NCBI RefSeq assembly: GCF_001620065.1
Contig: NZ_LQGV01000001.1
Location: forward strand, 1,178,001-1,242,000
Length of the DNA: 64,000 nucleotides
Source of the DNA: Microbacterium sp. TNHR37B
GTDB taxonomy: Bacteria; Actinomycetota; Actinomycetes; Actinomycetales; Microbacteriaceae
Direction: 5' to 3'
Shown: positions 1 through 64,000 of the stretch, in pieces
How positions within the stretch are numbered: position 1 is the stretch's first letter
How the letters are laid out: every line of letters starts with the position of its first letter
Position numbers and translations under genes: made by a program
The notes under the pieces: model-generated
Databases searched by the model: none
Told to the model about the DNA's origin: nothing
Seen by the model: the letters and a program-made list of their open reading frames with translations, nothing else

Positions 1-2
1 GG

Positions 3-368
3 CGCGAGGAGCTGACCCCGGAGCAGTACGCCGTCCTCCGGCAGGCCGGGACCGAGCGGGCATGGACGGGCGAACTTCTCGATGAGAGCCGCGCAGGCCT
101 TTACACCTGCGCCGCCTGCGGCGCGGAGCTCTTCAAGAGCGGTACGAAGTTCGACTCGCACTGCGGGTGGCCGAGCTTCTACGAGTCGATCCGCCCCGAC
201 GCCGTCGAGCTGATCGAAGACCGCAGCCACGGCATGGTGCGCACCGAGGTGCGCTGCGCCGCCTGCGGATCGCACCTCGGGCACGTCTTTCCCGACGGGT
301 TCGGAACGCCCACCGGTGACCGCTACTGCATGAACTCGCTGTCGCTGTCGTTCAGCCCCGAGTCATGA
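3..368 (+). CDS. msrB: Peptide-methionine (R)-S-oxide reductase MsrB (5' truncated by window)
   Basis: Reduces methionine-R-sulfoxide in proteins, a cytosolic oxidative-damage repair step. The visible 121 residues start in mid-protein and run to TGA. Two zinc-binding CxxC pairs are visible (both read CAAC), together with the GWPSF motif and the C-terminal RYCMNS motif whose Cys is the catalytic residue. This covers nearly the whole MsrB domain; only the N-terminus lies outside the window. The stop overlaps the next start as ATGA, so the nitroreductase-like gene is translationally coupled to it. Family identity is secure. Confidence 0.95.
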
Positions 369-1150
369 CGGCCGGCTCACCCTCCGAGACGACCGAGCGC
401 GGCGCGCTGTCCGCGGTGCGCGCGCGGCGTTCCTGGTCGAAGGTGACCGATGCCGCGCCGACCCGGACGGAGCTCGTCTCCCTCGTCGCCGCGGCGGGGC
501 GGGTCGCCGATCACTCCGCGCTCCGCCCGTGGCGGCTCATCGAGCTTCGCGGCGCCGACCGGGAACGGCTCGGCGCCGCGATCGCCACCGCCCAGGGAGA
601 CGACCGCCCCTCGACCAAGCCGCTGCGCGCCCCCCTGCTGATCGCGGTGGTCGCCAGCTATCGGCCGAGCGAGAAGGTGCCGCGCTGGGAGCAGGAAGCC
701 GTGGCATCCGGCGTGGCGCACGTGCTGAGCCTGCTTCTCGACGAGGCCGGCTGGGGCGTCATCTGGCGCACCGGCCATTACACGCGCGACCGCGCGGTCG
801 CCGAGGCGCACGGGCTGTCCGCGGATGAGGAGCTTCTGGGGTGGCTGTACGTCGGGGGCAAGCCCGCGAACGCCCGCCCCGGACGGCGGAAGCCGATCGA
901 CGCCCGAGCCCTCCTCACCCGCATGCCCGTCCCGCTCTCCCCTGTCGACGACCCCGCGGGCCCCGACGCCTCGAACGACACGAAGCCGTCGGAGAAGGAG
1001 GCGTCGAAGAAGTCGCCCGGCACGACGAGCGCGAAGACGCCGAAAGCCTCCGGCGAGAAGAAGACGAAGAACGCCAAGAAGGCCAGGAAGAAGGCCAAGA
1101 AGGCGGCGAAGAAGGCGAAGAAGAACGCCGAGGCGTCGCGGGCGGGATGA
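365..1150 (+). CDS. Nitroreductase-family protein with lysine/alanine-rich tail
   Basis: 261 residues. The first ~190 resemble small FMN nitroreductases (YdjA/NfnB type): an Arg-Arg-Ser segment near residue 22, the HSALRPWR segment that normally contacts FMN, and a GWGVIWRTG stretch before the C-terminal LGWLYVG strand. From about residue 195 the protein becomes disordered and very basic, ending in repeated AKK/KKA units that resemble bacterial histone-H1-like tails. The tail is in frame and uninterrupted. The ATG overlaps the msrB stop (ATGA). The redox role is family knowledge; the substrate is unknown, and nucleic-acid or membrane binding by the tail is inference. Confidence 0.85.
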
Positions 1151-1159
1151 GACCTCCGC

Positions 1160-2122
1160 TCAGCTGCGAGCTCGGCGCGCACGCCACGGCGCTGCGGCGA
1201 CGACCACGGAGGCGAGGGCGACCGTGACCATGAGGAGCTCCACCGCCCAGCCGGGGCCGGAGCTCGCCGGCCAGACGACGTCGATCACGAGCGCCGTCAA
1301 CAGCTGACCGGCAACCGTTCCGAGCCCGAGGAGCAGGACGCCGGTGTGCACGACGAGGGCCGCCGACAGGAAGATGTAGAACACGCCGATCGCCCCGCCC
1401 ACGTAGAGCCAGGGCTCGGTGGGGACGACGTCCGGCGCTCCCCGCCACAGCACGCTGACGACCGCGGCGGCGAAAAGGAGGATCGTTCCCCCGATGAAGT
1501 TGACGAGCGTCGCGGTGAGCGGGGTCCCCACGCGCTGACGCAGGCGTCCATTGGTCGCCTGCTGCCACGCGATGCCGACGCCGGCCACGAGCGGCAGCAG
1601 CAGCATCCACAGCGGGATCCGCTGGAGCACATCGCCTTGGAGGGAGACCCCGACGGCGACGAGCGCGAGCGCCCCGCCGATCAGCCGCGGGACGGTGACG
1701 GCCACGACCCCCGCGGGTCCGTACCCGGCGCGGTCGAGCACGAGCCCGTTGACCGTCTGGCCGGCAACGACCCCGACCGTGAACAGGGACACTCCGATCA
1801 CGGCGACCGCGAGGCCCTGCGTCGCGACGGTGAGAGCGCCCGCGGCACCTCCCGCGAGCATCCACCACGGGATCGAGCGTTCGCGCACCCCCGAGACGAG
1901 GGCACGGAATCCCCGGCGCCCCGCGGGGAGGGCGGCGGACAGCGCGATCAGGAGCAGGAGACCCGAGCCGAACGAGATGGCGGCGGCGACCAGCCCGTCA
2001 TCGAGGCGCAGCCCCAGTTCGCCGTTGATCCGCGCCTGGATCGCCGTCATCATCCCCACCACGACGGCTCCGGACAGCGCGACGGCTGCGGGAAGGCGGG
2101 GCGACGGAGACGCAGAGCTCAC
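1160..2122 (-). CDS. DMT-superfamily transporter, DUF606/YdcZ type
   Basis: A 320-residue integral membrane protein with about ten hydrophobic helices arranged as two similar halves. Each half starts with an AVALSGAVVVGMMTAIQARINGEL-like or equivalent segment, the layout of double-length DUF606 (YdcZ) drug/metabolite transporters. The ATG gives a protein that begins just before the first helix. It converges on the nitroreductase gene with only a few bases between them. The substrate cannot be inferred. Single-gene unit; the upstream neighbour is the 3' end of the TetR gene on the same strand. Confidence 0.85.
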   Translation of the reverse strand: MSSASPSPRLPAAVALSGAVVVGMMTAIQARINGELGLRLDDGLVAAAISFGSGLLLLIALSAALPAGRRGFRALVSGVRERSIPWWMLAGGAAGALTVATQGLAVAVIGVSLFTVGVVAGQTVNGLVLDRAGYGPAGVVAVTVPRLIGGALALVAVGVSLQGDVLQRIPLWMLLLPLVAGVGIAWQQATNGRLRQRVGTPLTATLVNFIGGTILLFAAAVVSVLWRGAPDVVPTEPWLYVGGAIGVFYIFLSAALVVHTGVLLLGLGTVAGQLLTALVIDVVWPASSGPGWAVELLMVTVALASVVVAAAPWRARRARS

Positions 2123-2180
2123 CCGTCGAGCCTAGGACCCCGCCGCGCCGGCGGCGTCGAGGTCGTCGCCGATGCAGGGG

Positions 2181-2774
2181 TCACGCCCCGGCGACCTCCC
2201 CCAGCAGGGCGTGCTCGGCCATCTCGGCGAGGATCACCCCCGCCTGATCGCCCGTGGGCACCGCGCTGTGCGGAGTCGAGTTGAGGAGTCCGAAGGTAGC
2301 GAGCAGGCGGGTCTGCCGCTCACCCTCGCTCATCTCGGGCCGCAGAGACGCGAGCACGCGGTCCCACTCCTGCACGTACTCCCGCTGCAGACGCCGCACC
2401 GTGTGCCGCGCGTCGACGGGCAAGAGGGCGAGCTCCCGATCCTGCAGCCGGATGACGTCGGGTTCGCTCGTCGCGAAGTCCAAGTGGAAGGCGATCAGCT
2501 GCCGCAGCATCTCCGCCGGAGCCGACGCCTGCTGGAGGATCAGACGACCACCGTCGAGGAGGCGCTCACTCGCGTCGAGGAGCACGGCGACCAGGAGCGC
2601 CTCCTTGCTGGAGAAGTGCTTGTAGAGCGCCGGGCCGCTCACTCCGGCGGCATCGCCGAGCTCGACCGTGGTGACCGCGGCGTAGCCCCGATCGGCGAAC
2701 AGGCGCGCGCCCGCTCGCATGAGCGACTGTCGCGTGCTCGCCTTCTGCTGTGCGCGCCCCGCCGGCGCGGTCAC
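2181..2774 (-). CDS. TetR/AcrR-family repressor (SACE_7040/LiuR-like)
   Basis: 197 residues from a GTG that overlaps the MaoC stop as GTGA. The N-terminal helix-turn-helix (about residues 10-57) is typical of Tet[19 protein letters not shown] followed by the recognition part [18 protein letters not shown]. The C-terminal ligand domain has the DREL...R..QREYV pattern common in regulators of acyl-CoA and branched-chain catabolism. As the last gene of the acyl-CoA carboxylase operon it probably represses that operon. The palindrome TTCGGTAACCGAA upstream of the first gene is a candidate operator. Regulation is inferred from position. Confidence 0.85.
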
Positions 2775-3298
2775 CGCGAGCGCTCCGGGTCCGAGCCTGT
2801 GCCCGGCTTCCGCTGCATGAGTGCGGACCGCATCGCCTCGGCGACCACGACTCCGACCTGGTTGCGCATGGTGTGAGCGAACTCGACGATGCCCTGGTCC
2901 GGCCGTGATCTCGACGGGCGCGTGCTCGCGATGCGCGTCTCCGCGCGGAGCGTGTCGCCCACCCGCACGGGGGCCGGGAAGCGAACGTCGCGAAAGCCGA
3001 GATTGGCCACGATCGTCCCCTGCGTGAGCTGGGCCACCGAGAGGCCGACGAGCGTCGAGAGGGTGAACATGCTGTTCACGAGGCGCTCTCCGAACTCGGT
3101 CTCCGCTGCCCACGCAGCATCCAGATGCAGCGACTGTGTGTTCATCGTCAGCGTCGTGAACAGCACGTTGTCGGCTTCCGTCACGGTGCGCCCGGGGGCG
3201 TGCACGTAGACGGCCCCCTCGATCAACTCCTCGAAGTACAGTCCGCGCTGCACGATGCGCTGCACAATGCGCGGGGCGGTGCCCCCGTCGTCACTCAT
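2771..3298 (-). CDS. MaoC-family (hot-dog) dehydratase
   Basis: 175 residues. Starting at MSDDGG removes an upstream extension that would overlap the carboxylase; the chosen ATG overlaps the carboxylase stop by 8 nt. Hot-dog fold features: an Asp/His pair in the SLHLDAAWA stretch, the central hydrophobic helix [20 protein letters not shown], and [15 protein letters not shown], which is a signature of MaoC/mesaconyl-CoA hydratase-like enzymes. It likely hydrates an enoyl-CoA downstream of the neighbouring acyl-CoA carboxylase. The exact substrate (e.g. methylglutaconyl-like or another CoA ester) is not determinable from sequence. Confidence 0.85.
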
Positions 3299-5285
3299 TC
3301 CGCTCTCCTCCGGGTGTGTCGTCGTCGGGACGCACGCGGGCAAGGGTCTGGCCACGCGAGACGACCTCGCCCACCGCCACCTCCAGGGAGACGATGCCGG
3401 CGACGCCGGCCCGGACGACGTGTTCCATCTTCATCGCTTCCACCACGACGACGGGATCGCCGACCTCCGCGCGTCCGCCCTCTTCCACAGAGAGCAGCAC
3501 GATCGTGCCCGGCATGGGCGACACGATGAGCGGGTCGGCGGCTTCCCCGCTCTGCGCGGCGCGCTCGCGGGGAGCAAGATCCAGCCGGAGGACGGAGCCC
3601 CCGGCGGCGATCCAGACGCCGCAGGGATCGACGCACGCCGCGATCGCGCGCGCGGATCCGTCGATCTCGACCGAGAACGCTCCCTCGGCGCCGGGCCGCG
3701 GCCGAACGCGGCTGGGAACGCCGTCGACCCGCAGGTCGTCGTCCGGCCCCGAGAGCGAGACCACGCGGCGAAGATCACCGGCACGGAGGAAGTACCGCCG
3801 CGGCGCGGAGGCGCCCAGCCTCCAGCCATCGGCCCGCTGCCAGGGGCTGCCGTCGCCCCGTCCGCGATGCGCGTCGAGCAGGAGCGCCGCTTCCGCGACG
3901 ACCCGATCGTCCGGCGAAGCGAAGGAGAGATGCGGGAGCACGCGGGCAATCAGCCCGGTGTCGAGGTCTCCCGCGACCACTTCCGGCCGCTCCAGAAGCA
4001 GCCGGAGAAACTCGACGTTCGTCGGGAACCCGAAAACCGCCGTCTCGGCCAGCGCCGCCACCAGACGCGAGCGCGCTTCGTCGCGGTCGACACCCCAGGC
4101 GATCACTTTCGCGAGCATCGGGTCGTAGTCGACCGAGACGTCGAGCCCGTCTTCCAGAGCGGTATCGACCCGCACGCCGGGCCCCGACGGATGCCGCACG
4201 GCGAGGACGCGTCCACCCGTGGGAAGAAAGCCCGTCGCCGGATCCTCCGCGTACACGCGCGCCTCGATGCTGTGCCCCCGGATCACGATGTCTTCCTGCG
4301 TGAGCGTCAGCGGCTCCCCTGCGGCGATCCGTATCTGCTGCTCGACGAGGTCGATGCCGGTGACCTCTTCCGTGACGGGGTGCTCCACCTGCAGCCGCGT
4401 GTTCATCTCCATGAAGAAGAACTCGTCCGGCGCATCGGCCGACACGATGAACTCCACCGTGCCCGCACCGCGATATCCCACGGTTCGCGCGGTCTCACAG
4501 GCGGCGCGCCCGATCCGCTCGCGCGTCGCGTCGTCCAGGAGCGGCGACGGCGCCTCTTCGATGACCTTCTGATGACGCCGCTGCACGGAGCACTCCCGCT
4601 CGCCCAGGTGGATCACCGAGCCGTGGCCATCGGCCAGCACCTGCACCTCGATGTGACGCGGGGTGCGCAGATACCGCTCGAGGAACAGGGTGTCGTCACC
4701 GAAGCTCGCGGCCGCCTCACGACGCGCGGCGGCGAGCGCGGCGGGAAGCCCGGCGGGCTCCTCGACAACGTGCATGCCCTTCCCTCCGCCCCCGGCCGAC
4801 GGCTTGATGAGCAGCGGATATCCCACCTCCGGGGCGGCTGCCACGAGGTCGGCGTCGGTCCATCCGCGTGCCGCGACCCCGGGAACGGTCGGAACCCCGC
4901 GCTTCGCGACCGCGGCCTTCGCGGTGATCTTGTCACCCATCGTCTCCAGCGCTTCCACCCCCGGCCCGATGAAGACGACGCCCGACGCCGCACACGCCCG
5001 CGCGAACGCAGCGTTCTCGGAGAGGAACCCGTATCCGGGATGGATGGCACCGGCGCCCGTCTGCTGCGCGGCCCGGATCACGGCATCGATATCGAGGTAG
5101 CTCTGCGCGGCGGGGGACGGACCGATCCGCACCGCGGCGTCTGCGAGTCGGACGTGCCGGGCTCCGGCGTCGGCATCGCTGTACACGGCGACCGAGCGGA
5201 TGCCCATCGCGCGGAGCGTGCGAATGATCCGGCAGGCGATCTCGCCTCGGTTGGCGATCAGTATCGTGTCGAACACGGCCGTCAC
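3291..5285 (-). CDS. Acyl-CoA carboxylase biotin-carboxylase/BCCP subunit (alpha)
   Basis: 664 residues from a GTG coupled (GTGA) to the carboxyltransferase stop. Order: biotin carboxylase N-domain ([13 protein letters not shown]), ATP-grasp with the glycine loop SAGGGGKGM and the [15 protein letters not shown] segment, carboxylase C-domain, a linker of about 130 residues, then a biotinyl domain whose EAMKM carries the biotinylated lysine near the C-terminus. Length and layout match LiuD/MccA (3-methylcrotonyl-CoA carboxylase) or actinobacterial AccA. With the adjacent beta subunit, MaoC and TetR, a leucine or related acyl-CoA breakdown role is likely but not proven. Confidence 0.93.
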
Positions 5286-6850
5286 ATCCGGAAGACGCCG
5301 TAGCCGGGCGCCTCGTGGGGACTGCGGTGGACGACATCGAGGGCGAGGGCCAAGACGTCGCGGGTCTGTCCGGGCTCGATGATCCCGTCGTCCCACAGGC
5401 GCGCCGTCGAGTAATAGGGGTTCCCCTGCTCTTCGTAGGTCGCGCGGATCGGAGCCTCGAAGGCCTCCTGCTCCTCGGTGCTCCACGGCGTCCCGGCCGC
5501 CTCCAACTGGTCTCGTCGGACCGTGGAGAGGACGGCGGCGGCCTGAGGCCCGCCCATCACCGACACCCGGGCTCCGGGCCAGAGCCACAGGAACCGGGGC
5601 GAGTAGGCCCGACCGCACATCGAGTACGTGCCCGCGCCGAACGAGCCGCCGATGACGACGGTGAGCTTGGGCACCGAGGCGCAGGCCACGGCGTTGACCA
5701 TCTTGGCCCCGTGTTTCGCGATACCGCCTGCCTCGTATTCGCGCCCGACCATGAACCCGGTGATGTTCTGCAGGAACACGAGGGGGATGCCGCGTTGGTC
5801 GCACAGCTGCACGAAGTGGGCTCCTTTGAGCGCCGACTCGCCGAAGAGCACACCGTTGTTCGCGACGACCCCGACACGGTGCCCGTGGAGGCGGGCGAAT
5901 GCGGTGACGAGCGTCGGGCCGTACTCCGCCTTGAACTCGTGGATGCTGCCGGCGTCGACGATCCGCCGGATCACCTCGCGCACGTCGTACGGCACCGTGA
6001 GTTCGACCGGCACGATGTCGAGGAGGTCGTCGGGCGGCAGCTCCGGGTCGACGGCGGGCGCGGACGGGGCGGCGTGCGCCGGCGGCGGAAGGGTCGCCAC
6101 GATCCCCCGCACGATCTCCAGGGCGTGCTCGTCGTCGTCGGCGAGGTGGTCGGCGACGCCCGAGACGCGCGTGTGGACGACTCCGCCGCCGAGGTCTTCT
6201 GCGGAGACCTCCTCGCCCGTCGCCGCCTTCACGAGGGGCGGCCCCCCGAGGAAGATCGTCCCCTGGTTGCGGACGATCACGGTCTCGTCGCTCATCGCCG
6301 GGACATACGCACCGCCGGCCGTGGAGGATCCGAGGACGGCGGCGATCTGCGGGATGCCGTCGCGCGACATGCGCGCCTGGTTGTAGAAGATGCGGCCGAA
6401 GTGGTCCCTGTCGGGAAAGACCTCGTCTTGCATCGGCAGGAACGCGCCGCCCGAGTCCACCAGGTAGATGCACGGGAGGCGGTTCTCGGCCGCGATCTCC
6501 TGTGCGCGGAGGTGCTTCTTCACGGTGATCGGGTAGTAGCTGCCGCCTTTGACGGTGGCGTCGTTGGCGACGACGAGCACGTGCCTGCCGTGCACCAGCC
6601 CGATGCCCGCGACGACACCGCCCGACGGGCACTCCCCACCGTAGAGGTCGTAGCCGGCGAGCGGAGCAATCTCCAAGAACGGGCTCCCCCGGTCCAGGAG
6701 CGCATCGATGCGGTCGCGGGCGAGGAGCTTGCCCCGCGCCGTGTGGCGTTCGCGCGCCGCTGCCGGGCCGCCCCGGGCGATGCGCTCCCGCCGCTCCCGC
6801 AGGTCATCGATGAGGTCGCGGTAGGTGTGCGCTCGCTCGACGACAGGCAT
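5282..6850 (-). CDS. Acyl-CoA carboxylase carboxyltransferase subunit (beta)
   Basis: 522 residues, the usual length of LiuB/MccB/PccB-type carboxyltransferases. N-half: [16 protein letters not shown] and the oxyanion-forming [11 protein letters not shown] region. C-half: [35 protein letters not shown] and the second oxyanion glycine pair in [11 protein letters not shown]. This is the first gene of a four-gene coupled operon: beta, biotin subunit, MaoC, TetR. The [10 protein letters not shown] and [14 protein letters not shown] segments look more like methylcrotonyl- than propionyl-CoA carboxylases; that assignment is from memory of the families. The promoter region is shared with divergent soxR. 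Confidence 0.92.
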
Positions 6851-6873
6851 GACAACTCTCCATCGGGTTATCG

Positions 6874-6886
6874 TTCGGTAACCGAA
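6874..6886. promoter_or_regulatory. Palindrome TTCGGTAACCGAA, candidate TetR operator
   Basis: Perfect 6-bp arms around one central base, 24 nt upstream of the carboxyltransferase ATG and within the 136-bp divergent region shared with soxR. Related GGTTA/GTTACC half-sites lie on both sides (6866-6870 and 6892-6896). Size and position suit binding by the operon-encoded TetR. This is inference from position only. Confidence 0.45.
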
Positions 6887-6986
6887 ATCACGTTACCGCC
6901 CCGTTGCCGTGTTGTCCATCGTCGCGTCCGGGGCGGCTCCGGCACCGAGTTCGCACGCTCTCTCCGGCACCACCTAGAGTGGCTGC

Positions 6987-7472
6987 GTGCCACGCTCCGA
7001 CGACCTGCTGACCGTGGGCGAGGTGAGCGCACGCACAGGCGTCGCCGTCTCGGCTCTGCACTTCTACGAGCGCGAAGGGCTGATCTCCTCCACGCGCACG
7101 GCGAGCAATCAGCGGCGTTTCACGCGACATATGCTGCGTCGGATCTCGTTGATCCTCGTCGCCAAGCGGCTCGGCATCCCCCTCAGCGAGGTCGCAGAGG
7201 TGTTCCGCGCGTTGCCCGCCGAAGCCGAGCCCACCCGCGACGACTGGCGGCGCGTGTCGCGCGCCTGGAAGATCCGCCTCGAGGAGCGCCGGGCCGCCAT
7301 CGAAGCGCTCGAACGGGAGCTCGTGGGATGCATCGGGTGCGGCTGCCTCTCGATGCGCTCCTGCGATCTCCTCAATCCCGGCGACGCGTTGGCCGCCGAG
7401 GGCGCGGGCCCGCGCCGCATCCGCGCCGTCGTGGAGACGGAACCGGACCCGGCGCGGGAGGAACGCTCATGA
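6987..7472 (+). CDS. soxR: Redox-sensitive transcriptional activator SoxR
   Basis: 161 residues from GTG. MerR-type N-terminal winged helix (LTVGEVSARTGVAVSALHFYEREGL), a dimerisation helix, and the [2Fe-2S] ligand motif CIGCGCLSMRSC, which is the exact CX2CXCX5C pattern of SoxR. It senses redox-active compounds and superoxide. A TAGAGT -10-like hexamer sits 7 nt before the GTG, so the mRNA may be leaderless. The gene converges on and overlaps by 6 nt the 3' end of the transketolase pair, whose promoter carries a SoxR box; that pair is therefore the probable target. Confidence 0.95.
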   Translation: MPRSDDLLTVGEVSARTGVAVSALHFYEREGLISSTRTASNQRRFTRHMLRRISLILVAKRLGIPLSEVAEVFRALPAEAEPTRDDWRRVSRAWKIRLEERRAAIEALERELVGCIGCGCLSMRSCDLLNPGDALAAEGAGPRRIRAVVETEPDPAREERS

Positions 7473-8339
7473 GAAGGCGGACAGGCGCCGCCTGATGCCC
7501 GCGGCGTCGAGGCCGTGCCACCGGGAATGGTCGGCCGGCGTGCCGTAATGGCGCCACTCGGAGTGGCCCACCCCGAGGTGCTCGATCCGGAGGCCGCGCC
7601 CCCGCAACGCGGCCGATACGGCGTAGGCCAGGGTTCCCTCCAGGAACGGCTCGAGGACGAGCACGCGGTCGTAGCCGTCGGCGAGGCGGCGAAGACCTGC
7701 CGCGTCGAGCGGAAGCGGCGTGGAGGTGTAGGCGATGCCGACCTCGAGGTCGCTCGTCGCCGCCAGCGCCGGAGCCAGCATCGGACCGATCGCGAGCAGG
7801 AGGGTCCCCGACCCCTGCCGGACCGCGTGCACCGATCCGTCGGCGGGGAATGGATGCGCATTCTGCTGGCTGGACAGGCGGATGTACTGCCGGTCGCGGG
7901 CGGCGACGGCGCCACGGGTGATCGCCTCGACCTCATCGGGGTGGCCGGGCGTGTGCACACGCCAGTCCGGCAGCGTGGACAACAGGGCGACGTCCCCCGG
8001 ACACTGGTGCGTCCTCCCCTCGACGGAGGCATCGTAGCTGGCGCCGATGGAGACGAGGACAGCACCCAGATCCTGATGCGACAGGTCGAGTTTGATCTGC
8101 TCGAACGGGCGCTCCACGAGGAACGGGGCATAGGTGTGGACCACGGGGCGGAGTCCGGCGAGGGCGAGGCCGGCCGCCACCCCGATCATGGCCTGCTCTC
8201 GGATGCCGACGTTCACCACGCGCTCCCCCGCCGGCGTACCGGCCAGGAGCCGGATCGGACCGATATCGGCGAGGACGAGAGCCGCCTGAGGGTCCTGGAC
8301 GAGCACGTCCGACATCACGTCGGAGAACCGGGCACGCAT
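7467..8339 (-). CDS. Transketolase-like C-terminal subunit (split transketolase)
   Basis: 290 residues. Contains the pyrimidine-binding domain of TPP enzymes: VNVGIREQAMIGVAAGLALAG with the catalytic Glu of IREQ, then VSIGASYDASVEGRTHQ and a C-terminal transketolase domain. The ATG overlaps the stop of the N-terminal subunit gene (TGATG), as usual for split transketolases in which two genes replace a ~600-residue enzyme. The pentose-phosphate transketolase of actinobacteria is normally one long polypeptide elsewhere, so this pair may serve a different aldol/ketol substrate or supply NADPH under stress. Substrate unknown. Confidence 0.88.
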   Translation of the reverse strand: MRARFSDVMSDVLVQDPQAALVLADIGPIRLLAGTPAGERVVNVGIREQAMIGVAAGLALAGLRPVVHTYAPFLVERPFEQIKLDLSHQDLGAVLVSIGASYDASVEGRTHQCPGDVALLSTLPDWRVHTPGHPDEVEAITRGAVAARDRQYIRLSSQQNAHPFPADGSVHAVRQGSGTLLLAIGPMLAPALAATSDLEVGIAYTSTPLPLDAAGLRRLADGYDRVLVLEPFLEGTLAYAVSAALRGRGLRIEHLGVGHSEWRHYGTPADHSRWHGLDAAGIRRRLSAFS

Positions 8340-9022
8340 CAGGCCCCCTTGGCCAGGGTGTGGACGACCGTGACGCGGGGCCCATCCCCCTGCGCCGAGA
8401 GCGCCGCGGCGATCCCGTCGTGGTCGGCCGTGTCGACGTCGGTCGTGGCCCACCCCTCGACGGCGAAACGGGAGGAGATCCCTCCGGGCCATCCCCAGGA
8501 GGCCGAGGCGTTGTCGACGACGATGCAGTGGAGCCGTCCCAGCGACCACCGGGCAGCAACGGCAATCGCCTCATGGTTACTGCCCTCGTCGAGCTCGGCA
8601 TCGCCGACGAGCACGAAGACCCGGCCGGACTCGCCGCGGATGTCGAGCCCCCGCGCCAACCCGACGGCGATCGGCAGGCCATGGCCCAAGGAACCGCTCG
8701 ATATCTCCACCGGCGGGATCAGCAGACGGTCCGGATGATGCCCGAGCGGCGAGTCGACACCGCCGAGGTCGTCGAGCCAGGCATCGGGGATGAGCCCGAG
8801 GGTCGCCAGTACCGCATAGTACGAGGCGGGCCCGTGCCCCTTGGAGAGGAGAAAGCGGTCACCACGCGGAGCGTCAAGGACCCGGTCGTGCAGCACCCAG
8901 AGCACGTCGAGGGTGGAATGCGCGGCGGCGTCGTGCTTCTCGTCGCCCGTGACGCGGCGGAGTCTCTGAAGGAGCGCGTCGGGGAGTCGGGGAGGGGGTG
9001 ATGTCAGGAGTGTCGAAGGCAT
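8339..9022 (-). CDS. Transketolase-like N-terminal (TPP-binding) subunit
   Basis: 227 residues. TPP pyrophosphate/Mg site GDAELDEGSNHEA (equivalent to the GDGELQEG of transketolase) plus SKGHGPASYYA and SSGSLGHGLPIAVG. Length matches N-terminal halves of split transketolases. The ATG lies about 8 nt from a -10-like TAGCGT, so the transcript is probably leaderless. A SoxR box sits between its -35 and -10, so induction by redox-active agents is expected. Forms one unit with the downstream C-terminal subunit. Confidence 0.88.
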   Translation of the reverse strand: MPSTLLTSPPPRLPDALLQRLRRVTGDEKHDAAAHSTLDVLWVLHDRVLDAPRGDRFLLSKGHGPASYYAVLATLGLIPDAWLDDLGGVDSPLGHHPDRLLIPPVEISSGSLGHGLPIAVGLARGLDIRGESGRVFVLVGDAELDEGSNHEAIAVAARWSLGRLHCIVVDNASASWGWPGGISSRFAVEGWATTDVDTADHDGIAAALSAQGDGPRVTVVHTLAKGA

Positions 9023-9029
9023 GCCCTCG

Positions 9030-9060
9030 ACGCTAAAACCTCAACTGAAGTTGAGGTCAA
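9030..9060 (-). promoter_or_regulatory. SoxR-box promoter of the split transketolase operon
   Basis: ACCTCAACTGAAGTTGAGGT at 9038-9057 has perfect 9-bp arms around a 2-bp centre. It closely matches the SoxR box known from E. coli soxS (CCTCAAGTTAACTTGAGG). On the minus strand a TTGACC -35 (9055-9060) and a TAGCGT -10 (9030-9035) are separated by 19 bp, the overlong spacer typical of MerR-family activated promoters. soxR itself lies at the other end of the regulated gene pair. Confidence 0.85.
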
Positions 9061-9100
9061 ATCGACCGGTCGCGAACCCCCTGTCGGCCCCTGCGCCCTC

Positions 9101-10276
9101 TCAGGAGAGCTCGGAAACGGGACGCCGGCTGGCCACCACCGCGATGACGGTTCCGGCAGCGGTCGCGATCACGACCCACACTCCCGGCAGGAAGGTCGCC
9201 GCGAGGATGAGGACGACAGCGACCAGCACACCCACGTTGCCCGCGGGCGCCAGAGTGCGCCGGATCGTCAACGCCCAGATGCCGAGGATGAAGATCGCGA
9301 CGGGAACCGTGAGCGTCGCCCCCGCGGTCAGGGGCGCCGTATCGGCGTGGTGCGTGCTGATGTCGATGATCACCTCGATGCCGGCGGAGAAGGCTCCCGC
9401 CGCCGCGAAGATGAAGTAGTGGGAGTACCCGTAGACGAGGGATGATCGCACCGTCGTGATGTGGTGGTGGTGCTCACGGGAGAAGTAGATCCACCACATT
9501 CCCGCGGCGATGACCAGTCCCGAGGCGGAGATGGTGAGCAGCTCCGGAACCGCCTCGCCGAGGTCGAGGGCTTCGACGACGGCGTTCGCCGAGGCGAGGA
9601 TCGACTCCCCGAGGAGGATGAGGGTGAACAGGCCGTATCGCTCGGTGATGTGATGCGGATTCCGGGGTGTCGAGGTGTGCGACTCCGCCCAGACCGGAAT
9701 CGCGATCTCGGCGGCGACGAGGACGAAGAAACCGATGAACCCGATCGCCTCGGGGAGAAGGAGGCGGATGACCCACGCGATCTGGACCACCAGGATCCCG
9801 CCGGCGTAGCGCAGCGCTGTCACTCGGAATCGCGGGGTGGTGACAGCGACGCGCAGCCACTGGGTAACCATGGCGAGCCGCATGATGACATAGCCCAGGG
9901 TGATGACGGTGAAGTCGTGGTGCTCCATCGCATCGGCGGCGCCGGAGGCGACGACCAGCACACCGGCCATCTGCACGAACGTGAGGAGACGATAGGGAAC
10001 GTCATCCGTGTCGAACGAGGTGGCGAACCACGTGAAGTTCATCCACGACCACCAGACCGCGAAGAACACCATGAGGTACCCGAGGACGCCCGCGCCGAGG
10101 TGCCCATCGGCCTCCATGTGGTGCAGCTGCACGGACGAGAAGGAGACGGCCACGACGAACACGAGGTCGAAGAAGAGCTCGAGCGGGCTGGCGGTGCGTC
10201 CGCTCTCGTGCGGGTCGCGTCCGGTCATGCGCCGAAGGACGCGGGCAGGAGAAGCCGGTACGGAAGGCATGGCCAC
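9101..10276 (-). CDS. Low temperature requirement protein A (LtrA) family membrane protein
   Basis: 391 residues with about ten to eleven transmembrane helices. The family signature is clear: SPLELFFDLVFVVAVSF near the N-terminus, WWSWMNFTWFATSFDTDD, and the central HHITERYGLFTLILLGESIL. GTG at the listed start, with an ATG two codons on as alternative; neither has a strong ribosome site. LtrA function is not established (originally linked to growth of Listeria at low temperature). Lies 3 bp behind the NTF2-like gene, so the two are co-transcribed. Confidence 0.9.
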   Translation of the reverse strand: MAMPSVPASPARVLRRMTGRDPHESGRTASPLELFFDLVFVVAVSFSSVQLHHMEADGHLGAGVLGYLMVFFAVWWSWMNFTWFATSFDTDDVPYRLLTFVQMAGVLVVASGAADAMEHHDFTVITLGYVIMRLAMVTQWLRVAVTTPRFRVTALRYAGGILVVQIAWVIRLLLPEAIGFIGFFVLVAAEIAIPVWAESHTSTPRNPHHITERYGLFTLILLGESILASANAVVEALDLGEAVPELLTISASGLVIAAGMWWIYFSREHHHHITTVRSSLVYGYSHYFIFAAAGAFSAGIEVIIDISTHHADTAPLTAGATLTVPVAIFILGIWALTIRRTLAPAGNVGVLVAVVLILAATFLPGVWVVIATAAGTVIAVVASRRPVSELS

Positions 10277-10279
10277 GGG

Positions 10280-10615
10280 TCAGTGCTCGGGCGGGATGGT
10301 GAAGCTGACGAGGCGCCCGTCGCGGGAGACGAAGATCCCGGTGGACTCACCGTTGAACACGCGGCTCCTCCAGTCGAAGCGCACCGTCGTGGTGTCCCCC
10401 TCGGTCGTGGCGGAGAGGAGGGTCATACGGGCCCCCGCACCGATCGCGTCGGAGCCGGCCCAGCGGCGCACTCCGTCGTGACCGGTGTAGCGCGTGCCCC
10501 AGTCGTCCACGGCGCCCTCGGGCGCGAACACCTGGACGAACGCTTCGGTGTCGGCGGCATTGATGGCCTCGACGAACGCCCTGACCGGCGCCGGCACATC
10601 GATGACATCACTCAT
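10280..10615 (-). CDS. NTF2-like/SnoaL-type small protein
   Basis: 111 residues with the cone-shaped NTF2 pattern: VRAFVEAINAADTEAFVQVFAPEGAVDDWG followed by a curved sheet (TEGDTTTVRFDWRSRV) and a short C-terminal strand. Such proteins include ketosteroid isomerase-like enzymes and unknowns; no catalytic Asp pair can be assigned with confidence. First gene of a two-gene unit with LtrA, and divergent from the TetR gene at 10726, which probably controls it. Function unknown. Confidence 0.8.
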   Translation of the reverse strand: MSDVIDVPAPVRAFVEAINAADTEAFVQVFAPEGAVDDWGTRYTGHDGVRRWAGSDAIGAGARMTLLSATTEGDTTTVRFDWRSRVFNGESTGIFVSRDGRLVSFTIPPEH

Positions 10616-10695
10616 ATTCTGTCCCCCTCCCCGCGCCCCCGCGCGGTGGATCCATCATGGCCGACACGCGCCCGTGTGCCAGCAGCACACCCACC

Positions 10696-10728
10696 CATAT
10701 CGACGATACGGATTAATATAGCGATATG
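10696..10728. promoter_or_regulatory. Inverted repeat CATATCG...CGATATG over the TetR start
   Basis: Seven-bp arms at 10696-10702 and 10722-10728 with 19 bp between them, in the divergent NTF2/TetR region. The right arm overlaps the TetR ATG, and the interval contains an AT-rich TAATAT that could be the TetR-gene -10. Suggests an autoregulatory site. No binding data; inference from symmetry and position. Confidence 0.4.
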
Positions 10729-11430
10729 ACAGACGAGGCGCGAGGCGATACGCGCACCCGGCTGCTGGAGACGGCCGCCGAGATGATCGCTGCAGCGCCG
10801 GGCGAGGATGTCTCGCTCCGGGCGATCTGTGCGGCCGTCGGGGTCAAGATGCCCACCTTGTACCACTTCTTCGGCAACAAGCAGGGGCTGATCGACGCCG
10901 TCATCGAACGAGGCTTCGACCTCTACCTGGCGGAGAACTCCTCGATCGAGAGCACCGGCGACCCCATCCAGGACATCCGCGCGGGGTGGGATGCCCACGT
11001 CGCGTTCGGCCTCGCGAACCCCGGGTTCTACACGCTGATGTACGGCACCGTGCACCCGGGGCACTCCCCCGCGCCGCAGGCCCGCCCGAGCGAGCTCCTG
11101 CGCGCGCTCACCGCCCGCGCTGCCGCACAGGGGCGCCTCGCGGTGGATCCCGGGCAGGCGGCGGCACACATCCTCGTCACCAACATCGGCGTCACGCTGC
11201 GGCAGATCATCCTCGCTACGGAGGATCGCGCCCTCTCGGTCGCCGTGCGGGAAGGCGCCATCGCGGCCATCACGGGCAGCTCCTCCACGGCGCACTCGGC
11301 CCCCGAGCACATCCACCGCGTCCTCGAACTCGCCAACGCGCATCCCGACGTGCTGGGCACGGCCGAGACGGCACTGTTGTCCTCGTGGCTCCAGCGCCTC
11401 GCGTCGGCGACGGCGGAAGCCGGGCAGTAA
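10726..11430 (+). CDS. TetR/AcrR-family transcriptional regulator
   Basis: 234 residues. HTH: RTRLLETAAEMIAAAPGEDVSLRAICAAVGVKMPTLYHFFGNKQGLIDAV (split here by inspection into helices 1-4, about residues 10-58). The C-terminal domain has the GFYTLMYGTVHPG stretch of TetR_C regulators common in actinobacteria. The start ATG follows a TAATAT box closely and may be leaderless. Divergent from NTF2-ltrA, which it probably controls through the inverted repeat overlapping its start. Ligand unknown. Confidence 0.88.
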   Translation: MTDEARGDTRTRLLETAAEMIAAAPGEDVSLRAICAAVGVKMPTLYHFFGNKQGLIDAVIERGFDLYLAENSSIESTGDPIQDIRAGWDAHVAFGLANPGFYTLMYGTVHPGHSPAPQARPSELLRALTARAAAQGRLAVDPGQAAAHILVTNIGVTLRQIILATEDRALSVAVREGAIAAITGSSSTAHSAPEHIHRVLELANAHPDVLGTAETALLSSWLQRLASATAEAGQ

Positions 11431-11451
11431 CCGCGTCCGACGGAGCCGGTC

Positions 11452-12441
11452 TCAGCGGAACGCGCGACTGACGGCGCCGCCGGTCTGGAACAGGGAGAGC
11501 CAGACGATGAACTTCACGATCGGGCGGAGGGGGACACCGACGACGCGCCTCCATCCACGGGAGCGGGCCCACGAGGTCGTGATCGTGATCTGAGTTCCCC
11601 CCGTGGTGGGGGCCAGAACGAACGTCGTCTGCGTCGGGCCGCGATGGGCGACGTCGGGGTAGGAGGACCGCCAGGTGACACGGTCGGGCGCGTCGGCCTC
11701 CACGAGCTCGATGACGCGGCGACGGTACTGCGGCTTGAGCTTGAGTCGCCGGCCGTCCGGGCGCTCGTGCGGTGCGCGGCCCTCCCAGACGCTCCCGGGG
11801 GCTCCCCCACGCTCGACGTGATCGATGGATCCGACACTGACGTCCCAATCCGGCACGCGGGAGACATCGGTGAGGAACTCCCAGACATCGGCGATCGGCG
11901 CCGGGACGAACGTCTCCGTCGAACCCGACACCCTCCCCCTGCCCACTTCCTCGCGCACTCCCCCGGACGCCGGGGCCGCGTCGAGGCGGTCGAGTTCGGC
12001 CTGCACGTGCTGAGGTGTCACGTCGAGACGCTCCAGGATCTCGACGATGAGTCCGCTGGGCTCAATGAGGAGCTCTCGCAGCACCGCACCCGCGTCACCA
12101 TCACGGCCCATGCCGGCCGAGCGCGCGAGCAGGTCGGAGGCGCGCTTGCGCCACTGATATCCGTCGGTCTCGTGAAACACGATGCGCCCGGGAGCGGGGA
12201 ACTCGGCATCGATGCCGAGCGACGCGAGGTGAGTGTCGTGCTGCTCGGCCACTGCCTGCCGTGCGGCCTCGATGTCGACGCCGAGACCTCGAAGCGCCCG
12301 TCCGGCCTTCTGATCATTCAGGACCAGTGCGAGCAGGAGGTGCTCGATGTCGGCCTCGCGCACTCCCAGCCGGGAGGCCTCCTCCATAGCCACCAGCGAC
12401 AGTGACTGGCTGGTCTGGGCCGCGCGAACGAACTTGCTCAT
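11452..12441 (-). CDS. Clp N-domain protein fused to an SRPBCC domain
   Basis: 329 residues. Residues 1-~150 carry the double Clp_N repeat seen in ClpC/ClpA N-domains (VRAAQTSQSLSLVAMEEASRLGVREADIEHLLLALV..., then a second DAGAVLRELLIEPSGLIVEILERL) but no AAA+ ATPase follows. From ~175 an SRPBCC/START-like domain begins (GSTETFVPAPIADVWEFLTDVSRVPDWD) with a C-terminal hydrophobic helix (IVKFIVWLSLFQTGG). The ATG overlaps the stop of the upstream HTH gene (ATGA). Clp_N domains bind adaptors or substrates; the fused domain may bind a hydrophobic ligand. Role unknown. Confidence 0.85.
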   Translation of the reverse strand: MSKFVRAAQTSQSLSLVAMEEASRLGVREADIEHLLLALVLNDQKAGRALRGLGVDIEAARQAVAEQHDTHLASLGIDAEFPAPGRIVFHETDGYQWRKRASDLLARSAGMGRDGDAGAVLRELLIEPSGLIVEILERLDVTPQHVQAELDRLDAAPASGGVREEVGRGRVSGSTETFVPAPIADVWEFLTDVSRVPDWDVSVGSIDHVERGGAPGSVWEGRAPHERPDGRRLKLKPQYRRRVIELVEADAPDRVTWRSSYPDVAHRGPTQTTFVLAPTTGGTQITITTSWARSRGWRRVVGVPLRPIVKFIVWLSLFQTGGAVSRAFR

Positions 12442-12683
12442 GTGGTTCTCCTGGGGTTGAGGATCGTGGGGTCGACGCGTTTGGCGTGCTTCTTGTGAGC
12501 GGCTTGCCGGGTCACTCCGAGGGCGTCGGCGATCTCCTGCCACGTCATTCCCGACCGCAAAGCCGCCTCGACCTGCCGAAGCTCCAGCGCGTCCGCCAAG
12601 ACGCGCAGCGATGCCACGGCACGCAATCCCGCCTTCGGGTCACTCGTGTCGGCAGCGACGGCTGCCACTCGTGAAGACTCCAT
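12438..12683 (-). CDS. Small helix-turn-helix regulator coupled to Clp_N gene
   Basis: 81 residues. The HTH lies at about residues 36-68: LRQVEAALRSGMTWQEIADALGVTRQAAHKKHAK, like the short HTH proteins that accompany stand-alone Clp_N genes in actinobacteria. Its stop overlaps the Clp_N-SRPBCC start. The promoter (TTGACA at 12714-12719, TAGGTT at 12690-12695, 18-bp spacer) ends only 6 bp before the ATG, so translation is probably leaderless. Both promoter boxes lie in CAAC-N4-GTTG palindromes, consistent with autorepression. Confidence 0.8.
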   Translation of the reverse strand: MESSRVAAVAADTSDPKAGLRAVASLRVLADALELRQVEAALRSGMTWQEIADALGVTRQAAHKKHAKRVDPTILNPRRTT

Positions 12684-12688
12684 GCTGT

Positions 12689-12728
12689 CAACCTACGTTG
12701 CTAGCCTGGACTCTGTCAACTCAGGTTG
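12689..12728 (-). promoter_or_regulatory. Two CAAC-N4-GTTG operators overlapping -10 and -35
   Basis: CAACctacGTTG at 12689-12700 and CAACtcagGTTG at 12717-12728 lie in the 17-bp near-repeats TGTCAACCTACGTTGCT (12686-12702) and TGTCAACTCAGGTTGCT (12714-12730), exactly 28 bp apart. One covers the TTGACA -35 and the other the TAGGTT -10 of the HTH/Clp_N operon. Best candidate ligand is the HTH protein encoded immediately downstream. Confidence 0.6.
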
Positions 12729-12914
12729 CTCGCTTCTGCGAGGGACGGGCACAGGAGAGGAATACGTACCTCCGCGGAGGGGTACGGTCGCGTCGCCTAC
12801 CTCGAGTCGCTGGCGAAGTCGGAGCCTCTGCGCATCGACCGGGCGGGTTGAACGGTAACGCTGCCGGAGGGCACCACCGTCGCACACCGATCGCACATCT
12901 GCCACGATGCAGGA

Positions 12915-13469
12915 GTGAGGAAGAGATGGATCGCCGTCATCGCAGGTGTCACGGTGGCGCTCGCCGGATGTGCACCCCAGACCTTTCCGGCGGCAGGGCC
13001 GCCCTCGCCTCCGGAGCGCGGAGCCGCAGGCTCCGCCGAGGAGCTGGCCGATCCGGATCCCTCCTTCGCCGCGCACTTCACGGATCCGATCTACGACGAC
13101 CCTGCGGGCGAGTTCGCCCCCTTCGGCTCGGATGAGGGAGCGGATCTGCTCGCCGAATGGAGCGAGCGGCGCGATGAGCTCGACGCCGACTCCACCGTTG
13201 CCGAGCTGATCGGAACCGCCGACGGGGCCGCCGAGATCTTCTCGCTGCTCGACGCGCGCGACGCGTCCGGTGTCCCCCTCCCCGGTGAGGGCGTGGACGC
13301 GGCAACGATCATCGTCGGCGCGGCCTTCACCCTCCTGCGCCTGACCGGACACATCGACGCGCCCGGCCGAGAGCACGCGATGCGAGCCCTCGACGTCCTC
13401 ATCGACCGGTACGGCCCACAGGAAGACCTGCTGCGCCAGCGACAGGACCTCGACGCGTGGCGCCGCTGA
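12915..13469 (+). CDS. Putative lipoprotein of unknown function
   Basis: 184 residues from GTG. A short basic start (MRKRW), hydrophobic segment and lipobox VALAGC with Cys19 indicate lipidation and export. The mature part is acidic and helical with no recognised domain; the last ~60 residues (AATIIVGAAFTLLRLTGHIDAPGREHAMRALDVLIDRYG) form amphipathic helices. An ATG 11 nt downstream is out of frame and not an alternative. Converges with the next membrane-protein gene. Confidence 0.65.
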   Translation: MRKRWIAVIAGVTVALAGCAPQTFPAAGPPSPPERGAAGSAEELADPDPSFAAHFTDPIYDDPAGEFAPFGSDEGADLLAEWSERRDELDADSTVAELIGTADGAAEIFSLLDARDASGVPLPGEGVDAATIIVGAAFTLLRLTGHIDAPGREHAMRALDVLIDRYGPQEDLLRQRQDLDAWRR

Positions 13470-13505
13470 CGCGGGAACTCCGCGGACGGTTCGGCTGAGG
13501 GCTCC

Positions 13506-14318
13506 TTACCCGTCCGTCGCTCGCTCGTCGAGAACGAAGAGAGTCCCGAGCGGCGCGGCGAGCGCACGGGTCACAGTCGCCTCGTCGAGGAGCCCCCGAC
13601 CGGCAAGGATCCGTAGGGCGTCGTCGCGGTCGGCCAGGATCGCGGCCCGCTCCACCTCGGGGATGCTCCGCGCGGCCCGCTCGGCCACGAGCCGCTCGCT
13701 CATCGTCGTCGGCGTGAGGGGGGCGATCTCCGGTTCCGGATCACGCACGCGGTAACGACGCGCCGTCGCGACGGTGAGCACGAGGCCGAGAACGAGCGTG
13801 GCCCAGACCGGGATCTGCATGATCGTCGAGAGGTCATAGCCATCGCGGCCCGAGACGGTCGGCATGCTGATGGAGGAAAAGAGTCCGCACAGCGCGGAGA
13901 CCGCCCCGATGCCGCACACCATCCCCGACCACCGGGCGCCGCTTCGCACCCAGAGGACACCCGTGACGAGGAGTACCAGCGCGGCGACGACGAAGCACAC
14001 GGCGGCGATCGGCACTGATGTCTCGGCCGGGATGCGGTCGATGAGGTACGACTCCGCGCCGAGCACAGAAACCCCCGCGACGGGGGCGATCAGTGCGGCG
14101 ATGGCGAGAGCGACGGCGATCCCGGTGAGGGCGCGCCGAACGCGGCTGGGCGTGCGCCGACCCAGCAGCTCCGCGATCGCGGCACCGTCGCGACCGAACG
14201 TCGCGACCACCTCGGGATGCGCCTGGCAGGCCACCGCCTCGAGCAACCCGAGTCGCGGAGTCTCGGACGCCGAACGAGCCTCGGCCCATGATCGTGCGTC
14301 GGGATGAGTGAGCGTCAT
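13506..14318 (-). CDS. Membrane protein of unknown function
   Basis: 270 residues. An N-terminal soluble part of ~60 residues contains a CQAHPEVVATFGRDGAAIAELLG motif. Four to five transmembrane helices follow (ALTGIAVALAIAALIAPVAGV, VPIAAVCFVVAALVLLVTGVLWV, GMVCGIGAVSALCGLFSSI, IPVWATLVLGLVLTVA), then a charged C-terminal tail. The start overlaps the stop of the lipoprotein gene (ATGA), so the two are co-translated. No family recognised. Confidence 0.65.
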   Translation of the reverse strand: MTLTHPDARSWAEARSASETPRLGLLEAVACQAHPEVVATFGRDGAAIAELLGRRTPSRVRRALTGIAVALAIAALIAPVAGVSVLGAESYLIDRIPAETSVPIAAVCFVVAALVLLVTGVLWVRSGARWSGMVCGIGAVSALCGLFSSISMPTVSGRDGYDLSTIMQIPVWATLVLGLVLTVATARRYRVRDPEPEIAPLTPTTMSERLVAERAARSIPEVERAAILADRDDALRILAGRGLLDEATVTRALAAPLGTLFVLDERATDG

Positions 14319-15025
14319 GATCCTGCTCCGTACGGCGCGACGGGGAGATCGGTCGTCGTGGGCGGCGGGTCGATGGGCGTACCGTCCTCATTCCAGTAGA
14401 CGGGGCTGCCGTCCTCGGGGAAGTAGAACCGTGGCTGCCAGTCGGTGCCCTCGAAGGCGGGGAGGCGGCGCGCGAGCCCGGGGTACGAGACGCCGGCGAA
14501 CACCATGTCCGACAGGTCCGCGGCGTCGCCGGCGAAGCACCCGGGCTCGGCGGTCACCCGGATCGTCCCGCGCGCAGGACGGATCGTCACCACCCCGCGC
14601 ACCACCGCACCGCCCGTAGCGATCACGTTGACCTCCTCGCGGTCGCCTGCGCCATACGTGGCCGTCGTCACCGTCATATCGGCATCCTCGAATGCGGCGG
14701 AGGCCGCGGCGACGATCGTGTCGACCTCGAGGTCGTCCTTCTTCAGCACGCGGGCCCAGGAAAAGGCGTAGCCCGCTCCGCCGCCGTCGGTGCGGCAGGG
14801 AATCGGCGAGGCGCCCCACGAGCCCTGGTCGACGTCCCACCTCCCCTCGTGGATCGCCATGATCACCGAGTGCATGGTCGTCGCGTAAGAGTCGTACCGG
14901 TCCTGTCCGTCTCGGTAGAGCGCGTCTCCCGTCGGCACCTGTGTCGTCGACGCGCACGCCGTGACGGTCATCAGCGTGCCCGCCGCCAGGGCCGCCGTCA
15001 GCACCCGCCGCATCCCGTTGCGCAT
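14315..15025 (-). CDS. Putative lipoprotein of unknown function
   Basis: 236 residues starting at MRNGMRR, chosen because it gives a normal signal peptide; a longer reading to 15055 adds ten residues with no ribosome site. Lipobox TVTAC with Cys24. Residues ~60-150 read as an envelope-domain pattern with a conserved-looking IPCRTDGGGAGYAFSW. The C-terminus is Pro/Thr rich. Coupled (ATGA) to the downstream membrane-protein gene, suggesting a common envelope complex. Function unknown. Confidence 0.65.
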   Translation of the reverse strand: MRNGMRRVLTAALAAGTLMTVTACASTTQVPTGDALYRDGQDRYDSYATTMHSVIMAIHEGRWDVDQGSWGASPIPCRTDGGGAGYAFSWARVLKKDDLEVDTIVAAASAAFEDADMTVTTATYGAGDREEVNVIATGGAVVRGVVTIRPARGTIRVTAEPGCFAGDAADLSDMVFAGVSYPGLARRLPAFEGTDWQPRFYFPEDGSPVYWNEDGTPIDPPPTTTDLPVAPYGAGS

Positions 15026-15192
15026 CTCACCGCCGTCCGATCCGATGCCGAGCACGACGCAGGCGTCGCTCGGCCACCCGTCGCTCCTCTCGCGAAATCT
15101 CCGCGTGCTGCCACCTTAACGACCCCTCTCCACGTCCTCGATGGGGACAACTCCCCTCCGCCCGTCGCCCCGCGGCGCGGCGCCCCCCTCGG

Positions 15193-15990
15193 TCAGGAGG
15201 CGTCGAACGAGCCGGTGAGGTCCGGCCGCGGAGCCATTCCCATCCCCAGCATCCCGAGCGGCCGGTCGCGCGCCCGTTCGATCTGGTCGGGAGAGACGAC
15301 CGCCCTCTTCTCGAGCTCGTCGAACGCCGCACGCAGATCGGCGGACACCCGCTCCCGCTCCGCCGCGGGAACCGCTTCCATCGCCGTCTTGAGCCGTGCC
15401 ATGTTTCGCGTCCACCGCGCCGCGTTCACGTCTCCCGGTCGCCGGAACATGACGAGATGGACCACTCCGGTCGCCACATCCCCCGCGATGAGCAGCAGAG
15501 CGAGGGGCACGTCCGCTTTCCCCGCCGCGAAGGCCGCCGTTCCGATCAGGAACGCGATGGTGGAGGGGATCAGGTGCAGCCACCCCAGAAGACGGGCGGA
15601 TGAGGCGTCGACGAGTTCACGCCGGCGAAGGTTGCTCACCAGTCCGGGCGTCACGAGGAGGGCGGCGATCAGGGCCATGATCCCGACCATGAGGACCGAA
15701 GCGGTGCGATCCGGGCGGAACACCCATCCGAACAGCGCGAGCATGCCGAGAACCGGCAGCGTCAGGGCGCCGATCGGGATGAAGACTCCGAGACATCCGC
15801 CTCCGGGGGCGCCTTCGGGCTCTCTGGCGAGATCCTTCCAGACATCTGCGGGCGAGAAGTAGGCCAGGGCGCGACGCACCGACAACGTCCGCTCCCACGC
15901 CCGAGCCTCCAGCCGCCACCAGTTGTTCGGCTGCCAATCGGTGACGCTGCGGGCGAAGCGCGTCGCCGGCCCGTCGGTCACCTCTTCCAT
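15193..15990 (-). CDS. Membrane protein of unknown function
   Basis: 265 residues. A soluble N-terminus, then five likely transmembrane helices between residues ~65 and ~190, and a long amphipathic C-terminal helix (MARLKTAMEAVPAAERERVSADLRAAFDELEKRAVVSPDQIERARDRPLG). That last part resembles a short regulatory coiled region. Same strand as the two genes downstream but separated by about 170 bp, so it may be its own unit. No family recognised. Confidence 0.6.
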   Translation of the reverse strand: MEEVTDGPATRFARSVTDWQPNNWWRLEARAWERTLSVRRALAYFSPADVWKDLAREPEGAPGGGCLGVFIPIGALTLPVLGMLALFGWVFRPDRTASVLMVGIMALIAALLVTPGLVSNLRRRELVDASSARLLGWLHLIPSTIAFLIGTAAFAAGKADVPLALLLIAGDVATGVVHLVMFRRPGDVNAARWTRNMARLKTAMEAVPAAERERVSADLRAAFDELEKRAVVSPDQIERARDRPLGMLGMGMAPRPDLTGSFDAS

Positions 15991-16252
15991 GTGGGCCCGT
16001 CATCCTCGCCGCACAGGCCTGCGGAGTTCGCCATCGGCGTCCTCCCTCACGTCACGCGATCCGTCGTCCCCGGCTCCACCGAGGTCGGCGAGAAGCAGTT
16101 CCCCGCCATCGGCGACACCCACGGTACCGGAGGGCATCGGCGCGTTTCGCGCACGCACGGCGTCGACATCCGCCGCTCCGGACGGCGTGTGAGAGGAGCT
16201 GACCCTTCCGCGCGTCGCCGTCTCTCCAACGGTCGTGGGCGGTGCACTCAAC

Positions 16253-19200
16253 TCAGCGCGACAGGACGACGTCGGCGAGTTCTCTGCCGAGGAGGCGCCG
16301 GTCTCCGATCGGATACCCCGTGTGTATCGCGGCGGCCTCTCCCCAGGAATGGACGGACAACTGCGGCGCGCAGACCAGGTCCCCGAAAGCGCAGTGCTGA
16401 ACCGAGCGGTCGACCAATCCGGAAGACAGCGACCAGTTCGCCATGATGCTGTCCTCCAGCAGCTCCTGCCCAATGACCGTCGCGGCGACACCGTTCCCCT
16501 CCTGGTCCGCGAGCACGTCGGGGATGTCGAGGTCGGCCCTGCGAAGCGGGTCGGCGAGGTAGGCCACTCCGCGAATGTTGTCGACAGCGGTCGACGAGAG
16601 CACGGTGAGGACGGAGAGGGTGGCGTGGATCACCCATGCCCCCTGCGAGTATCCGGCCAGCACGATCTTCTGATCCGCGCCGCATTCATCGAGGACCCTG
16701 CCGATCTGTGCGTTGAGCACGGTCACCCCCACCTCGGCGCCGGGAACATACCGCAGGATGTCCACGGCCACATCCCCGAGGCTGTCGGCGTCAGGATTGT
16801 TGAACGGCACAGGATGGGCCGGATAGCTCAGCGCGATCACATCGATCGTGCTGGTTGGCTCCACTGTGGCAAGCCTCTCCGCAAAGCCCAAGACGACCTG
16901 CTGGATCAGGCCGAGGCCTGGTGGCTCGCCCGACCCACGCACTCCGATGAGCACGTAATCGGCGCAACTCCCCGGCGCCGGCACCGGACGCACGTCGCTC
17001 CCCTCGACCCCCGGCTCGTAGCGCGTCCCGGCCCATGGCAGGTAGTCGACATCACCCACGATGCGAGGATTGCCGCGCACGCCCGGTGGCAGATTGCTGC
17101 CCCACTGGACTCCCCTCGCATCGAACGTCCCCGACGTCCGCGTGCGGATCGACTCGACACCGATGTCGCATCCCGTGACGGACCCCGAGAAGAACGCATC
17201 CGCCGGGGCGTCCTCCACCCTCACACAGCGCGACGCGTCGAACTCGATCCGAGAGTCGGAGACCTGTAACCACTGCGGCTCCGTCGCTCCCAAGGAGGCG
17301 TACTTCATGTGCAGATGTGATGCCTCCAGCACCCCGCCCCTGTTCACGCCGATGCCGTTCCAGTCGCCGGCCGCGGGATCGCGCCAGTTGCCTTCGGTAT
17401 CGACGTAACGACTCGCATCCTGGTCATACAGAGACGTGAAGAACACCGGTTCGTCGGAGGTGCCCTCGATGAGGAGGGTGCCGTGAACGACCAAACCCCC
17501 GTTGATCGACGGGATCACCGTGCCCTCGCGGATGGTGAGCGTGACGTGTGGCCGTACCTCCAGACTCCGGCCGTGATCGGGGATCGCGCCGAGGCTCACA
17601 TCGAGCGGGCCTAACGGGAACGTCGTGTCACCCTCGAGGCGTCCGGCGATGGACATGAGGTTGATCTCGTTGCTCGTCCCCACGTTGTCGACGAGCTTCG
17701 CGCCGTCCAGGTTGTACCCGAAGATCTGCATGGCGAGGAAGGAGTCGGTGACGTGATTGCGGCGGACGGTCGGGGTCGTGTAGTCGGCGGACGGCCCGCC
17801 TGCCTCGTCGTACAGATTGCCCACGGCAATACCTACGCCGCCGACGCGCTGGACGACGTTGTCCTCGATAACGATGGTCGCGTCCTCGTTGTATGCAGCG
17901 GAATCGACGGCGATGCCCGTCCACTGTGCATCGGATATCGAGGAATGACGCACCTCGAAGCGCTCCGCCCACCCCGACGCGATCCCCGTACGCGCGTACC
18001 GCACCCGGACGCCGTCCATCACGAGGACCGCACCGTCGGCCGCCGTCACACCCCACCAGTCCGAAGCCCCGGGCCCCACGTCCGCTTCGCCCGGGACGGA
18101 TGCGCCATCTCGAAGGGAGGTGAACGTGATCGGTTGATCGGGAGGCGCTACCGCCCACAGCTCACCGTCGACGGAGATCTGCGCGTTCAGCGCCCGCACC
18201 GTCGTCCCCGGCATGATGTCCAATGTCACGCCACGATCCACACCGAGCCCGGCAGACTCGACGCCCTTGGCGTACACCCCTACCGGGAGTTGACCCAACG
18301 GAAAGACGGTGTCGCTGACCAGGGTGCCGGAGAGGGCGATGAGATCCAGCCCATTGCCGTGCCCCGTGTTCCCGGTGAGGTTGCCTCCTCGCAGCTCGCC
18401 GTTGGCGACGACGATCGCCTCGTTCTCACAGCCGACGACGCTGTTGTCTCGCACCACGGGAGAGTAGGTGGGTCCCGGCCCGTAGTACTCGCCGTCGGCG
18501 TGGAGCCAGATCCCGGCATCGCCGCAGCGGTCGACGCTCACATCTTCGATGCGCACTGCCGTGGTCTTGCCAGGTTCGGTGTGCGGAGCGAGGTCCACCC
18601 CGGAGCCGGTGAGGTCCGCCACGGTCGCGTCCGAGAGGTCGAGCACCCGGGGCTGCTCCCCTGTGATGCCCGTCGTGGCGAAGCGCACCTCCACATGGGA
18701 GGCGGTGAAGGAGCCACCGGGCGCGACCCGGAGACCGGCCCAGTCGCCGGCCGCCGGCGGCGCGGCGCGCTCGGTCGGAAGCACTCCGGCTCGCGGGTCG
18801 AGCGTCGACGTGAACGTGACGGCGTCCTGTGCGGTGCCGATCGCGGTCAGCGTGCCCTCCACCGTCAAGCTGCCTCCGAGGGAGGCGATCGTGGCGTGCG
18901 GCCCGATGTCGAGAGCGGCGCCGCTGGCGATGGTGACGTCACCGTCGAGGATGTACGTCGTGGGCACCGTCGGTGTCCACGACGCGTTCTGGGTGATCTC
19001 GCCCGAAACCCGGGTGACCGTCGTGACCGGACCCTCGGGGAGCTTTGCCACGCGAACCGCAGCGCTCACGCGGGCAGCCGGGGCGTAGCCCTCCCTGGTG
19101 CCGGTGACAGCGACCGAGATGAGCGCATCCGAGTCCGCGGGGCCAAGAGTGAGTCGCGTAGCCGTCGCCCCAGGGATATCGACGCCGTTCCGTCTCCACT

Positions 19201-20239
19201 GGTAGGTCAGCGTCGCGGTCGGCGACCACGTGCCCGGGTCCACGCTGAGGATGTCGCCGACGGCGGCGGTTCCGGTGATCGTGGGGGTGGGAGCCGTGCG
19301 GAAGGCCGCGGCCGTCACGATCTGGGTCGCGCTGGTCCTCGACGTGGTGGCGTATCCGGCGCGCGACCCGGCCACGGTGACGGAGACGGTCTTGCCCACG
19401 TCGGCCACCGCGAGCGCGTATGTGCGCTGCACCGCTCCTCGGATGGCCGCTCCATTGCGTTTCCACTGGTACGAGAAGGCCGCCGCCGGTGCCCAATCTC
19501 CCGGGTCAGCGGAGAGCACGGCGCCCATGACGGGTGAACCCGTCACTTTCGGCGTCGGCGAGGTGGTGAAAGCGGCGCTTCCGGCGACCTTCGAGCCGCT
19601 GGTCTTCGACGTCGTCACGTAACCCGCCCGAGAGCCCGTGACGGTGACCGCGATGTGGGCACCCACGTCCGCCGATGCCACGGTGTACGTGCTGGACTTC
19701 GCCCCCGGGATCGCCTTTCCGTTGCGCTTCCACTGGTACGAGAAGGTCGGTTTCGGAGACCACGTTCCCGGCCGTGTCGTCAGCCGTGCCCCGAAAACGG
19801 GCTGGCCAGAGATCACAGGTGTGGGGGCCGACGAGAAGGCCGCTTTCTTGACGGTCTTCGCGGCACTGGTCCGAGACGTCTTGACGTATCCGGATCGACT
19901 GCCCGTGACGGTCACCGCGACATTCTTGCCGGCATCCGCTGCGACGATCTTGTACGACCTCGACCTGGCGCCGGAGATGGGTTTGCCGTTTCGCAACCAC
20001 TGATAGCGAAGATCCGCCTGGGGCGACCACGTGCCCGGCTTCACGGAGAGGCTTTCGCCGACCATTGCCGTCCCCGAGACGGTGGGCTTGGGTGCCGCGC
20101 GAAACGCCTTCCCCCCGGCCGCTGCTTCCGCAGGCGAGACGATGAAAGATGTCAGCACGATCGCCGCAGCGACCGCGAGAGCGACCAGACGCAGCCACGC
20201 AGTGCGTCGCGACGGCGCCACGTCAATCACATGAGACAC
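16253..20239 (-). CDS. Secreted multidomain protein: four Ig-like repeats, beta-helix, cutinase-type esterase
   Basis: 1328 residues from a GTG six bases behind GGGGAGG; an upstream extension to 20479 lacks a ribosome site. Signal peptide ~1-41 ending SPAEAAA. Then four repeats of 89 residues (PGTWSP...YQW.RNG..I.GA...Y...ADVG....TVTGSR.GY.T..TS), then ~690 residues of right-handed beta-helix/NosD-like repeats, and last ~240 residues of cutinase: start SCADYVLIGVRGSGEPPG, nucleophile GYSQG, Asp in CAFGDLVC, His in IHTGYP. All triad residues are present. No sortase motif or C-terminal helix, so it is likely released or wall-associated. A surface or polymer esterase is inferred. Confidence 0.85.
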   Translation of the reverse strand: MSHVIDVAPSRRTAWLRLVALAVAAAIVLTSFIVSPAEAAAGGKAFRAAPKPTVSGTAMVGESLSVKPGTWSPQADLRYQWLRNGKPISGARSRSYKIVAADAGKNVAVTVTGSRSGYVKTSRTSAAKTVKKAAFSSAPTPVISGQPVFGARLTTRPGTWSPKPTFSYQWKRNGKAIPGAKSSTYTVASADVGAHIAVTVTGSRAGYVTTSKTSGSKVAGSAAFTTSPTPKVTGSPVMGAVLSADPGDWAPAAAFSYQWKRNGAAIRGAVQRTYALAVADVGKTVSVTVAGSRAGYATTSRTSATQIVTAAAFRTAPTPTITGTAAVGDILSVDPGTWSPTATLTYQWRRNGVDIPGATATRLTLGPADSDALISVAVTGTREGYAPAARVSAAVRVAKLPEGPVTTVTRVSGEITQNASWTPTVPTTYILDGDVTIASGAALDIGPHATIASLGGSLTVEGTLTAIGTAQDAVTFTSTLDPRAGVLPTERAAPPAAGDWAGLRVAPGGSFTASHVEVRFATTGITGEQPRVLDLSDATVADLTGSGVDLAPHTEPGKTTAVRIEDVSVDRCGDAGIWLHADGEYYGPGPTYSPVVRDNSVVGCENEAIVVANGELRGGNLTGNTGHGNGLDLIALSGTLVSDTVFPLGQLPVGVYAKGVESAGLGVDRGVTLDIMPGTTVRALNAQISVDGELWAVAPPDQPITFTSLRDGASVPGEADVGPGASDWWGVTAADGAVLVMDGVRVRYARTGIASGWAERFEVRHSSISDAQWTGIAVDSAAYNEDATIVIEDNVVQRVGGVGIAVGNLYDEAGGPSADYTTPTVRRNHVTDSFLAMQIFGYNLDGAKLVDNVGTSNEINLMSIAGRLEGDTTFPLGPLDVSLGAIPDHGRSLEVRPHVTLTIREGTVIPSINGGLVVHGTLLIEGTSDEPVFFTSLYDQDASRYVDTEGNWRDPAAGDWNGIGVNRGGVLEASHLHMKYASLGATEPQWLQVSDSRIEFDASRCVRVEDAPADAFFSGSVTGCDIGVESIRTRTSGTFDARGVQWGSNLPPGVRGNPRIVGDVDYLPWAGTRYEPGVEGSDVRPVPAPGSCADYVLIGVRGSGEPPGLGLIQQVVLGFAERLATVEPTSTIDVIALSYPAHPVPFNNPDADSLGDVAVDILRYVPGAEVGVTVLNAQIGRVLDECGADQKIVLAGYSQGAWVIHATLSVLTVLSSTAVDNIRGVAYLADPLRRADLDIPDVLADQEGNGVAATVIGQELLEDSIMANWSLSSGLVDRSVQHCAFGDLVCAPQLSVHSWGEAAAIHTGYPIGDRRLLGRELADVVLSR
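19040..20105 (-). repeat. Four tandem 267-bp in-frame Ig-like repeats
   Basis: The PGTWSP-type segment recurs near 20025, 19757, 19490 and 19222, i.e. every 267-268 bp (89 codons), within the secreted esterase gene. The first three copies are more similar to each other than the fourth, whose ending is diverged. Such repeats are prone to copy-number change. Confidence 0.85.
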
Positions 20240-20563
20240 GACGGACCTCCCCAGATCCGGCACGCCCCCAGAAGCTGAGCGAGCAGAAGTCGATGGGGCT
20301 CCCCACGATGCCCCCTCCCGCACCATACTGGAGCGCCCGTCGGACCTGCAATCAGAGGCTGCGTCCCCCTTCTTCAGTTCACATGCAGAGTGGCGGAACC
20401 GGTCGTGAACCACCACCACGCGAAGGCGGCTGCAGTGAGAACGGCGACCGACGCCACCATCCACACGGAGTGGTCCCATGCCGCGCGATGCCTGTTTGCG
20501 GAGCGATCTGCACGCGACCTCGCCGAGTGGGACTCAGGCTCTCTGCCCCGCAAGGTCAGAAAA
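20240..20563. other. Gap: leader of the esterase gene and a doubtful 109-aa reading frame
   Basis: Holds the esterase ribosome site (GGGGAGG near 20244-20250) and, on the minus strand, a reading frame (20374-20703) whose last 30 residues form one good membrane helix (VWMVASVAVLTAAAFAWWWF). It overlaps the 3' end of the next gene by 140 bp and has no visible ribosome site, so it is not called as a gene. Sequence becomes more AT-rich from here to the right. Confidence 0.4.
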
Positions 20564-21274
20564 TCAAGGACTCGCCGGCCGTGGCAGTCTAGTTCTGGCG
20601 GCAGCCTCCATCGATGCGGCGGACCGCGATTTCCAGGCTTTGCGGATAGGGCTTTTGGCTTCGCGCGTCGTGGGGAGTGGATCGGCGGATCGGAGGACCG
20701 CAAGGCTGTCCGGAAAATCGCCTTCGCCCGTCCAACGGATCAGCTCGTTTGCGATCGCGCGTAGATCGCTGTTGGCTGGCGCGAGTGCTTGCCTCAAGGC
20801 GTGGCCCATTGCTTCATCCGTGATTGATGGGTCTGACGCTAGAACGCTGCGCCCCACCGCCCAAAGGGCATCTCGCTCTTTGAGGCGCGCCACGGCAACA
20901 TGCGCATTGAAGTGGGGAAAGTAGATCGTAGCCTCGACCTTGGCAGTGTTGGCGAGGTCGACATCCAGTGGCTTCGACGTACTGCGCAGTAATGCGCCGA
21001 GCTCACGATTGGAGTAGTCGCGATTAGACAGGGCAATCTGCGCGAGCAACCGACCTATGCCCGCCGCGGCGACGGAGAGCTTCTCCTGCTGAGCGATGCG
21101 CTGCGTCTCCTTTCGCTCGTCTTCAGCGAGCTTGCGATCCGCCACGAGCTGCCGCTTGAGGATCAAGAAGGCGACTGCGATCGCAGCGGTCCCACCGGCT
21201 AACCCTTGGAGCAGGCCCGCGGTCCAGGCGCCGTCCGTTACGGCGCGCATGAACTCATTCCACCACTCGGTCAT
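20564..21274 (-). CDS. Membrane-anchored coiled-coil protein, unknown
   Basis: 236 residues with AGGAAG 5 nt before ATG. One N-terminal membrane helix (AGLLQGLAGGTAAIAVAFLIL, about residues 19-39), then a charged helix KRQLVADRKLAEDERKETQRIAQQEK that should form a coiled coil, then a mostly helical cytosolic domain. No catalytic motif. Codon use is less GC-biased than in the core genes to the left. Lies at the left edge of the accessory island; could be an island-borne sensor or effector but nothing in the sequence proves it. Confidence 0.6.
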   Translation of the reverse strand: MTEWWNEFMRAVTDGAWTAGLLQGLAGGTAAIAVAFLILKRQLVADRKLAEDERKETQRIAQQEKLSVAAAGIGRLLAQIALSNRDYSNRELGALLRSTSKPLDVDLANTAKVEATIYFPHFNAHVAVARLKERDALWAVGRSVLASDPSITDEAMGHALRQALAPANSDLRAIANELIRWTGEGDFPDSLAVLRSADPLPTTREAKSPIRKAWKSRSAASMEAAARTRLPRPASP

Positions 21275-21453
21275 CTTTGCTTCCTGCCGCTCGCACTAGT
21301 TGACGTGATGGAATGTTATCGGACCTGACGTCCCGGGAAGGCGATGCATCTTCAGCATGGACGAACGCATGGGGTCGCCTAGCCGACCATCCCTCTCTGC
21401 TTTCGTCGGGATGTTAAGGCGCTGCGGGAACGCTCTCGTGTCACGATAGACGG

Positions 21454-22521
21454 ATGACGGCAGACAATACGAGCAGCGGGGCTGAGGAGCCCCTCAGCGT
21501 TGCTTGCGATGAGTCGGGAAACGATGGGGAAAACCTCCTCGCCGGAGGTTCCCGTTTCTTTGTCCACGCGAGTGTGACAATCAGCGACCTGGATGCCACG
21601 GCGATCATGGCTGAGGTTCGATCACAAACCGGGAGCCAGAGTGTCGAGCTCAAGTCCAAGACGCTGCTGCAGAGGAAAGACGAAGCAACCGCGAGATGGT
21701 TGTTGGAGCTTCCGGAGCTGAGGGACCATGCGTCCCTGCATATCACCGACAAACGGTACTTCCTCGTCTCGAAGCTGTTCGATGCCACGATCGAAGAACT
21801 CGCTCACGAGGACGAGTACGACATGTTCGCTGACGGCGCCGCGCTCTGTGGCGCGAACATTCTGTTCTTCACCTCCCCGGCTCTCTTCGGCGAGCGGTGG
21901 GAAGCGCTGTTGGTCGCGTTTCAGAGCTTTCTTCGCGCCAGGTCGACCTCGGAAGCAGCGGCTACCCTCAGGACGTTCGACGGCCATGTTGTCGACGTGC
22001 TGGCCGCGGGTGTTTCGCCCGGCGACATGTTCTTCAGCCTGATTCATGCGGGCGTCAGACACCTGCGGACGCTCTCCCGGTTGCAGCTGGGTGAGGGCAT
22101 CGACCATCGGCTGCGCACTCTCGATCCCCTAATTCCTGCCCTCGGTGCTGCCGTCCTGCACTGGGCTACCCAGTCGGGTCGTCCGGTGGAGGTTTTGCAC
22201 GACGCCGCCAAGGAGTTGACTCCCGAACGCATCGAGGCGATGAGGAAACACTTGGCCGCGCCAGAGATCGTCTCCCCTAACCGAGCTGGAAAGGGCGTGG
22301 AACTCGTGAACGTCACTTTGGCCGATTCGAAGCTGGAAGCCAGAGTTCAGGTCGCGGATCTGTTGGCGGGGCTCGGCAGGAGTGTGCTCGAAGCGGAGAG
22401 CTATGGGAAGCGTCACCCGTTGACTCCACTTGTGGAGGGATTCATAAGCAGGCTGAGCGTGATACCAAACCCGGAAATGATGAACCCAGATACCGCGAAG
22501 GCTGTCGCTGAAAGCATGTGA
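21454..22521 (+). CDS. DUF3800 domain protein
   Basis: 355 residues. The N-terminal ACDESGN fits the xDESGx start of DUF3800. The next strand FFVHASVTI, the middle ELKSKTLLQRK and ITDKRYFLVSKLFDA, and the C-terminal VQVADLLAGLGR (QxADxxAG) are the other conserved blocks of this family, which has a nuclease-like/RNase H-like layout with acidic residues. Function is unproven; DUF3800 genes are frequent in defence and mobile islands. Converges on the SIR2 gene. Weak ribosome site before the ATG. Confidence 0.75.
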   Translation: MTADNTSSGAEEPLSVACDESGNDGENLLAGGSRFFVHASVTISDLDATAIMAEVRSQTGSQSVELKSKTLLQRKDEATARWLLELPELRDHASLHITDKRYFLVSKLFDATIEELAHEDEYDMFADGAALCGANILFFTSPALFGERWEALLVAFQSFLRARSTSEAAATLRTFDGHVVDVLAAGVSPGDMFFSLIHAGVRHLRTLSRLQLGEGIDHRLRTLDPLIPALGAAVLHWATQSGRPVEVLHDAAKELTPERIEAMRKHLAAPEIVSPNRAGKGVELVNVTLADSKLEARVQVADLLAGLGRSVLEAESYGKRHPLTPLVEGFISRLSVIPNPEMMNPDTAKAVAESM

Positions 22522-22779
22522 GCCGGCTTCAGCGGGCCGCGGGGCCGCCGCCCCGGAACAAAGCCGGATCCTGGCTCACGCTCTCGGGTCTGCCGCACTG
22601 GTAGGAGACATCTGGGTTGGGTTGCCCGGGCCTGATCGAGCGTTCGCCGACGTCGTCCGATACCATCGCGAGGGCCCCGTCACCGGCAACCTTGCAGAGA
22701 GACGCAGCTAGTGAGGCGGAAGGACCGAACTCGCGGTTCAGGACGACACTCGCCACTAGAAGCATCTACCCACACCGCA

Positions 22780-25700
22780 TTACGCATCCACCCAGGAGAG
22801 AGCTTCGTGGACGCCTCGTTGAACAGCGAGCTCAGCGAGTTGACGAAGTGAAGCAGGTGCAGCGTCCGCTTTCACTCGCTCGAAGAGCTGCTCTAGCTCG
22901 GAACGGATGTGCCAGTCGGCAGTTTCTGTTAGGCGCAATCTGGCAGTCACGACCCTGACGAGCAACTCGACGATCAGCTGAGTGCGCGCTGGGTCGAGGT
23001 GGTGGAATCTCGTGCGCGCACCGATAGCGCCGGGGCAGGACGTTGTGAGTGTCAGCGCATCCTCAGTCCCGAGTTCGAGAGCGAGGTCCCCCCAAGCGGT
23101 CCGCTCCTCAGGAGACTGAACGCCTGGCGCGGCCGCTTGGCGGGTGGCGATCGCACTTTCCAGCCAAGATGACCACAGACTCTCGCGACCTGCGTCGTCG
23201 AGGTCGGTCACGGCGTGACCCAACGCGCGGATGAATGCGACGAGTTGCCCCGCCCGCTGCGGGGTAGCCAAGTAGTCGATCAAGGCGAGTCGATCCACCG
23301 TGCTCGCGGTGGAGAATGCCGCGATCGAGGCGACTGTCGCCCAGTACCGCTCGGCCATGCCCTGGTCGCGGCCGGTCGCCGCATCCACTGAGCGTAGGAG
23401 AAGTTGCCAGAAACCTGCGTCGAGGAGATCGGGCGAAGTTCGGGGTTCGTGGAGGAAGCTGAACCACGCGTCCGGCGCGAACGCGGATACATCCGAGTCG
23501 AAAAGTGGGAACACGCGCGCAGCAGTGAACTGCGGGTCTGCGGCGAAGAGAAAGTGAAGCTTCCAGCTGAGAATGCTCGCGGCCGTATCTCGCGTGGAGG
23601 TTGGTGACGTCAGCATCAAACTGAACGCGCGACTTTCAATCTCAGTAAGACCCTCCCACTGCTCCGGCGCCGCCTGCCACCTTGCGGCGACGCGATTCAG
23701 CCAATACTGGGCGAGGATGCCTGGCCAGGTGTTCAGGCCTCGCATCAGCAAGTCGCTCCACCCGCCAGGATCAAACTCGGGCGCGTGCATCTCCCACAAC
23801 TCGACAGCGAGAGCGTCGAGCTTCTCCATCGCCAGCGGAACCAAGTCCCCTTCCGCGGGCTTTGACACGGAGTTCAGCACCTCACTCACAGGGCGAGCAA
23901 GCTCGGGTCTGACGCTCTGCTCTTCCAGGGCTCCGACCAGGTCGTTGATGCTCTCCAGTAGAACTGAGCTCTGACTCCATCCGTGCATGATCGCGCCGAG
24001 CAGGTCGTGGTGCCGCGCAAAGGGGGCGAGCATAACTTCCGGGAGCAACTGGAGACCGACCGATGGTTGCGCTGCAGCGGCCTCTCGTACGAGCTTGCAG
24101 GCGTCCTCCCACGTGGGGTCGTCGAAGTTTCGCTCCGAGTAGTCGAGGACAAGGAGCGATTGAACGCTGGCGCGCGCCCCATCCTCGCGCACCCGCGTGA
24201 GGAACTCGTCGACTGTCAGCGGCATCTTGCCGCCCCAGGTTCCTGAAGTCATGTAGTGATCGAGGTCTGGGTGAGTGCGGACTCCCATGTCTGGCTCATC
24301 TCGGCGGATGTCTGAGATGGCTGCGTCCAACTCCGGCCAGGGCGACTCGGCGTACCTGCTCAACCACTCAGCCCTGTCAAAGATCGCTCTGCGACGCGGG
24401 CGCGCATCCACCCCCTCGACGGGATCGTCATTTGGCGGGCCCGCGAGAACGGAAGCCAGCAACCGTTGTCTGGAGTCGGGACTCAGGTCGGGCGCCACAA
24501 GCTGAAGCAGACGAAACAGTTCATGCTTCGCTTCGGGGTCGTAGAGGAGGCCGCCGAGCACAGTGGCGCACTTCTCGTCACCGCTCAGGTGTGGGGATTC
24601 GGCAATGAGATGCAGTCCAAGTCTGCGAAAGAGAGCGTAGGGACTTGACAGCCACCGGGCCGAAAGGTCTGAACTGCTGGATCTCGCCCGCAAGGCGCTA
24701 TCACGAAGCATGTCAATGATCGTCCCCTCCTCATCGCTGAACCTGTCTTGCTCGTGCGGCTCGATCGCGGAACGACGAAAAGACCACGGGTCGAACGTAC
24801 GCTCGGGGTCGAACGCTCTCAGCAGTTCGTACGCATCGGTCAGCGCCTGTTCGGCGATCTGGAGCACGGTGTCAGCGATCTCCAGACCTTCCTCTGAGAC
24901 CTGCTCCCACAGCACCTTCAGGACGTCGTCTGAAGTCGCCCATTCAATCTCAGCCGACACCCGACGCGGCTGAGTCTCGTCCTCGTCGATGGGGAACCAG
25001 GGTCGGTCCTCTCTCAGAATGAGACGAGGCACGAGCGCGCGACGAAGTAAGGGAAGCGCGTCGCCACCAGAGAGTGGGTTGCCGTAGCCCTGGAACCAGC
25101 TGAGGCTCGACTCTGCAGGGTCGGTCCGCATAACGGCGGTCAGGATGGTCATCCAACGGCGCGCGTCTTCGGGAGCCGTCGATCGCAGACCCCGCGCAGC
25201 GCGGGAAATCTCCCACTGAAGCTCGGTAGAAACTACCGGCCCAAGCCTGGCGAGAGCGCCAAGCGCAAGCATCGAATACTCCGGTACCGCAACGTATTGG
25301 CTCACGAACCAGTCGGCCAACACCCGAGATGACTCGCTCTCGGCTCGCCCCACTTCGAACAACCTCCGGAACACGGGCTGCTCTTCCGCCCACCGCAACC
25401 ACTCGTAGCCAGTGGCCACCGCCGCAAATCCACGTGCTCCGGCCGGCGTGTTCAAGACATCAGCGAGGTAGTCCGCTTCCTCCGGCACCGCTGGCGGGCT
25501 CCCCGCAGCGATGTCCTTCGCTCGCGCGTAGTGCTCGAGAACGCCCATGTTCATCAGCGCCGCCCATGCCTCCAACGCGCGAGGCAAAGCCGCGTGCTCT
25601 TCGTCGCCTGGATAGGCGACCGGAGTGATCCGAAGGTTCTCCCATCGAGGACTGTCCGGCTCATGAGTGAGCGCGAACCGCGGTTGGGCGCTCGGTGGAA

Positions 25701-26328
25701 GCCCACGAGCGAGGTACGTCATCACAACATCACTGTGGCTGTAGCCGACGAACAGCACAGTCCGATGCTCAAAGAGGTCCTGCACGAACCGGCGAGCCCA
25801 ACCGTCCGTGAGGTATGCGCGCCCGAAGTCGTCGTCCGTGACAACGAGCTCGGCCGCGGGACGAGACGAGGCCCCGTGAAGGTAGACCAGACCTTGGAAA
25901 TCCTTCCCCAAGGGCACGGCCGGACCCGAGTACGTATCACCGAGCTCAAGGGACGCCTCTGCAGCCGCCTTCTGAACGTGGAGGTCGTAGTTTGTCGTCA
26001 CGATTGGCGCACCAATCGCAGCCGCGAGGCGGGCGAGTGCTAGGTGGTTCGCATTGGCACGCGACTCCGCGCTTCCGATGATTGCGCGCACGTGCTCCCT
26101 GACCAGCGGGTAGCTCTGAGTCAGCTGGCCCAGAAACCGATCGGGGCTCAACGTGGCGTCATACTCCACTCCGAGCGACCGAGCGATTTGCTGCGCAAGC
26201 CCGTCAAAGAGAGGGAGGTTGGACGGATCGTTCAACGACACACCGGCGCCCACAAATAGGACCAGGCGTCCATCGCGAGCTGCCGCCAGGAGAGCGTTAG
26301 GGATGTCGACGTGTTGGGTAATCCTCAC
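22780..26328 (-). CDS. SIR2-domain large protein, probable NADase defence effector
   Basis: 1182 residues from GTG with GAGAGGA 9 nt upstream. Residues ~15-240 form a SIR2_2 domain: FVGAGVS, IVTTNYD, YLHG with the catalytic His, and TVLFVGYSHSD. The remaining ~940 residues are helical, Trp-rich and unrecognised, the layout of DSR1/DSR2-type phage-defence proteins where SIR2 depletes NAD+ and the long C-terminal array senses phage proteins. The gene is in an AT-richer island beside DUF3800 and FRG genes and near a tRNA. Defence role is inference from architecture; NADase motifs are visible. Confidence 0.82.
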   Translation of the reverse strand: MRITQHVDIPNALLAAARDGRLVLFVGAGVSLNDPSNLPLFDGLAQQIARSLGVEYDATLSPDRFLGQLTQSYPLVREHVRAIIGSAESRANANHLALARLAAAIGAPIVTTNYDLHVQKAAAEASLELGDTYSGPAVPLGKDFQGLVYLHGASSRPAAELVVTDDDFGRAYLTDGWARRFVQDLFEHRTVLFVGYSHSDVVMTYLARGLPPSAQPRFALTHEPDSPRWENLRITPVAYPGDEEHAALPRALEAWAALMNMGVLEHYARAKDIAAGSPPAVPEEADYLADVLNTPAGARGFAAVATGYEWLRWAEEQPVFRRLFEVGRAESESSRVLADWFVSQYVAVPEYSMLALGALARLGPVVSTELQWEISRAARGLRSTAPEDARRWMTILTAVMRTDPAESSLSWFQGYGNPLSGGDALPLLRRALVPRLILREDRPWFPIDEDETQPRRVSAEIEWATSDDVLKVLWEQVSEEGLEIADTVLQIAEQALTDAYELLRAFDPERTFDPWSFRRSAIEPHEQDRFSDEEGTIIDMLRDSALRARSSSSDLSARWLSSPYALFRRLGLHLIAESPHLSGDEKCATVLGGLLYDPEAKHELFRLLQLVAPDLSPDSRQRLLASVLAGPPNDDPVEGVDARPRRRAIFDRAEWLSRYAESPWPELDAAISDIRRDEPDMGVRTHPDLDHYMTSGTWGGKMPLTVDEFLTRVREDGARASVQSLLVLDYSERNFDDPTWEDACKLVREAAAAQPSVGLQLLPEVMLAPFARHHDLLGAIMHGWSQSSVLLESINDLVGALEEQSVRPELARPVSEVLNSVSKPAEGDLVPLAMEKLDALAVELWEMHAPEFDPGGWSDLLMRGLNTWPGILAQYWLNRVAARWQAAPEQWEGLTEIESRAFSLMLTSPTSTRDTAASILSWKLHFLFAADPQFTAARVFPLFDSDVSAFAPDAWFSFLHEPRTSPDLLDAGFWQLLLRSVDAATGRDQGMAERYWATVASIAAFSTASTVDRLALIDYLATPQRAGQLVAFIRALGHAVTDLDDAGRESLWSSWLESAIATRQAAAPGVQSPEERTAWGDLALELGTEDALTLTTSCPGAIGARTRFHHLDPARTQLIVELLVRVVTARLRLTETADWHIRSELEQLFERVKADAAPASLRQLAELAVQRGVHEALSWVDA

Positions 26329-26706
26329 GTGCTGAGGTCCTCTCGGCCTGTGTGCGCCACGGTTTGCCGCGATCCAGGCCCGGCTGCTGCTGGGCCCGCG
26401 ACGAGAGTACTCGCCGTGTCGATTAGCGTCGCGGCGGCTCGGGTGCGCATGCGCTCATCGTACTGACGAGGTGGGCCAGCATCGGTGGTGTCGCCTTACG
26501 ATGGGCTCCTCGGCCAGAGAAGCGATGCTTCGGCTTGTGGGGACGAACAGGCGCTACACCGACGCTCTAGACGCACGGATGACGGTCGCGCACTGAAGTC
26601 TATGGTCGGGTCGGGATCGCTTTAGTAGTTGACGGCGTTGGAGCTGGGTCTCGATCGGTTCAAGCCTTACCCGGATTTTCGGACACCGCCTTCCCCCACC
26701 CATCTT
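26329..26706. other. Gap of 378 bp with no supported gene
   Basis: Lies between the SIR2 gene start and the FRG gene stop. The only open frames are under 35 codons. A promoter for the SIR2 gene should be within its right-hand 100 bp adjacent to 26329, but no convincing -35/-10 pair was picked. No tRNA or palindrome longer than ordinary background was noticed. Confidence 0.5.
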
Positions 26707-27588
26707 CTAGAGGGGTATGGTTCTCCCAAACCGTCTGGCGAAGCTCTGTATCGGGTGATCGGTCCACGCAATTGGATACACGGTCTCCGAGTCCAATCCG
26801 CTTCGGGAGACTAGCAACTCACGAAGGTACGGCTTAGAGGATCTCGGAATCTTGAAGCAAATGACTTCTGCAGTCCGTTGAGCAGGTTTCCCGCGCTGGC
26901 CCATTCGTGTCATACGTTTGGCGAGGAAGTCGGAGTCAACATCTCCGAGATTGAGATTCAGCGTCGACTCTTCATGTGGAGTAGTGAAAGCACCGAGGAT
27001 GAAGGAGCCGCGCTGGATCCTTAGGCGCTCCGCAACGTACGGGGGCCGATACCACAGATAGCCAGACTCGGACTGTGCCGCGACTTCAGTGTAAGAACGA
27101 TCGTCCACTGGCGAGATCCATCGATCTTCGGATGGGCGGAGAATTCCAAGGATGCGACCGTCAAGGTGGTCCTTCGAGCCGGCCTTCACGGGATCGTCGG
27201 CGTCCGCGAACACAGCCATCCAAAAAGCGATCAACGGGTCGACTGAAACGTCGAGCAACGGCGTCGCTGCGCCATAGTGCTGCAGATGCGCCAATAGTGC
27301 AAGGTCTGGGTAACTGCGATCCGAAGGCGACCGGTCCAAGCCCGCAGCCCGCGCCTTATCCAGCAGAGTGGTCGTATGCTCACGAGTCGTGGCTTGCGCA
27401 TCGTGCAGTGCCGTGCCGTCGCCGAGAACGCGCGTGTGCATTCCTGGTTCGAGTCGATACCGATCCTCTGCCTCGCCACGCCAGAGCCACACTTCCTCCT
27501 TGAAAGTAACGTGCATGTGCTGAACAGCAGACAGCACCTGGCGAGCCTTGTGCTCCGGGGTAGTAGATCGCGGCGTCCATATGAGCAT
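26707..27588 (-). CDS. FRG-domain protein
   Basis: 293 residues starting at MLIWTPRS, chosen because AGGAGAG lies 8 nt upstream; a longer frame to 27756 has no ribosome site. FRG signatures are clear: VWLWRGE at about residues 33-39 and LLAHLQHYGAATPLLDVSVDPLIAFWMAVF at about 97-126, followed by ERLRIQRGSFILGAF, another family block. FRG proteins are of unknown biochemistry but recur in defence islands. Base composition is clearly lower in GC than the chromosome on either side. Probably its own transcription unit. Confidence 0.8.
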   Translation of the reverse strand: MLIWTPRSTTPEHKARQVLSAVQHMHVTFKEEVWLWRGEAEDRYRLEPGMHTRVLGDGTALHDAQATTREHTTTLLDKARAAGLDRSPSDRSYPDLALLAHLQHYGAATPLLDVSVDPLIAFWMAVFADADDPVKAGSKDHLDGRILGILRPSEDRWISPVDDRSYTEVAAQSESGYLWYRPPYVAERLRIQRGSFILGAFTTPHEESTLNLNLGDVDSDFLAKRMTRMGQRGKPAQRTAEVICFKIPRSSKPYLRELLVSRSGLDSETVYPIAWTDHPIQSFARRFGRTIPL

Positions 27589-28234
27589 CAGTACTTCTCT
27601 CCTGACGTTTGCTGTGATCAAGGGGTGCTTGCGGTGAGCGTCAAACACCGTGACCAGGCGGAGGTGACTGCTGCTCAAGCATGGCATCCGATTGGCGTCT
27701 CCGCGGAGCGGCCCACTGAACGTGCGCCGTTGACATATGGGCTCGGTTGTCAGCAACGCCGGCGGGCTCTCCTCTGGACGTTCGGTCGGAGCAGCGCATC
27801 GTTGTCAGCGACAACGTCCAGACCGGTCGCAACGAGCAACTCACGGGCGTCGAGAATCACACGCAGCGGGCCTTGCGCGCCATCCGCGACGAGTAACTAT
27901 CGCTGTGTTTGTGAGCGACAGTGGCAGGTCGCGTGCGTGTCCACCGGCAACGGCGACCTCACCCTCCCCCGGGAAACGACCGCAGTCGGGCTCAAGGCCA
28001 CCGAGTCGCCGACGAGTCCGCGGGCGATCCCCCTCCGGGCGCGAGCCACACCCGCCAGCACCACCCGCCTGCGGCGGCACTAGCATTCTCAGCGCTCACG
28101 AAACGATCGAACGCGCCTGGAGACCGGGCGCCAGGACCGCAAACGGCCCAAAACACCGACGGACACCCGCACGATGCGAGTGCCCGTCTAGCTTTCGGCC
28201 GGTTCTGCGAATAGTCTCACCGACGGCCCAACGG
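27589..28234. other. Gap between FRG gene and tRNA-Thr, possible gene remnant
   Basis: About 650 bp with no intact gene. On the plus strand, 27720-27896 (stop TAA 27894-27896) is an open frame of 58 codons whose end SEQRIVVSDNVQTGRNEQL...RAIRDE looks protein-like but has no start; a protein-like stretch just upstream is in a different frame. Together they may be the decayed 3' end of an island gene. Unrecognised. Frames that run on through the tRNA are artefacts. Confidence 0.3.
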
Positions 28235-28307
28235 TGCCGGCTACAGGACTTGAACCTGCAACCCCCGTATTACAAGTACGGTGCGCTACCAATTGCGCCA
28301 AGCCGGC
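28235..28307 (-). tRNA. tRNA-Thr (anticodon TGT)
   Basis: 73-nt cloverleaf read on the minus strand. Acceptor GCCGGCT pairs with AGCCGGC, the anticodon arm is CCGTA-CTTGTAA-TACGG giving TGT, the T arm carries GGTTCAAGTCC, and the D loop has TTGGTA. CCA is not encoded. Its 3' end faces the accessory island (lower coordinates), the side where integrative elements normally insert. No second copy of its 3' end was found in the window. Confidence 0.95.
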
Positions 28308-28310
28308 AGA

Positions 28311-28331
28311 ACGCCCAGTCTAGCCGGGCGT
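28311..28331 (-). terminator. Short hairpin after thioredoxin-fold gene
   Basis: ACGCCC (28311-28316) pairs with GGGCGT (28326-28331) across a 9-nt loop, between the 3' end of the thioredoxin-fold gene and the tRNA 5' end. No T-run. It could end transcription or separate the tRNA transcript. Confidence 0.35.
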
Positions 28332-28341
28332 CAGAGCCACC

Positions 28342-29349
28342 CTACGGCTTGTCCTTCGGCGCCTTGGACGCCTTGGGCGACGGCGAGGAGGTCGGCGTCG
28401 GGGTGGGCGTCGCCGTCTCCTGCGACTTGTAGAACGCGTCGCTGGCGCTGGTCATGACGAACTGGGAGAACTCGGCGGGATCGTCGAGCGCGCCCACGTA
28501 TGCCTGACCGTTGACGACGACCATCGGGATGCTCGTGAGCGCCAGGCCGTCGGTGTCGGGGATCTCGGCCACCGCGCGCTCGGTCGCTTCCTTCACCCAG
28601 GAGGAGAAGGCCCCCGTCTCGATGCAGGTGCGCACCTCTTTGGGGTCGTCGGCGCCAGAGGCGATCGCCAGGTTGGCGAGCTCATCGTCGGAGTAGCCGT
28701 CGGAGTCCACGGCCGGCTGACGCGAGAGCAGCTCGTTGTTGAAGTTGAAGAAGTCATCGGGAGAGTACGTCGCCATGCAGGCGGCGGCTCCCGCGGCGCG
28801 CAGCGAGTACTTCGTGCCGTTGGACTTGGCGGCCAGCATCGACACCGGGTGGTACGTGAGCGTCGCTGCTCCCTGGTTGACCCACGAGCTCAGCTGCTGG
28901 AGGTTCGCCAGCTGCCACTCCCTGGCGCCGGGCGAGAGGTAGTCGACGTAGACGCGGATGTCGACTGGCGGCGCGGCGGATGCGGCAACGCTCTCGCTCA
29001 CGGTCGGCGAGGGCGTCGGCGTCTTGGCGTCGGCCTGCGGGGTGGCGCTGGGCGTGGCGTCGACCTGCGCGGTGGTCTCGCCGCCGACGACGCCGGTGAT
29101 CGACGAAATCGCGAATCCATCGGCCGACGCGTTGCGCGGCTCCAGCTGCGGCCGGCTCGCGGTGGCGGCCACGGCCCACGCCACCACGACGGTCACGGCA
29201 GCACCCGCGAACAGCGCTCCGGCCACGAGCGCGGCGCGGCGCACCAGGCGGGCTCGTGACTGCTGCACGCGGACCTGCTGGGCCTTCTCGCGCACCGCTT
29301 CGCGACGGTCACTCGCGGACGGTTCGGGGGTGGGGCCGTCGATGGACAT
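28342..29349 (-). CDS. DsbA-like thioredoxin-fold membrane protein lacking the CxxC
   Basis: 335 residues starting at MSIDGP (AAGAGG upstream). One membrane helix at about residues 39-62, a Thr/Pro/Ser linker, then a Thioredoxin_4/DsbA domain ending with the cis-Pro loop TSIPMVVVNGQAY, and a Pro/Thr/Lys tail. The usual DYxCPxC site reads DYLSPGARE, so both redox cysteines are absent; two other cysteines (AACMAT and RTCIETG) remain. Exposed outside the membrane. It may act as a chaperone or scaffold rather than an oxidoreductase; the disulfide activity of the family should not be assumed. Confidence 0.82.
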   Translation of the reverse strand: MSIDGPTPEPSASDRREAVREKAQQVRVQQSRARLVRRAALVAGALFAGAAVTVVVAWAVAATASRPQLEPRNASADGFAISSITGVVGGETTAQVDATPSATPQADAKTPTPSPTVSESVAASAAPPVDIRVYVDYLSPGAREWQLANLQQLSSWVNQGAATLTYHPVSMLAAKSNGTKYSLRAAGAAACMATYSPDDFFNFNNELLSRQPAVDSDGYSDDELANLAIASGADDPKEVRTCIETGAFSSWVKEATERAVAEIPDTDGLALTSIPMVVVNGQAYVGALDDPAEFSQFVMTSASDAFYKSQETATPTPTPTSSPSPKASKAPKDKP

Positions 29350-29617
29350 GGAACCTCTTGCGAAAACGAATGTGCCGGATCGGCCTCCGGCTGTCCGCAC
29401 GGGTTAGCGAACAGATCGATGGTAGTCAGACACCCTGGGAAAAACCCAGACACGGAACGGGCAGGGACCGTGATTTCCCCGGCCTCGAGCCTCCGCGGCG
29501 AGCCCCCGGCGTGCCATACTGGTCGAGCGTCCTCCCGGGACGTGCGGGCCAAGCCCCCGCTCATTCCATTCACTACGGATCGTCCGGCACGTACCTGCCG
29601 GTGAAGGAGAAGAACAA

Positions 29618-30721
<1,104 letters not shown>

Positions 30722-30740
30722 TCCGACACAGACGAGCGAC

Positions 30741-30772
30741 GCGGCGCGGTGGGTCACTGACCCCCGCGCCGC
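30741..30772 (+). terminator. Strong GC-rich hairpin after the MsiK/UgpC gene
   Basis: GCGGCGCGG (30741-30749) and GGGTCA (30751-30756) pair with TGACCC (30758-30763) and CCGCGCCGC (30764-30772): 15 bp with a single bulged T and a 1-nt apex. There is no U-tract, as is usual for actinobacterial terminators. It separates the ATPase gene from the DUF4032 gene. Confidence 0.75.
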
Positions 30773-30827
30773 GGCGCATGTGGGGCTGGCACGCCCCGCA
30801 CGACCGGTACGCAAGGGAGGACGCGCC

Positions 30828-32135
30828 GTGGTGGAGTCGCTGACCATCACCGCCAGCAGCGTCGATGCGGGGCTGCTCGCCCTGCCGTGGTCCACGCCGC
30901 TCGAAGAGTGGTCGAACGACACGATCGTCTCGCTGCCGAAGGGGATCTCGCGTCATCTCGTGCGCTTCGCGAGCCTGTCGGGACGGGTGGTGGCCGTCAA
31001 GGAGACGACCACCGAGATGGCCCGCCGAGAATACGAGATGCTCGGCTCGCTGTCGCGGCTCGATGTGCCGTGCGTGGATCGCGTCGCCGTGATCGACGGA
31101 CGCCGCACCCCCAAGGGCGACCCGCTGCCGGCGGCCCTCGTCACCGCCCACCTCAAGTTCTCCCTCCCCTACCGCGCCCTGTTCACCCAGGTCCTGCGCC
31201 CCGACACGGCGGGGCGCCTCGTCGACGCCCTCGCCGTGCTCCTGGTCCGCCTCCACAACATCGGGTTCTTCTGGGGCGACGTGTCCCTCTCCAACACCCT
31301 CTTCCGCCGCGACGCGGGGGCGTTCGCCGCCTACCTCGTCGACGCCGAGACCGGAGAGCTCCACGAGCGCGGCCTCACCCGCGGCCAGCGCGAGCACGAC
31401 CTCGACATCGCCCGCACCAACATCGCCGGCGAGCTGATGGACCTCGAAGCCGGCGGACGACTGGAGGGCAGTGTCGACGCGGTCGCGATCGCCGACAGCA
31501 TCATGTCGTCGTACTGGTCACTGTGGGGCGCGCTCAACGACCAGGAGTCGTTCTCGGTCAACGAGTCGTGGCGCCTCACCGAGCGGGTGCAGCGCCTCAA
31601 CGACCTCGGCTTCGACATCGGGGAGATGTCGATCCAGACGATCTCCGACGGCACCGTCGTCTCGATCCAGCCCAAGGTCGTCGACGCCGGCCACCACCAG
31701 CGGCGGCTGCTGCGCCTCACCGGCCTCGACGTCGAGGAGAACCAGGCCCGGCGTCTGCTCAACGACATGGACGAGTTCAGCGCTCGCGTCTCCCGTCTCG
31801 GCAGCGACGAGGAGATGGTCGCGCATGAGTGGCTGACGCGCGTGTTCGAACCCGTCGTGAAGGCGATCCCGTTCGATCTGCGCGCGAAGCTGGAGCCGGC
31901 CGAGGTGTTCCACCAGGTGCTCGAACACCGGTGGTACATGTCGCAGGCGCGCGGGACGTCCGTTCCGATCGCGGAGGTCGTCTCGTCCTACATCAACGAC
32001 GTCCTGCGCTTCCGCCGCGACGAGGCGACCGTCATGGGTCCGCCGACCGAGACCATGGCGCTGCCGATCCTGACCGGCGCCGTCGACATCGAGGAAGAAG
32101 ACGATGAGGGCGTCGACTGGCGCGACCTCGTCTAG
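30828..32135 (+). CDS. DUF4032 protein with kinase-like N-terminal fold
   Basis: 435 residues from GTG, 7 nt behind AAGGGAGG; an upstream GTG at 30780 lacks a ribosome site. The N-half looks like an LPS-kinase/aminoglycoside-kinase fold: RREYEML, then GFFWGDVSLSNTLF (catalytic-loop-like Asp...Asn) and AYLVDAETGE (Asp of the metal loop). The C-half is the DUF4032 helical part ending in an acidic tail. Common in actinobacteria but of unknown role. Twelve bp before the Dabb gene, so they are co-transcribed. Confidence 0.85.
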   Translation: MVESLTITASSVDAGLLALPWSTPLEEWSNDTIVSLPKGISRHLVRFASLSGRVVAVKETTTEMARREYEMLGSLSRLDVPCVDRVAVIDGRRTPKGDPLPAALVTAHLKFSLPYRALFTQVLRPDTAGRLVDALAVLLVRLHNIGFFWGDVSLSNTLFRRDAGAFAAYLVDAETGELHERGLTRGQREHDLDIARTNIAGELMDLEAGGRLEGSVDAVAIADSIMSSYWSLWGALNDQESFSVNESWRLTERVQRLNDLGFDIGEMSIQTISDGTVVSIQPKVVDAGHHQRRLLRLTGLDVEENQARRLLNDMDEFSARVSRLGSDEEMVAHEWLTRVFEPVVKAIPFDLRAKLEPAEVFHQVLEHRWYMSQARGTSVPIAEVVSSYINDVLRFRRDEATVMGPPTETMALPILTGAVDIEEEDDEGVDWRDLV

Positions 32136-32146
32136 AAGGGAACCCC

Positions 32147-32461
32147 ATGATCCTGCACCAAGTCGCCTTCACCTGGCGCGAGTCGGTCAGCGACGACGAC
32201 GTGCGCGCCCTCACCGCCGCCCTCACCGAGATGGCGACCCAGATCCCGTCGATCCGCTCGTACGTCGCCGCACCCAACCTCCGGGTCCGCCCGAGCGACG
32301 TGGACTATGCGATCGCCGCAATCGTCGACGACGAAGCGGGGCTGGCCGGCTATCTGGACCACCCCGCGCACCTCGCGGTCTACGAGTCGCACCTCGGCCC
32401 GATGCTGGCCAGCCGCCACGCTTCGCAGCTGCCGCTGTCCGCCGGGACCCTCACGGCCTGA
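32147..32461 (+). CDS. Dabb-family (stress-responsive alpha/beta barrel) protein
   Basis: 104 residues. Begins MILHQVAFTWRESVS, the classical Dabb first strand, with the final HPAHLAVYESHLGPML helix; these dimeric ferredoxin-like barrels range from stress proteins to small cyclases. Follows DUF4032 by 12 bp and converges on the next gene. Function unknown, family clear. Confidence 0.85.
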   Translation: MILHQVAFTWRESVSDDDVRALTAALTEMATQIPSIRSYVAAPNLRVRPSDVDYAIAAIVDDEAGLAGYLDHPAHLAVYESHLGPMLASRHASQLPLSAGTLTA

Positions 32462-32478
32462 GCATCCCGGCGGCCCGC

Positions 32479-33117
32479 TCAGTAGCCGACCGTGAAGCGC
32501 TCGCGGTGGTGGCGCGGCTTCTCGATCTCGTCGAGGACGGCCACCGCCAGGTCGGCTCCGGAGATGAACGACTCGCCCTCGTCGTCGGTGACGATCACCT
32601 CGCCGCCGTCGCGGTACTGACCGGTGCGCTCCCCCGGGTTCCACGCACCAAACCCGCCGGCGGGGTGCACATAGAACCAGTCCCGACCGGTCTGCTCGGC
32701 CTGCAAGTCTTCGAGCACGCCGATCGCTTCCAGCGCCTCGGCCTTGAACTCGTCGGGGAACCCGCTGTCGACCACGCGGGGACCTCCCGGCGCGACGAGG
32801 CTGCCGCCGGCGCCTCCGATGACCCCCACCCGCACGTCGTCCGGGAGGACCGAGAAGAGCGCCTCGAGGTTGGGGCGCACCTGGCCCTCCATCTCGCCGC
32901 GCGGCGCCACGGCCGAGACGACGACATCGACGCCGGTCAGCTCTTTCGCGAGCGCCGGGACGTCGAGCAGTGTGCCTTCGACGTAGGTCGCCCCGGGGAC
33001 GCGCTCGGCCGGCGCGGTGCGGGCGACCGAGAGGACGCTGTGTCCGCGGTGGACGGCTTCGGCGACGATGTGGCGTCCGGCGTAGCCGGTTCCTCCGAGG
33101 ACGGCGATGGTGGCCAT
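32479..33117 (-). CDS. NAD(P)-binding Rossmann oxidoreductase (atypical SDR)
   Basis: 212 residues starting at MATIAV, with AAAGGAA upstream; the much longer open frame beyond it has no start signal. The GGTGYAGRHI dinucleotide motif is near the N-terminus, followed by VVVSAVAPRG and a GGAGGSLV segment, as in the NAD(P)H-binding YwnB/HSCARG-like group. No YxxxK pair is evident, so it may sense or bind NAD(P)H rather than act as a dehydrogenase. Single gene between convergent and divergent neighbours. Confidence 0.82.
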   Translation of the reverse strand: MATIAVLGGTGYAGRHIVAEAVHRGHSVLSVARTAPAERVPGATYVEGTLLDVPALAKELTGVDVVVSAVAPRGEMEGQVRPNLEALFSVLPDDVRVGVIGGAGGSLVAPGGPRVVDSGFPDEFKAEALEAIGVLEDLQAEQTGRDWFYVHPAGGFGAWNPGERTGQYRDGGEVIVTDDEGESFISGADLAVAVLDEIEKPRHHRERFTVGY

Positions 33118-33216
33118 GGGTGTTCCTTTCGACGGGTGTTGCTCCTCCTCCATCATCCGTCCCGGCGGCGCATTCCCGCCAGGACATCCCCGCCCGATGG
33201 GATACTCCCAGACGTG

Positions 33217-33774
33217 ATGTCTTCTCCTTCCCCGGGCAGCGGGCTCCACGCGGTCCCCCTGACGACCTCGGAGCTCGACGCGCTGGCGACCGGCACGGCA
33301 AGCGACGCCGTGCGCCGACGGCTGGGGCCGCACGTCGGCGGAGAGCCCCTGCGGTGGCTGTGGGAGATCCGTGCGGCGCAGGTGCGGGAGCGCCCCGGCG
33401 ACCTGCCGTGGATCGCCCGGCCCCTGTATCTGGGCGACACCCCCGTCGCCGTCGGCGCGGCGGGGTTCCACAGCGCTCCCGACGACGAGGGCGCCGTGGA
33501 GATCTCCTACGAGATCGACCCCACCTTCCGGGGGCGAGGGCTGGCGACAGCGGCTGCGGAGATGCTCGTCGCCGAGGCGATCGCCGCGCCTGAGGTGCGG
33601 ACGGTCGTCGCATCGGTATCGCCGGGAAACTCGGCGTCGCTGCGGATCGTGCGGCGCCTCGGCTTCGTGAAGGTGGGAGAGGTCGACGATCCCGAGGACG
33701 GCATCGAAGAGGTGTTCCACCTCAGCGCGAAGGCGCCGTCACCGACCGGTCCGGGGGCCGCACGAGCGTCTTGA
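33217..33774 (+). CDS. GNAT-family N-acetyltransferase
   Basis: 185 residues. The acetyl-CoA loop is clear: EISYEIDPTFRGRGLATAAAEMLV (motif A RGxGLA) and NSASLRIVRRLGFVKVGEV (motif B). An in-frame GTG precedes the ATG by one codon, and a GATACT -10-like box lies about 8 nt upstream, so it may be leaderless. Its 3' end overlaps the convergent alcohol dehydrogenase gene by 53 bp. Substrate unknown. Confidence 0.85.
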   Translation: MSSPSPGSGLHAVPLTTSELDALATGTASDAVRRRLGPHVGGEPLRWLWEIRAAQVRERPGDLPWIARPLYLGDTPVAVGAAGFHSAPDDEGAVEISYEIDPTFRGRGLATAAAEMLVAEAIAAPEVRTVVASVSPGNSASLRIVRRLGFVKVGEVDDPEDGIEEVFHLSAKAPSPTGPGAARAS

Positions 33775-34834
33775 CCGCCGGCGGTCGTCCCTCTGACAGA
33801 GGCTCGAGGGCCCCCTCGACGAGATCGTCGAAGGCGATCGGGTCCGACGCGACGGCCTGCCATCTCCCCGCCCGCTGCGCGACCAGGCGGGCCGCGTCGA
33901 CGAGGTCGGTCTCGCGGACCATCGCGTTGGTGCCGACGAGCGTGAGCTCGCGCACGGTGACCCGTCCGAGGTCGACGGGTGCCGGTCTCTTCGCGATCCC
34001 CACCGCCACCACGGTCGTTCCCATCGGCACGATCTCGATCGCGAGGTTCATGCCGCGCTCGCTCCCCGTGACCTCGAAGAACACGGGAAGCCTCTCTCCC
34101 CAGCTCGCCGCGATCTCCGCGGCCGAGGAATCGGTGCCGGCGCGCACGGTGAGCTCCGCGCCGAGGTCGGCGGCGAGCTCCACGCGCTGCGGGTCGAGGT
34201 CGACCGCGACGACCCTCACTCCGCGATCGACAAGGGCGTGGATGAGGAAGGCGCCGATCCCGCCGACCCCCTGCACGACGGCGACGTCACCGGCGCGAAC
34301 GCCCGACCGGCGCGCCGCGTGCACGGCGATCGACATGGGCTGGACGAGCGCCGCCTCACCGCCGTCGATGCCGAGCGCGCCCGCGTCGACGCAGCTGGCG
34401 ACGGGAGCCGTGACGTACGAGGCCAGTGCGCCGTCGCGGTGGAGACCCACGGCGCTGTAACGGCGGCACACGTTGGAGCGACCCGACACGCACAGGTCGC
34501 ACGAGCCGCACGGGGCGGCGCCGCAGGAGGCGACGAGCCGACCGGTCCACGCCGCGTCGACCCCTTCGCCTGTCGCGACGACCGTGCCGGCGAACTCGTG
34601 CCCGAGCGTCATCGGCCCCCGATGCCCGGTCACGGCATGACGGTTCTCGATCGGGGTGAGGATCGGCCCGTACGCCCATTCCGCCGCGTCGGTGCCGCAC
34701 ACCCCGACCATCGTGACCTCGATGAGCACCTCGCCGGCGGCGGGGCGGGGCACGGGCACCTCTTCGAACCGCAGATCCCGGCGACCATGGAGCACGGCGG
34801 CGCGCATGGTCGCCGGGATCTGCGAAGGTGTCAT
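33722..34834 (-). CDS. Zinc-dependent alcohol/diol dehydrogenase (MDR family)
   Basis: 370 residues. Catalytic zinc ligands in GVCGTDAAEW (Cys) and GHEFAG (His-Glu), structural zinc cysteines in CGAAPCGSCDLCVSGRSNVC, and the Rossmann GVGGIGAF. The extra YGPILTPIENRHAVTGHRGPMTLGHEF insertion is typical of (R,R)-butanediol/sorbitol-type dehydrogenases. Lies 7 bp behind the 3-hydroxyisobutyrate-dehydrogenase-like gene in a minus-strand catabolic operon. With the E1/E2 genes upstream, a 2,3-butanediol/acetoin route is one possibility. Confidence 0.88.
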   Translation of the reverse strand: MTPSQIPATMRAAVLHGRRDLRFEEVPVPRPAAGEVLIEVTMVGVCGTDAAEWAYGPILTPIENRHAVTGHRGPMTLGHEFAGTVVATGEGVDAAWTGRLVASCGAAPCGSCDLCVSGRSNVCRRYSAVGLHRDGALASYVTAPVASCVDAGALGIDGGEAALVQPMSIAVHAARRSGVRAGDVAVVQGVGGIGAFLIHALVDRGVRVVAVDLDPQRVELAADLGAELTVRAGTDSSAAEIAASWGERLPVFFEVTGSERGMNLAIEIVPMGTTVVAVGIAKRPAPVDLGRVTVRELTLVGTNAMVRETDLVDAARLVAQRAGRWQAVASDPIAFDDLVEGALEPLSEGRPPAVKTLVRPPDRSVTAPSR

Positions 34835-34841
34835 CGAAGGG

Positions 34842-35771
34842 TCAGTCGGTCAGACCGTCGGTGACGTCGGCGTTCTCGGACTGGAGGTCGAGCCCCGCGC
34901 CGCGGGCGACGGCGAGCAGGAGCGTCGCGAAGTCCTGCTCCGTGTTTCCGGCCCCCACTTCCTGAGCGACGATCTGACGGGTCGCCGAGGCGATCGGCAT
35001 CGGTGCCCCGAGTCGGTACGCGGCGTCGAGTCCGAGATCGAAGTCCTTCTGCAGCAGCGGCATCGTGAAGGTCGGCGTGAAGTCGAGGTTGACGAACGCA
35101 GGGGTCTTGTAGCCGGTGAAGACCGAGCCCATGACCGAGTCGTTGAGGAAGGAGAGGAACGCCTCGCGCGACACCCCGCCCTTCTGCGCGAGCACGGTGA
35201 TCTCGGCGAGGGACTGGGTGACCACGCCCAGGAAGACGTTGTGGGCGATCTTCACGAGGCGAGCCACCTCGCCCTCGCCGACGTACGTGACCCCGCGGCC
35301 GAAGACCTGGAGCACCGGCTCCACCTCGTCGAAGACGTCGCGCGGACCGGAGACGGCGACGGTCAGCTTTCCCGCAGCGATGACGGCGGGGTTGCCGGAG
35401 ACCGGAGTGGCCAGGAACGCGGTGCCGCGCTCGGTCGCCGCAGCCCGCACCTTCTCGCTCGTGGCGACCGAGACGGTCGACACGTCGGCGACGATCCGCG
35501 GCGCGGACGGCCCGGTCAGCAGCCCGTCGGGCCCGAGGAGCACGTGCTCGAGGTCCTTGTCGGCCGAGACCATGCTGAAGACGAGGTCGCGACCGGCGAG
35601 GTCCACGGGACGCGCCGCGTGGGAGGCTCCCGCGTCGACGAGCGGCTGGACCTTGGCGGCCGTGCGGTTGTAGACGGCAACGTCGTACCCGGCATCGAGC
35701 AGGCGCTGGACCAGCTGGGTGCCCATGCGGCCCGCGCCGATCCAGCCGATGGTGGGCAGGTTGTCAGTCAT
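34842..35771 (-). CDS. Beta-hydroxyacid dehydrogenase (3-hydroxyisobutyrate dehydrogenase-like)
   Basis: 309 residues. N-terminal NAD(P) motif IGWIGAGRMGTQL; the substrate motif DVSTVSVATS is in the place of the family DxSTxxP block; VARLVKIAHNVFLG holds the catalytic Lys and Asn; and the C-terminal KDFDLGLDAA is the cofactor-proximal KD motif. Oxidises a small 3-hydroxyacid. Sits between E2 and the Zn-alcohol dehydrogenase in one operon, so the pathway may handle a branched or methyl-substituted short acid. Confidence 0.88.
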   Translation of the reverse strand: MTDNLPTIGWIGAGRMGTQLVQRLLDAGYDVAVYNRTAAKVQPLVDAGASHAARPVDLAGRDLVFSMVSADKDLEHVLLGPDGLLTGPSAPRIVADVSTVSVATSEKVRAAATERGTAFLATPVSGNPAVIAAGKLTVAVSGPRDVFDEVEPVLQVFGRGVTYVGEGEVARLVKIAHNVFLGVVTQSLAEITVLAQKGGVSREAFLSFLNDSVMGSVFTGYKTPAFVNLDFTPTFTMPLLQKDFDLGLDAAYRLGAPMPIASATRQIVAQEVGAGNTEQDFATLLLAVARGAGLDLQSENADVTDGLTD

Positions 35772-35821
35772 GTGGGTGTTTCCTTATCTCTCGACGTCGA
35801 GGGTCTTCGGGTGGGATCGGA

Positions 35822-37114
35822 TCAGACGAGCAGCGACAGCGGGTTCTCGATGCGTTCGGTGAACGCCGCCAGCCACTGGGCGGCCAGCGCGCCGTCGAGG
35901 ACGCGGTGGTCGGCGGAGAGGGTGACGCTCATGACCGTGGCGGGCACCAGCGTGTCGCCCTCGACGACGGCACGACGCTCGGCCGCCCCCACGGCGAGGA
36001 TTCCCGAGTGCGGCGGGTTGATGATCGCGGAGAACCGCGAGGTGCCGTACATGCCGAGGTTGGAGACGGCGAAGGAGCCGCCCTCCAGCTCCCGCTGCTT
36101 GAGCCTGCCCGCGCGGGCCTTGTCGGCGAGGTCGCGGACGCCGCTGCTGATGGCACTGAGAGTGAGCCCCTCGATGCCGCGGAGGACGGGGGTGACGAGT
36201 CCCCCCGGGATCGAGACCGCGACGCCGACATCGACCGTCGAGAAGCGTCGGGTCGCCTCCTCCGTCCAGATCGCGTTGGCTTCGGGAACGTCGAGCATCG
36301 CGGCGGCGACCGCCTTGAGCACGAAGTCGTTGACCGAGATCTTCACCGTGCCCCGCTCGTTGATGCGCGCTCGGAGCGCGAGCACCTCGTCGACGCGGCA
36401 GTCGGCCGACAGGAAGAAGTGCGGCACGGTGGTGACGCTCTCGGTGAGCCGGCGCGCGATCGCCCGCCGCATGCCGGTGTGCGGGATGTCGGTGTAGGCC
36501 GCGTCGGGCTCGGGCGCCGACATCCGCGCGGGCGGCGTGTGGGTGGGTTCGGGAAGGGCGTCGAGGTCGCGACGGACGATGCGCCCGTGCGGTCCCGAAC
36601 CGGCGATGTGCGAGAGGTCGATGCCGCGCTCGCGGGCGAGTCGGCGAACGAGCGGGCTCGCGAAGAGCCGGGCGCCCTCGGCGCGCTCGGGTGCGGCGGC
36701 GGGTGCCTGGTCCGTCGAAGCGGGCGCCGTGGGAGCGGGCGCCGTGGGGGCGGGAGCATCCGGGACGGCGGGAGCCGGCGTGGCAGCGGAGGGCTCGTCC
36801 GGGGCGGGAGCGGACGGGGCGGGAGCGGACGGGGCGACTCCGGCCTCGGCGATCGCGTCGTCGGCGGACTGTCCGGGCGCGGCGAGCACGGCGATGGGAG
36901 CACCCACCGCCACGGCCGCACCGGCGTCGACCAGTAGCGCCGCGACGACGCCCGCCTCCTCGGCCTCGTACTCGACGACGGCCTTCTCGGTCTCGATCTC
37001 GACGATCTCCTGCCCCGCTGCCACGCTGTCGCCGACGGCGACGAGCCACGACTGCACCGCGGCCTCGGTGGCCCCGGCGGCGAGCGCGGGCATGCGAACC
37101 ACGGCGGCCATCAT
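35822..37114 (-). CDS. 2-oxoacid/acetoin dehydrogenase E2 (dihydrolipoamide acyltransferase)
   Basis: 430 residues. One lipoyl domain (EIETEKAVVEYEAEE, Lys lipoylated), a long Ala/Pro/Thr-rich swinging linker, an E3-binding domain (FASPLVRRLARERGIDLSHIAGSGPHGRI), then the catalytic domain with SADHRVLDGALAAQWL (His-Asp motif). ATG overlaps the E1 stop (ATGA); a second ATG one codon later is the alternative. No E3 gene is nearby, so E3 must be shared. The complex specificity, pyruvate, branched-chain or acetoin, cannot be fixed from sequence. Confidence 0.93.
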   Translation of the reverse strand: MMAAVVRMPALAAGATEAAVQSWLVAVGDSVAAGQEIVEIETEKAVVEYEAEEAGVVAALLVDAGAAVAVGAPIAVLAAPGQSADDAIAEAGVAPSAPAPSAPAPDEPSAATPAPAVPDAPAPTAPAPTAPASTDQAPAAAPERAEGARLFASPLVRRLARERGIDLSHIAGSGPHGRIVRRDLDALPEPTHTPPARMSAPEPDAAYTDIPHTGMRRAIARRLTESVTTVPHFFLSADCRVDEVLALRARINERGTVKISVNDFVLKAVAAAMLDVPEANAIWTEEATRRFSTVDVGVAVSIPGGLVTPVLRGIEGLTLSAISSGVRDLADKARAGRLKQRELEGGSFAVSNLGMYGTSRFSAIINPPHSGILAVGAAERRAVVEGDTLVPATVMSVTLSADHRVLDGALAAQWLAAFTERIENPLSLLV

Positions 37115-39321
37115 CGTCCTCCGGCGTTCACGCGCACACGTTCGAGACCGGCCACGACCTCTTCGGTGCGCGCGATGGCGGCTCGTTCGAGGACCCGGGA
37201 GATGCTGGGGCTGGCCTCTCCGCCGGTGACCCGCTCGACGGGCTGGTCGAGCCAGTCGAAGAGCCGGCGCTGGACCTCGTCGGCGAGCCATCCGCCGTAC
37301 GAGGTGCCCCGCGCGCCCTGCTCGACGATGAGGACGGCGCCGGTCTTCTTGACGCTGCGCTCGATGGTCTCCCAGTCCAGCGACGCCCGGTCGAGCCAGC
37401 GGAGGTCGATGACCTCGCCGTCGATGCCGGTCTGCTCCACGGCCTCCAGCGCGTGCCCCACCATCGAGAGGTACGTGAGGATCGTGACGTCGGAGCCCTC
37501 GCGCCGGACGGCGGCGCTCCCGGGCGGGATGATGTAGTCGAGGTCGCCGTCGGGTACCCGGTCGGCGGTGCCGTAGAGGTCGACGTGCTCGATCACGAGC
37601 ACCGGGTCTTCCAGGGCGAGGGCGGCGTTGAGGAGGCCCACGTAGTCGGCGGCCGTGGAGGCGGCGACGATGCGCCACCCGGGGGCGGTCGCGAAGATCC
37701 CCGCGGGGTCCATGAGGTGCTGGGAGCCGTACCCGGAGCCCATCGCGACCTTGGTGCGCAGGACGAGCGGAAGCGTGTTGTTGTCGCCGAACATATGGCG
37801 CGCCTTGCCCACCTGGTTGAACACCTGGTCGGCGGCCACCCACATGAAGTCGGGATACATGAACTCGACGACGGGACGGAACCGGCCGTCGAGCGCGATC
37901 CCGCCGGCGAGCCCGAAGAACCCGTTCTCGCTGATAGGGGTGCCGATCACGCGGTCGGCGCCGAAAGCGTCGCGCAGTCCCTTGGTGGCGCCATTGGTGC
38001 CGCCGGCGAGGCGGTGGACGTCCTCGCCCATGACGATGATGCGGGAGTCGGCTGCCATGCGCCGCTCCATCGCCGCCGCCACGGCGTCGACGAACTTGAC
38101 CTCGGTCCACCCCCCGGTGTGCGCGGAGGGCTCGGCGACCGTCAGCCCGGCCAGCTCCGACGCGTCGCCGCGGATCCCGGTGTCGACCACGGCGGGATCC
38201 GGCCACAGCTCGGGGCGGATACGGCGACGCCCCGCGTTGTCGGGGTCGTCCTCGACGAGCTGGGCTACGGCTTCCGCCATCGCCTGCTGAGCCTGCGCGC
38301 GAACCGAGGCCGCCTCGTCGGGGCCGAGAATGCCCAGACGCGCGAGCTCGGTCTCGACCCGCGTGATCGGATCGCGGGCGCGCCACGCCTTCTCCTCGTC
38401 CTTCGTGCGGTAGCCGAACGCGCTCCCCGGGTAGGGACCGTTCTGGTGGAAGAACCGATAGACCTCCGCCTCGACGATGGCGGGGCCCTCGCCTGCGCGC
38501 ATCCGATCGAACGCCTCTTGACTGGCGAGGTGAACCGCGAGCGGGTCCATGCCGTCCACGCGCCACGACGGGATGCCGAAGCCCTGACCACGCACGGAGA
38601 ACCGCGGGTCGGCGGTCACCTCGTCGGCGTGGGTGGAGACGGCGTAGAGGTTGTTCTCGATGAAGTACATCACCGGGAGCTTCCACGCGGCGGCGAGGTT
38701 CATCGACTCGAGCACCGAGCCGATCTGGCTCGAGCCGTCGCCGAAGTAGTTGATGGAGACGTCGGTGGTGCCGGCGTGCTTCTGCGCCCAGGCGTTGCCC
38801 GTCGCGATCGGGGCGCCACCGCCGACGATCGCGTTCGTCCCGAGGGCGCCGGCCTCCAGCCACTGCAAGTGCATCGATCCCCCGCGGCCGCCGGAGAAGC
38901 CCTGGGCGAGGCCGAGGATCTCGGCGAGCGTCCGCTGGAGCAGTCCTTGCATCGGCTCGTCGACGACGGCGGCGGGGTCGATCGCACCGCCGCTCACGTG
39001 CGTGATGGCCTTCGCCAGGAACTGGTGATGCCCGCGGTGCGAGCCGTTGACCGCGTCGCTGGAGCGGAGGGTCACGATCGATCCGACCGCGCCGCCCTCC
39101 TGTCCGATGCTCGAGTGCGCCGGGCCGTGCACGAGACCGGTGCCGGCGAGCTCGAGCACGCTCTCCTCGAAGGCGCGGATCAGCTGCAGCTCGCCGAGCA
39201 TCGTCGTCAGCAGCGCGGGGTCGGCGGCCTTCCAGTCGGCCGCCGTCGTGCGGAGCTCGACCCAGGGGACGTCGGTCGAAAGGGTGCGTCGTCGCGGCAT
39301 GTGCGTCTCCATCGATGTCAT
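37111..39321 (-). CDS. 2-oxoacid/acetoin dehydrogenase E1, alpha-beta fusion
   Basis: 736 residues, roughly the sum of E1-alpha (~330) and E1-beta (~340) in one chain. The alpha half has the TPP motif INYFGDGSSQIGSVLESMNLA and RGGSMHLQ. The beta half has VMGEDVHRLAGGTNGATKGL, ISENGFFGLAGGIALDG and a C-terminal EQGARGTSYGGW. First gene of the operon E1-E2-HIBADH-like-ADH. GAGGG precedes the ATG. Divergent from the VOC/GntR genes; two TTGYATCCA-type sites lie between, so the FCD GntR protein likely controls it. Confidence 0.92.
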   Translation of the reverse strand: MTSMETHMPRRRTLSTDVPWVELRTTAADWKAADPALLTTMLGELQLIRAFEESVLELAGTGLVHGPAHSSIGQEGGAVGSIVTLRSSDAVNGSHRGHHQFLAKAITHVSGGAIDPAAVVDEPMQGLLQRTLAEILGLAQGFSGGRGGSMHLQWLEAGALGTNAIVGGGAPIATGNAWAQKHAGTTDVSINYFGDGSSQIGSVLESMNLAAAWKLPVMYFIENNLYAVSTHADEVTADPRFSVRGQGFGIPSWRVDGMDPLAVHLASQEAFDRMRAGEGPAIVEAEVYRFFHQNGPYPGSAFGYRTKDEEKAWRARDPITRVETELARLGILGPDEAASVRAQAQQAMAEAVAQLVEDDPDNAGRRRIRPELWPDPAVVDTGIRGDASELAGLTVAEPSAHTGGWTEVKFVDAVAAAMERRMAADSRIIVMGEDVHRLAGGTNGATKGLRDAFGADRVIGTPISENGFFGLAGGIALDGRFRPVVEFMYPDFMWVAADQVFNQVGKARHMFGDNNTLPLVLRTKVAMGSGYGSQHLMDPAGIFATAPGWRIVAASTAADYVGLLNAALALEDPVLVIEHVDLYGTADRVPDGDLDYIIPPGSAAVRREGSDVTILTYLSMVGHALEAVEQTGIDGEVIDLRWLDRASLDWETIERSVKKTGAVLIVEQGARGTSYGGWLADEVQRRLFDWLDQPVERVTGGEASPSISRVLERAAIARTEEVVAGLERVRVNAGGR

Positions 39322-39344
39322 GCGATGCCCTCACCGTAACCGGG

Positions 39345-39356
39345 ATTGCATCCAAT
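39345..39356. promoter_or_regulatory. Candidate GntR operator ATTGCATCCAAT
   Basis: Near-palindrome with ATTG/CAAT ends, between the E1 gene and the VOC-GntR genes. It shares TTGYATCCA with the second site at 39409-39419 (read on the minus strand). FCD-type GntR regulators often bind TTGTATxCAA-like sites. Location on the E1 side fits repression of the E1 operon. Confidence 0.45.
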
Positions 39357-39408
39357 CGCAAGACAACTACCGAGAATCAGGAACGAACCTGCCGAAAACG
39401 GTGACGAT

Positions 39409-39419
39409 CTGGATACAAT
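39409..39419. promoter_or_regulatory. Candidate GntR operator ATTGTATCCAG over a TACAAT -10
   Basis: On the minus strand it reads ATTGTATCCAG, repeating the other site. On the plus strand it contains TACAAT (39414-39419), a near-consensus -10 positioned for the VOC/GntR transcript. Binding there would autoregulate the regulator gene. Confidence 0.45.
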
Positions 39420-39462
39420 GACGATGCTCACCTGCACACCGCCGTGACGAGAGGAGCCACGG

Positions 39463-40017
39463 ATGCCGATTCCGGGTATGCGCGGGACCGATCACGTGGG
39501 ATTCACCGTCCCCGATCTGGACGAGGCCCAAGAGTTCTTCGTCGACGTCTTGGGCGCCGTCCACGTCTATACGCTCGGCCCCAAGCGCGCCGACGACGAC
39601 TTCATGGCGGTGAACCTCGGCGTGCACCCCCGCACCGAGATCACCGAGATCCGCTTCCTGCGCCTGGGCAACGGCAGCAACGTGGAGCTGTTCCACTACG
39701 CGAGCGCCGACGGCCAGGCCCCCCAGCCGCGCAACAGCGACATCGGCGGCCATCATCTCGCGCTGTACGTCGACGACCTCGACGCCGCCGTCGCCTACCT
39801 CCGAGACAGGGGCGTGGAGGTCATGGGCGACCCGGTCACGAGCGCGGGCGCGTCGGCGGGGCAGCGATGGGTGTACTTCCGCAGCCCCTGGGGCATGCAG
39901 TTCGAGCTCGTCTCCTTCCCCCACGGCAAGGCGTACGAGAAGGAGGCGACGACGCTCCTGTGGCATCCCGTATCCTCGTGCGACGCGATCCGATCCGATC
40001 CGGAGCATGCATCCTGA
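39463..40017 (+). CDS. VOC-family (glyoxalase/dioxygenase fold) protein
   Basis: 184 residues. Two betaalphabetabetabeta modules: RGTDHVGFTVPDLDEAQEFFVDVLGA with a metal-ligand His, EIRFLRLGNGSNVELFHY with Glu, GHHLALYVDDLDAAVAYL with His, and WGMQFELVSFP with Glu, a complete VOC metal set. Could be a lyase, epimerase or ring-cleaving enzyme. Its stop overlaps the GntR start by one base. The co-transcription with a GntR gene suggests it acts in the same regulated pathway. Confidence 0.85.
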   Translation: MPIPGMRGTDHVGFTVPDLDEAQEFFVDVLGAVHVYTLGPKRADDDFMAVNLGVHPRTEITEIRFLRLGNGSNVELFHYASADGQAPQPRNSDIGGHHLALYVDDLDAAVAYLRDRGVEVMGDPVTSAGASAGQRWVYFRSPWGMQFELVSFPHGKAYEKEATTLLWHPVSSCDAIRSDPEHAS

Positions 40018-40742
40018 TGACGCCGGACACCGTGACGCGCACCGACGAGAACCCGTCGCAGAGCGCATCGGAGCACGAGTCGGGACGCACCCGCGACGGG
40101 GATGCCGGCGCGCGCATCGCCGAGGGGATCCGCACGAAGATCATCGCGGGCCTCTACCCGCCCGGCACCCGCATCCGCCAGGAAGACGTCGCGGCCGAGT
40201 TCGGCGCGAGCCGCGTGCCCGTCCGCGAGGCGATCCGGCAACTCGAGTACGAGGGCCTCGTGACGATACGCGCCAACGCGGGCGCGTGGGTCTCCCGCCT
40301 GACCCTCGCCGAGTGCGAAGAGGTGTACCAGATGCGGGAGCGCCTCGAGCCGCTGCTCCTGCGCTACGCCGCGCCCCAGCTCGACGAACAGGCTCTCGCG
40401 CACCTCGGCGAGCTCGCCCAGCGCATCAGCGCGGCGGGAGCCGACACCGAGCAGTTCCTGCTGCTGGACCGCGAGTTCCACCTGGCCAGCTACGCCCCCG
40501 CCCAGACGTCGCAACTGGAAGACCTCGTGCGCAAGCTCTGGAACACCACCGCGCCCTATCGCCGTGCGTATGTCTCCTCGTGGGGAAACGACGCGCGCCG
40601 TATCGCGCACGAAGAGCACCACCTCATGGTCGCCGCCCTCAAAGACGGCGACCTCGAAGAGGCGGAGCGGGTGCTGGGCGGTCACATCCGACGCACCCGC
40701 CGGCAACTCGCCCGCACCCCCGAGATCTTCGACACCGCCTGA
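40017..40742 (+). CDS. GntR-family regulator, FCD subfamily
   Basis: 241 residues, ATG overlapping the VOC stop (TGATG). An N-terminal disordered ~30 residues, then a winged HTH (IRTKIIAGLYPPGTRIRQEDVAAEFGASRVPVREAIRQLEYEGLV), then the FCD domain with the metal/ligand residues in LLLDREFHLASY and EEHHLMVAALKDGD. Likely repressor of the neighbouring catabolic genes on both sides. Two TTGYATCCA-type operators upstream match the expected position. Confidence 0.9.
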   Translation: MTPDTVTRTDENPSQSASEHESGRTRDGDAGARIAEGIRTKIIAGLYPPGTRIRQEDVAAEFGASRVPVREAIRQLEYEGLVTIRANAGAWVSRLTLAECEEVYQMRERLEPLLLRYAAPQLDEQALAHLGELAQRISAAGADTEQFLLLDREFHLASYAPAQTSQLEDLVRKLWNTTAPYRRAYVSSWGNDARRIAHEEHHLMVAALKDGDLEEAERVLGGHIRRTRRQLARTPEIFDTA

Positions 40743-40813
40743 GCACCGCCCGAGCATCGCCCGACCGCCGGCATCGTCGCCGCTGCCGGCGGGCCCGACA
40801 GAGAGAGACACCC

Positions 40814-42190
40814 ATGGCCATCGCCTCTATCAACCCCGTCGACGGATCGGTCATCGCGCAGTTCGACGCGCACGACGACAACGAGATCGAGGAGCGCATC
40901 GCCGCGGCCGCCGCGGCCTACCGCTCCCTCCGCGACACCGCCTTCGCCACGCGCGCCGGCTGGATGCGTTCGGCGGCCGACCTCCTGGACGCCGATGTCG
41001 ACCGCGTCGCCGAGCTGATCACCGCCGAGATGGGCAAGCCCCTCGCTCAGGCCCGGGCCGAAGTGCACAAGTCGGCGACGGCGATGCGCTTCTATGCCGA
41101 CCACGCCGAGGAGTTCCTCTCCGGCGCCGAACTGGACGACCCCTCGGTCGTCGGCGCGTCGGCGGCACGCACGGTGTATCAGCCGATCGGTGTGGTGCTG
41201 GCCGTCATGCCGTGGAATTACCCCATCTGGCAGGTGATCCGCTTCGCCGCCCCGGCCCTCATGGCAGGGAACACGGGGCTCCTCAAGCACGCCTCCAACG
41301 TTCCGCAGGCCGCGCTCTACCTCGACACCCTGTTCGAGCGGAGCGGTTTCCCGCACGGGTCGTTCCGGTCGCTGCTCATTCCGGCGGCGAAGGTCGAGGG
41401 AGTGCTCCGCGACCGGAGGGTGGTGGCGGCGACTCTGACCGGATCCGAACCCGCGGGCCGGTCGGTCGCGGCGATCGCCGGCTCAGAGGTCAAGCACGTC
41501 GTGCTCGAGCTCGGCGGCTCCGACCCGTTCATCGTCATGCCGTCGGCCGACCTGGACCGCGCCGTCGCGACGGCCGTGAGCGCCCGCACGAGCAACAACG
41601 GGCAGGCCTGCATCAACGCCAAGCGCTTCATCGTGCACCGTGACATCCACGACGCCTTCGTCGAGAAGTTCGCCGCCGCGATGGCGGCCCTCACGGTCGG
41701 CGATCCGATGGCCGAGGGAACCGACGTCGGTCCCCTCGCCACCGAGTCGGGGCGGGACGAGGTGGCGGGCCTCGTGGCCGACGCACTGTCCTCGGGCGCC
41801 ACGGCGGTCGTCGGCGGGGCCGTGCCCGACGGGCCGGGATGGTTCTACCCGCCCACCGTGGTCACCGGGATCACCGACGCCATGCGGCTCTACCGCGAGG
41901 AGGCCTTCGGCCCCGTCGCCTCCGTCTACCGTGCCGAGGACGCCGCCGACGCCCTGCGGATCGCCAACGACACGACCTTCGGGCTGAGCTCCGCCGTCTG
42001 GACGACCGACGACGAGGAGGAGGCGTTCTTCATCCGCGGGCTCGATGCCGGCGCGGTCTTCGTCAACGGCATGTCCATCTCCTACCCGCACCTGCCCTTC
42101 GGCGGGGTGAAGGACTCGGGCGTCGGTCGTGAGCTGTCCGCGGAGGGAATCCGCGAGTTCTGCAACCTCAAGTCGATCTGGAAGGCCTGA
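40814..42190 (+). CDS. NAD(P)-dependent aldehyde dehydrogenase (succinate-semialdehyde dehydrogenase-like)
   Basis: 458 residues, the length of the short GabD-like class. Active-site pieces: VMPWNYPIWQ, ELGGSDPFIV with the general-base Glu, SNNGQACINAKRF with the catalytic Cys, and EEAFGPVASVY. ATG preceded by GAGAGAGA. A terminator hairpin lies behind it. The second-half neighbours (E1/E2, diol dehydrogenase) could supply acetaldehyde or a semialdehyde; specificity cannot be read from sequence. Confidence 0.88.
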   Translation: MAIASINPVDGSVIAQFDAHDDNEIEERIAAAAAAYRSLRDTAFATRAGWMRSAADLLDADVDRVAELITAEMGKPLAQARAEVHKSATAMRFYADHAEEFLSGAELDDPSVVGASAARTVYQPIGVVLAVMPWNYPIWQVIRFAAPALMAGNTGLLKHASNVPQAALYLDTLFERSGFPHGSFRSLLIPAAKVEGVLRDRRVVAATLTGSEPAGRSVAAIAGSEVKHVVLELGGSDPFIVMPSADLDRAVATAVSARTSNNGQACINAKRFIVHRDIHDAFVEKFAAAMAALTVGDPMAEGTDVGPLATESGRDEVAGLVADALSSGATAVVGGAVPDGPGWFYPPTVVTGITDAMRLYREEAFGPVASVYRAEDAADALRIANDTTFGLSSAVWTTDDEEEAFFIRGLDAGAVFVNGMSISYPHLPFGGVKDSGVGRELSAEGIREFCNLKSIWKA

Positions 42191-42211
42191 CCGGCCGCGC
42201 GACAGCCTCGG

Positions 42212-42246
42212 CCCGCTCCGACGGACCCGCGACGGGTCGGAGCGGG
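42212..42246. terminator. Bidirectional terminator between ALDH and XRE-cupin genes
   Basis: CCCGCTCCGA (42212-42221) pairs with TCGGAGCGGG (42237-42246), with a further ACCCG/CGGGT inside it. The hairpin fills the gap between convergent genes and abuts the regulator stop, so it can end transcription from both sides. Confidence 0.65.
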
Positions 42247-42882
42247 TCAGGCGTGCGGGACAGGATCGATCGCGTGACGGTCCCGGACGAACCAGATGGC
42301 CCGCACCCGCACGTCCCCGGCGTTCCAGAAGCGGTGCGGCAGCGCGGAATCGAACACGATCGAGTCACCGGGGACCAGCGTCGTGGCTTGCCCGTGAACC
42401 TCGACGCTCAGCTCGCCCTCGATGATCACGCCATACTCGCGCCCCTGGTGCACGATGTGCTCGGCCGGCGCCTCGGTGCCGGGCGCGTAGATCACCTCGA
42501 GGAACTCGGCATCGGCCTCCCCCACCGCGGTCAGCCGGCTCCACTGCGGACCCGAGCTGAGCTTGATCGTGGGGTGCTCGCCCCCGCGCTGCACGATGCC
42601 GGCGGAGACGAGATCGCCGCCGTCCTCCCACGGCTCCGGGACGGCGGCGGGGGGAACCGGGGCGTCCGGGTCGAGGAGCACATGCATCTGCACGCCGAGC
42701 TCGGCCGCCACCGCGTAGAGCGCGGGAACACTGAACGATCCGATGCCGCGCTCCACCTGCGAGACGTGGCTGGCCGAGACGCCGATGCGGCGGGCCAGTT
42801 CGCGCACGGTGAGACCGGCGGCCGACCTCAACTGGCGGATCCGCTCCCCCACGGTGTTCCACGGCGTCTGGGACTCACTCAT
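42247..42882 (-). CDS. XRE-cupin transcriptional regulator (second of tandem pair)
   Basis: 211 residues. HTH: GERIRQLRSAAGLTVRELARRIGVSASHVSQVERG (about residues 12-46). The C-terminal cupin barrel has APAEHIVHQGREYGVIIEGELSVEV and the second motif PGDSIVFDSALPHRFWN. ATG overlaps the stop of the first XRE-cupin gene (ATGA). Such pairs in amine/amino-acid catabolic clusters (PuuR-like) sense a small substrate through the cupin; ligand unknown. Likely regulates the Liv/amidohydrolase operons alongside. Confidence 0.88.
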   Translation of the reverse strand: MSESQTPWNTVGERIRQLRSAAGLTVRELARRIGVSASHVSQVERGIGSFSVPALYAVAAELGVQMHVLLDPDAPVPPAAVPEPWEDGGDLVSAGIVQRGGEHPTIKLSSGPQWSRLTAVGEADAEFLEVIYAPGTEAPAEHIVHQGREYGVIIEGELSVEVHGQATTLVPGDSIVFDSALPHRFWNAGDVRVRAIWFVRDRHAIDPVPHA

Positions 42883-43562
42883 CGGGTGCCCCGGTCGTCG
42901 TCGGCAGCGCGGCCGTGGAGCCTTCCCATGGCGTCGAGGACGTCGACGGCACTGCGGATGTCCGCCGGCGCCACGGCGGTGTCGGAGCGGGTGGCGCCGA
43001 GGATGTACCACACGCCTTCGGCGACCTCGTCGGTGTGATTGACGTAGTAGTGCGGGCGCTGCGCGTCGAAACACAGCGAGTCGCCGGCCCGCAGGACGAA
43101 CGTGTCGAACTCGAGCTTGAGGGTGAGCTCCCCGCGAACGATGTAGCCGTGCTCCACGCCGACGTGACGCATGTGGGTCTCATCGATCGAGCTCGCCGCG
43201 CCCGGCTGATACGTGGCGCGAACGGCGTCCACCCCTTCGTCACCCGTGACAGCGAGGCTCCGCCAGGTGACACCGTTCTGCATGACGATCTCGGGGGCAT
43301 CCTCGAGGGGCTGCACCGGATGCGGGCGTCCGCGCACGGCGGGCGGAGCCGCTGTCGGCGGATGGTGACCGAGCACGTCGTCGACGGAGAGCCCGAGGCA
43401 GCTCACGATCGCGTAGAGGGTGCTGACCGAAGGCTGCACTTTTCCGGTCTCCACCTGCGAGAGCAGGCTCGGCGAGATCGCCGCCTGTGCCGCCGTCGCG
43501 CGGAGGCTCAGTCCCTGCGCGGTGCGCGCCGCCCGGATGCGTTCACCCAACTCCGCCGTCAT
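42879..43562 (-). CDS. XRE-cupin transcriptional regulator (first of tandem pair)
   Basis: 227 residues. HTH: LGERIRAARTAQGLSLRATAAQAAISPSLLSQVETGKVQPSVSTLY (about residues 5-50). Cupin: HVGVEHGYIVRGELTLKLE and RAGDSLCFDAQRPHYYVNH. A good ribosome site (GAAGGGAG) precedes the ATG, and a perfect 16-bp palindrome lies about 50 bp upstream. It is a paralogue of the next gene rather than a near-identical copy. The two may bind as a heterodimer or sense different intermediates. Confidence 0.88.
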   Translation of the reverse strand: MTAELGERIRAARTAQGLSLRATAAQAAISPSLLSQVETGKVQPSVSTLYAIVSCLGLSVDDVLGHHPPTAAPPAVRGRPHPVQPLEDAPEIVMQNGVTWRSLAVTGDEGVDAVRATYQPGAASSIDETHMRHVGVEHGYIVRGELTLKLEFDTFVLRAGDSLCFDAQRPHYYVNHTDEVAEGVWYILGATRSDTAVAPADIRSAVDVLDAMGRLHGRAADDDRGTR

Positions 43563-43613
43563 GGCGCTCCCTTCGCGACTCCGACCCTACCGGGTGATGT
43601 GCCGTGAGACTGA

Positions 43614-43629
43614 ACAGTCGCGCGACTGT
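43614..43629. promoter_or_regulatory. Perfect 16-bp palindrome ACAGTCGCGCGACTGT
   Basis: Centred between the M24 stop and the XRE-cupin start, in the presumed promoter region of the tandem regulators. An adjacent ACTGAA (43609-43614) recurs in the TTCAGT-N3-ACTGAA site near 55235. A plausible autoregulatory operator of one XRE-cupin protein; inference. Confidence 0.5.
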
Positions 43630-43641
43630 GTCACCGATGCG

Positions 43642-44955
43642 TCAATAGGGGTTCGCCACGAAGAGCTCCTGCGCCGGGAAGCGGGTGAGCACCTCGATGC
43701 CGTAGTCGGTCACCACGACCTCCTCCTCGATCCGCGCCGCCGACGAGCCGTCCGACGCCGGGCAGTAGGTCTCCATCGCGAAGACCATGCCCGCCCGCAG
43801 CTCCACCGGGTCTGCCAGCGAGTTGAGCCGGGAGATGATGGGCCGCTCGTGGAGGCCGAGGCCCAGTCCGTGGGCGAACTGGAGTCCGAAGGCGGCGAGC
43901 TCGTTCTCGAAACCGAAGTCCTGCGCCTTCGGGAGGACCGCCGCCACCTGGTCGCTGCCGACGCCCGGACGGATCGCGTCGAGCGCGGCGTCCATCCACT
44001 CACGGGCCTGCTTGTAGGCGTCGTGCTGGCTGGGTGTCGCCCAGCCCACCCCGAACGTGCGGTAGTAGCAGGTCCGGTAGCCGTTGTAGGAGTGGATCAC
44101 GTCGAAGAACGCCTGGTCGCCCGGGCGGATGATCCGGTCGGTGAAGTTGTGGGGATGCGGGTTGCAGCGCTCGCCCGAGATCGCGTTGATGGCCTCCACC
44201 TGGTCACTGCCGTATTCGTACAGTCGCGCGTTGGCCAGCGCCACGATCTCGTTCTCCCGCACGCCCGGGCGAAGGGCGTCGGCGATGTCCTGGTAGACAC
44301 CATCGACCATCGCTGCCGCCTGGTTCAGCAGCATGATCTCGTCTTGGTTCTTGATCACGCGGGCGTCGAGCATGCGCTGCTGTGCATCCATGACGCGGAT
44401 CCCCCGGCGCTGCAGCTCGAACAGGAACGGCGGCTCGACGATGTCGATGCCCACCGGGGCGTCCTGCAGCCCGGCCTCGGTCAGGAGCGACACGATCTCA
44501 TCGACGGCCGTCTTCATGAGGTCTGCGCCGCCTTCCGGCGCCACCGCGCCCCGGAAGCCGAGGAACCCCGCGCGGTAGTTCTCGTCCGGCACCCAGTCGG
44601 AGTAGAGCTTGTGGTGCCGGACTGCCGAGCCGAAGTCCCACAGGATCGGATCGTGATCGCGCATGAGGAGCGCGTAGCGGATCATCTTGTCGCCGAGCGC
44701 TCCGCCGATCCAGGTCTGGGTGGTGTACCGGATGTTGTAGAAGTCGAACAGCAGGAAGGCGCCGCACTCACTCGCGGCGAGCGCTTCCTTCGCCCGCCCG
44801 AGGCGGTATTCGCGCAGGCGGTCGAAGTCCACGCGGTGCTCGTAGTCCACCCCCATGATCCCCGGCGCGCCGAGGGGGCGCACCCCTGCCGGACGATCGA
44901 CCGGTCGCTCGAACCGGCGCGTGTTGTGCGCGTGTCCGTGCCCGTGCCCGCTCAT
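43642..44955 (-). CDS. M24-family (pita-bread) hydrolase, degenerate metal site
   Basis: 437 residues. Starts at MSGHGHGHAHN, coupled (ATGA) to RidA. N-domain REYRLGRAKEALAA...LLFDFYNIRYTTQTW and C-domain FDVIHSYNGYRTCYYRTF, FAHGLGLGLHERP, and ARIEEEVVV belong to the creatinase/prolidase M24 family (DddP and ectoine hydrolase are relatives). One metal Asp, the His and two Glu are kept, but the second and third Asp ligands are replaced (Ile and Cys). So it may act like non-metal creatinase/EutD-type enzymes. Last gene of the Liv-amidohydrolase operon. Substrate unknown. Confidence 0.85.
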   Translation of the reverse strand: MSGHGHGHAHNTRRFERPVDRPAGVRPLGAPGIMGVDYEHRVDFDRLREYRLGRAKEALAASECGAFLLFDFYNIRYTTQTWIGGALGDKMIRYALLMRDHDPILWDFGSAVRHHKLYSDWVPDENYRAGFLGFRGAVAPEGGADLMKTAVDEIVSLLTEAGLQDAPVGIDIVEPPFLFELQRRGIRVMDAQQRMLDARVIKNQDEIMLLNQAAAMVDGVYQDIADALRPGVRENEIVALANARLYEYGSDQVEAINAISGERCNPHPHNFTDRIIRPGDQAFFDVIHSYNGYRTCYYRTFGVGWATPSQHDAYKQAREWMDAALDAIRPGVGSDQVAAVLPKAQDFGFENELAAFGLQFAHGLGLGLHERPIISRLNSLADPVELRAGMVFAMETYCPASDGSSAARIEEEVVVTDYGIEVLTRFPAQELFVANPY

Positions 44956-45425
44956 GCGTCGTCCTGCGCGGGCGCGGCGGCGACCACGTGGAACTCGAAC
45001 CGCAGTCGCGGGTCGGTGGCGAGGCGGACCACCTGCACCGTGGTGCTGGTGGGGATGTGGCCGCCGAACCAGGCCGCCTGGTGGGCGTTGACGACGTCCT
45101 GATCGGCCTCGACGTCGGTGAAGAACCGGATCATGTTCACGACGTCCTGGCGACCGCACCCGGCCGCGGCGAGGGCGAGGTCGAGGTGGTCGAAGGCGTT
45201 CGCGACCTGCCCGGCGGCATCGGCGGGAATGGCGTCGAAGACCTCCGGCACGTGGGGGTGGTCGTGATACACGGGGGCGCCGGTCACGCCGCTGATGAAG
45301 ACGAGGCGCGACGGGTTCACGACGCGCATCGCCGGAACGAAGGGACTGACGATGGCCGGGTCGTAGCCGTCGTGGTGGATCACGTCGGCCTGCCCGACGC
45401 GTCGCGGGGCGGGGATCTGGGTCAT
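44952..45425 (-). CDS. RidA/YjgF-family protein
   Basis: 157 residues with a ~30-residue N-terminal extension over typical RidA. Core strands PSRLVFISGVTGA, QVANAFDHLDLALAAAGCGRQDVVNMIRFFTDV (with Arg of the active-site cleft) and TTVQVVRLATDPRLRFEFHVVA match RidA. RidA proteins hydrolyse reactive enamines/imines or act as amidohydrolases. Coupled to the M24 gene and 25 bp behind the amidohydrolase, so it probably handles an imine or acyl-amine intermediate of the same pathway. Confidence 0.88.
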   Translation of the reverse strand: MTQIPAPRRVGQADVIHHDGYDPAIVSPFVPAMRVVNPSRLVFISGVTGAPVYHDHPHVPEVFDAIPADAAGQVANAFDHLDLALAAAGCGRQDVVNMIRFFTDVEADQDVVNAHQAAWFGGHIPTSTTVQVVRLATDPRLRFEFHVVAAAPAQDDA

Positions 45426-45450
45426 CTCGTCTCCAGGTGCTCGGTCGCCC

Positions 45451-47088
45451 TCACAGGGCGGGGGATCGGTGGGTCACGCGACCGGCGAGGATCGTGAGGT
45501 CGCTGACGATGTGTCGGAGTTCGTCGTCGGTGCAGGAGTAGGGGTCGATCGAGGGGACGCAGAGGTCGGCGTCGTACCCGGGGAGGATCCGCCCACGGTG
45601 GCCCTGTTCTCCCGTGAACCACGCGGCGTCGCGCGTGTAGGAGGCCAGCGCGGCGTGCCGATCGAGACGGTGAGCGGCGTCGCGCTCGCCTCGACCGTCG
45701 AGGGTTCCGCCGGTCACGAGCCACCAGATCGACGCCCACGGCGAGAACCAGTTGGCACGGGTGGCGTCGGTGCCTCCACCGATGACGATGCCGAGCTCGC
45801 GCATCACGCCGATCGGGGGCGCCATGCGGGTGGCCTCGGCTCCCCACGTCTCCACGTAGTCGCCGCCCTTGAGCACGAGACGGTTCTGGACGAGGATGCC
45901 CGCCCCCAGGCGCGCGAGTCGCTCGAGGTTGCCACGGCTGGCCTCATCGGCGTGGACGATCGACCAGCCTCGCCCCGCGACGAGACCGGTCTCCTCCTCC
46001 ACGCGCTCCCACGCATCCAGGATCCGGCCGAGGGTCGCATCCAAGACGGCGTGCACGCTCATCCGCCAGCCGCGGAGAGCGCACAGGCGCACGACCGCGA
46101 CGAGTTCCTCGAAGGCGGCGTCCGGGACCGTGAACGGGTCCAGCCCCTCCATGTCGTGGCATCCGAGGTGCGGGATCTCCCCCACCCCCACCACCCGAAG
46201 GAGGTCGTCTCCGGCGTCGGGCTGGACGAGGGTCGTCAGCGCGTCGATGTCGGCGACCTCGCCGCCGCGCGTCCACGCCGAGAGGAAGAGCCGCGCACGG
46301 AGGCCGAGCTCGCCCGAGCGCCACACGGCGTAGATCGGGTCGTAATCACGAGGCGTGACCAGAAGCCCGCCACCGTCCACGACGCCGGTCAGGCCGTGAC
46401 GGGCGAACTCGGCAGCCATCTCCCGCACGCCGCGCTCGGACTCGGCGGCATCGGCGGTGAGGGCCCGGGCGATCGGGCCCGCGAAGGCCCCGACACCGTG
46501 CAGACGTCCGGTGAGGCGGCCGTCGTCGTCGCGGTCGAGATGGCCCCGCGCAGGATCCTCGGAGGCGTCGGAGAGCCCGCATGCGGCGAGCCCCGCGGAG
46601 TTGAGGACGCCGACGTCGTAGAGCTCCTGCACATACACGGGGTGTCCGGGCGCCGCCTCGTCGAGCTCGTCCCGCGTCGGGATGCGCCCCTCGGCGAACT
46701 GCGAGCGATGCCAGCCGCCGACCACCGAGATCCACTCCCCCGCGGGGCGGGAAGCCGCCGCATCACGGACGGAGCGGAGCGCCTCGTCGACCGAGGTCAT
46801 CCCTTCCCAGTGGAGCGAACGGCTCCAGGAGTTGGCCCCGCGGACGGCGTGGATGTGCGAGTCGTTGAGGCCGGGAAGGACGCGGCGGCCGTCGAGGTCG
46901 ATCACGTCGGCCGCGAGCGCCGCGTAGGGAGCGAGGTCGTCGTCCGAGCCGACGGCGACGATCCGTCCGCCGGCCATGGCGACGGCTGTCGCCTCCGCAG
47001 GACCGGTGCCCGGATCGGCGAAGGTGGTCACGTGTCCCCCGCGCAGGACGAGGTCGACCAGCGGCAGGGCGTGCGGGATGGAGCTCAT
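45451..47088 (-). CDS. Amidohydrolase family 3 (YtcJ-like)
   Basis: 545 residues. N-terminal beta-sandwich part, then PGLNDSHIHAVRG with the HxH metal pair, and long TIM-barrel middle. Further ligands lie in RGWSIVHADEASR (His) and IGGGTDATRAN (Asp). C-terminal GRILPGYDADLCV strand. Fits the Amidohydro_3 group, which hydrolyses cyclic or N-formyl amides. Follows the ABC transporter genes in the same operon, 19 bp after livF. The substrate is whatever the transporter brings in; not identifiable. Confidence 0.88.
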   Translation of the reverse strand: MSSIPHALPLVDLVLRGGHVTTFADPGTGPAEATAVAMAGGRIVAVGSDDDLAPYAALAADVIDLDGRRVLPGLNDSHIHAVRGANSWSRSLHWEGMTSVDEALRSVRDAAASRPAGEWISVVGGWHRSQFAEGRIPTRDELDEAAPGHPVYVQELYDVGVLNSAGLAACGLSDASEDPARGHLDRDDDGRLTGRLHGVGAFAGPIARALTADAAESERGVREMAAEFARHGLTGVVDGGGLLVTPRDYDPIYAVWRSGELGLRARLFLSAWTRGGEVADIDALTTLVQPDAGDDLLRVVGVGEIPHLGCHDMEGLDPFTVPDAAFEELVAVVRLCALRGWRMSVHAVLDATLGRILDAWERVEEETGLVAGRGWSIVHADEASRGNLERLARLGAGILVQNRLVLKGGDYVETWGAEATRMAPPIGVMRELGIVIGGGTDATRANWFSPWASIWWLVTGGTLDGRGERDAAHRLDRHAALASYTRDAAWFTGEQGHRGRILPGYDADLCVPSIDPYSCTDDELRHIVSDLTILAGRVTHRSPAL

Positions 47089-47107
47089 GGGACGGGTTCC
47101 GCTCAGA

Positions 47108-47824
47108 TCAGATGCTCAGGTGTCGTTCGAGGAGCACGTCGTCGGCGCGCAGCTGCTCCGACGTCCCCGACCAGGCGATCGTGCCGGAGTCGTCGATGAC
47201 GATGACGCGTTCGGCGATGTCGAGCGCCAGATCGACGTTCTGCTCCGCGATGAGGATGGACAGGCCCGAGGCGCGCAGTCCCTCGAGGCGGTCCTGAATG
47301 ACATCCAGCACGCTGGGAGCGAGGCCTTCGCTGGGTTCGTCCATGATCAGCAGCGACGGGTTGGTCATGAGGGCGCGGCCGATCGCGAGCATCTGCTGCT
47401 CGCCACCGGAGAGCGAGCGGGCCATCGACCCCGAGCGCTCGGCGAGCCGCGGGAAGAACTCGAACACGCGCTCCACGGTCCAGGCCTGCCCGTCGGGGGC
47501 GGATCGACGACGCGGCACGACCGTCAGGTTCTCGAGAGTGGTCAACGAGCCGAAGACGCGCCGTCCCTGGGGGACGAGGGCGATCCCCGCCCGCGAGATG
47601 CGGTGGACGGGCATCTTCGTCAGCTCGGCGCCGTCGTAGGTGATCGATCCGGCCGAAACGGTCGGCGGACGCAGACCACAGATGGCGCGGACGAGCGTCG
47701 TCTTGCCCATGCCGTTGCGCCCGAGGAGGGCGACGCTCTCGGCGGCACCGATGGTGAAGTCGACGCCGTGGAGCACTTGCGCCGTCGCATACCCGACGTG
47801 GAGCCCCGTCACCTGCAGAGTCAC
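47108..47824 (-). CDS. Branched-chain amino acid/amide-type ABC ATPase (LivF)
   Basis: 238 residues from a GTG overlapping the LivG stop (GTGA). Walker A GRNGMGKTT, Q-loop VPQGRRVF, signature LSGGEQQMLAIGRA, Walker B LLIMDEPSEGL, switch His region LIAEQNVDLAL (the Q of AEQN is the LivF hallmark). Pairs with LivG to energise the LivHM permease. In this operon it is coupled to the amidohydrolase, so the imported ligand is probably its substrate. Confidence 0.92.
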   Translation of the reverse strand: MTLQVTGLHVGYATAQVLHGVDFTIGAAESVALLGRNGMGKTTLVRAICGLRPPTVSAGSITYDGAELTKMPVHRISRAGIALVPQGRRVFGSLTTLENLTVVPRRRSAPDGQAWTVERVFEFFPRLAERSGSMARSLSGGEQQMLAIGRALMTNPSLLIMDEPSEGLAPSVLDVIQDRLEGLRASGLSILIAEQNVDLALDIAERVIVIDDSGTIAWSGTSEQLRADDVLLERHLSI

Positions 47825-48624
47825 TTCTTGTCCCGCCTTCCGAGGTAGATCTCCTTCACGGTGGGGTGGTCGCGCACCTCGTCGGGTGTGCCCGTGACCA
47901 CATGCCGACCGTTCTCCATGCACATCACCCGGTCGGTGAGTCCGAGGGCCAGCGACATGTCGTGCTCGATGAGCAGGACCGGGAGGGTCCGCGGCAGCGA
48001 CTCGATGAGGTCGCGCAGCGTCGTGCGCTCGGCGGCGGACAGACCCGCTGCCGGCTCGTCGAGCAACAGGATGCTCGGCTCCGTCACGAGCGCCATCGCG
48101 ATCTCCAGCTGCCGCTGCTCGCCGTGGGACAGATCCGCCACGGTGTCATCGCGGCGGCTCGTGAGATCCACCGAGTCCAGCATCTCGATCGCACGCGTGG
48201 TCACCTCATCGCGCAGGCCCTGGGTGCGCCAGAAGATCCGCGCCTGTGACGAGCCTCCCCGCGCCGCGACCCGCACGTTGTCGAGCACCGTCATGTCGCG
48301 GAAGAGGTTGGAGACCTGGAACGTGCGTCCCACTCCCAGGCGCGCGCGGCGTGCCGTGTCGAGCTTGGTGACGTCGCGCCCGAACAGGTCGATCGTGCCC
48401 ACCGTGGGCGACACGTCGCCCGCGATCATCTTGAACAGGGTCGTCTTGCCCGCGCCGTTGGGTCCGATGACCCCCATGCGCTCCCCCGGGGCGAGGGAGA
48501 GGGAGATCCCGTCCACGGCCTGGACGCCGCCGTAGCGCTTGCCCAGCTCCGTGACCGCGAGCGCGGGGGCGGAGGCCCCGGATCCATGTGGACCCGGGAC
48601 CCCCGCGATGGCCGATGTCGTCAC
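47821..48624 (-). CDS. Branched-chain amino acid/amide-type ABC ATPase (LivG)
   Basis: 267 residues from GTG coupled (GTGA) to the solute-binding-protein stop. Walker A GPNGAGKTT, R-T-F-Q-loop VGRTFQVSNLF, signature LSHGEQRQLEIAMA, Walker B ILLLDEPAAGLS, and switch IEHDM. These match LivG. The first ~22 residues are disordered. A longer frame beyond the GTG has no ribosome site. Confidence 0.92.
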   Translation of the reverse strand: MTTSAIAGVPGPHGSGASAPALAVTELGKRYGGVQAVDGISLSLAPGERMGVIGPNGAGKTTLFKMIAGDVSPTVGTIDLFGRDVTKLDTARRARLGVGRTFQVSNLFRDMTVLDNVRVAARGGSSQARIFWRTQGLRDEVTTRAIEMLDSVDLTSRRDDTVADLSHGEQRQLEIAMALVTEPSILLLDEPAAGLSAAERTTLRDLIESLPRTLPVLLIEHDMSLALGLTDRVMCMENGRHVVTGTPDEVRDHPTVKEIYLGRRDKK

Positions 48625-49919
48625 TCGAGCCCCTGGAAGCTCTGCGAGTACGTCGGCTGAGCCAGAGCCTCTTCGGGCGTGCGGCCCAGCCACTGGTCGA
48701 CGTCCTCGAAGGTCGCGATCGGCGTGTTGTAGAAGTTGCCGTCGTCGCCGGCGGTCACCTCACGGATGTACACGGGGCCGACGACGTTGTTGTAGTCGTC
48801 CCACGAGACGCGGCCGAAGATGCTGTCCTCGAACGTGTACTCCGTGATCGCGCTCACGAGGTCCTTCCCCGTGACCATGCCCTTCTCCTTGAGCACCGAG
48901 GCCACCAGGGAAGCGGTCACGTAGCCACCGGCCACGTAGGCACCGGGCACCTTGCCGTCGGAGAACTCCTTGTACGCCTCGATGAACTCGGCCACCGCCT
49001 CGCTGTCGCGGCCCTCGGCCCAGTAGCTCACCGACTTGACGCCCACGACCTGGTCACCCATCGCGCGGAGGGTGCCCTGGTCGATCGAGCAGCAGTTCAT
49101 GAGGAGCTTGGACGGGTCGAGCCCGAGGCCCAGGTAGGCGTTGAGGAAGTTCGGTCCCGGTGCGCCACCGGCGGTGGCGACGTAGACCACGTCCGCACCG
49201 GCAGCCTGGATCTGCGACACGTAGGTGGAGAAGTCGGTCGTCGTGTTCGGGAACCAGATCTGCTCCTTCACCTCGCCGCCGTTCTGGGTGAATCCCTGCA
49301 CGAAGCCCGCGCATGACTCCCATCCGAACGCGTAGTCGGCGCACAGGGTGACGGCCGTCTTGTTGCCGCCTTCCGTGGCCGCCCACTCACCGCCGGGGTA
49401 GTTGGCCTGCGATCCGCCCATCGAGCCGGTGCGGACGGTGAGGTCGTTGGCGTTGCGCTGAGTGAGGTCGTCGGAGGCGGCAACCGGGTGCAGGTTGGGG
49501 ATGCCGACGCTGGAGGTGTACTCCGCCACTGCGAGCGCCGTGTTGGCGATGAGCGGCCCGACGATGAAGTCGACCTTGTCCTGCTCCACGAGCTTGTGGG
49601 CCTTGGTCAGCGAGGTCTCGGGGTTCCCGGCGTCGTCCTCCACGATCGTCTCGATCGTGATGCCGTTCACCTCCTTGCCGTTGAGCTCCCAGTACAGGTT
49701 CCAGCCGTCGACCATCTCCTGACCGGCGACGGCGAAGTTGCCCGTCGTCGGAGAGATGTAGCCGACCTTGAGGGTGCCACCGTCGCCCCCGCCGGGCTCA
49801 CTGGCCGCCGGCTCGTTGGCTCCGGGAGGGGCACAGGCGGTGAGGGCGAGAGCGGTGACCGCGGCGATGCCGGCCGCGGCGAGAGCTGATCGACGACCGC
49901 GTGTCTTCATTGACGTCAT
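48621..49919 (-). CDS. ABC transporter solute-binding lipoprotein (Liv/urea type)
   Basis: 432 residues, GAAAGGA before the ATG; start overlaps the LivM stop (ATGA). Lipobox LALTAC with Cys29 puts it on the outer face of the membrane. Type-I periplasmic-binding fold opening with KVGYISPTTGNFAVAGQEMVDGWNLYWELNG, and the central LCADYAFGWESC. Similar to amide/urea/branched-chain binding proteins (Peripla_BP_6). It sits between the permeases and ATPases rather than at the operon front. Ligand unknown. Confidence 0.92.
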   Translation of the reverse strand: MTSMKTRGRRSALAAAGIAAVTALALTACAPPGANEPAASEPGGGDGGTLKVGYISPTTGNFAVAGQEMVDGWNLYWELNGKEVNGITIETIVEDDAGNPETSLTKAHKLVEQDKVDFIVGPLIANTALAVAEYTSSVGIPNLHPVAASDDLTQRNANDLTVRTGSMGGSQANYPGGEWAATEGGNKTAVTLCADYAFGWESCAGFVQGFTQNGGEVKEQIWFPNTTTDFSTYVSQIQAAGADVVYVATAGGAPGPNFLNAYLGLGLDPSKLLMNCCSIDQGTLRAMGDQVVGVKSVSYWAEGRDSEAVAEFIEAYKEFSDGKVPGAYVAGGYVTASLVASVLKEKGMVTGKDLVSAITEYTFEDSIFGRVSWDDYNNVVGPVYIREVTAGDDGNFYNTPIATFEDVDQWLGRTPEEALAQPTYSQSFQGLE

Positions 49920-51022
49920 TGCAGGTCCTTTCCTTGGGGTGGGTGAGGTGCCGTGTGATGTGGTGCACGGTGGGTGCCGTCGGGTGTGGAGACACCGTCG
50001 GGCGCGCCCCGATCGGGCGGGGGCGCCGAGGACGCTCGTGCACGCAGCCGGCGATAGAGCTTTCTGGTGCTGCCGGCGATGCCCGCGCGGGCGAAGAGGA
50101 TCACGAGGATGAAGATGAGGCCGAGGATCGTGGGCCAGCGATCGACGTGGCTGGACAGCACGTTCTCGACCAGCACGACGATCGCCGCGCCGATGAGGGG
50201 GCCGAGGAGGGTTCCCACCCCGCCGAGGATCACCATGACGATCAGGTGCACCGAACGGTCGACGCCCGCAGAGGACGGGCTGACGAAGTGGGTGTGCCAG
50301 ACCGCGAGCAGACCCGCGAGACCGGCGACGGTGCCCGACATCATGAACGCGCCGAGCTTGTAGGAGCGGACGCTGTAGCCCAGGCTCCGCATCCGGCTCT
50401 CGCTGTCTCGGATGCCGCGCAGGCTCGCTCCGAACGGCGAGTTGCCGATCACCCAGAGCGCGGCGGTCGCCGCCACGAACACGCCCAGGACCACGTAGTA
50501 GTAGATCCAGTACGAGTCCATCCACTCGGGACGCGCGATGCCGGAGATCCCGTTCTCTCCCCCGGTGACCGACGAGAGCCGGAAGGCGAGACCATAGATC
50601 AGCATGCCGACGGCGAGGGTGACCATGAGGAAGTAGATGCCGCTCGTCCGCATCGACAGAAGGCCGTAGACGAGCGAGACGAGGAGGGTCATCCCCAGCG
50701 CGAACAGCACCTGCATCCCCGGGTCGAAGCCCTGCCGCGAGGCCCATCCGGCCCCGTAGGCAGACGCGGCCGCGATGCCCGCGTGACCCAGCGAGACCAT
50801 TCCGCCGTTGCCGGCGAGGAAGTTGACGCTCGTGGCCAGCGTCGCCGCGATGAGGATGGTCGAGGAGAGCGAGACGAAGAAGCTCGACACCCCCAGGTAG
50901 GGCACGGCGAGGGCGGCGACGAGCAGGAGCCCGAGCAGCGCGATGTTGACGAGCTGCCCGCGGTCACGGCGGGGCGCGCCGAGAGTGCGGACCGTGCGGG
51001 TTTCGACGATGCGGTTGCTCAT
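49916..51022 (-). CDS. Liv-type ABC permease (LivM)
   Basis: 368 residues starting at MSNRIVE, coupled to livH (TGATG). Long N-terminal hydrophobic region, then the LivM hallmarks SLGHAGIAAASAYGAG, GISGIARP and the EAA-like loop RGIRDSESRMRSLGYSVRSYKLGAF. The extended C-terminus (~40 residues, Pro/His rich) is unusual and ends on the binding-protein ribosome site. About ten membrane helices. Confidence 0.9.
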   Translation of the reverse strand: MSNRIVETRTVRTLGAPRRDRGQLVNIALLGLLLVAALAVPYLGVSSFFVSLSSTILIAATLATSVNFLAGNGGMVSLGHAGIAAASAYGAGWASRQGFDPGMQVLFALGMTLLVSLVYGLLSMRTSGIYFLMVTLAVGMLIYGLAFRLSSVTGGENGISGIARPEWMDSYWIYYYVVLGVFVAATAALWVIGNSPFGASLRGIRDSESRMRSLGYSVRSYKLGAFMMSGTVAGLAGLLAVWHTHFVSPSSAGVDRSVHLIVMVILGGVGTLLGPLIGAAIVVLVENVLSSHVDRWPTILGLIFILVILFARAGIAGSTRKLYRRLRARASSAPPPDRGAPDGVSTPDGTHRAPHHTAPHPPQGKDLQ

Positions 51023-51888
51023 CAGGCAGCCTTTCCGAACAGGCCTGTCGGGCGGAAGACGAGGACGAGGGCCATCGGCAGGAAGATCGTGAAGTAGGCC
51101 AGCTCCGGGATCCACGCCTTGGCGAACGCGTCGATGAGTCCGATCAGCACGCTTCCGACGGCGGCCCCGGCGACGCTGCCGAGCCCGCCGATGATGATCA
51201 CGACGAGCGCGTAGAGCAGCACCTCGTTCTGCACGCCCGGGAGGATGCTCTGCATCCCCGCCCCGATCGTGCCGCCGATCGCGGCCAGCGCCGCTCCGAC
51301 GACGAACATGCCCGTGAACACCCAGCGGATGTTCACTCCCATCGCGGTGATGATCTCCCGGTCATCGACACCGGCCCGGACGACCGCGCCGACCCGGGTG
51401 CGGGTCTGGACGAGGGCGAGCGCGACGCCGATGACGACGGCCAGGATGATGACGAAGATCCGGTACCAGGGGTAGGCGAAGTCGCCGATCATCAGCGCGC
51501 CGGGGATGCGGACCGAGTTGGGGAGGTTCTGCGGGTCCCCGCCGAAGACGGCGAGGCAGAGGTCGGCGATCACGAACGAGACGCCGATGGTGAGAAGCAC
51601 CTCGGGCATCTCCTGTCCCCGCACGAAGCGGAGGAGAAGCACCTCGACGACGAACGCCGTGAGACCGACGGCGACCACCGCGGCCACGACCGCGACCAGC
51701 AGGTTGCCGGTGAGAGTGGCGATCACGACGCCGATGTAGCCGCCGAGCATGTAGAACGCGCCGTGCGCCATGTTCACGATCCGCATGAGACCGAACACGA
51801 GCGTGAGGCCGCTGGCCAGGAGGAAGAGCAGTGCGCCGAAGCTCAGTCCGTTGAGGACTTGCTGCGCGAGGAATACGGGTTCGAACAC
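51022..51888 (-). CDS. Liv-type ABC permease (LivH)
   Basis: 288 residues from GTG, GGAAGG 11 nt upstream. Family blocks GLSFGALLFLLASGLTLVFGLMRIVNMAHGAFYMLGGY and RAGVDDREIITAMGVN (EAA-type loop) plus IIGGLGSVAGAAVGSVLIG. Nine or so membrane helices. First gene of the eight-gene unit livH-livM-SBP-livG-livF-amidohydrolase-ridA-M24. Upstream inverted repeat and -35-like TTGACA suggest a controlled promoter. Confidence 0.92.
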   Translation of the reverse strand: MFEPVFLAQQVLNGLSFGALLFLLASGLTLVFGLMRIVNMAHGAFYMLGGYIGVVIATLTGNLLVAVVAAVVAVGLTAFVVEVLLLRFVRGQEMPEVLLTIGVSFVIADLCLAVFGGDPQNLPNSVRIPGALMIGDFAYPWYRIFVIILAVVIGVALALVQTRTRVGAVVRAGVDDREIITAMGVNIRWVFTGMFVVGAALAAIGGTIGAGMQSILPGVQNEVLLYALVVIIIGGLGSVAGAAVGSVLIGLIDAFAKAWIPELAYFTIFLPMALVLVFRPTGLFGKAA

Positions 51889-51948
51889 CGGGTGTCAGAC
51901 CTTCCACATCGTCGGGGATCCGTCTGGGATGGATTCCAGTGAAGCAAT

Positions 51949-51975
51949 CAGTGAACACTCTGTCAAGTGTCACTG
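51949..51975 (-). promoter_or_regulatory. Inverted repeat CAGTGAACACT...AGTGTCACTG upstream of livH
   Basis: CAGTGAACACT (51949-51959) and AGTGTCACTG (51966-51975) are inverted copies except for one extra A, separated by 6 bp. A TTGACA -35-like element on the minus strand (51961-51966) is inside it, and another CAGTGAA lies at 51937-51943, 12 bp away. Good candidate for binding by one of the XRE-cupin proteins; inference only. Confidence 0.5.
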
Positions 51976-52046
51976 CACATCAGTCAATTCAAAGTGCACA
52001 ACTCCGCCGCACACAGGCGCCCGCCGGAGCGGGTCCCCTTCTCCGC

Positions 52047-52121
52047 GTGCGAAAAGCAGGCGCAAACGGGCGCCGCCGGTCGCCATCGGCGACACGGCGG
52101 CGCCCCGCCTGCTTTTCGCAC
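52047..52121 (-). terminator. 75-nt long hairpin, terminator of the bicupin-SDR-M24 operon
   Basis: Outer arms GTGCGAAAAGCAGGCG (52047-52062) and CGCCTGCTTTTCGCAC (52106-52121) are perfect inverted copies. Inner arms GGGCGCCGCCG/CGGCGGCGCCC (52068-52078, 52095-52105) and GTCGCC/GGCGAC (52079-52084, 52088-52093) extend it to 33 pairs with only a 5-nt bulge, a 1-nt bulge and a 3-nt loop. It begins 8 bp beyond the M24 stop. Confidence 0.7.
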
Positions 52122-52129
52122 GGTGGCGG

Positions 52130-53512
52130 TCAGACCTCGCCGCGCCCTTCCGGCGTGTTGAGGTGGGACTGGGAGTCGCGGATGCCGGCGAGCGGCCCGT
52201 TCACCGTGAAGTAACGCCCACCCCCGGCCACCAGCAGCTCCTCGGCGGGGAACTTGGTGATGACCTCGCAGCCGTCGGCGGTCACCACGACCTCTTCCTC
52301 GATACGGGCCGCGCCCCAGCCGTCGGCGGCGGGCCAGTACGTCTCCAGGGCGAAGACCATCCCCTCCTCCAGCACCTCCGGGTGGTCGAGCGAGGTGAGC
52401 CGGGAGAAGATCGGCTTCTCCCAGATCGAGAGCCCCACGCCGTGCCCGTACTGCAGGGCGAAGGCAGCCTCTTCGTCGGGGAAGCCGAACTCCTCGGCGG
52501 TGGGCCACAGCTCCACGATGTCGGCCGTCGTCGCCCCGGGCTTGACCGCCGCGATCGCCCGGTCCATGTACTCCCGGCACCGCTTGTACGCGTCGCGCTG
52601 CGCGGGGCTGGCCGATCCCACGGCGAAGGTGCGGTAATAGCAGGTGCGGTAGCCGTTGTAGGAGTGCAGGATGTCGAAGAACGCGGGATCACCGGGTCTG
52701 ACGGCGCGATCCGAGTACACGTGCGGGTGGGGCGCGCAGCGCTCCCCCGAGATGGCGTTGACGCCCTCGACGTACTCCGACCCCTGGTCGTACAGGGACT
52801 TGGCGACGAGTCCCACGCACTGGTTCTCGCGCACGCCCGGCCGGAGGAACTCGTAGAGCTCGTCGTAGGCCGCGTCGACCATCGAGGCCGCCGTGGTGAG
52901 GAGGGTGATCTCGTCCTCCGTCTTGATGCGACGCGCCTCCATGAACACCTGCTGCCCGTCGACCACCTCGATCCCCTCGCGTTGCAGCGCGAAGAGGATG
53001 GGAAGCTCGACCACGTCGACGCCCAGGGGCTCGTTCGCGAGCCCGAAGCGCTCCAGCTCCCGCTTGATCTTGCGCGCGACCTCTTCGGCGATCCCCGCAT
53101 CCGGCGGGAAGGCCCCGCGGAGGGTGGAGATGCCCGCGCGGGCGCCGGATTCCTGCCGCGGCCGCGTGGCCCCGTGGTGCGGAGCGTGCGGGTCGGCGTC
53201 GGCTTCCATGTGCGTCTCGTGCAACCACGGGTTCAAGAGCGCGTGGTGCTTCGCCGCCGATCCGAAGTCCCACACGATCGGGTCGGTCTTGCGGGTGACG
53301 AGACAGAAGCGGATGAGCTTGTCCATCGCCCAGGTGCCGATGTGCGTGGCGGAGGCGTACCGGATGTTGGAGAAGTCGAAGGCGAGGACCGCACCCAAGG
53401 ACGATCGCTCGAGCTGCGCATGCAGACGGGCCAGCCGCTCGTCGCGCAGCCTCTCGAAGTTGACGCGCTGCTCCCAGTCGACACCCATCGTGCCGCGTGT
53501 CGCGATGCTCAT
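52130..53512 (-). CDS. M24-family (pita-bread) hydrolase, second paralogue
   Basis: 460 residues, GAGGAAGGGGCGATC before ATG. Same family as the M24 gene at 43642-44955: LARLHAQLERS...FDFSNIRYASATHIGTWAMDK, FDILHSYNGYRTCYYRTF, QYGHGVGLSIWEKP, ARIEEEVVV. As in its paralogue, the first Asp, His and both Glu ligands are kept while the second Asp is Ile and the third Cys. An extra insertion (NPWLHETHMEADADPHAPHHGATRPRQ) sits after the N-domain. Last gene of the bicupin operon, followed by a long hairpin. Substrate unknown. Confidence 0.85.
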   Translation of the reverse strand: MSIATRGTMGVDWEQRVNFERLRDERLARLHAQLERSSLGAVLAFDFSNIRYASATHIGTWAMDKLIRFCLVTRKTDPIVWDFGSAAKHHALLNPWLHETHMEADADPHAPHHGATRPRQESGARAGISTLRGAFPPDAGIAEEVARKIKRELERFGLANEPLGVDVVELPILFALQREGIEVVDGQQVFMEARRIKTEDEITLLTTAASMVDAAYDELYEFLRPGVRENQCVGLVAKSLYDQGSEYVEGVNAISGERCAPHPHVYSDRAVRPGDPAFFDILHSYNGYRTCYYRTFAVGSASPAQRDAYKRCREYMDRAIAAVKPGATTADIVELWPTAEEFGFPDEEAAFALQYGHGVGLSIWEKPIFSRLTSLDHPEVLEEGMVFALETYWPAADGWGAARIEEEVVVTADGCEVITKFPAEELLVAGGGRYFTVNGPLAGIRDSQSHLNTPEGRGEV

Positions 53513-53555
53513 GATCGCCCCTTCCTCTCGTTCTGCCGATCGCGCTGGAGGCGAC

Positions 53556-54263
53556 TCAACTGATGCGCCAGCCGCGGTCGACGTTCAGGCTGTGGGCCGA
53601 CACCCCGCGGTTGAACAGCAGGAACTTCGTCGCGTCGACGACGTCGAGCATCGTCGCGAGCGCTCCGCCGGGGGTACGGCTCTCGTATCCGCTCAGGACG
53701 CCTTCGGGCTTGCCTGCCCAGAACGGCGAGTCGCCGATGATCCCGGGGTGGAGCGAGTTGACCCGGATGGGCGCCAGCTCGTGCGCGAGGGTGTTCATGA
53801 GCCCGTCGACGCCACCGTTGATCGTCGACACCGTCGTCGATCCGGGATAGGGGGCGTCCTTCGCCCGACCGCCGAAGAGCACGATGCCGGTGTCGACCGA
53901 CGGCTCGAGGCGATCGAGGAGCGTGTGGATCGTCTCGGTGTATCCCACGAGCTTCAGGGTGATGAGGCGGCGAGCGCGAGCGATGTCGTACTCGCGCAGC
54001 GTGTTGGCGTCGCGTTCGATCGCCGCCATGACGACCCCGTCCAGGGCCCCGACGCCGCGAAGCTGCTCGGCGATGCCTTCCGGCTCCGACACGTCCAGCG
54101 CGATGCCGACGGCACGGTCGCCGATGCTCGCCGCCACCTCCTCCGCGGTCTCGCGGCTGCGGCTGGTGAGGACGACGCGGTCGCCGCCGGCCACCAGGTC
54201 CTTCGCCAGTTCCAGCCCGATCCCCGAGGATCCTCCGGCTACGAGAATGGTCCGTTCGCTCAC
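53556..54263 (-). CDS. Short-chain dehydrogenase/reductase
   Basis: 235 residues from GTG coupled (GTGA) to the bicupin stop. Dinucleotide motif GGSSGIGLEL near the N-terminus and LDVSEPEG. The usual NNAG is replaced by a VVMAAIERD segment and the YxxxK pair is not recognisable (the TTVSTINGGVDGLMNTLAHELAP region has no Tyr/Lys at those places). It may be a degenerate or ligand-binding SDR. Between the bicupin and M24 genes in one operon. Confidence 0.8.
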   Translation of the reverse strand: MSERTILVAGGSSGIGLELAKDLVAGGDRVVLTSRSRETAEEVAASIGDRAVGIALDVSEPEGIAEQLRGVGALDGVVMAAIERDANTLREYDIARARRLITLKLVGYTETIHTLLDRLEPSVDTGIVLFGGRAKDAPYPGSTTVSTINGGVDGLMNTLAHELAPIRVNSLHPGIIGDSPFWAGKPEGVLSGYESRTPGGALATMLDVVDATKFLLFNRGVSAHSLNVDRGWRIS

Positions 54264-55153
54264 ATCTCCTCCTCGAGACGTTCTTCCAGGTACTGCCAGT
54301 CGCGCACGAAGCGGTATGCGTGTCGTGGGGGCATCTGCGGCGACTGGGTCTCCAGCCACTGCACTTCCTCACCGGTCGCCTCGAACGAGTGGACGCAGCC
54401 GACACCGGCCCAGGCGATGTCGCCGGCAGTCAGGAGGAACTCCTCGCCGTCGAACATCGCCCGCACTTCGCCCTCGGTGATGAGGTAGGCCTCTTCCAGC
54501 GGGTGGTCGTGGGGTCCGGCCTTGCCGTCGGGGGCGTAGCGCACCATGAACAGCGTCCCGAGGGTCGCGCCGAGGTCGGAGTCGACCATCATCTTCAAGG
54601 TGATGCCGCTGTACACGAGCAGGGCGGTGCGCATACTCGCCGAGACCGCCAGCAGCTCCTGCGACTGCCGCCCCGGGTTCATGTGCTCGTCGGTGATGTT
54701 GCCGAACGAGCGCGTCCGGGGGTCGCGCGTGTCGACGGCGATGGGCTCGCGCTCCGGGAGCTCGGGAACCCGGTAGGTGTCCGAGCCGTAGCGCTCCCGC
54801 GCCGGAGGCGTGAACAGGTCCGACCATGCCGCGCCGTGGTCGCCCGAGGCGCGCCAGGCGTGCGGGACTCCGATCGGGATGACGCCGTAGTCGCCGGCGA
54901 CCAGCCGCACGGTGGCCTCGGGGGTGACGAGCACCACCTCGCCCTCCAGCACGTGGAAGCTCTCCTCGAAGGAGTGGACGTGCGACGCGGTGCTGCCGCC
55001 GGGTGCGAGCCGGGTGATCCCGAAGTCGGTGTGCGCCGCGCCGTCTTCCTCTCCCACTCCGCGCCAGCGGGTCACACCGACCGCCCCCGGGGCGAGGGGC
55101 CCCGGATCGACGTACTCGGCCTCCGCTGCGCGGCGGACCACGAACCTCGCCAT
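54260..55153 (-). CDS. Bicupin protein
   Basis: 297 residues starting at MARFVV, chosen because GGGAGG lies 6 nt upstream; a GTG at 55183 lacks one. Two cupin domains: HVHSFEESFHVLEGEVVL with PIGVPHAWR, and GPHDHPLEEAYLITEGEVRAMFDG with GVGCVHSFEA. Both carry His/Glu metal-ligand patterns. The two-domain layout resembles (S)-ureidoglycine aminohydrolase and gentisate-dioxygenase-like proteins; I cannot tell which. First gene of the bicupin-SDR-M24 operon, divergent from the second amidohydrolase. Confidence 0.82.
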   Translation of the reverse strand: MARFVVRRAAEAEYVDPGPLAPGAVGVTRWRGVGEEDGAAHTDFGITRLAPGGSTASHVHSFEESFHVLEGEVVLVTPEATVRLVAGDYGVIPIGVPHAWRASGDHGAAWSDLFTPPARERYGSDTYRVPELPEREPIAVDTRDPRTRSFGNITDEHMNPGRQSQELLAVSASMRTALLVYSGITLKMMVDSDLGATLGTLFMVRYAPDGKAGPHDHPLEEAYLITEGEVRAMFDGEEFLLTAGDIAWAGVGCVHSFEATGEEVQWLETQSPQMPPRHAYRFVRDWQYLEERLEEEM

Positions 55154-55227
55154 GCGCTGCCTCCCTGCAGTTGCGTCAGTCACTCGGGCGTCCTCGCACC
55201 GGGTGGTGGATCGACACTCCGAGAGTG

Positions 55228-55242
55228 TTCAGTACCACTGAA
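55228..55242. promoter_or_regulatory. Inverted repeat TTCAGT-N3-ACTGAA in divergent promoter
   Basis: Perfect 6-bp arms, 75-90 bp from the bicupin start and ~185 bp from the amidohydrolase start, in the 273-bp divergent region. ACTGAA also occurs beside the palindrome upstream of the XRE-cupin genes. No other conspicuous element was picked in the gap. Confidence 0.45.
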
Positions 55243-55426
55243 CTCACTGTAAACCACCGCGCGCGATCCCTGTCAAGCCGAACGGCAATGAGCAAACCTG
55301 GGAGACGATCAAGAGCCTCTTCCGATTCGCGTCGCGATGGTCCATGCTGGGGTCACCCAGCGTTTGACCCGACTGTACAAAGCGCTGAACAACCCGACAA
55401 CGCAGCTGATCGAAGGAGATGAGCTC

Positions 55427-56866
55427 ATGGCCTCGCCCGCTCTTCACGCGGCCACCCCGCGCCCCGGACAACCGGTGCTGTTCACCGGCGGCATCGTCCT
55501 GACGATGGATGCCGCCCACACCGTCCTTCCCCGCGGAGACGTGCTCGTCAAGGACGGCGTGATCGCCGAGGTGGGGGAGCACATCGAGGCACCTGCCGAC
55601 GCGTGCGTCATCGATGCCTCCGGCGGCATCCTCATGCCGGGGATGGTGGACACGCACCGCCACATGTGGCAGACCGCGATGCGCGCCTACGGCGCCGACT
55701 GGACGCTCACGCAGTACTTCGTCTGGTACTACCTGCAGCACGGCGCCAAGTTCCGTCCGCAGGATTATGCGGCGGGCAACCTCATCTCCGCTCTCGACGC
55801 GATCGAGTCCGGCGTGACGACGAGCGTCGACTGGTCACATGGACTGCGCACCGTCGAGCACGGCGAGGCGGCCTTCGACGCGCTCGTCTCCTCGCCCGGA
55901 CGCTTCGTCTTCGCCTACGGCAACATCCACCAGTCACCCTGGGAGTGGACCGCCGACCCTGCCGTGCAGCGCCTGCTGATCGCCTCGCGGGACGACTCGC
56001 GCATGTTCGGCACGCAGATCGCCTTCGACGTCCCCAATCAGGACGAGCAGTTCCCGGAGCTGGCGGCCTACCGCGTGGCCAAGGAACTCGGCCTGCGGGT
56101 GACCACCCACGCCGGCGTGTGGGGAGCGACGAACGACTGGGGCATCCGCAACGCGTATCACGCGGGGGTGATGGAGGAAGGCTTCACCTACGTCCACGCG
56201 GCGTCGCTGTCCGACGAGTCGTACCAGATGATCGCCGCCACGGGCGGAAACGTCTCACTGGCGACCGAGTCGGAGGACACCTGCGGCCAGGGCTACCCGC
56301 CCATCCATCAGCTGCGCAAGCACGGCATCCCCACCTCGCTCTCGGTCGACACGAGCGTGTGGTTCTCGGCCGACCTGTTCTCGGCGATGCGCGCCACCGT
56401 CAACGCCGACCGCGCCCTCGAGCACTTCCACGCGCACCGCCGGGAGCCCGCCGAGACGATCACGCACGTCAAGCTCCGCGCGGAGGACGTCGTGCACATG
56501 GCCACCCGCGGTGGCGCCGAGGCCATCGGAGAGATCGACCGCATCGGCTCGCTCGAAGTCGGGAAGCTCGGCGACGTCGTGCTCTTGAAGAACGAGGACT
56601 CCCCCACCTGGGCGCCCCTGATCAACCCGTGGGGTCAGGTCGTCTACCAGGCGCAGCGCGGCGACGTGCACACCGTCCTCGTCGGCGGCGAAGTCGTCAA
56701 GTGGCAGGGCAAGGTCACGGCGGGAGACCTGCGTGGCGTCCGGGCGAAGCTCGACGAGACGGTCGCATACCTCGAACGCGAGGTCGGCGACGACTGGATC
56801 GCCGGTCAGCACCCCGACATCCCGGAGACCGAAGTGCTCACCAACCCCTACCAGTACAAGAAGTGA
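55427..56866 (+). CDS. Amidohydrolase (TRZ/ATZ/cytosine-deaminase-like)
   Basis: 479 residues, AAGGAG 8 nt before MASPALH; an upstream frame start at 55337 has no ribosome site. VDTHRHMWQTAMRAYGADWTL carries the HxH-type metal pair, THAGVWG holds a His, YVHAASLSD another, and SLSVDTSVWFSADLFSAMRA the Asp of M38 deaminases. Similar in length to chlorohydrolase/8-oxoguanine-deaminase enzymes acting on N-heterocycles. Coupled (GTGA) to ridA. Likely acts with the divergent bicupin operon. Confidence 0.88.
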   Translation: MASPALHAATPRPGQPVLFTGGIVLTMDAAHTVLPRGDVLVKDGVIAEVGEHIEAPADACVIDASGGILMPGMVDTHRHMWQTAMRAYGADWTLTQYFVWYYLQHGAKFRPQDYAAGNLISALDAIESGVTTSVDWSHGLRTVEHGEAAFDALVSSPGRFVFAYGNIHQSPWEWTADPAVQRLLIASRDDSRMFGTQIAFDVPNQDEQFPELAAYRVAKELGLRVTTHAGVWGATNDWGIRNAYHAGVMEEGFTYVHAASLSDESYQMIAATGGNVSLATESEDTCGQGYPPIHQLRKHGIPTSLSVDTSVWFSADLFSAMRATVNADRALEHFHAHRREPAETITHVKLRAEDVVHMATRGGAEAIGEIDRIGSLEVGKLGDVVLLKNEDSPTWAPLINPWGQVVYQAQRGDVHTVLVGGEVVKWQGKVTAGDLRGVRAKLDETVAYLEREVGDDWIAGQHPDIPETEVLTNPYQYKK

Positions 56867-57252
56867 CCGCAGCGAACCCGCGGCTCACGCGGCACCCGGC
56901 CCCGATCTACCCGGGGATCTCCGACAGCGTGCGCGTGAGCGCGGGCGACCTGCTGTACGTGTCGGGGGTGGTCGGCCTCGAGGACGACGGCACCGCACCC
57001 GACGACTTCGCCCGCGCCGTCGAGCTCGCCTACACCGGTCTGGAGCGTGCGCTCGCGAGAGGGGGCGCCCGGCTGACCGACATCGTGCGGGTCGGCGTCT
57101 ACATCACGCGACTCGACCAGGAGCGACTGGGCGTCTGGCGCGCCGTGCGCGACCGCTTCCTGCCCGATGAGCTGCCGGCGAGCACCCTCATCGGCGTGCA
57201 TTCCCTGGTGGGCGGCGCTCAGATCGAAGTGGACGCCGTCGCCGCGCTGTGA
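56863..57252 (+). CDS. RidA/YjgF-family protein
   Basis: 129 residues from GTG overlapping the amidohydrolase stop (GTGA). Typical RidA: PIYPGISDSVRVSAGDLLYVSGVVGLE, a helix GLERALARGGARLTDIVRVGVYITRLDQ, and PASTLIGVHSLVGGAQIEVDAVAAL. Arg of the active-site cleft lies in the IVRVGVY segment. Second RidA in this catabolic region and of different sequence from the first. Enamine/imine hydrolysis coupled to the amidohydrolase product is inferred. Confidence 0.9.
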   Translation: MTAANPRLTRHPAPIYPGISDSVRVSAGDLLYVSGVVGLEDDGTAPDDFARAVELAYTGLERALARGGARLTDIVRVGVYITRLDQERLGVWRAVRDRFLPDELPASTLIGVHSLVGGAQIEVDAVAAL

Positions 57253-57265
57253 CCGCCGAGGCGGC

Positions 57266-58258
57266 TTACGCCGTGGCGGCGCGGAGAGTGGAGACCTGGT
57301 AGAGCGCGACGGAGGCCGCGATACCGGCGTTGAGTGACTCGGTCGCCGCGGAGATCGGAATCGAGACGACCTGATCGCACGTCTCGGTCACCAACCGTGA
57401 CAGCCCCTTGCCCTCCGACCCCACGACGATCACCACGGGACGGTCGGCGAGCTGCAGCGCGGGCAGCATGACGTCGCCGTCACCGTCGAGGCCCAGGACG
57501 AAGACGCCCTGCTTCTTGAACTCCTTGAGCGTCGTGGTGAGGTTCGGCGCGACCGCCACGGGGATCCGCGCGGCGGCTCCGGCGCTCGTCTTCCACGCAG
57601 CGGAGTTGACGCTCGCCGAGCGTCGCTGCGGGATGATGACGCCCTGCCCGCCGAAGGCGCCCGTCGATCGCAGGATGGCACCGAGGTTGCGCGGGTCGGT
57701 GACCCCGTCGAGTGCCACCAGCAACGGCAGCTCGCCCCGGTCGACGATCTCCTCCAGCAGGTCCTGGGGGTGCGAGTACTCGTAGGGCGGCACCTTGAGG
57801 GCGACGCCCTGATGGACGCCGTCGAACCCGGCCATCCGGTCGAGCTCGGGACGCGTGACCTCCATGACGGGGATCTCGCGGTGCGTGGCGATGGAGAGCA
57901 TTTCCTTGACGCGGTCGTCCATCTCCACACGCTGAGCGATGTAGAAGGCGGTCGCGGGGATCTTGGCACGCAGCGCCTCGAGCACGGAGTTGCGCCCGGT
58001 CACGAACTCGGTGTCGTCGTCCTTCTTCGCGCGCCCTCCCGATGAGGAGCGTCCCCCCTGGCCGGGCTTACCCTTGCCGCCCGCGGCCACATAGCGCTCC
58101 GCCGCCGCCTTGCGCTTGCCGGCGGGGTGCCACGCCCGGTCCTCGGCCTTCGGCGTCGGGCCGCGACCTTCGAGCGAGCGCCGGTTCTTTCCGCCCGACC
58201 CCTTGGTCGGACCCTTCTTCTTGCCCCTGCCGGCAGCGGGGTTTCCGGGCTTAGCCAT
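57266..58258 (-). CDS. rlmB: 23S rRNA (guanosine-2'-O)-methyltransferase RlmB (TrmH family)
   Basis: 330 residues with an unusually long N-terminal extension (~85 residues of Lys/Gly/Ser, as in other actinobacteria). SpoU/TrmH motifs: LVALDGVTDPRNLGAILRSTGAFG, VIVVGSEGKGLSRLV, and VSIPISAATESLNAGIAASVALY, which form the trefoil-knot SAM site. Methylates the 23S rRNA (G2251 by E. coli numbering). Start overlaps the cysS stop by 8 nt. Part of the conserved lpqE/carD/isp/cysS/rlmB neighbourhood. Confidence 0.93.
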   Translation of the reverse strand: MAKPGNPAAGRGKKKGPTKGSGGKNRRSLEGRGPTPKAEDRAWHPAGKRKAAAERYVAAGGKGKPGQGGRSSSGGRAKKDDDTEFVTGRNSVLEALRAKIPATAFYIAQRVEMDDRVKEMLSIATHREIPVMEVTRPELDRMAGFDGVHQGVALKVPPYEYSHPQDLLEEIVDRGELPLLVALDGVTDPRNLGAILRSTGAFGGQGVIIPQRRSASVNSAAWKTSAGAAARIPVAVAPNLTTTLKEFKKQGVFVLGLDGDGDVMLPALQLADRPVVIVVGSEGKGLSRLVTETCDQVVSIPISAATESLNAGIAASVALYQVSTLRAATA

Positions 58259-59663
58259 CGTTCAGACTCCAATGGGTCCCCTCGGGACCGTCCTCGAGGG
58301 CGATGCCGGCGGCCGCGATCGCATCGCGGATCCGGTCGGCTGTCGCCCAGTCCTTCTCTTCACGGGCGCGGGCGCGCTGGGTGACCATCGTCTGCACGAG
58401 CGCGTCGAGTGCCTGCGTGGCCCCGCCCTCCGCGGCCTGCCACTGCGGATCCTCGGGGTTCACCCCGAGCAGTCCCGTCATCCGGCCGACCTGCACGGCG
58501 GCGACGGCCGCGGCGGTGTCGTCGCCCGCGTCCAACGCGCTGTTCCCGGCCCGAACGGTCTCGTGCACTACGGCGAGCGCCTGCGGCACGCCCAGGTCGT
58601 CGTCCAGCGCCGCCGCGAACGCCTCGGGGAGGTCGGCGGCGACGAGCTTCGCGTCGGCGCCCCGCACCCGCGCGACGCGCTGCTGGAACGAGCGGATGCG
58701 ATCCACCGCAGCGGCCGCATCCTCGAAGGATGACGCGGTGATGTCCAGGCTCGACCGGTAGTGCGCGGCCGCGAGCGCATAGCGCACGACCAGCGGATCG
58801 TGAACGCGCAGCACGTCGTCGGCGAGGAGGAAGTTGCCGAGCGACTTCGACATCTTCTGATCGCCGACCGTGACGAGCCCGTTGTGCACCCAGTACCTGG
58901 CGAAGCCGTCTCCGGCGGCGCGGGACTGGGCGAGCTCGTTCTCGTGATGGGGGAAACGCAGATCGAGTCCGCCGCCGTGGATGTCGAACTCGGCGCCGAG
59001 GTACCGACGGCTCATCGCCGAGCACTCGATGTGCCAGCCGGGGCGGCCCCGCCCCCACGGCGACGACCAGGCGGCATCGCCGGGCTCACCGTCCTTGACA
59101 CCCTTCCACAGCGCGAAGTCGCGCGGATCGCGCTTGCCCCGCGGGTCGGCGTCGGTGGCGGACTCCATCGCGTCGATCGACTGGCGGGTCAGCTCTCCGT
59201 ACGCCGGCCACGATCGCACGTCGAAGTAGACATCGCCGGGCGCCGTCTCGCCGGCGGCATAGGCGTGGCCCGCCTCGATCAGCCGCTCGATGAGCTCGAT
59301 CATCTGCGGGATGGATCCCGTGGCGCGCGGTTCGTAGGTCGGCGGGCGGATGCCCACCGCGGCATACGCCCGGGAGAACTCCTGCTCCATGCGGTAGGCC
59401 AGCGCCCACCACGGCTCGCGCTCGGTGGCGTTGGCCAGCACCTTGTCATCGATGTCGGTGACGTTGCGGACGAAGGTGACGGCCCCGAAACGGTACTCGA
59501 GCCAGCGGCGGAGGAGGTCGAAGCTCAGCGCCGCGCGCACGTGCCCGATGTGCGGGCCGGACTGGACCGTCGGTCCGCAGACGTACATCGTGACGCGTGC
59601 GGGGTCGACCGGCGCGAAGTCACGCAGAGCGCGCGCCTGTGTGTCATAGAGCCGGACCGTCAC
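58251..59663 (-). CDS. cysS: Cysteinyl-tRNA synthetase
   Basis: 470 residues, normal for bacterial CysRS. HIGH motif in [21 protein letters not shown], zinc ligands in CGPT and [24 protein letters not shown], and KMSKSLGNF. Loads cysteine onto tRNA-Cys. Stop overlaps the rlmB start; 83 bp separate its start from the ispDF stop, enough for an own promoter. Confidence 0.97.
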
Positions 59664-59746
59664 TGCACCAGCCTACCGGCGCCCGCCCCGGAGAACGGTG
59701 CGGGTTGAGGGACCGCGTCCCGAGCCGCATCGCGGACGTGTGGAGC

Positions 59747-60943
59747 TCAGACGGGATGGACGAGCGCGACGGCGAAGGCGGCGACGCCCTCTCCGGTGCC
59801 GGTGAATCCGAGGCCGTCGGTCGTGGTGGCCGACACACTCACGGGTGCCCCCAGCGCGGCGGTCAGCACGCGCTCGGCCTCCGCCCGGCGGGTGGCGAAC
59901 CGCGGACGCCGCGCCTGCACCTGCACCGACACGTTTCCGATCCGGAAGCCGGCGCTCTCGACGAGGTGCCGCGTGCGGGCGAGGAAGGCCGCGGCGTGCG
60001 CACCGGCGTACTGAGGCTGATCGATGCCGAAGTGCTCGCCGATGTCACCGAGGCCGGCCGCCGCCAGCACGGCGTCGACGATCGCGTGGGCGACCGCATC
60101 GCCGTCGGAGTGACCGTGGAGCGCCTGCTCGCCCGGCCATTCCACGCCGGCCAGCCACAGTGTGCCCTCGCCGCCGAAGGCGTGCACGTCGGTTCCGATG
60201 CCCACCCGGGGTAGCGCTGCCGCCTCTTCCGCGCCCTCGGCCCGCGCGTGGCCGAGGAGCGACCGAGCGCGGTCGAGGTCGGCGGGGGTCGTGATCTTGA
60301 ACGAACGCTCGTCGCCCGCGACGGTCGTGACGGGGTGACCGGCCGCCTGGACCGCCGCCGCATCGTCGGTGTGGTCCTCGGTCGCTTCGGCCAGTGCCGC
60401 GAGAAGGACAGCGCGCCGAAAACCCTGCGGCGTCTGCGCCGAAGCGAGGACGGAACGGTCCACGGCCTCGACGACGTCCTGGCCGTCGACGCGCTTGAGG
60501 GTGTCGACGACGGGAAGGACGGGAAGGACCGCGTCGCGACCGTCCTCGAGCGCAGCCACCACCCGGGCGAACACGTCGGGCGGCGTGAGCGCCCGCGCCG
60601 CATCGTGGACGAGCACGAACTCGACGTCGGGCCAGACGGCGGCCAGCCCCGCGGAGACGGACTGCTGTCGCGTGGAACCTCCCGCGACGATCCTGATCAG
60701 ATCGCGCCGCGCCCCCGCGAGGGCGTCGACCTCGGTGCGCGCATCGCCGATCCGGTCGGCGGGAACGACGACGACGATCTGTGCGAGCGGTCCCGCCAGC
60801 ACGCCGCTCAGGGCGTGGTGCAGGATGCTGTGTTCGTCGATTCCGACGAAGGCTTTCGGGCCTCCGGCAGCCAACCGTGTTCCCGAGCCCGCCGCCACCA
60901 GGATGATCGACGTGCGGGGCCGGGGAAGCACGGAGTCCGTCAT
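59747..60943 (-). CDS. ispDF: Bifunctional IspD/IspF (MEP cytidylyltransferase / MEcPP synthase)
   Basis: 398 residues. IspD domain (~1-235): ILVAAGSGTRLAAGGPKAFV, VHDAARAL, RSVLASAQTPQGFR. IspF domain (~245-398): GIGTDVHAFG, LHGHSDGDAVAHAIVDAVLAAAGLGDIGEHF and the TTTDGLGFTGTGEGVAAFAV end. Both catalyse steps of the non-mevalonate isoprenoid pathway and are separate in many bacteria. ATG overlaps the acyltransferase stop (ATGA). Fully intact. Confidence 0.95.
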   Translation of the reverse strand: MTDSVLPRPRTSIILVAAGSGTRLAAGGPKAFVGIDEHSILHHALSGVLAGPLAQIVVVVPADRIGDARTEVDALAGARRDLIRIVAGGSTRQQSVSAGLAAVWPDVEFVLVHDAARALTPPDVFARVVAALEDGRDAVLPVLPVVDTLKRVDGQDVVEAVDRSVLASAQTPQGFRRAVLLAALAEATEDHTDDAAAVQAAGHPVTTVAGDERSFKITTPADLDRARSLLGHARAEGAEEAAALPRVGIGTDVHAFGGEGTLWLAGVEWPGEQALHGHSDGDAVAHAIVDAVLAAAGLGDIGEHFGIDQPQYAGAHAAAFLARTRHLVESAGFRIGNVSVQVQARRPRFATRRAEAERVLTAALGAPVSVSATTTDGLGFTGTGEGVAAFAVALVHPV

Positions 60944-62238
60944 GACTCCGAGACTACCGAGCGCGGCGCTGGCGACGGCTCGTGCGTGCCGCGCCCACGG
61001 CGACGCAGCAGCACGACGGCGACCGTCAGCAGGATCGTGCCCGCGACGGCCGAGCCGAGGTCGAGGAACCACTGCATGACGACGAACGGCGGGATGAAGG
61101 CGCAGACCCACGCGGCGGCGACGACGGTCGCCGCCGGCGACGGGCCGATGTCGCCGATGGCCTCCCACCGCACGATCAGGAGCGAAAGGGCCAGGACGGA
61201 GGCGAGCACGACGACGAACATGAGGGGCCTCGACCACCACCACGCGGGCGAGGACGGTGCCGGGGCCGCCCCCGGGATCAGGAGGGTGACGCCGGAGACG
61301 ATGAGGATGACGGGAAGGTGCCACAGGTAGACCGTCATCAGCCGCGTCCCCATCACGAAGATGAACGCGCGTACCGGCCGCCATTCCATGAGCCGCGCGA
61401 GGGCGGGCCGGGCCAGCCGCAGCAGGCACGCCTGAGCGAGCCCCAGGACGACCAACGGGAGGGTCGGCGGGTTGAGGTTGCCGAGCATGGACGCGGAGTA
61501 CGGCCCCCACGTCGTCAGCGGCCACAACAGGGCGTAGCACGCTGCGGCGATCGCGAGGAGAGTGACGGGATGCCGACGGTCGAACCATCCATCGCGGTAC
61601 CAGAAGCCCATCTGCTGCACGAGGGGCCAGACCAGCAGCAGATTGACGAGCCCGATCTCGGTCACGCCGGTCGAGAACCTCACCGCGTCGACGACGATCA
61701 CGCCGATCGCCAGGAAGAGCACGGTTCGCCGCGGCGCCCGGTCGTGCAGGCCCACCATCACCGGCACCAGCGCTTGACAGAGCAGATAGGCGGCGAGGAA
61801 CCACAGCGGCGACCCGGCGCCCACGGCGGCCGCCGCGACGACGTCGGGTGCCAGATTCGCCAGCGCCGCGACGGTCAGGACGATCGCGAAGAACACGAAG
61901 ACCGGGAGCGCGGGCTGGGCGAGGCGCAGCGTCCGGCTGCGGACGAATCCTGCGGCGTCTCCCCCGCGCGCACGCCATGAGGACCATCCGGCCGCCGAGG
62001 CGAATCCCCCCACCACGAAGAAGAGCGGCATGATCTGACCGACCCACGTCGCGGCGTTGAACCAGGACTCCTGTTCGGCGGGACGCGACGTGACGAGCGA
62101 CCCGTCGGGCGCGACCCCGATCCCCACTTGCAGCAAGTGGACGATGATCACGAACAGCACGCACACGACACGTGCGAGATCGAGGGTGAGGTCGCGACGT
62201 CGGAGGTCGGGAACCGACCCGGGCGCAGAAGGGCTCAT
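60940..62238 (-). CDS. Integral membrane acyltransferase (Acyltransferase_3)
   Basis: 432 residues, about ten to eleven membrane helices. LTLDLARVVCVLFVIIVHLLQVG holds the family His near the N-terminus and GQIMPLFFVVGGFASAAGWSS follows. OafA/WecH-type proteins acylate sugars or peptidoglycan at the membrane. Coupled to ispDF (ATGA) and ~40 bp behind carD, so it interrupts the carD-ispD order known in mycobacteria. Substrate unknown. Confidence 0.85.
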   Translation of the reverse strand: MSPSAPGSVPDLRRRDLTLDLARVVCVLFVIIVHLLQVGIGVAPDGSLVTSRPAEQESWFNAATWVGQIMPLFFVVGGFASAAGWSSWRARGGDAAGFVRSRTLRLAQPALPVFVFFAIVLTVAALANLAPDVVAAAAVGAGSPLWFLAAYLLCQALVPVMVGLHDRAPRRTVLFLAIGVIVVDAVRFSTGVTEIGLVNLLLVWPLVQQMGFWYRDGWFDRRHPVTLLAIAAACYALLWPLTTWGPYSASMLGNLNPPTLPLVVLGLAQACLLRLARPALARLMEWRPVRAFIFVMGTRLMTVYLWHLPVILIVSGVTLLIPGAAPAPSSPAWWWSRPLMFVVVLASVLALSLLIVRWEAIGDIGPSPAATVVAAAWVCAFIPPFVVMQWFLDLGSAVAGTILLTVAVVLLRRRGRGTHEPSPAPRSVVSES

Positions 62239-62279
62239 CGCCCCATCATGGTGCGCGAGGGCCCTCGAGCGAGGGATTG

Positions 62280-62762
62280 TCAGCTCGCGAGAACCTCGTC
62301 GAGGACGGCCGAGGCCTTGTCCTCGTCGGTCTTCAACGCCAGGGCGATCTCGGAGACGAGGATCTGACGCGCCTTGGCCAGCATGCGCTTCTCACCGGCC
62401 GACAGACCGCGGTCCTGGTCGCGGCGCCACAGGTCGCGCACGACCTCGCTCACCTTGATGACATCGCCGGAGGCCAGCTTCTCGAGGTTCGCCTTGTACC
62501 GGCGCGACCAGTTGGTGGGCTCCTCCGTGAAGGGAGCGCGCAGCACGTCGTACACACGCTCCAGACCGTCTTGCCCGATCACGTCGCGAACGCCGACCAA
62601 GTCGACGTTGTCCGCCGGGACCTCGATGACGAGGTCTCCCTGCGTGACGTTGAGCTTCAGGTACTTCTTGGTCTCGCCCTTGATGATCCGGTCTTTGACC
62701 TCAATGATCGTCGCGGCGCCGTGGTGCGGATAGACGACCGTCTCGCCAACCTCAAAAAGCAT
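62280..62762 (-). CDS. carD: CarD-family transcription regulator
   Basis: 160 residues, AAAGGA before ATG. N-terminal Tudor-like RNA-polymerase-binding domain ([19 protein letters not shown]...), and a helical C-terminal domain with the conserved [33 protein letters not shown] and [18 protein letters not shown]. CarD stabilises the open complex at many actinobacterial promoters, including rRNA. Divergent from the LpqE-like gene. Confidence 0.96.
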
Positions 62763-62950
62763 GCAGTTATGTCCTTTCGGCAACCTCAAGGATACCACAG
62801 CGCGGATAGGGTAAGGTTCGCCACCTGGCCCCTCCTCCCTCCTCTCGCGCGCGTGTGAGGGCCGATGGGATCCGCCCTGCTCGGACACTAGACTGGTGGC
62901 GAAATCCCGCCCGGTTCCGCAGAAGGAACCGTGATCACGACGGAGGAACC

Positions 62951-63454
62951 GTGCACACCACCCCCCGCGCTGCGGCGCTGCGCCCGAAGACGTCCCGACT
63001 CGTCGCCGCCGTCGCAGTCGGCCTCGCGGTGGCACTGGGCTCGACCGGGTGCAGCATGATCTCGCCGCAGGCCACGACGATCGAGTACTCGGCCTCCGAC
63101 GGGGTGAACGTCCCCTCCTCCGGTCCGTTGCTGGTGCGCAACGCCCTCATCGTCGCCGACGAGTCCGGATCGGCAGGCAATTTCATCGCGGCGATCATCA
63201 ACGACACCGACTCCACCGAGACGCTCAACGTGGGTCTGAACGGTCAGCGTGCCACGGTCACCGTGCCGGCCCGCACCACCGTCAGCCTCGGAGTCGATGG
63301 CGTGGAGCCCCTCCTCATCCAGGGCCTGGACAGCGCTCCGGGCACCGACGTCTCGGTCGCGTTCCAGTCCGGCAACGGCGAGGGCGTGGAGCTCGCCGTC
63401 CCCGTCCTCGACGGCACCCTGCCCCAGTACGCCCCGTTCGTTCCCGAGGGCTGA
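62951..63454 (+). CDS. LpqE-like lipoprotein
   Basis: 167 residues from GTG, GGAGG four nt upstream; a longer frame (62855) is not needed. Signal with lipobox GSTGC, Cys34. Mature domain is a beta-sandwich-like stretch ([36 protein letters not shown]) with no catalytic motif. Its place beside carD is the same as LpqE in mycobacteria, which supports the name by synteny; sequence similarity was not tested. Role unknown. Confidence 0.75.
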
Positions 63455-63458
63455 GCGC

Positions 63459-64000
63459 TCAGGCCTCGAAGCGGTATCCGAGGCCGCGCACGGTCAGCAG
63501 CATCGTCGGTTCGCTGGGGTTCTGCTCGATCCGTGAGCGGATGCGCTTGATGTGCACGTCGAGCGTTTTGGTGTCGCCGAAGTAGTCGCTCCCCCACACG
63601 CGATCGATCAGCTGTCCGCGGGTGAGCACGCGACCGGCATTGCGCATGAGCACCTCCAGGAGCTCGAACTCCTTGAGCGGCATGGCGATCTCGGCTCCGT
63701 CGACCGAGACGGTGTGACGGTCGATGTCGATGCGCACGCGCCCGCCCTCGACGATCCGCTCGTCCATGTCGAGGTCCGGCCCCTCCGCCCGGCGCAGAAC
63801 GGCCCGCATGCGCGCCAGGAGCTCACGCGAGGAGTAGGGCTTGGTGACGTAGTCGTCGGCCCCCAGCTCGAGCCCCACGACGATGTCGACCTCGGAGTCC
63901 TTGGCGGTGAGCATGATGATGGGGATCTTGGACGTCGTCCTGATGACCCGGCAGACCTCCGTGCCGGGCATGCCCGGCAGCATGAGGTCGAGCAGGACGA
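63459..64000 (-). CDS. OmpR/PhoB-type response regulator (N-terminus beyond window), RegX3-like
   Basis: Continues past the right edge. Visible: the LLDLMLPGMPG phosphoacceptor-loop Asp region, conserved Thr (IIMLTAKD) and Lys (DDYVTKPYSSREL), then the winged-helix domain with MPLKEFELLEVLMRNAGRVLTRGQLIDRVWGSDYFGDTKTLDVHIKRIR and VRGLGYRF. Closest to RegX3/PhoB. The partner kinase would be to the right of the window. Ends 4 bp from the LpqE-like gene, in convergence. Confidence 0.9.
   Translation of the reverse strand, partial: VLLDLMLPGMPGTEVCRVIRTTSKIPIIMLTAKDSEVDIVVGLELGADDYVTKPYSSRELLARMRAVLRRAEGPDLDMDERIVEGGRVRIDIDRHTVSVDGAEIAMPLKEFELLEVLMRNAGRVLTRGQLIDRVWGSDYFGDTKTLDVHIKRIRSRIEQNPSEPTMLLTVRGLGYRFEA

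What the first reader, a model, noticed from the sequence alone, without database searches (positions are those of the whole stretch)
16253..20239. Giant secreted protein: four Ig-like repeats, beta-helix, cutinase-type esterase
Cutinases are normally small single domains. Here an intact triad (GYSQG, Asp in CAFGDLVC, His in IHTGYP) sits at the end of a 1328-residue chain behind tandem repeats and a beta-helix, an arrangement I do not recall. The beta-helix and repeats could bind a polymer or a cell surface.
Basis: partly seen in the sequence, partly recalled or inferred. Interest (0 to 1): 0.6.

Follow-up and report, generated by a model that had tools for sequence, protein, structure and literature searches.

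The report
Rod-mounted cutinase with exchangeable tips
A Microbacterium species encodes a very long exported protein that carries a cutinase-type ester-cutting enzyme at the end of a rod of repeats, and relatives carry the same kind of rod with other end pieces, so the enzyme looks like one of several exchangeable tips.

Summary
Window 16253-20239 (-) encodes 1328 residues: export signal (by eye), four Ig-like repeats, right-handed beta-helix, C-terminal cutinase domain with intact triad (Ser1198, Asp1287, His1306). AlphaFold gives a confident cutinase fold (pLDDT 85.3; Z about 20 to cutinase-like enzymes). The genus is Microbacterium.

The architecture is not unique: I read, whole or in part, 13 such proteins (Microbacterium, Herbiconiux, two unnamed genera of the family); 9 of 295 Microbacterium genomes carry one. 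In two genomes with about 89% identical scaffolds at one site, one ends in a cutinase, the other in an unrelated domain, and the downstream flanks are 95% identical. Beta-helix blocks vary in number; some tandem copies are DNA-identical. Four relatives have wall-binding CWB2 domains; the window protein has none.

Best reading: an exported, probably wall-associated rod presenting an esterase to a contacted surface. Substrate unknown. A toxin-immunity pair is weakened: no partner gene travels with the tip at the shared site. The papers searched do not describe it.

The parts
16253..20239 (-). whole gene, 1328 aa plus stop
20246..20250 (-). GGAGG, likely ribosome-binding site, six bases before the GTG start
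   Evidence: read
20120..20239 (-). likely export signal, residues 1-40 (by eye)
   Evidence: sequence; no predictor was run
19838..20104 (-). Ig-like repeat 1, residues 46-134
19571..19837 (-). Ig-like repeat 2, residues 135-223
   Evidence: Ig_2 sub-threshold
19304..19570 (-). Ig-like repeat 3, residues 224-312
19034..19303 (-). Ig-like repeat 4, residues 313-402
17039..19033 (-). right-handed beta-helix region with three diverged blocks, residues 403-1067
   Evidence: PF13229 38.4 bits; all-beta model of moderate confidence
16256..17038 (-). PWAG junction (residue 1068) and cutinase domain to the C-terminus
   Evidence: PF01083 residues 1091-1295; model pLDDT 85.3; fold match
16646..16648 (-). 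codon of nucleophile Ser1198 in GYSQG
16379..16381 (-). codon of Asp1287 in GDLVC
16322..16324 (-). codon of His1306 in AIHTGYP

Best explanation
The gene encodes an exported modular esterase. The Ig-like repeats serve as spacer and perhaps wall-binding region, the beta-helix is a rod, and the C-terminal cutinase domain is the active tip, presented away from the cell to cut ester bonds in a polyester or lipid of a contacted surface (plant cutin or suberin, or lipids of another organism). It belongs to a Microbacteriaceae family in which rod length changes by tandem duplication and the tip is exchanged as a cassette. Shown here by sequence: architecture, triad, recurrence, tip exchange, stronger purifying selection on the tip than on the neighbouring rod. 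Predicted: the fold. Inferred: enzyme activity, wall association, outward presentation, substrate.
For: Cutinase profile and fold with an invariant triad. In four close pairs dN/dS is 0.085, 0.135, 0.121 and 0.202 in the cutinase domain against 0.203, 0.141, 0.254 and 0.382 in the last beta-helix part. CWB2 domains stand N-terminal of the beta-helix in L163, which has a cutinase tip, and in L260, L261 and L263. The same Ig repeat lies in eight other open frames of this genome, with M23, S8 and CAP, GH53 and LRR_5 domains. Tip exchange between L206 and L036 with matching flanks. DNA-identical tandem rod blocks in L034 and L036.
Against: The window protein has no CWB2 or other known anchor in Pfam, so it may simply be released. 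No activity or binding was measured. Fold scores for cutinase-like, acetyl xylan esterase and mycobacterial phospholipase/thioesterase structures are tied (Z 20.3, 20.2, 19.6, 19.5), so the substrate class is open. The rod model is of moderate confidence (pLDDT 75.6, pTM 0.59, six rows). One of the four pairs shows nearly equal dN/dS in tip and rod (0.135 and 0.141), and dS is above 1 in most comparisons.
Confidence: 0.55

Rival explanations
1. A polymorphic-toxin-like weapon: a surface rod with exchangeable C-terminal warheads, the cutinase being a membrane-lipid-cutting one, with protection from a neighbouring gene (in the window perhaps 15193-15990 or the lipoprotein 14315-15055).
For: Exchangeable C-termini on a long stalk. 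In the window three genes downstream on the same strand are related to genes in a type VII secretion array of G021 (60%, 42% and 66% identity), and defence-type genes lie upstream. Lipase-like hydrolases are known polymorphic-toxin domains (passages of PMC3482391).
Against: Across the L206/L036 exchange the downstream flank is 95.2% identical over the 1166 bases matched, so no partner gene moved with the tip. The three window genes have no relative in the ten other scaffold loci searched (L035, L039, L046 and L054 were not in that search), and in G045 the relative of the 265-aa gene lies about 787 kb from the cutinase gene. The protein seems to have a general export signal rather than a type VII one (by eye). 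No paper held both 'cutinase' and 'polymorphic toxin'.
Confidence: 0.15
2. A polysaccharide de-esterase: the tip is an acetyl-xylan-esterase-like member of CE5, and the beta-helix and Ig repeats hold acetylated plant or microbial polysaccharide.
For: Acetyl xylan esterase 1bs9 scores Z 19.6, tied with the best cutinase-like match; the same Ig repeat is attached to a GH53 enzyme in this genome.
Against: The best sequence matches are to cutinase-like enzymes (2czq E 3.1e-7, 7cc4 E 3.6e-5; the first acetyl xylan esterase, 1bs9, E 0.067). No carbohydrate-binding module was found by Pfam in the window protein.
Confidence: 0.15
3. Remodelling of the cell's own envelope lipids, as proposed for mycobacterial cutinase-like proteins.
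For: Rv3802c (5w95) is a close fold match, Z 19.5, and is reported to have phospholipase A and thioesterase activity (abstract of PMC2625445).
Against: Only 9 of 295 Microbacterium genomes carry the protein, and its tip is exchanged for others: not what a housekeeping role would show. That Microbacterium has no mycolic acids is recalled, not tested.
Confidence: 0.08

Closest known systems
Cutinase family PF01083 / CE5: Cryptococcus cutinase-like enzyme 2czq, Pseudozyma antarctica enzyme 7cc4, Fusarium solani cutinase 1oxm
   Same: Fold (Z 20.2, 20.3, 18.2), GYSQG nucleophile, Asp and His motifs, four conserved Cys
   Different: Here the domain is the C-terminal end of a 1328-residue chain; the crystallised proteins are about 190-215 residues
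Mycobacterial cutinase-like proteins (Rv3802c 5w95; MSMEG_6394 3aja)
   Same: Fold, Z 19.5 and 18.5
   Different: The mycobacterial relatives placed in the tree group apart from the tips, with 90/87 support, which the tree tool does not mark as strong
Short secreted Microbacterium cutinases and N-terminal cutinase fusions (L002-L019, L031, L062, L064, L086, L118, L119)
   Same: PF01083 or relatives by tblastn
   Different: Nine short ones form their own group with 100/99 support; in the fusions the cutinase comes first in the chain
Polymorphic toxins (PMC3482391, passages only)
   Same: Variable C-terminal domain behind a long stalk
   Different: No partner gene linked to the tip at the shared site; 'cutinase' does not occur in the held text of that paper
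Fibrillar adhesins (PMC9210967, passages only)
   Same: A stalk of repeats on an exported protein
   Different: The end domain is an enzyme; no known adhesive domain was found; 'cutinase' does not occur in that paper's text

Membership tests
Cutinase PF01083 / CE5 | Profile score above the curated cut-off | tested here: met
   51.9 bits against 25.9
Cutinase PF01083 / CE5 | Cutinase alpha/beta-hydrolase fold | tested here: met
   Predicted model pLDDT 85.3, pTM 0.87; Z 20.3 to 7cc4, 18.2 to 1oxm; a prediction, not a solved structure
Cutinase PF01083 / CE5 | Ser-Asp-His triad in order, GYSQG nucleophile, four conserved Cys | tested here: met
   9 of 9 tips; triad in 49 of 49 rows. Contact distances were not measured
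Cutinase PF01083 / CE5 | Small single-domain enzyme (usual, recalled) | tested here: not met
   1328 residues with other domains; the size is typical rather than defining
Cutinase PF01083 / CE5 | Hydrolysis of cutin | not testable with these tools
   needs an assay
Acetyl xylan esterase (CE5) | Fold closer to acetyl xylan esterase than to cutinase | tested here: inconclusive
   1bs9 Z 19.6 against 20.3 for 7cc4: tied within 1
Right-handed beta-helix PF13229 | Profile score above the curated cut-off | tested here: met
   38.4 bits against 25.9
Right-handed beta-helix PF13229 | Helix fold confirmed against solved structures | tested here: inconclusive
   The cutinase part filled the fold-search lists; no sequence match in PDB
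CWB2 wall-bound proteins PF04122 | CWB2 domains in the window protein | tested here: not met
   Not among the five families listed at E up to 10; present in L163, L260, L261 and L263
Polymorphic toxin system | Variable C-terminal domain on a conserved scaffold | tested here: met
   Three tip types and one precise exchange
Polymorphic toxin system | Immunity gene next to the toxin | tested here: not met
   No linked gene at the shared his/trp site. In the window alone there are immunity-like neighbours, untested
Polymorphic toxin system | Toxicity to competitors | not testable with these tools
   needs an assay
Fibrillar adhesin | Stalk of repeats | tested here: met
   Four Ig-like repeats and a beta-helix region
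Fibrillar adhesin | Known adhesive domain or surface anchor | tested here: inconclusive
   None by Pfam in the window protein; an anchor type is seen only in relatives

The most novel reading that the evidence does not exclude
An undescribed Gram-positive tip-exchange system: Microbacteriaceae display wall-bound beta-helix rods whose length changes by exact tandem duplication and whose C-terminal end is swapped as a cassette between at least three unrelated domain types (cutinase, tip B, tip C). The cutinase is the lipid- or polyester-attacking version, used for contact-dependent attack on, or attachment to, another organism's surface, without a linked immunity gene.
Probability: 0.25. Interest if true: 0.72.

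Novelty: new variant of a known kind. Interest (0 to 1): 0.52.

Why it matters
If right, surface rods in a common environmental genus carry interchangeable enzyme or binding tips, one of them a cutinase. Natural variants at one chromosomal site that differ in the tip make it directly testable what such tips act on. The tips are also a group of likely polyester- or lipid-cutting enzymes apart from the short secreted cutinases of the same genus.

Tried and rejected
One-off architecture: rejected, 13 proteins read whole or in part. Capture of the genus's own short cutinases as tips: not favoured, the two separate in the tree, though L162 and L031 sit on long branches of unsure place and the ungrouped row L056 lies in the same open fork as the tips. 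Toxin-immunity pair: weakened, not excluded. Phage origin: no relative confirmed in viral contigs (a single pattern, so diverged ones could be missed). The window domain alone found no relative in genome contigs; an alignment query with one pattern found 153, of which 80 were kept. A plasmid search found 6 records, Rhodococcus and Gordonia, under 60% identity, 5 of them annotated as cutinase family. Tip B: nothing in PDB better than E 0.4; Pfam and NCBIfam gave no family at tips B or C in the proteins scanned (L261 was not in the NCBIfam scan). The rod fold was barely tested, because the cutinase part filled the lists. Tandem Repeats Finder does not list periods above 500, so it missed the 723- and 843-base blocks; I compared them directly. 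A WXG100 query found nothing in the own genome, without a positive control in that call. Dropped before tips were counted: L209, L210 and L262 (weak matches that looked by eye like another beta-helix protein with a membrane end) and L259 (an in-frame TGA is reported at its match). Weak matches in G304, G456, G493, G512, G588, G589, G610, G672 and G448 contig 49 were not fetched. Five short cutinases tried for the tree (L005, L007, L010, L013, L015) gave no row. The ORF picker is home-made; his, trp, lgt, WXG100 and similar gene names there were recognised by eye.
Full report
What is there. Window 16253-20239 (-) encodes 1328 residues from a GTG start with GGAGG six bases before it. A likely export signal (by eye) is followed by four 89-residue Ig-like repeats (residues 46-402), about 665 residues of right-handed beta-helix, a PWAG junction at 1068 and a cutinase domain. 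The repeats share 0.50 mean identity against 0.09 in shuffles. The domain scores 51.9 bits against PF01083 and the beta-helix 38.4 against PF13229, both over a cut-off of 25.9. The triad is Ser1198, Asp1287, His1306; with four Cys it is invariant in nine aligned tips. The own genome, 3.52 Mb in four contigs, has no other cutinase match.

Fold. AlphaFold on 49 aligned sequences gave pLDDT 85.3 and pTM 0.87. VIA-align: 7cc4 Z 20.3 (189 residues, 2.9 A), 2czq Z 20.2, acetyl xylan esterase 1bs9 Z 19.6, mycobacterial Rv3802c (5w95) Z 19.5, Fusarium cutinase 1oxm Z 18.2; Foldseek's best is 2czq, E 1.3e-10. The first four lie within 1 Z unit, so the fold does not tell cutin, acetyl-ester and phospholipid substrates apart. 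The phmmer alignment to 2czq puts GDLVC on GDGVC and the His of IHTGYP on that of QHLSYP. A longer model of rod plus tip (residues 402-1328, six rows) is mostly short strands in the rod part, pLDDT 75.6 and pTM 0.59; it finds the tip fold again but says little about the rod.

Recurrence. PF01083 matches occur in 30 of 295 Microbacterium genomes, 27 over the cut-off, in different kinds of protein: open frames of about 300 residues, an N-terminal cutinase before VWA and PKD domains (L031), and the Ig/beta-helix/cutinase type. Reading open frames gave 13 of the last type: the window, L032, L034, L035, L036, L037, L039, L041, L046, L052 (Herbiconiux oxytropis), L054, L162 and L163. L035 and L046 are cut by contig ends and L054 has masked stretches; L039 was seen in part. 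Nine of the 295 Microbacterium genomes carry it. Numbers of Ig repeats and beta-helix blocks vary. In L034 and L036 neighbouring blocks of 723 and 843 bases are 100% identical in one pair and 97.0% and 97.9% in the next; both lie in genomes listed with one contig.

Exchangeable tips. A profile of the beta-helix block (A2) matched 13 of 295 Microbacterium genomes, 11 of them with E under 1e-15, and 19 of 398 genomes of the family. Of the 11 strong ones 9 end in a cutinase; G009 (L207) stops within the beta-helix, and G103 (L206) ends in another domain. Nine further open frames were fetched. Together they show tip B, about 145 residues with conserved Cys, in L206, L258 and L263, and tip C in L208, L260 and L261; L207, L255, L256 and L257 have no clear tip. 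L206 and L036 are 89.5% identical in DNA through the Ig part and into the beta-helix, then blastn finds no similarity over about 820 bases of L206, and similarity returns at 95.2% about 20 bases (L206) and 30 bases (L036) past their stop codons. This is the pattern of a cassette exchange. Seven loci lie at one his/trp site (genes named by eye: L032, L034, L035, L036, L046, L206, L207). There TrpB is 85-99% identical, while cutinase tips are 77-80% identical within groups and 30-38% between three groups; fast divergence could explain part of that.

Tree. In a tree of 37 domains the 13 tips need one change of label (support 77/91; 79% of bootstrap trees), apart from nine short Microbacterium cutinases (100/99). 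That support is moderate, and the ungrouped row L056 lies in the same open fork. The Herbiconiux tip lies within Microbacterium tips (98/97), and L163, of another genus, groups with L036 and L046 (100/99), so tips have probably moved between genera. L162 is a long branch of unsure place.

Selection. In four pairs the cutinase domain has dN/dS 0.085, 0.135, 0.121 and 0.202, against 0.203, 0.141, 0.254 and 0.382 for the adjacent beta-helix part. One pair is nearly equal, and dS is above 1 in most comparisons, so the values are rough.

Surface. Four relatives carry two or three CWB2 domains N-terminal of the beta-helix: L163 with a cutinase tip, and L260, L261 and L263 with other tips. L260 and L263 also match clostridial S-layer SlpA, far below its cut-off. 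In the window's genome the same Ig repeat lies in eight other open frames: with M23, S8, CAP and carboxypeptidase-regulatory-like domains, one with Ig matches only, and with GH53 and LRR_5. So the repeat is a general module of exported proteins here, and the N-terminal part is the likely cell-side end. The window protein itself has no CWB2.

Surroundings. Upstream lie SIR2 (Dsr1-like), FRG and DUF3800 genes in a stretch of lower G+C. Downstream on the same strand three genes within 13506-15990 have relatives (66%, 42% and 60% identical) in what looks by eye like a type VII secretion array of G021; a WXG100 query found nothing in the own genome, with no positive control. None of the ten other scaffold loci searched (L032, L034, L036, L037, L041, L161, L162, L163, L206, L207) has these relatives. 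A toxin-immunity pair is possible here but weak.

Literature. Searches for cutinase with beta-helix and Ig-like, with Microbacterium, cutinase-like with domain architecture, cutinase domain with von Willebrand, Microbacteriaceae with beta-helix, cutinase-like protein with Rv3802c or CE5, cutinase with polymorphic toxin (0 papers) and Microbacterium with Ig-like domain showed no description of this family in the rows listed; several lists were cut short. I saw listings only, except term passages of PMC9210967, PMC3482391 and PMC8577158 (of 151 putative cutinases 41 are bacterial, 32 of them mycobacterial; 'multidomain' does not occur) and the abstract of PMC2625445. Most subscription papers and all bioRxiv preprints are not held.

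Verdict. A real and recurrent architecture with an enzyme tip kept by selection, one member of a modular rod family with exchangeable tips. What the tip cuts is the open question.

Noticed in passing
window 20564-27756: Defence-type island of lower G+C beside the gene: SIR2-domain protein 22780-26328 (PADLOC Dsr1, E 3.6e-57), FRG-domain protein 26707-27756 (PADLOC PDC-S15, E 8.9e-17) and DUF3800 protein 21454-22521.
   Followed up: partly
window 13506-14318, 14315-15055, 15193-15990 (-): Three genes related to genes in a type VII secretion-like array of another Microbacterium (66%, 42% and 60% identity in L274), while a WXG100 query found nothing in this genome: perhaps orphan immunity genes.
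   Followed up: partly
L274-L278: Arrays that look by eye like type VII secretion loci, with repeated WXG100-like genes and several copies of the 265-aa membrane-protein family, in Microbacterium.
   Followed up: no
L206, L258, L263 (tip B); L208, L260, L261 (tip C): Two further C-terminal domain types on the same scaffold, without a Pfam match in the proteins scanned.
   Followed up: partly
L033 (G169 contig 4, 3000-22900): A cutinase match inside an open frame of 4566 aa in another Microbacterium, with a long run of repeats that look Ig-like by eye after it; a different giant architecture.
   Followed up: no
L034 4271-10339 and L036 4080-10295: Neighbouring beta-helix blocks that are 100% identical in DNA over 723 and 843 bases, a likely place for copy-number change.
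   Followed up: partly
L207 and L259: Scaffold genes whose frame ends within the beta-helix (L207; L259, with an in-frame TGA reported): perhaps tip loss.
   Followed up: no
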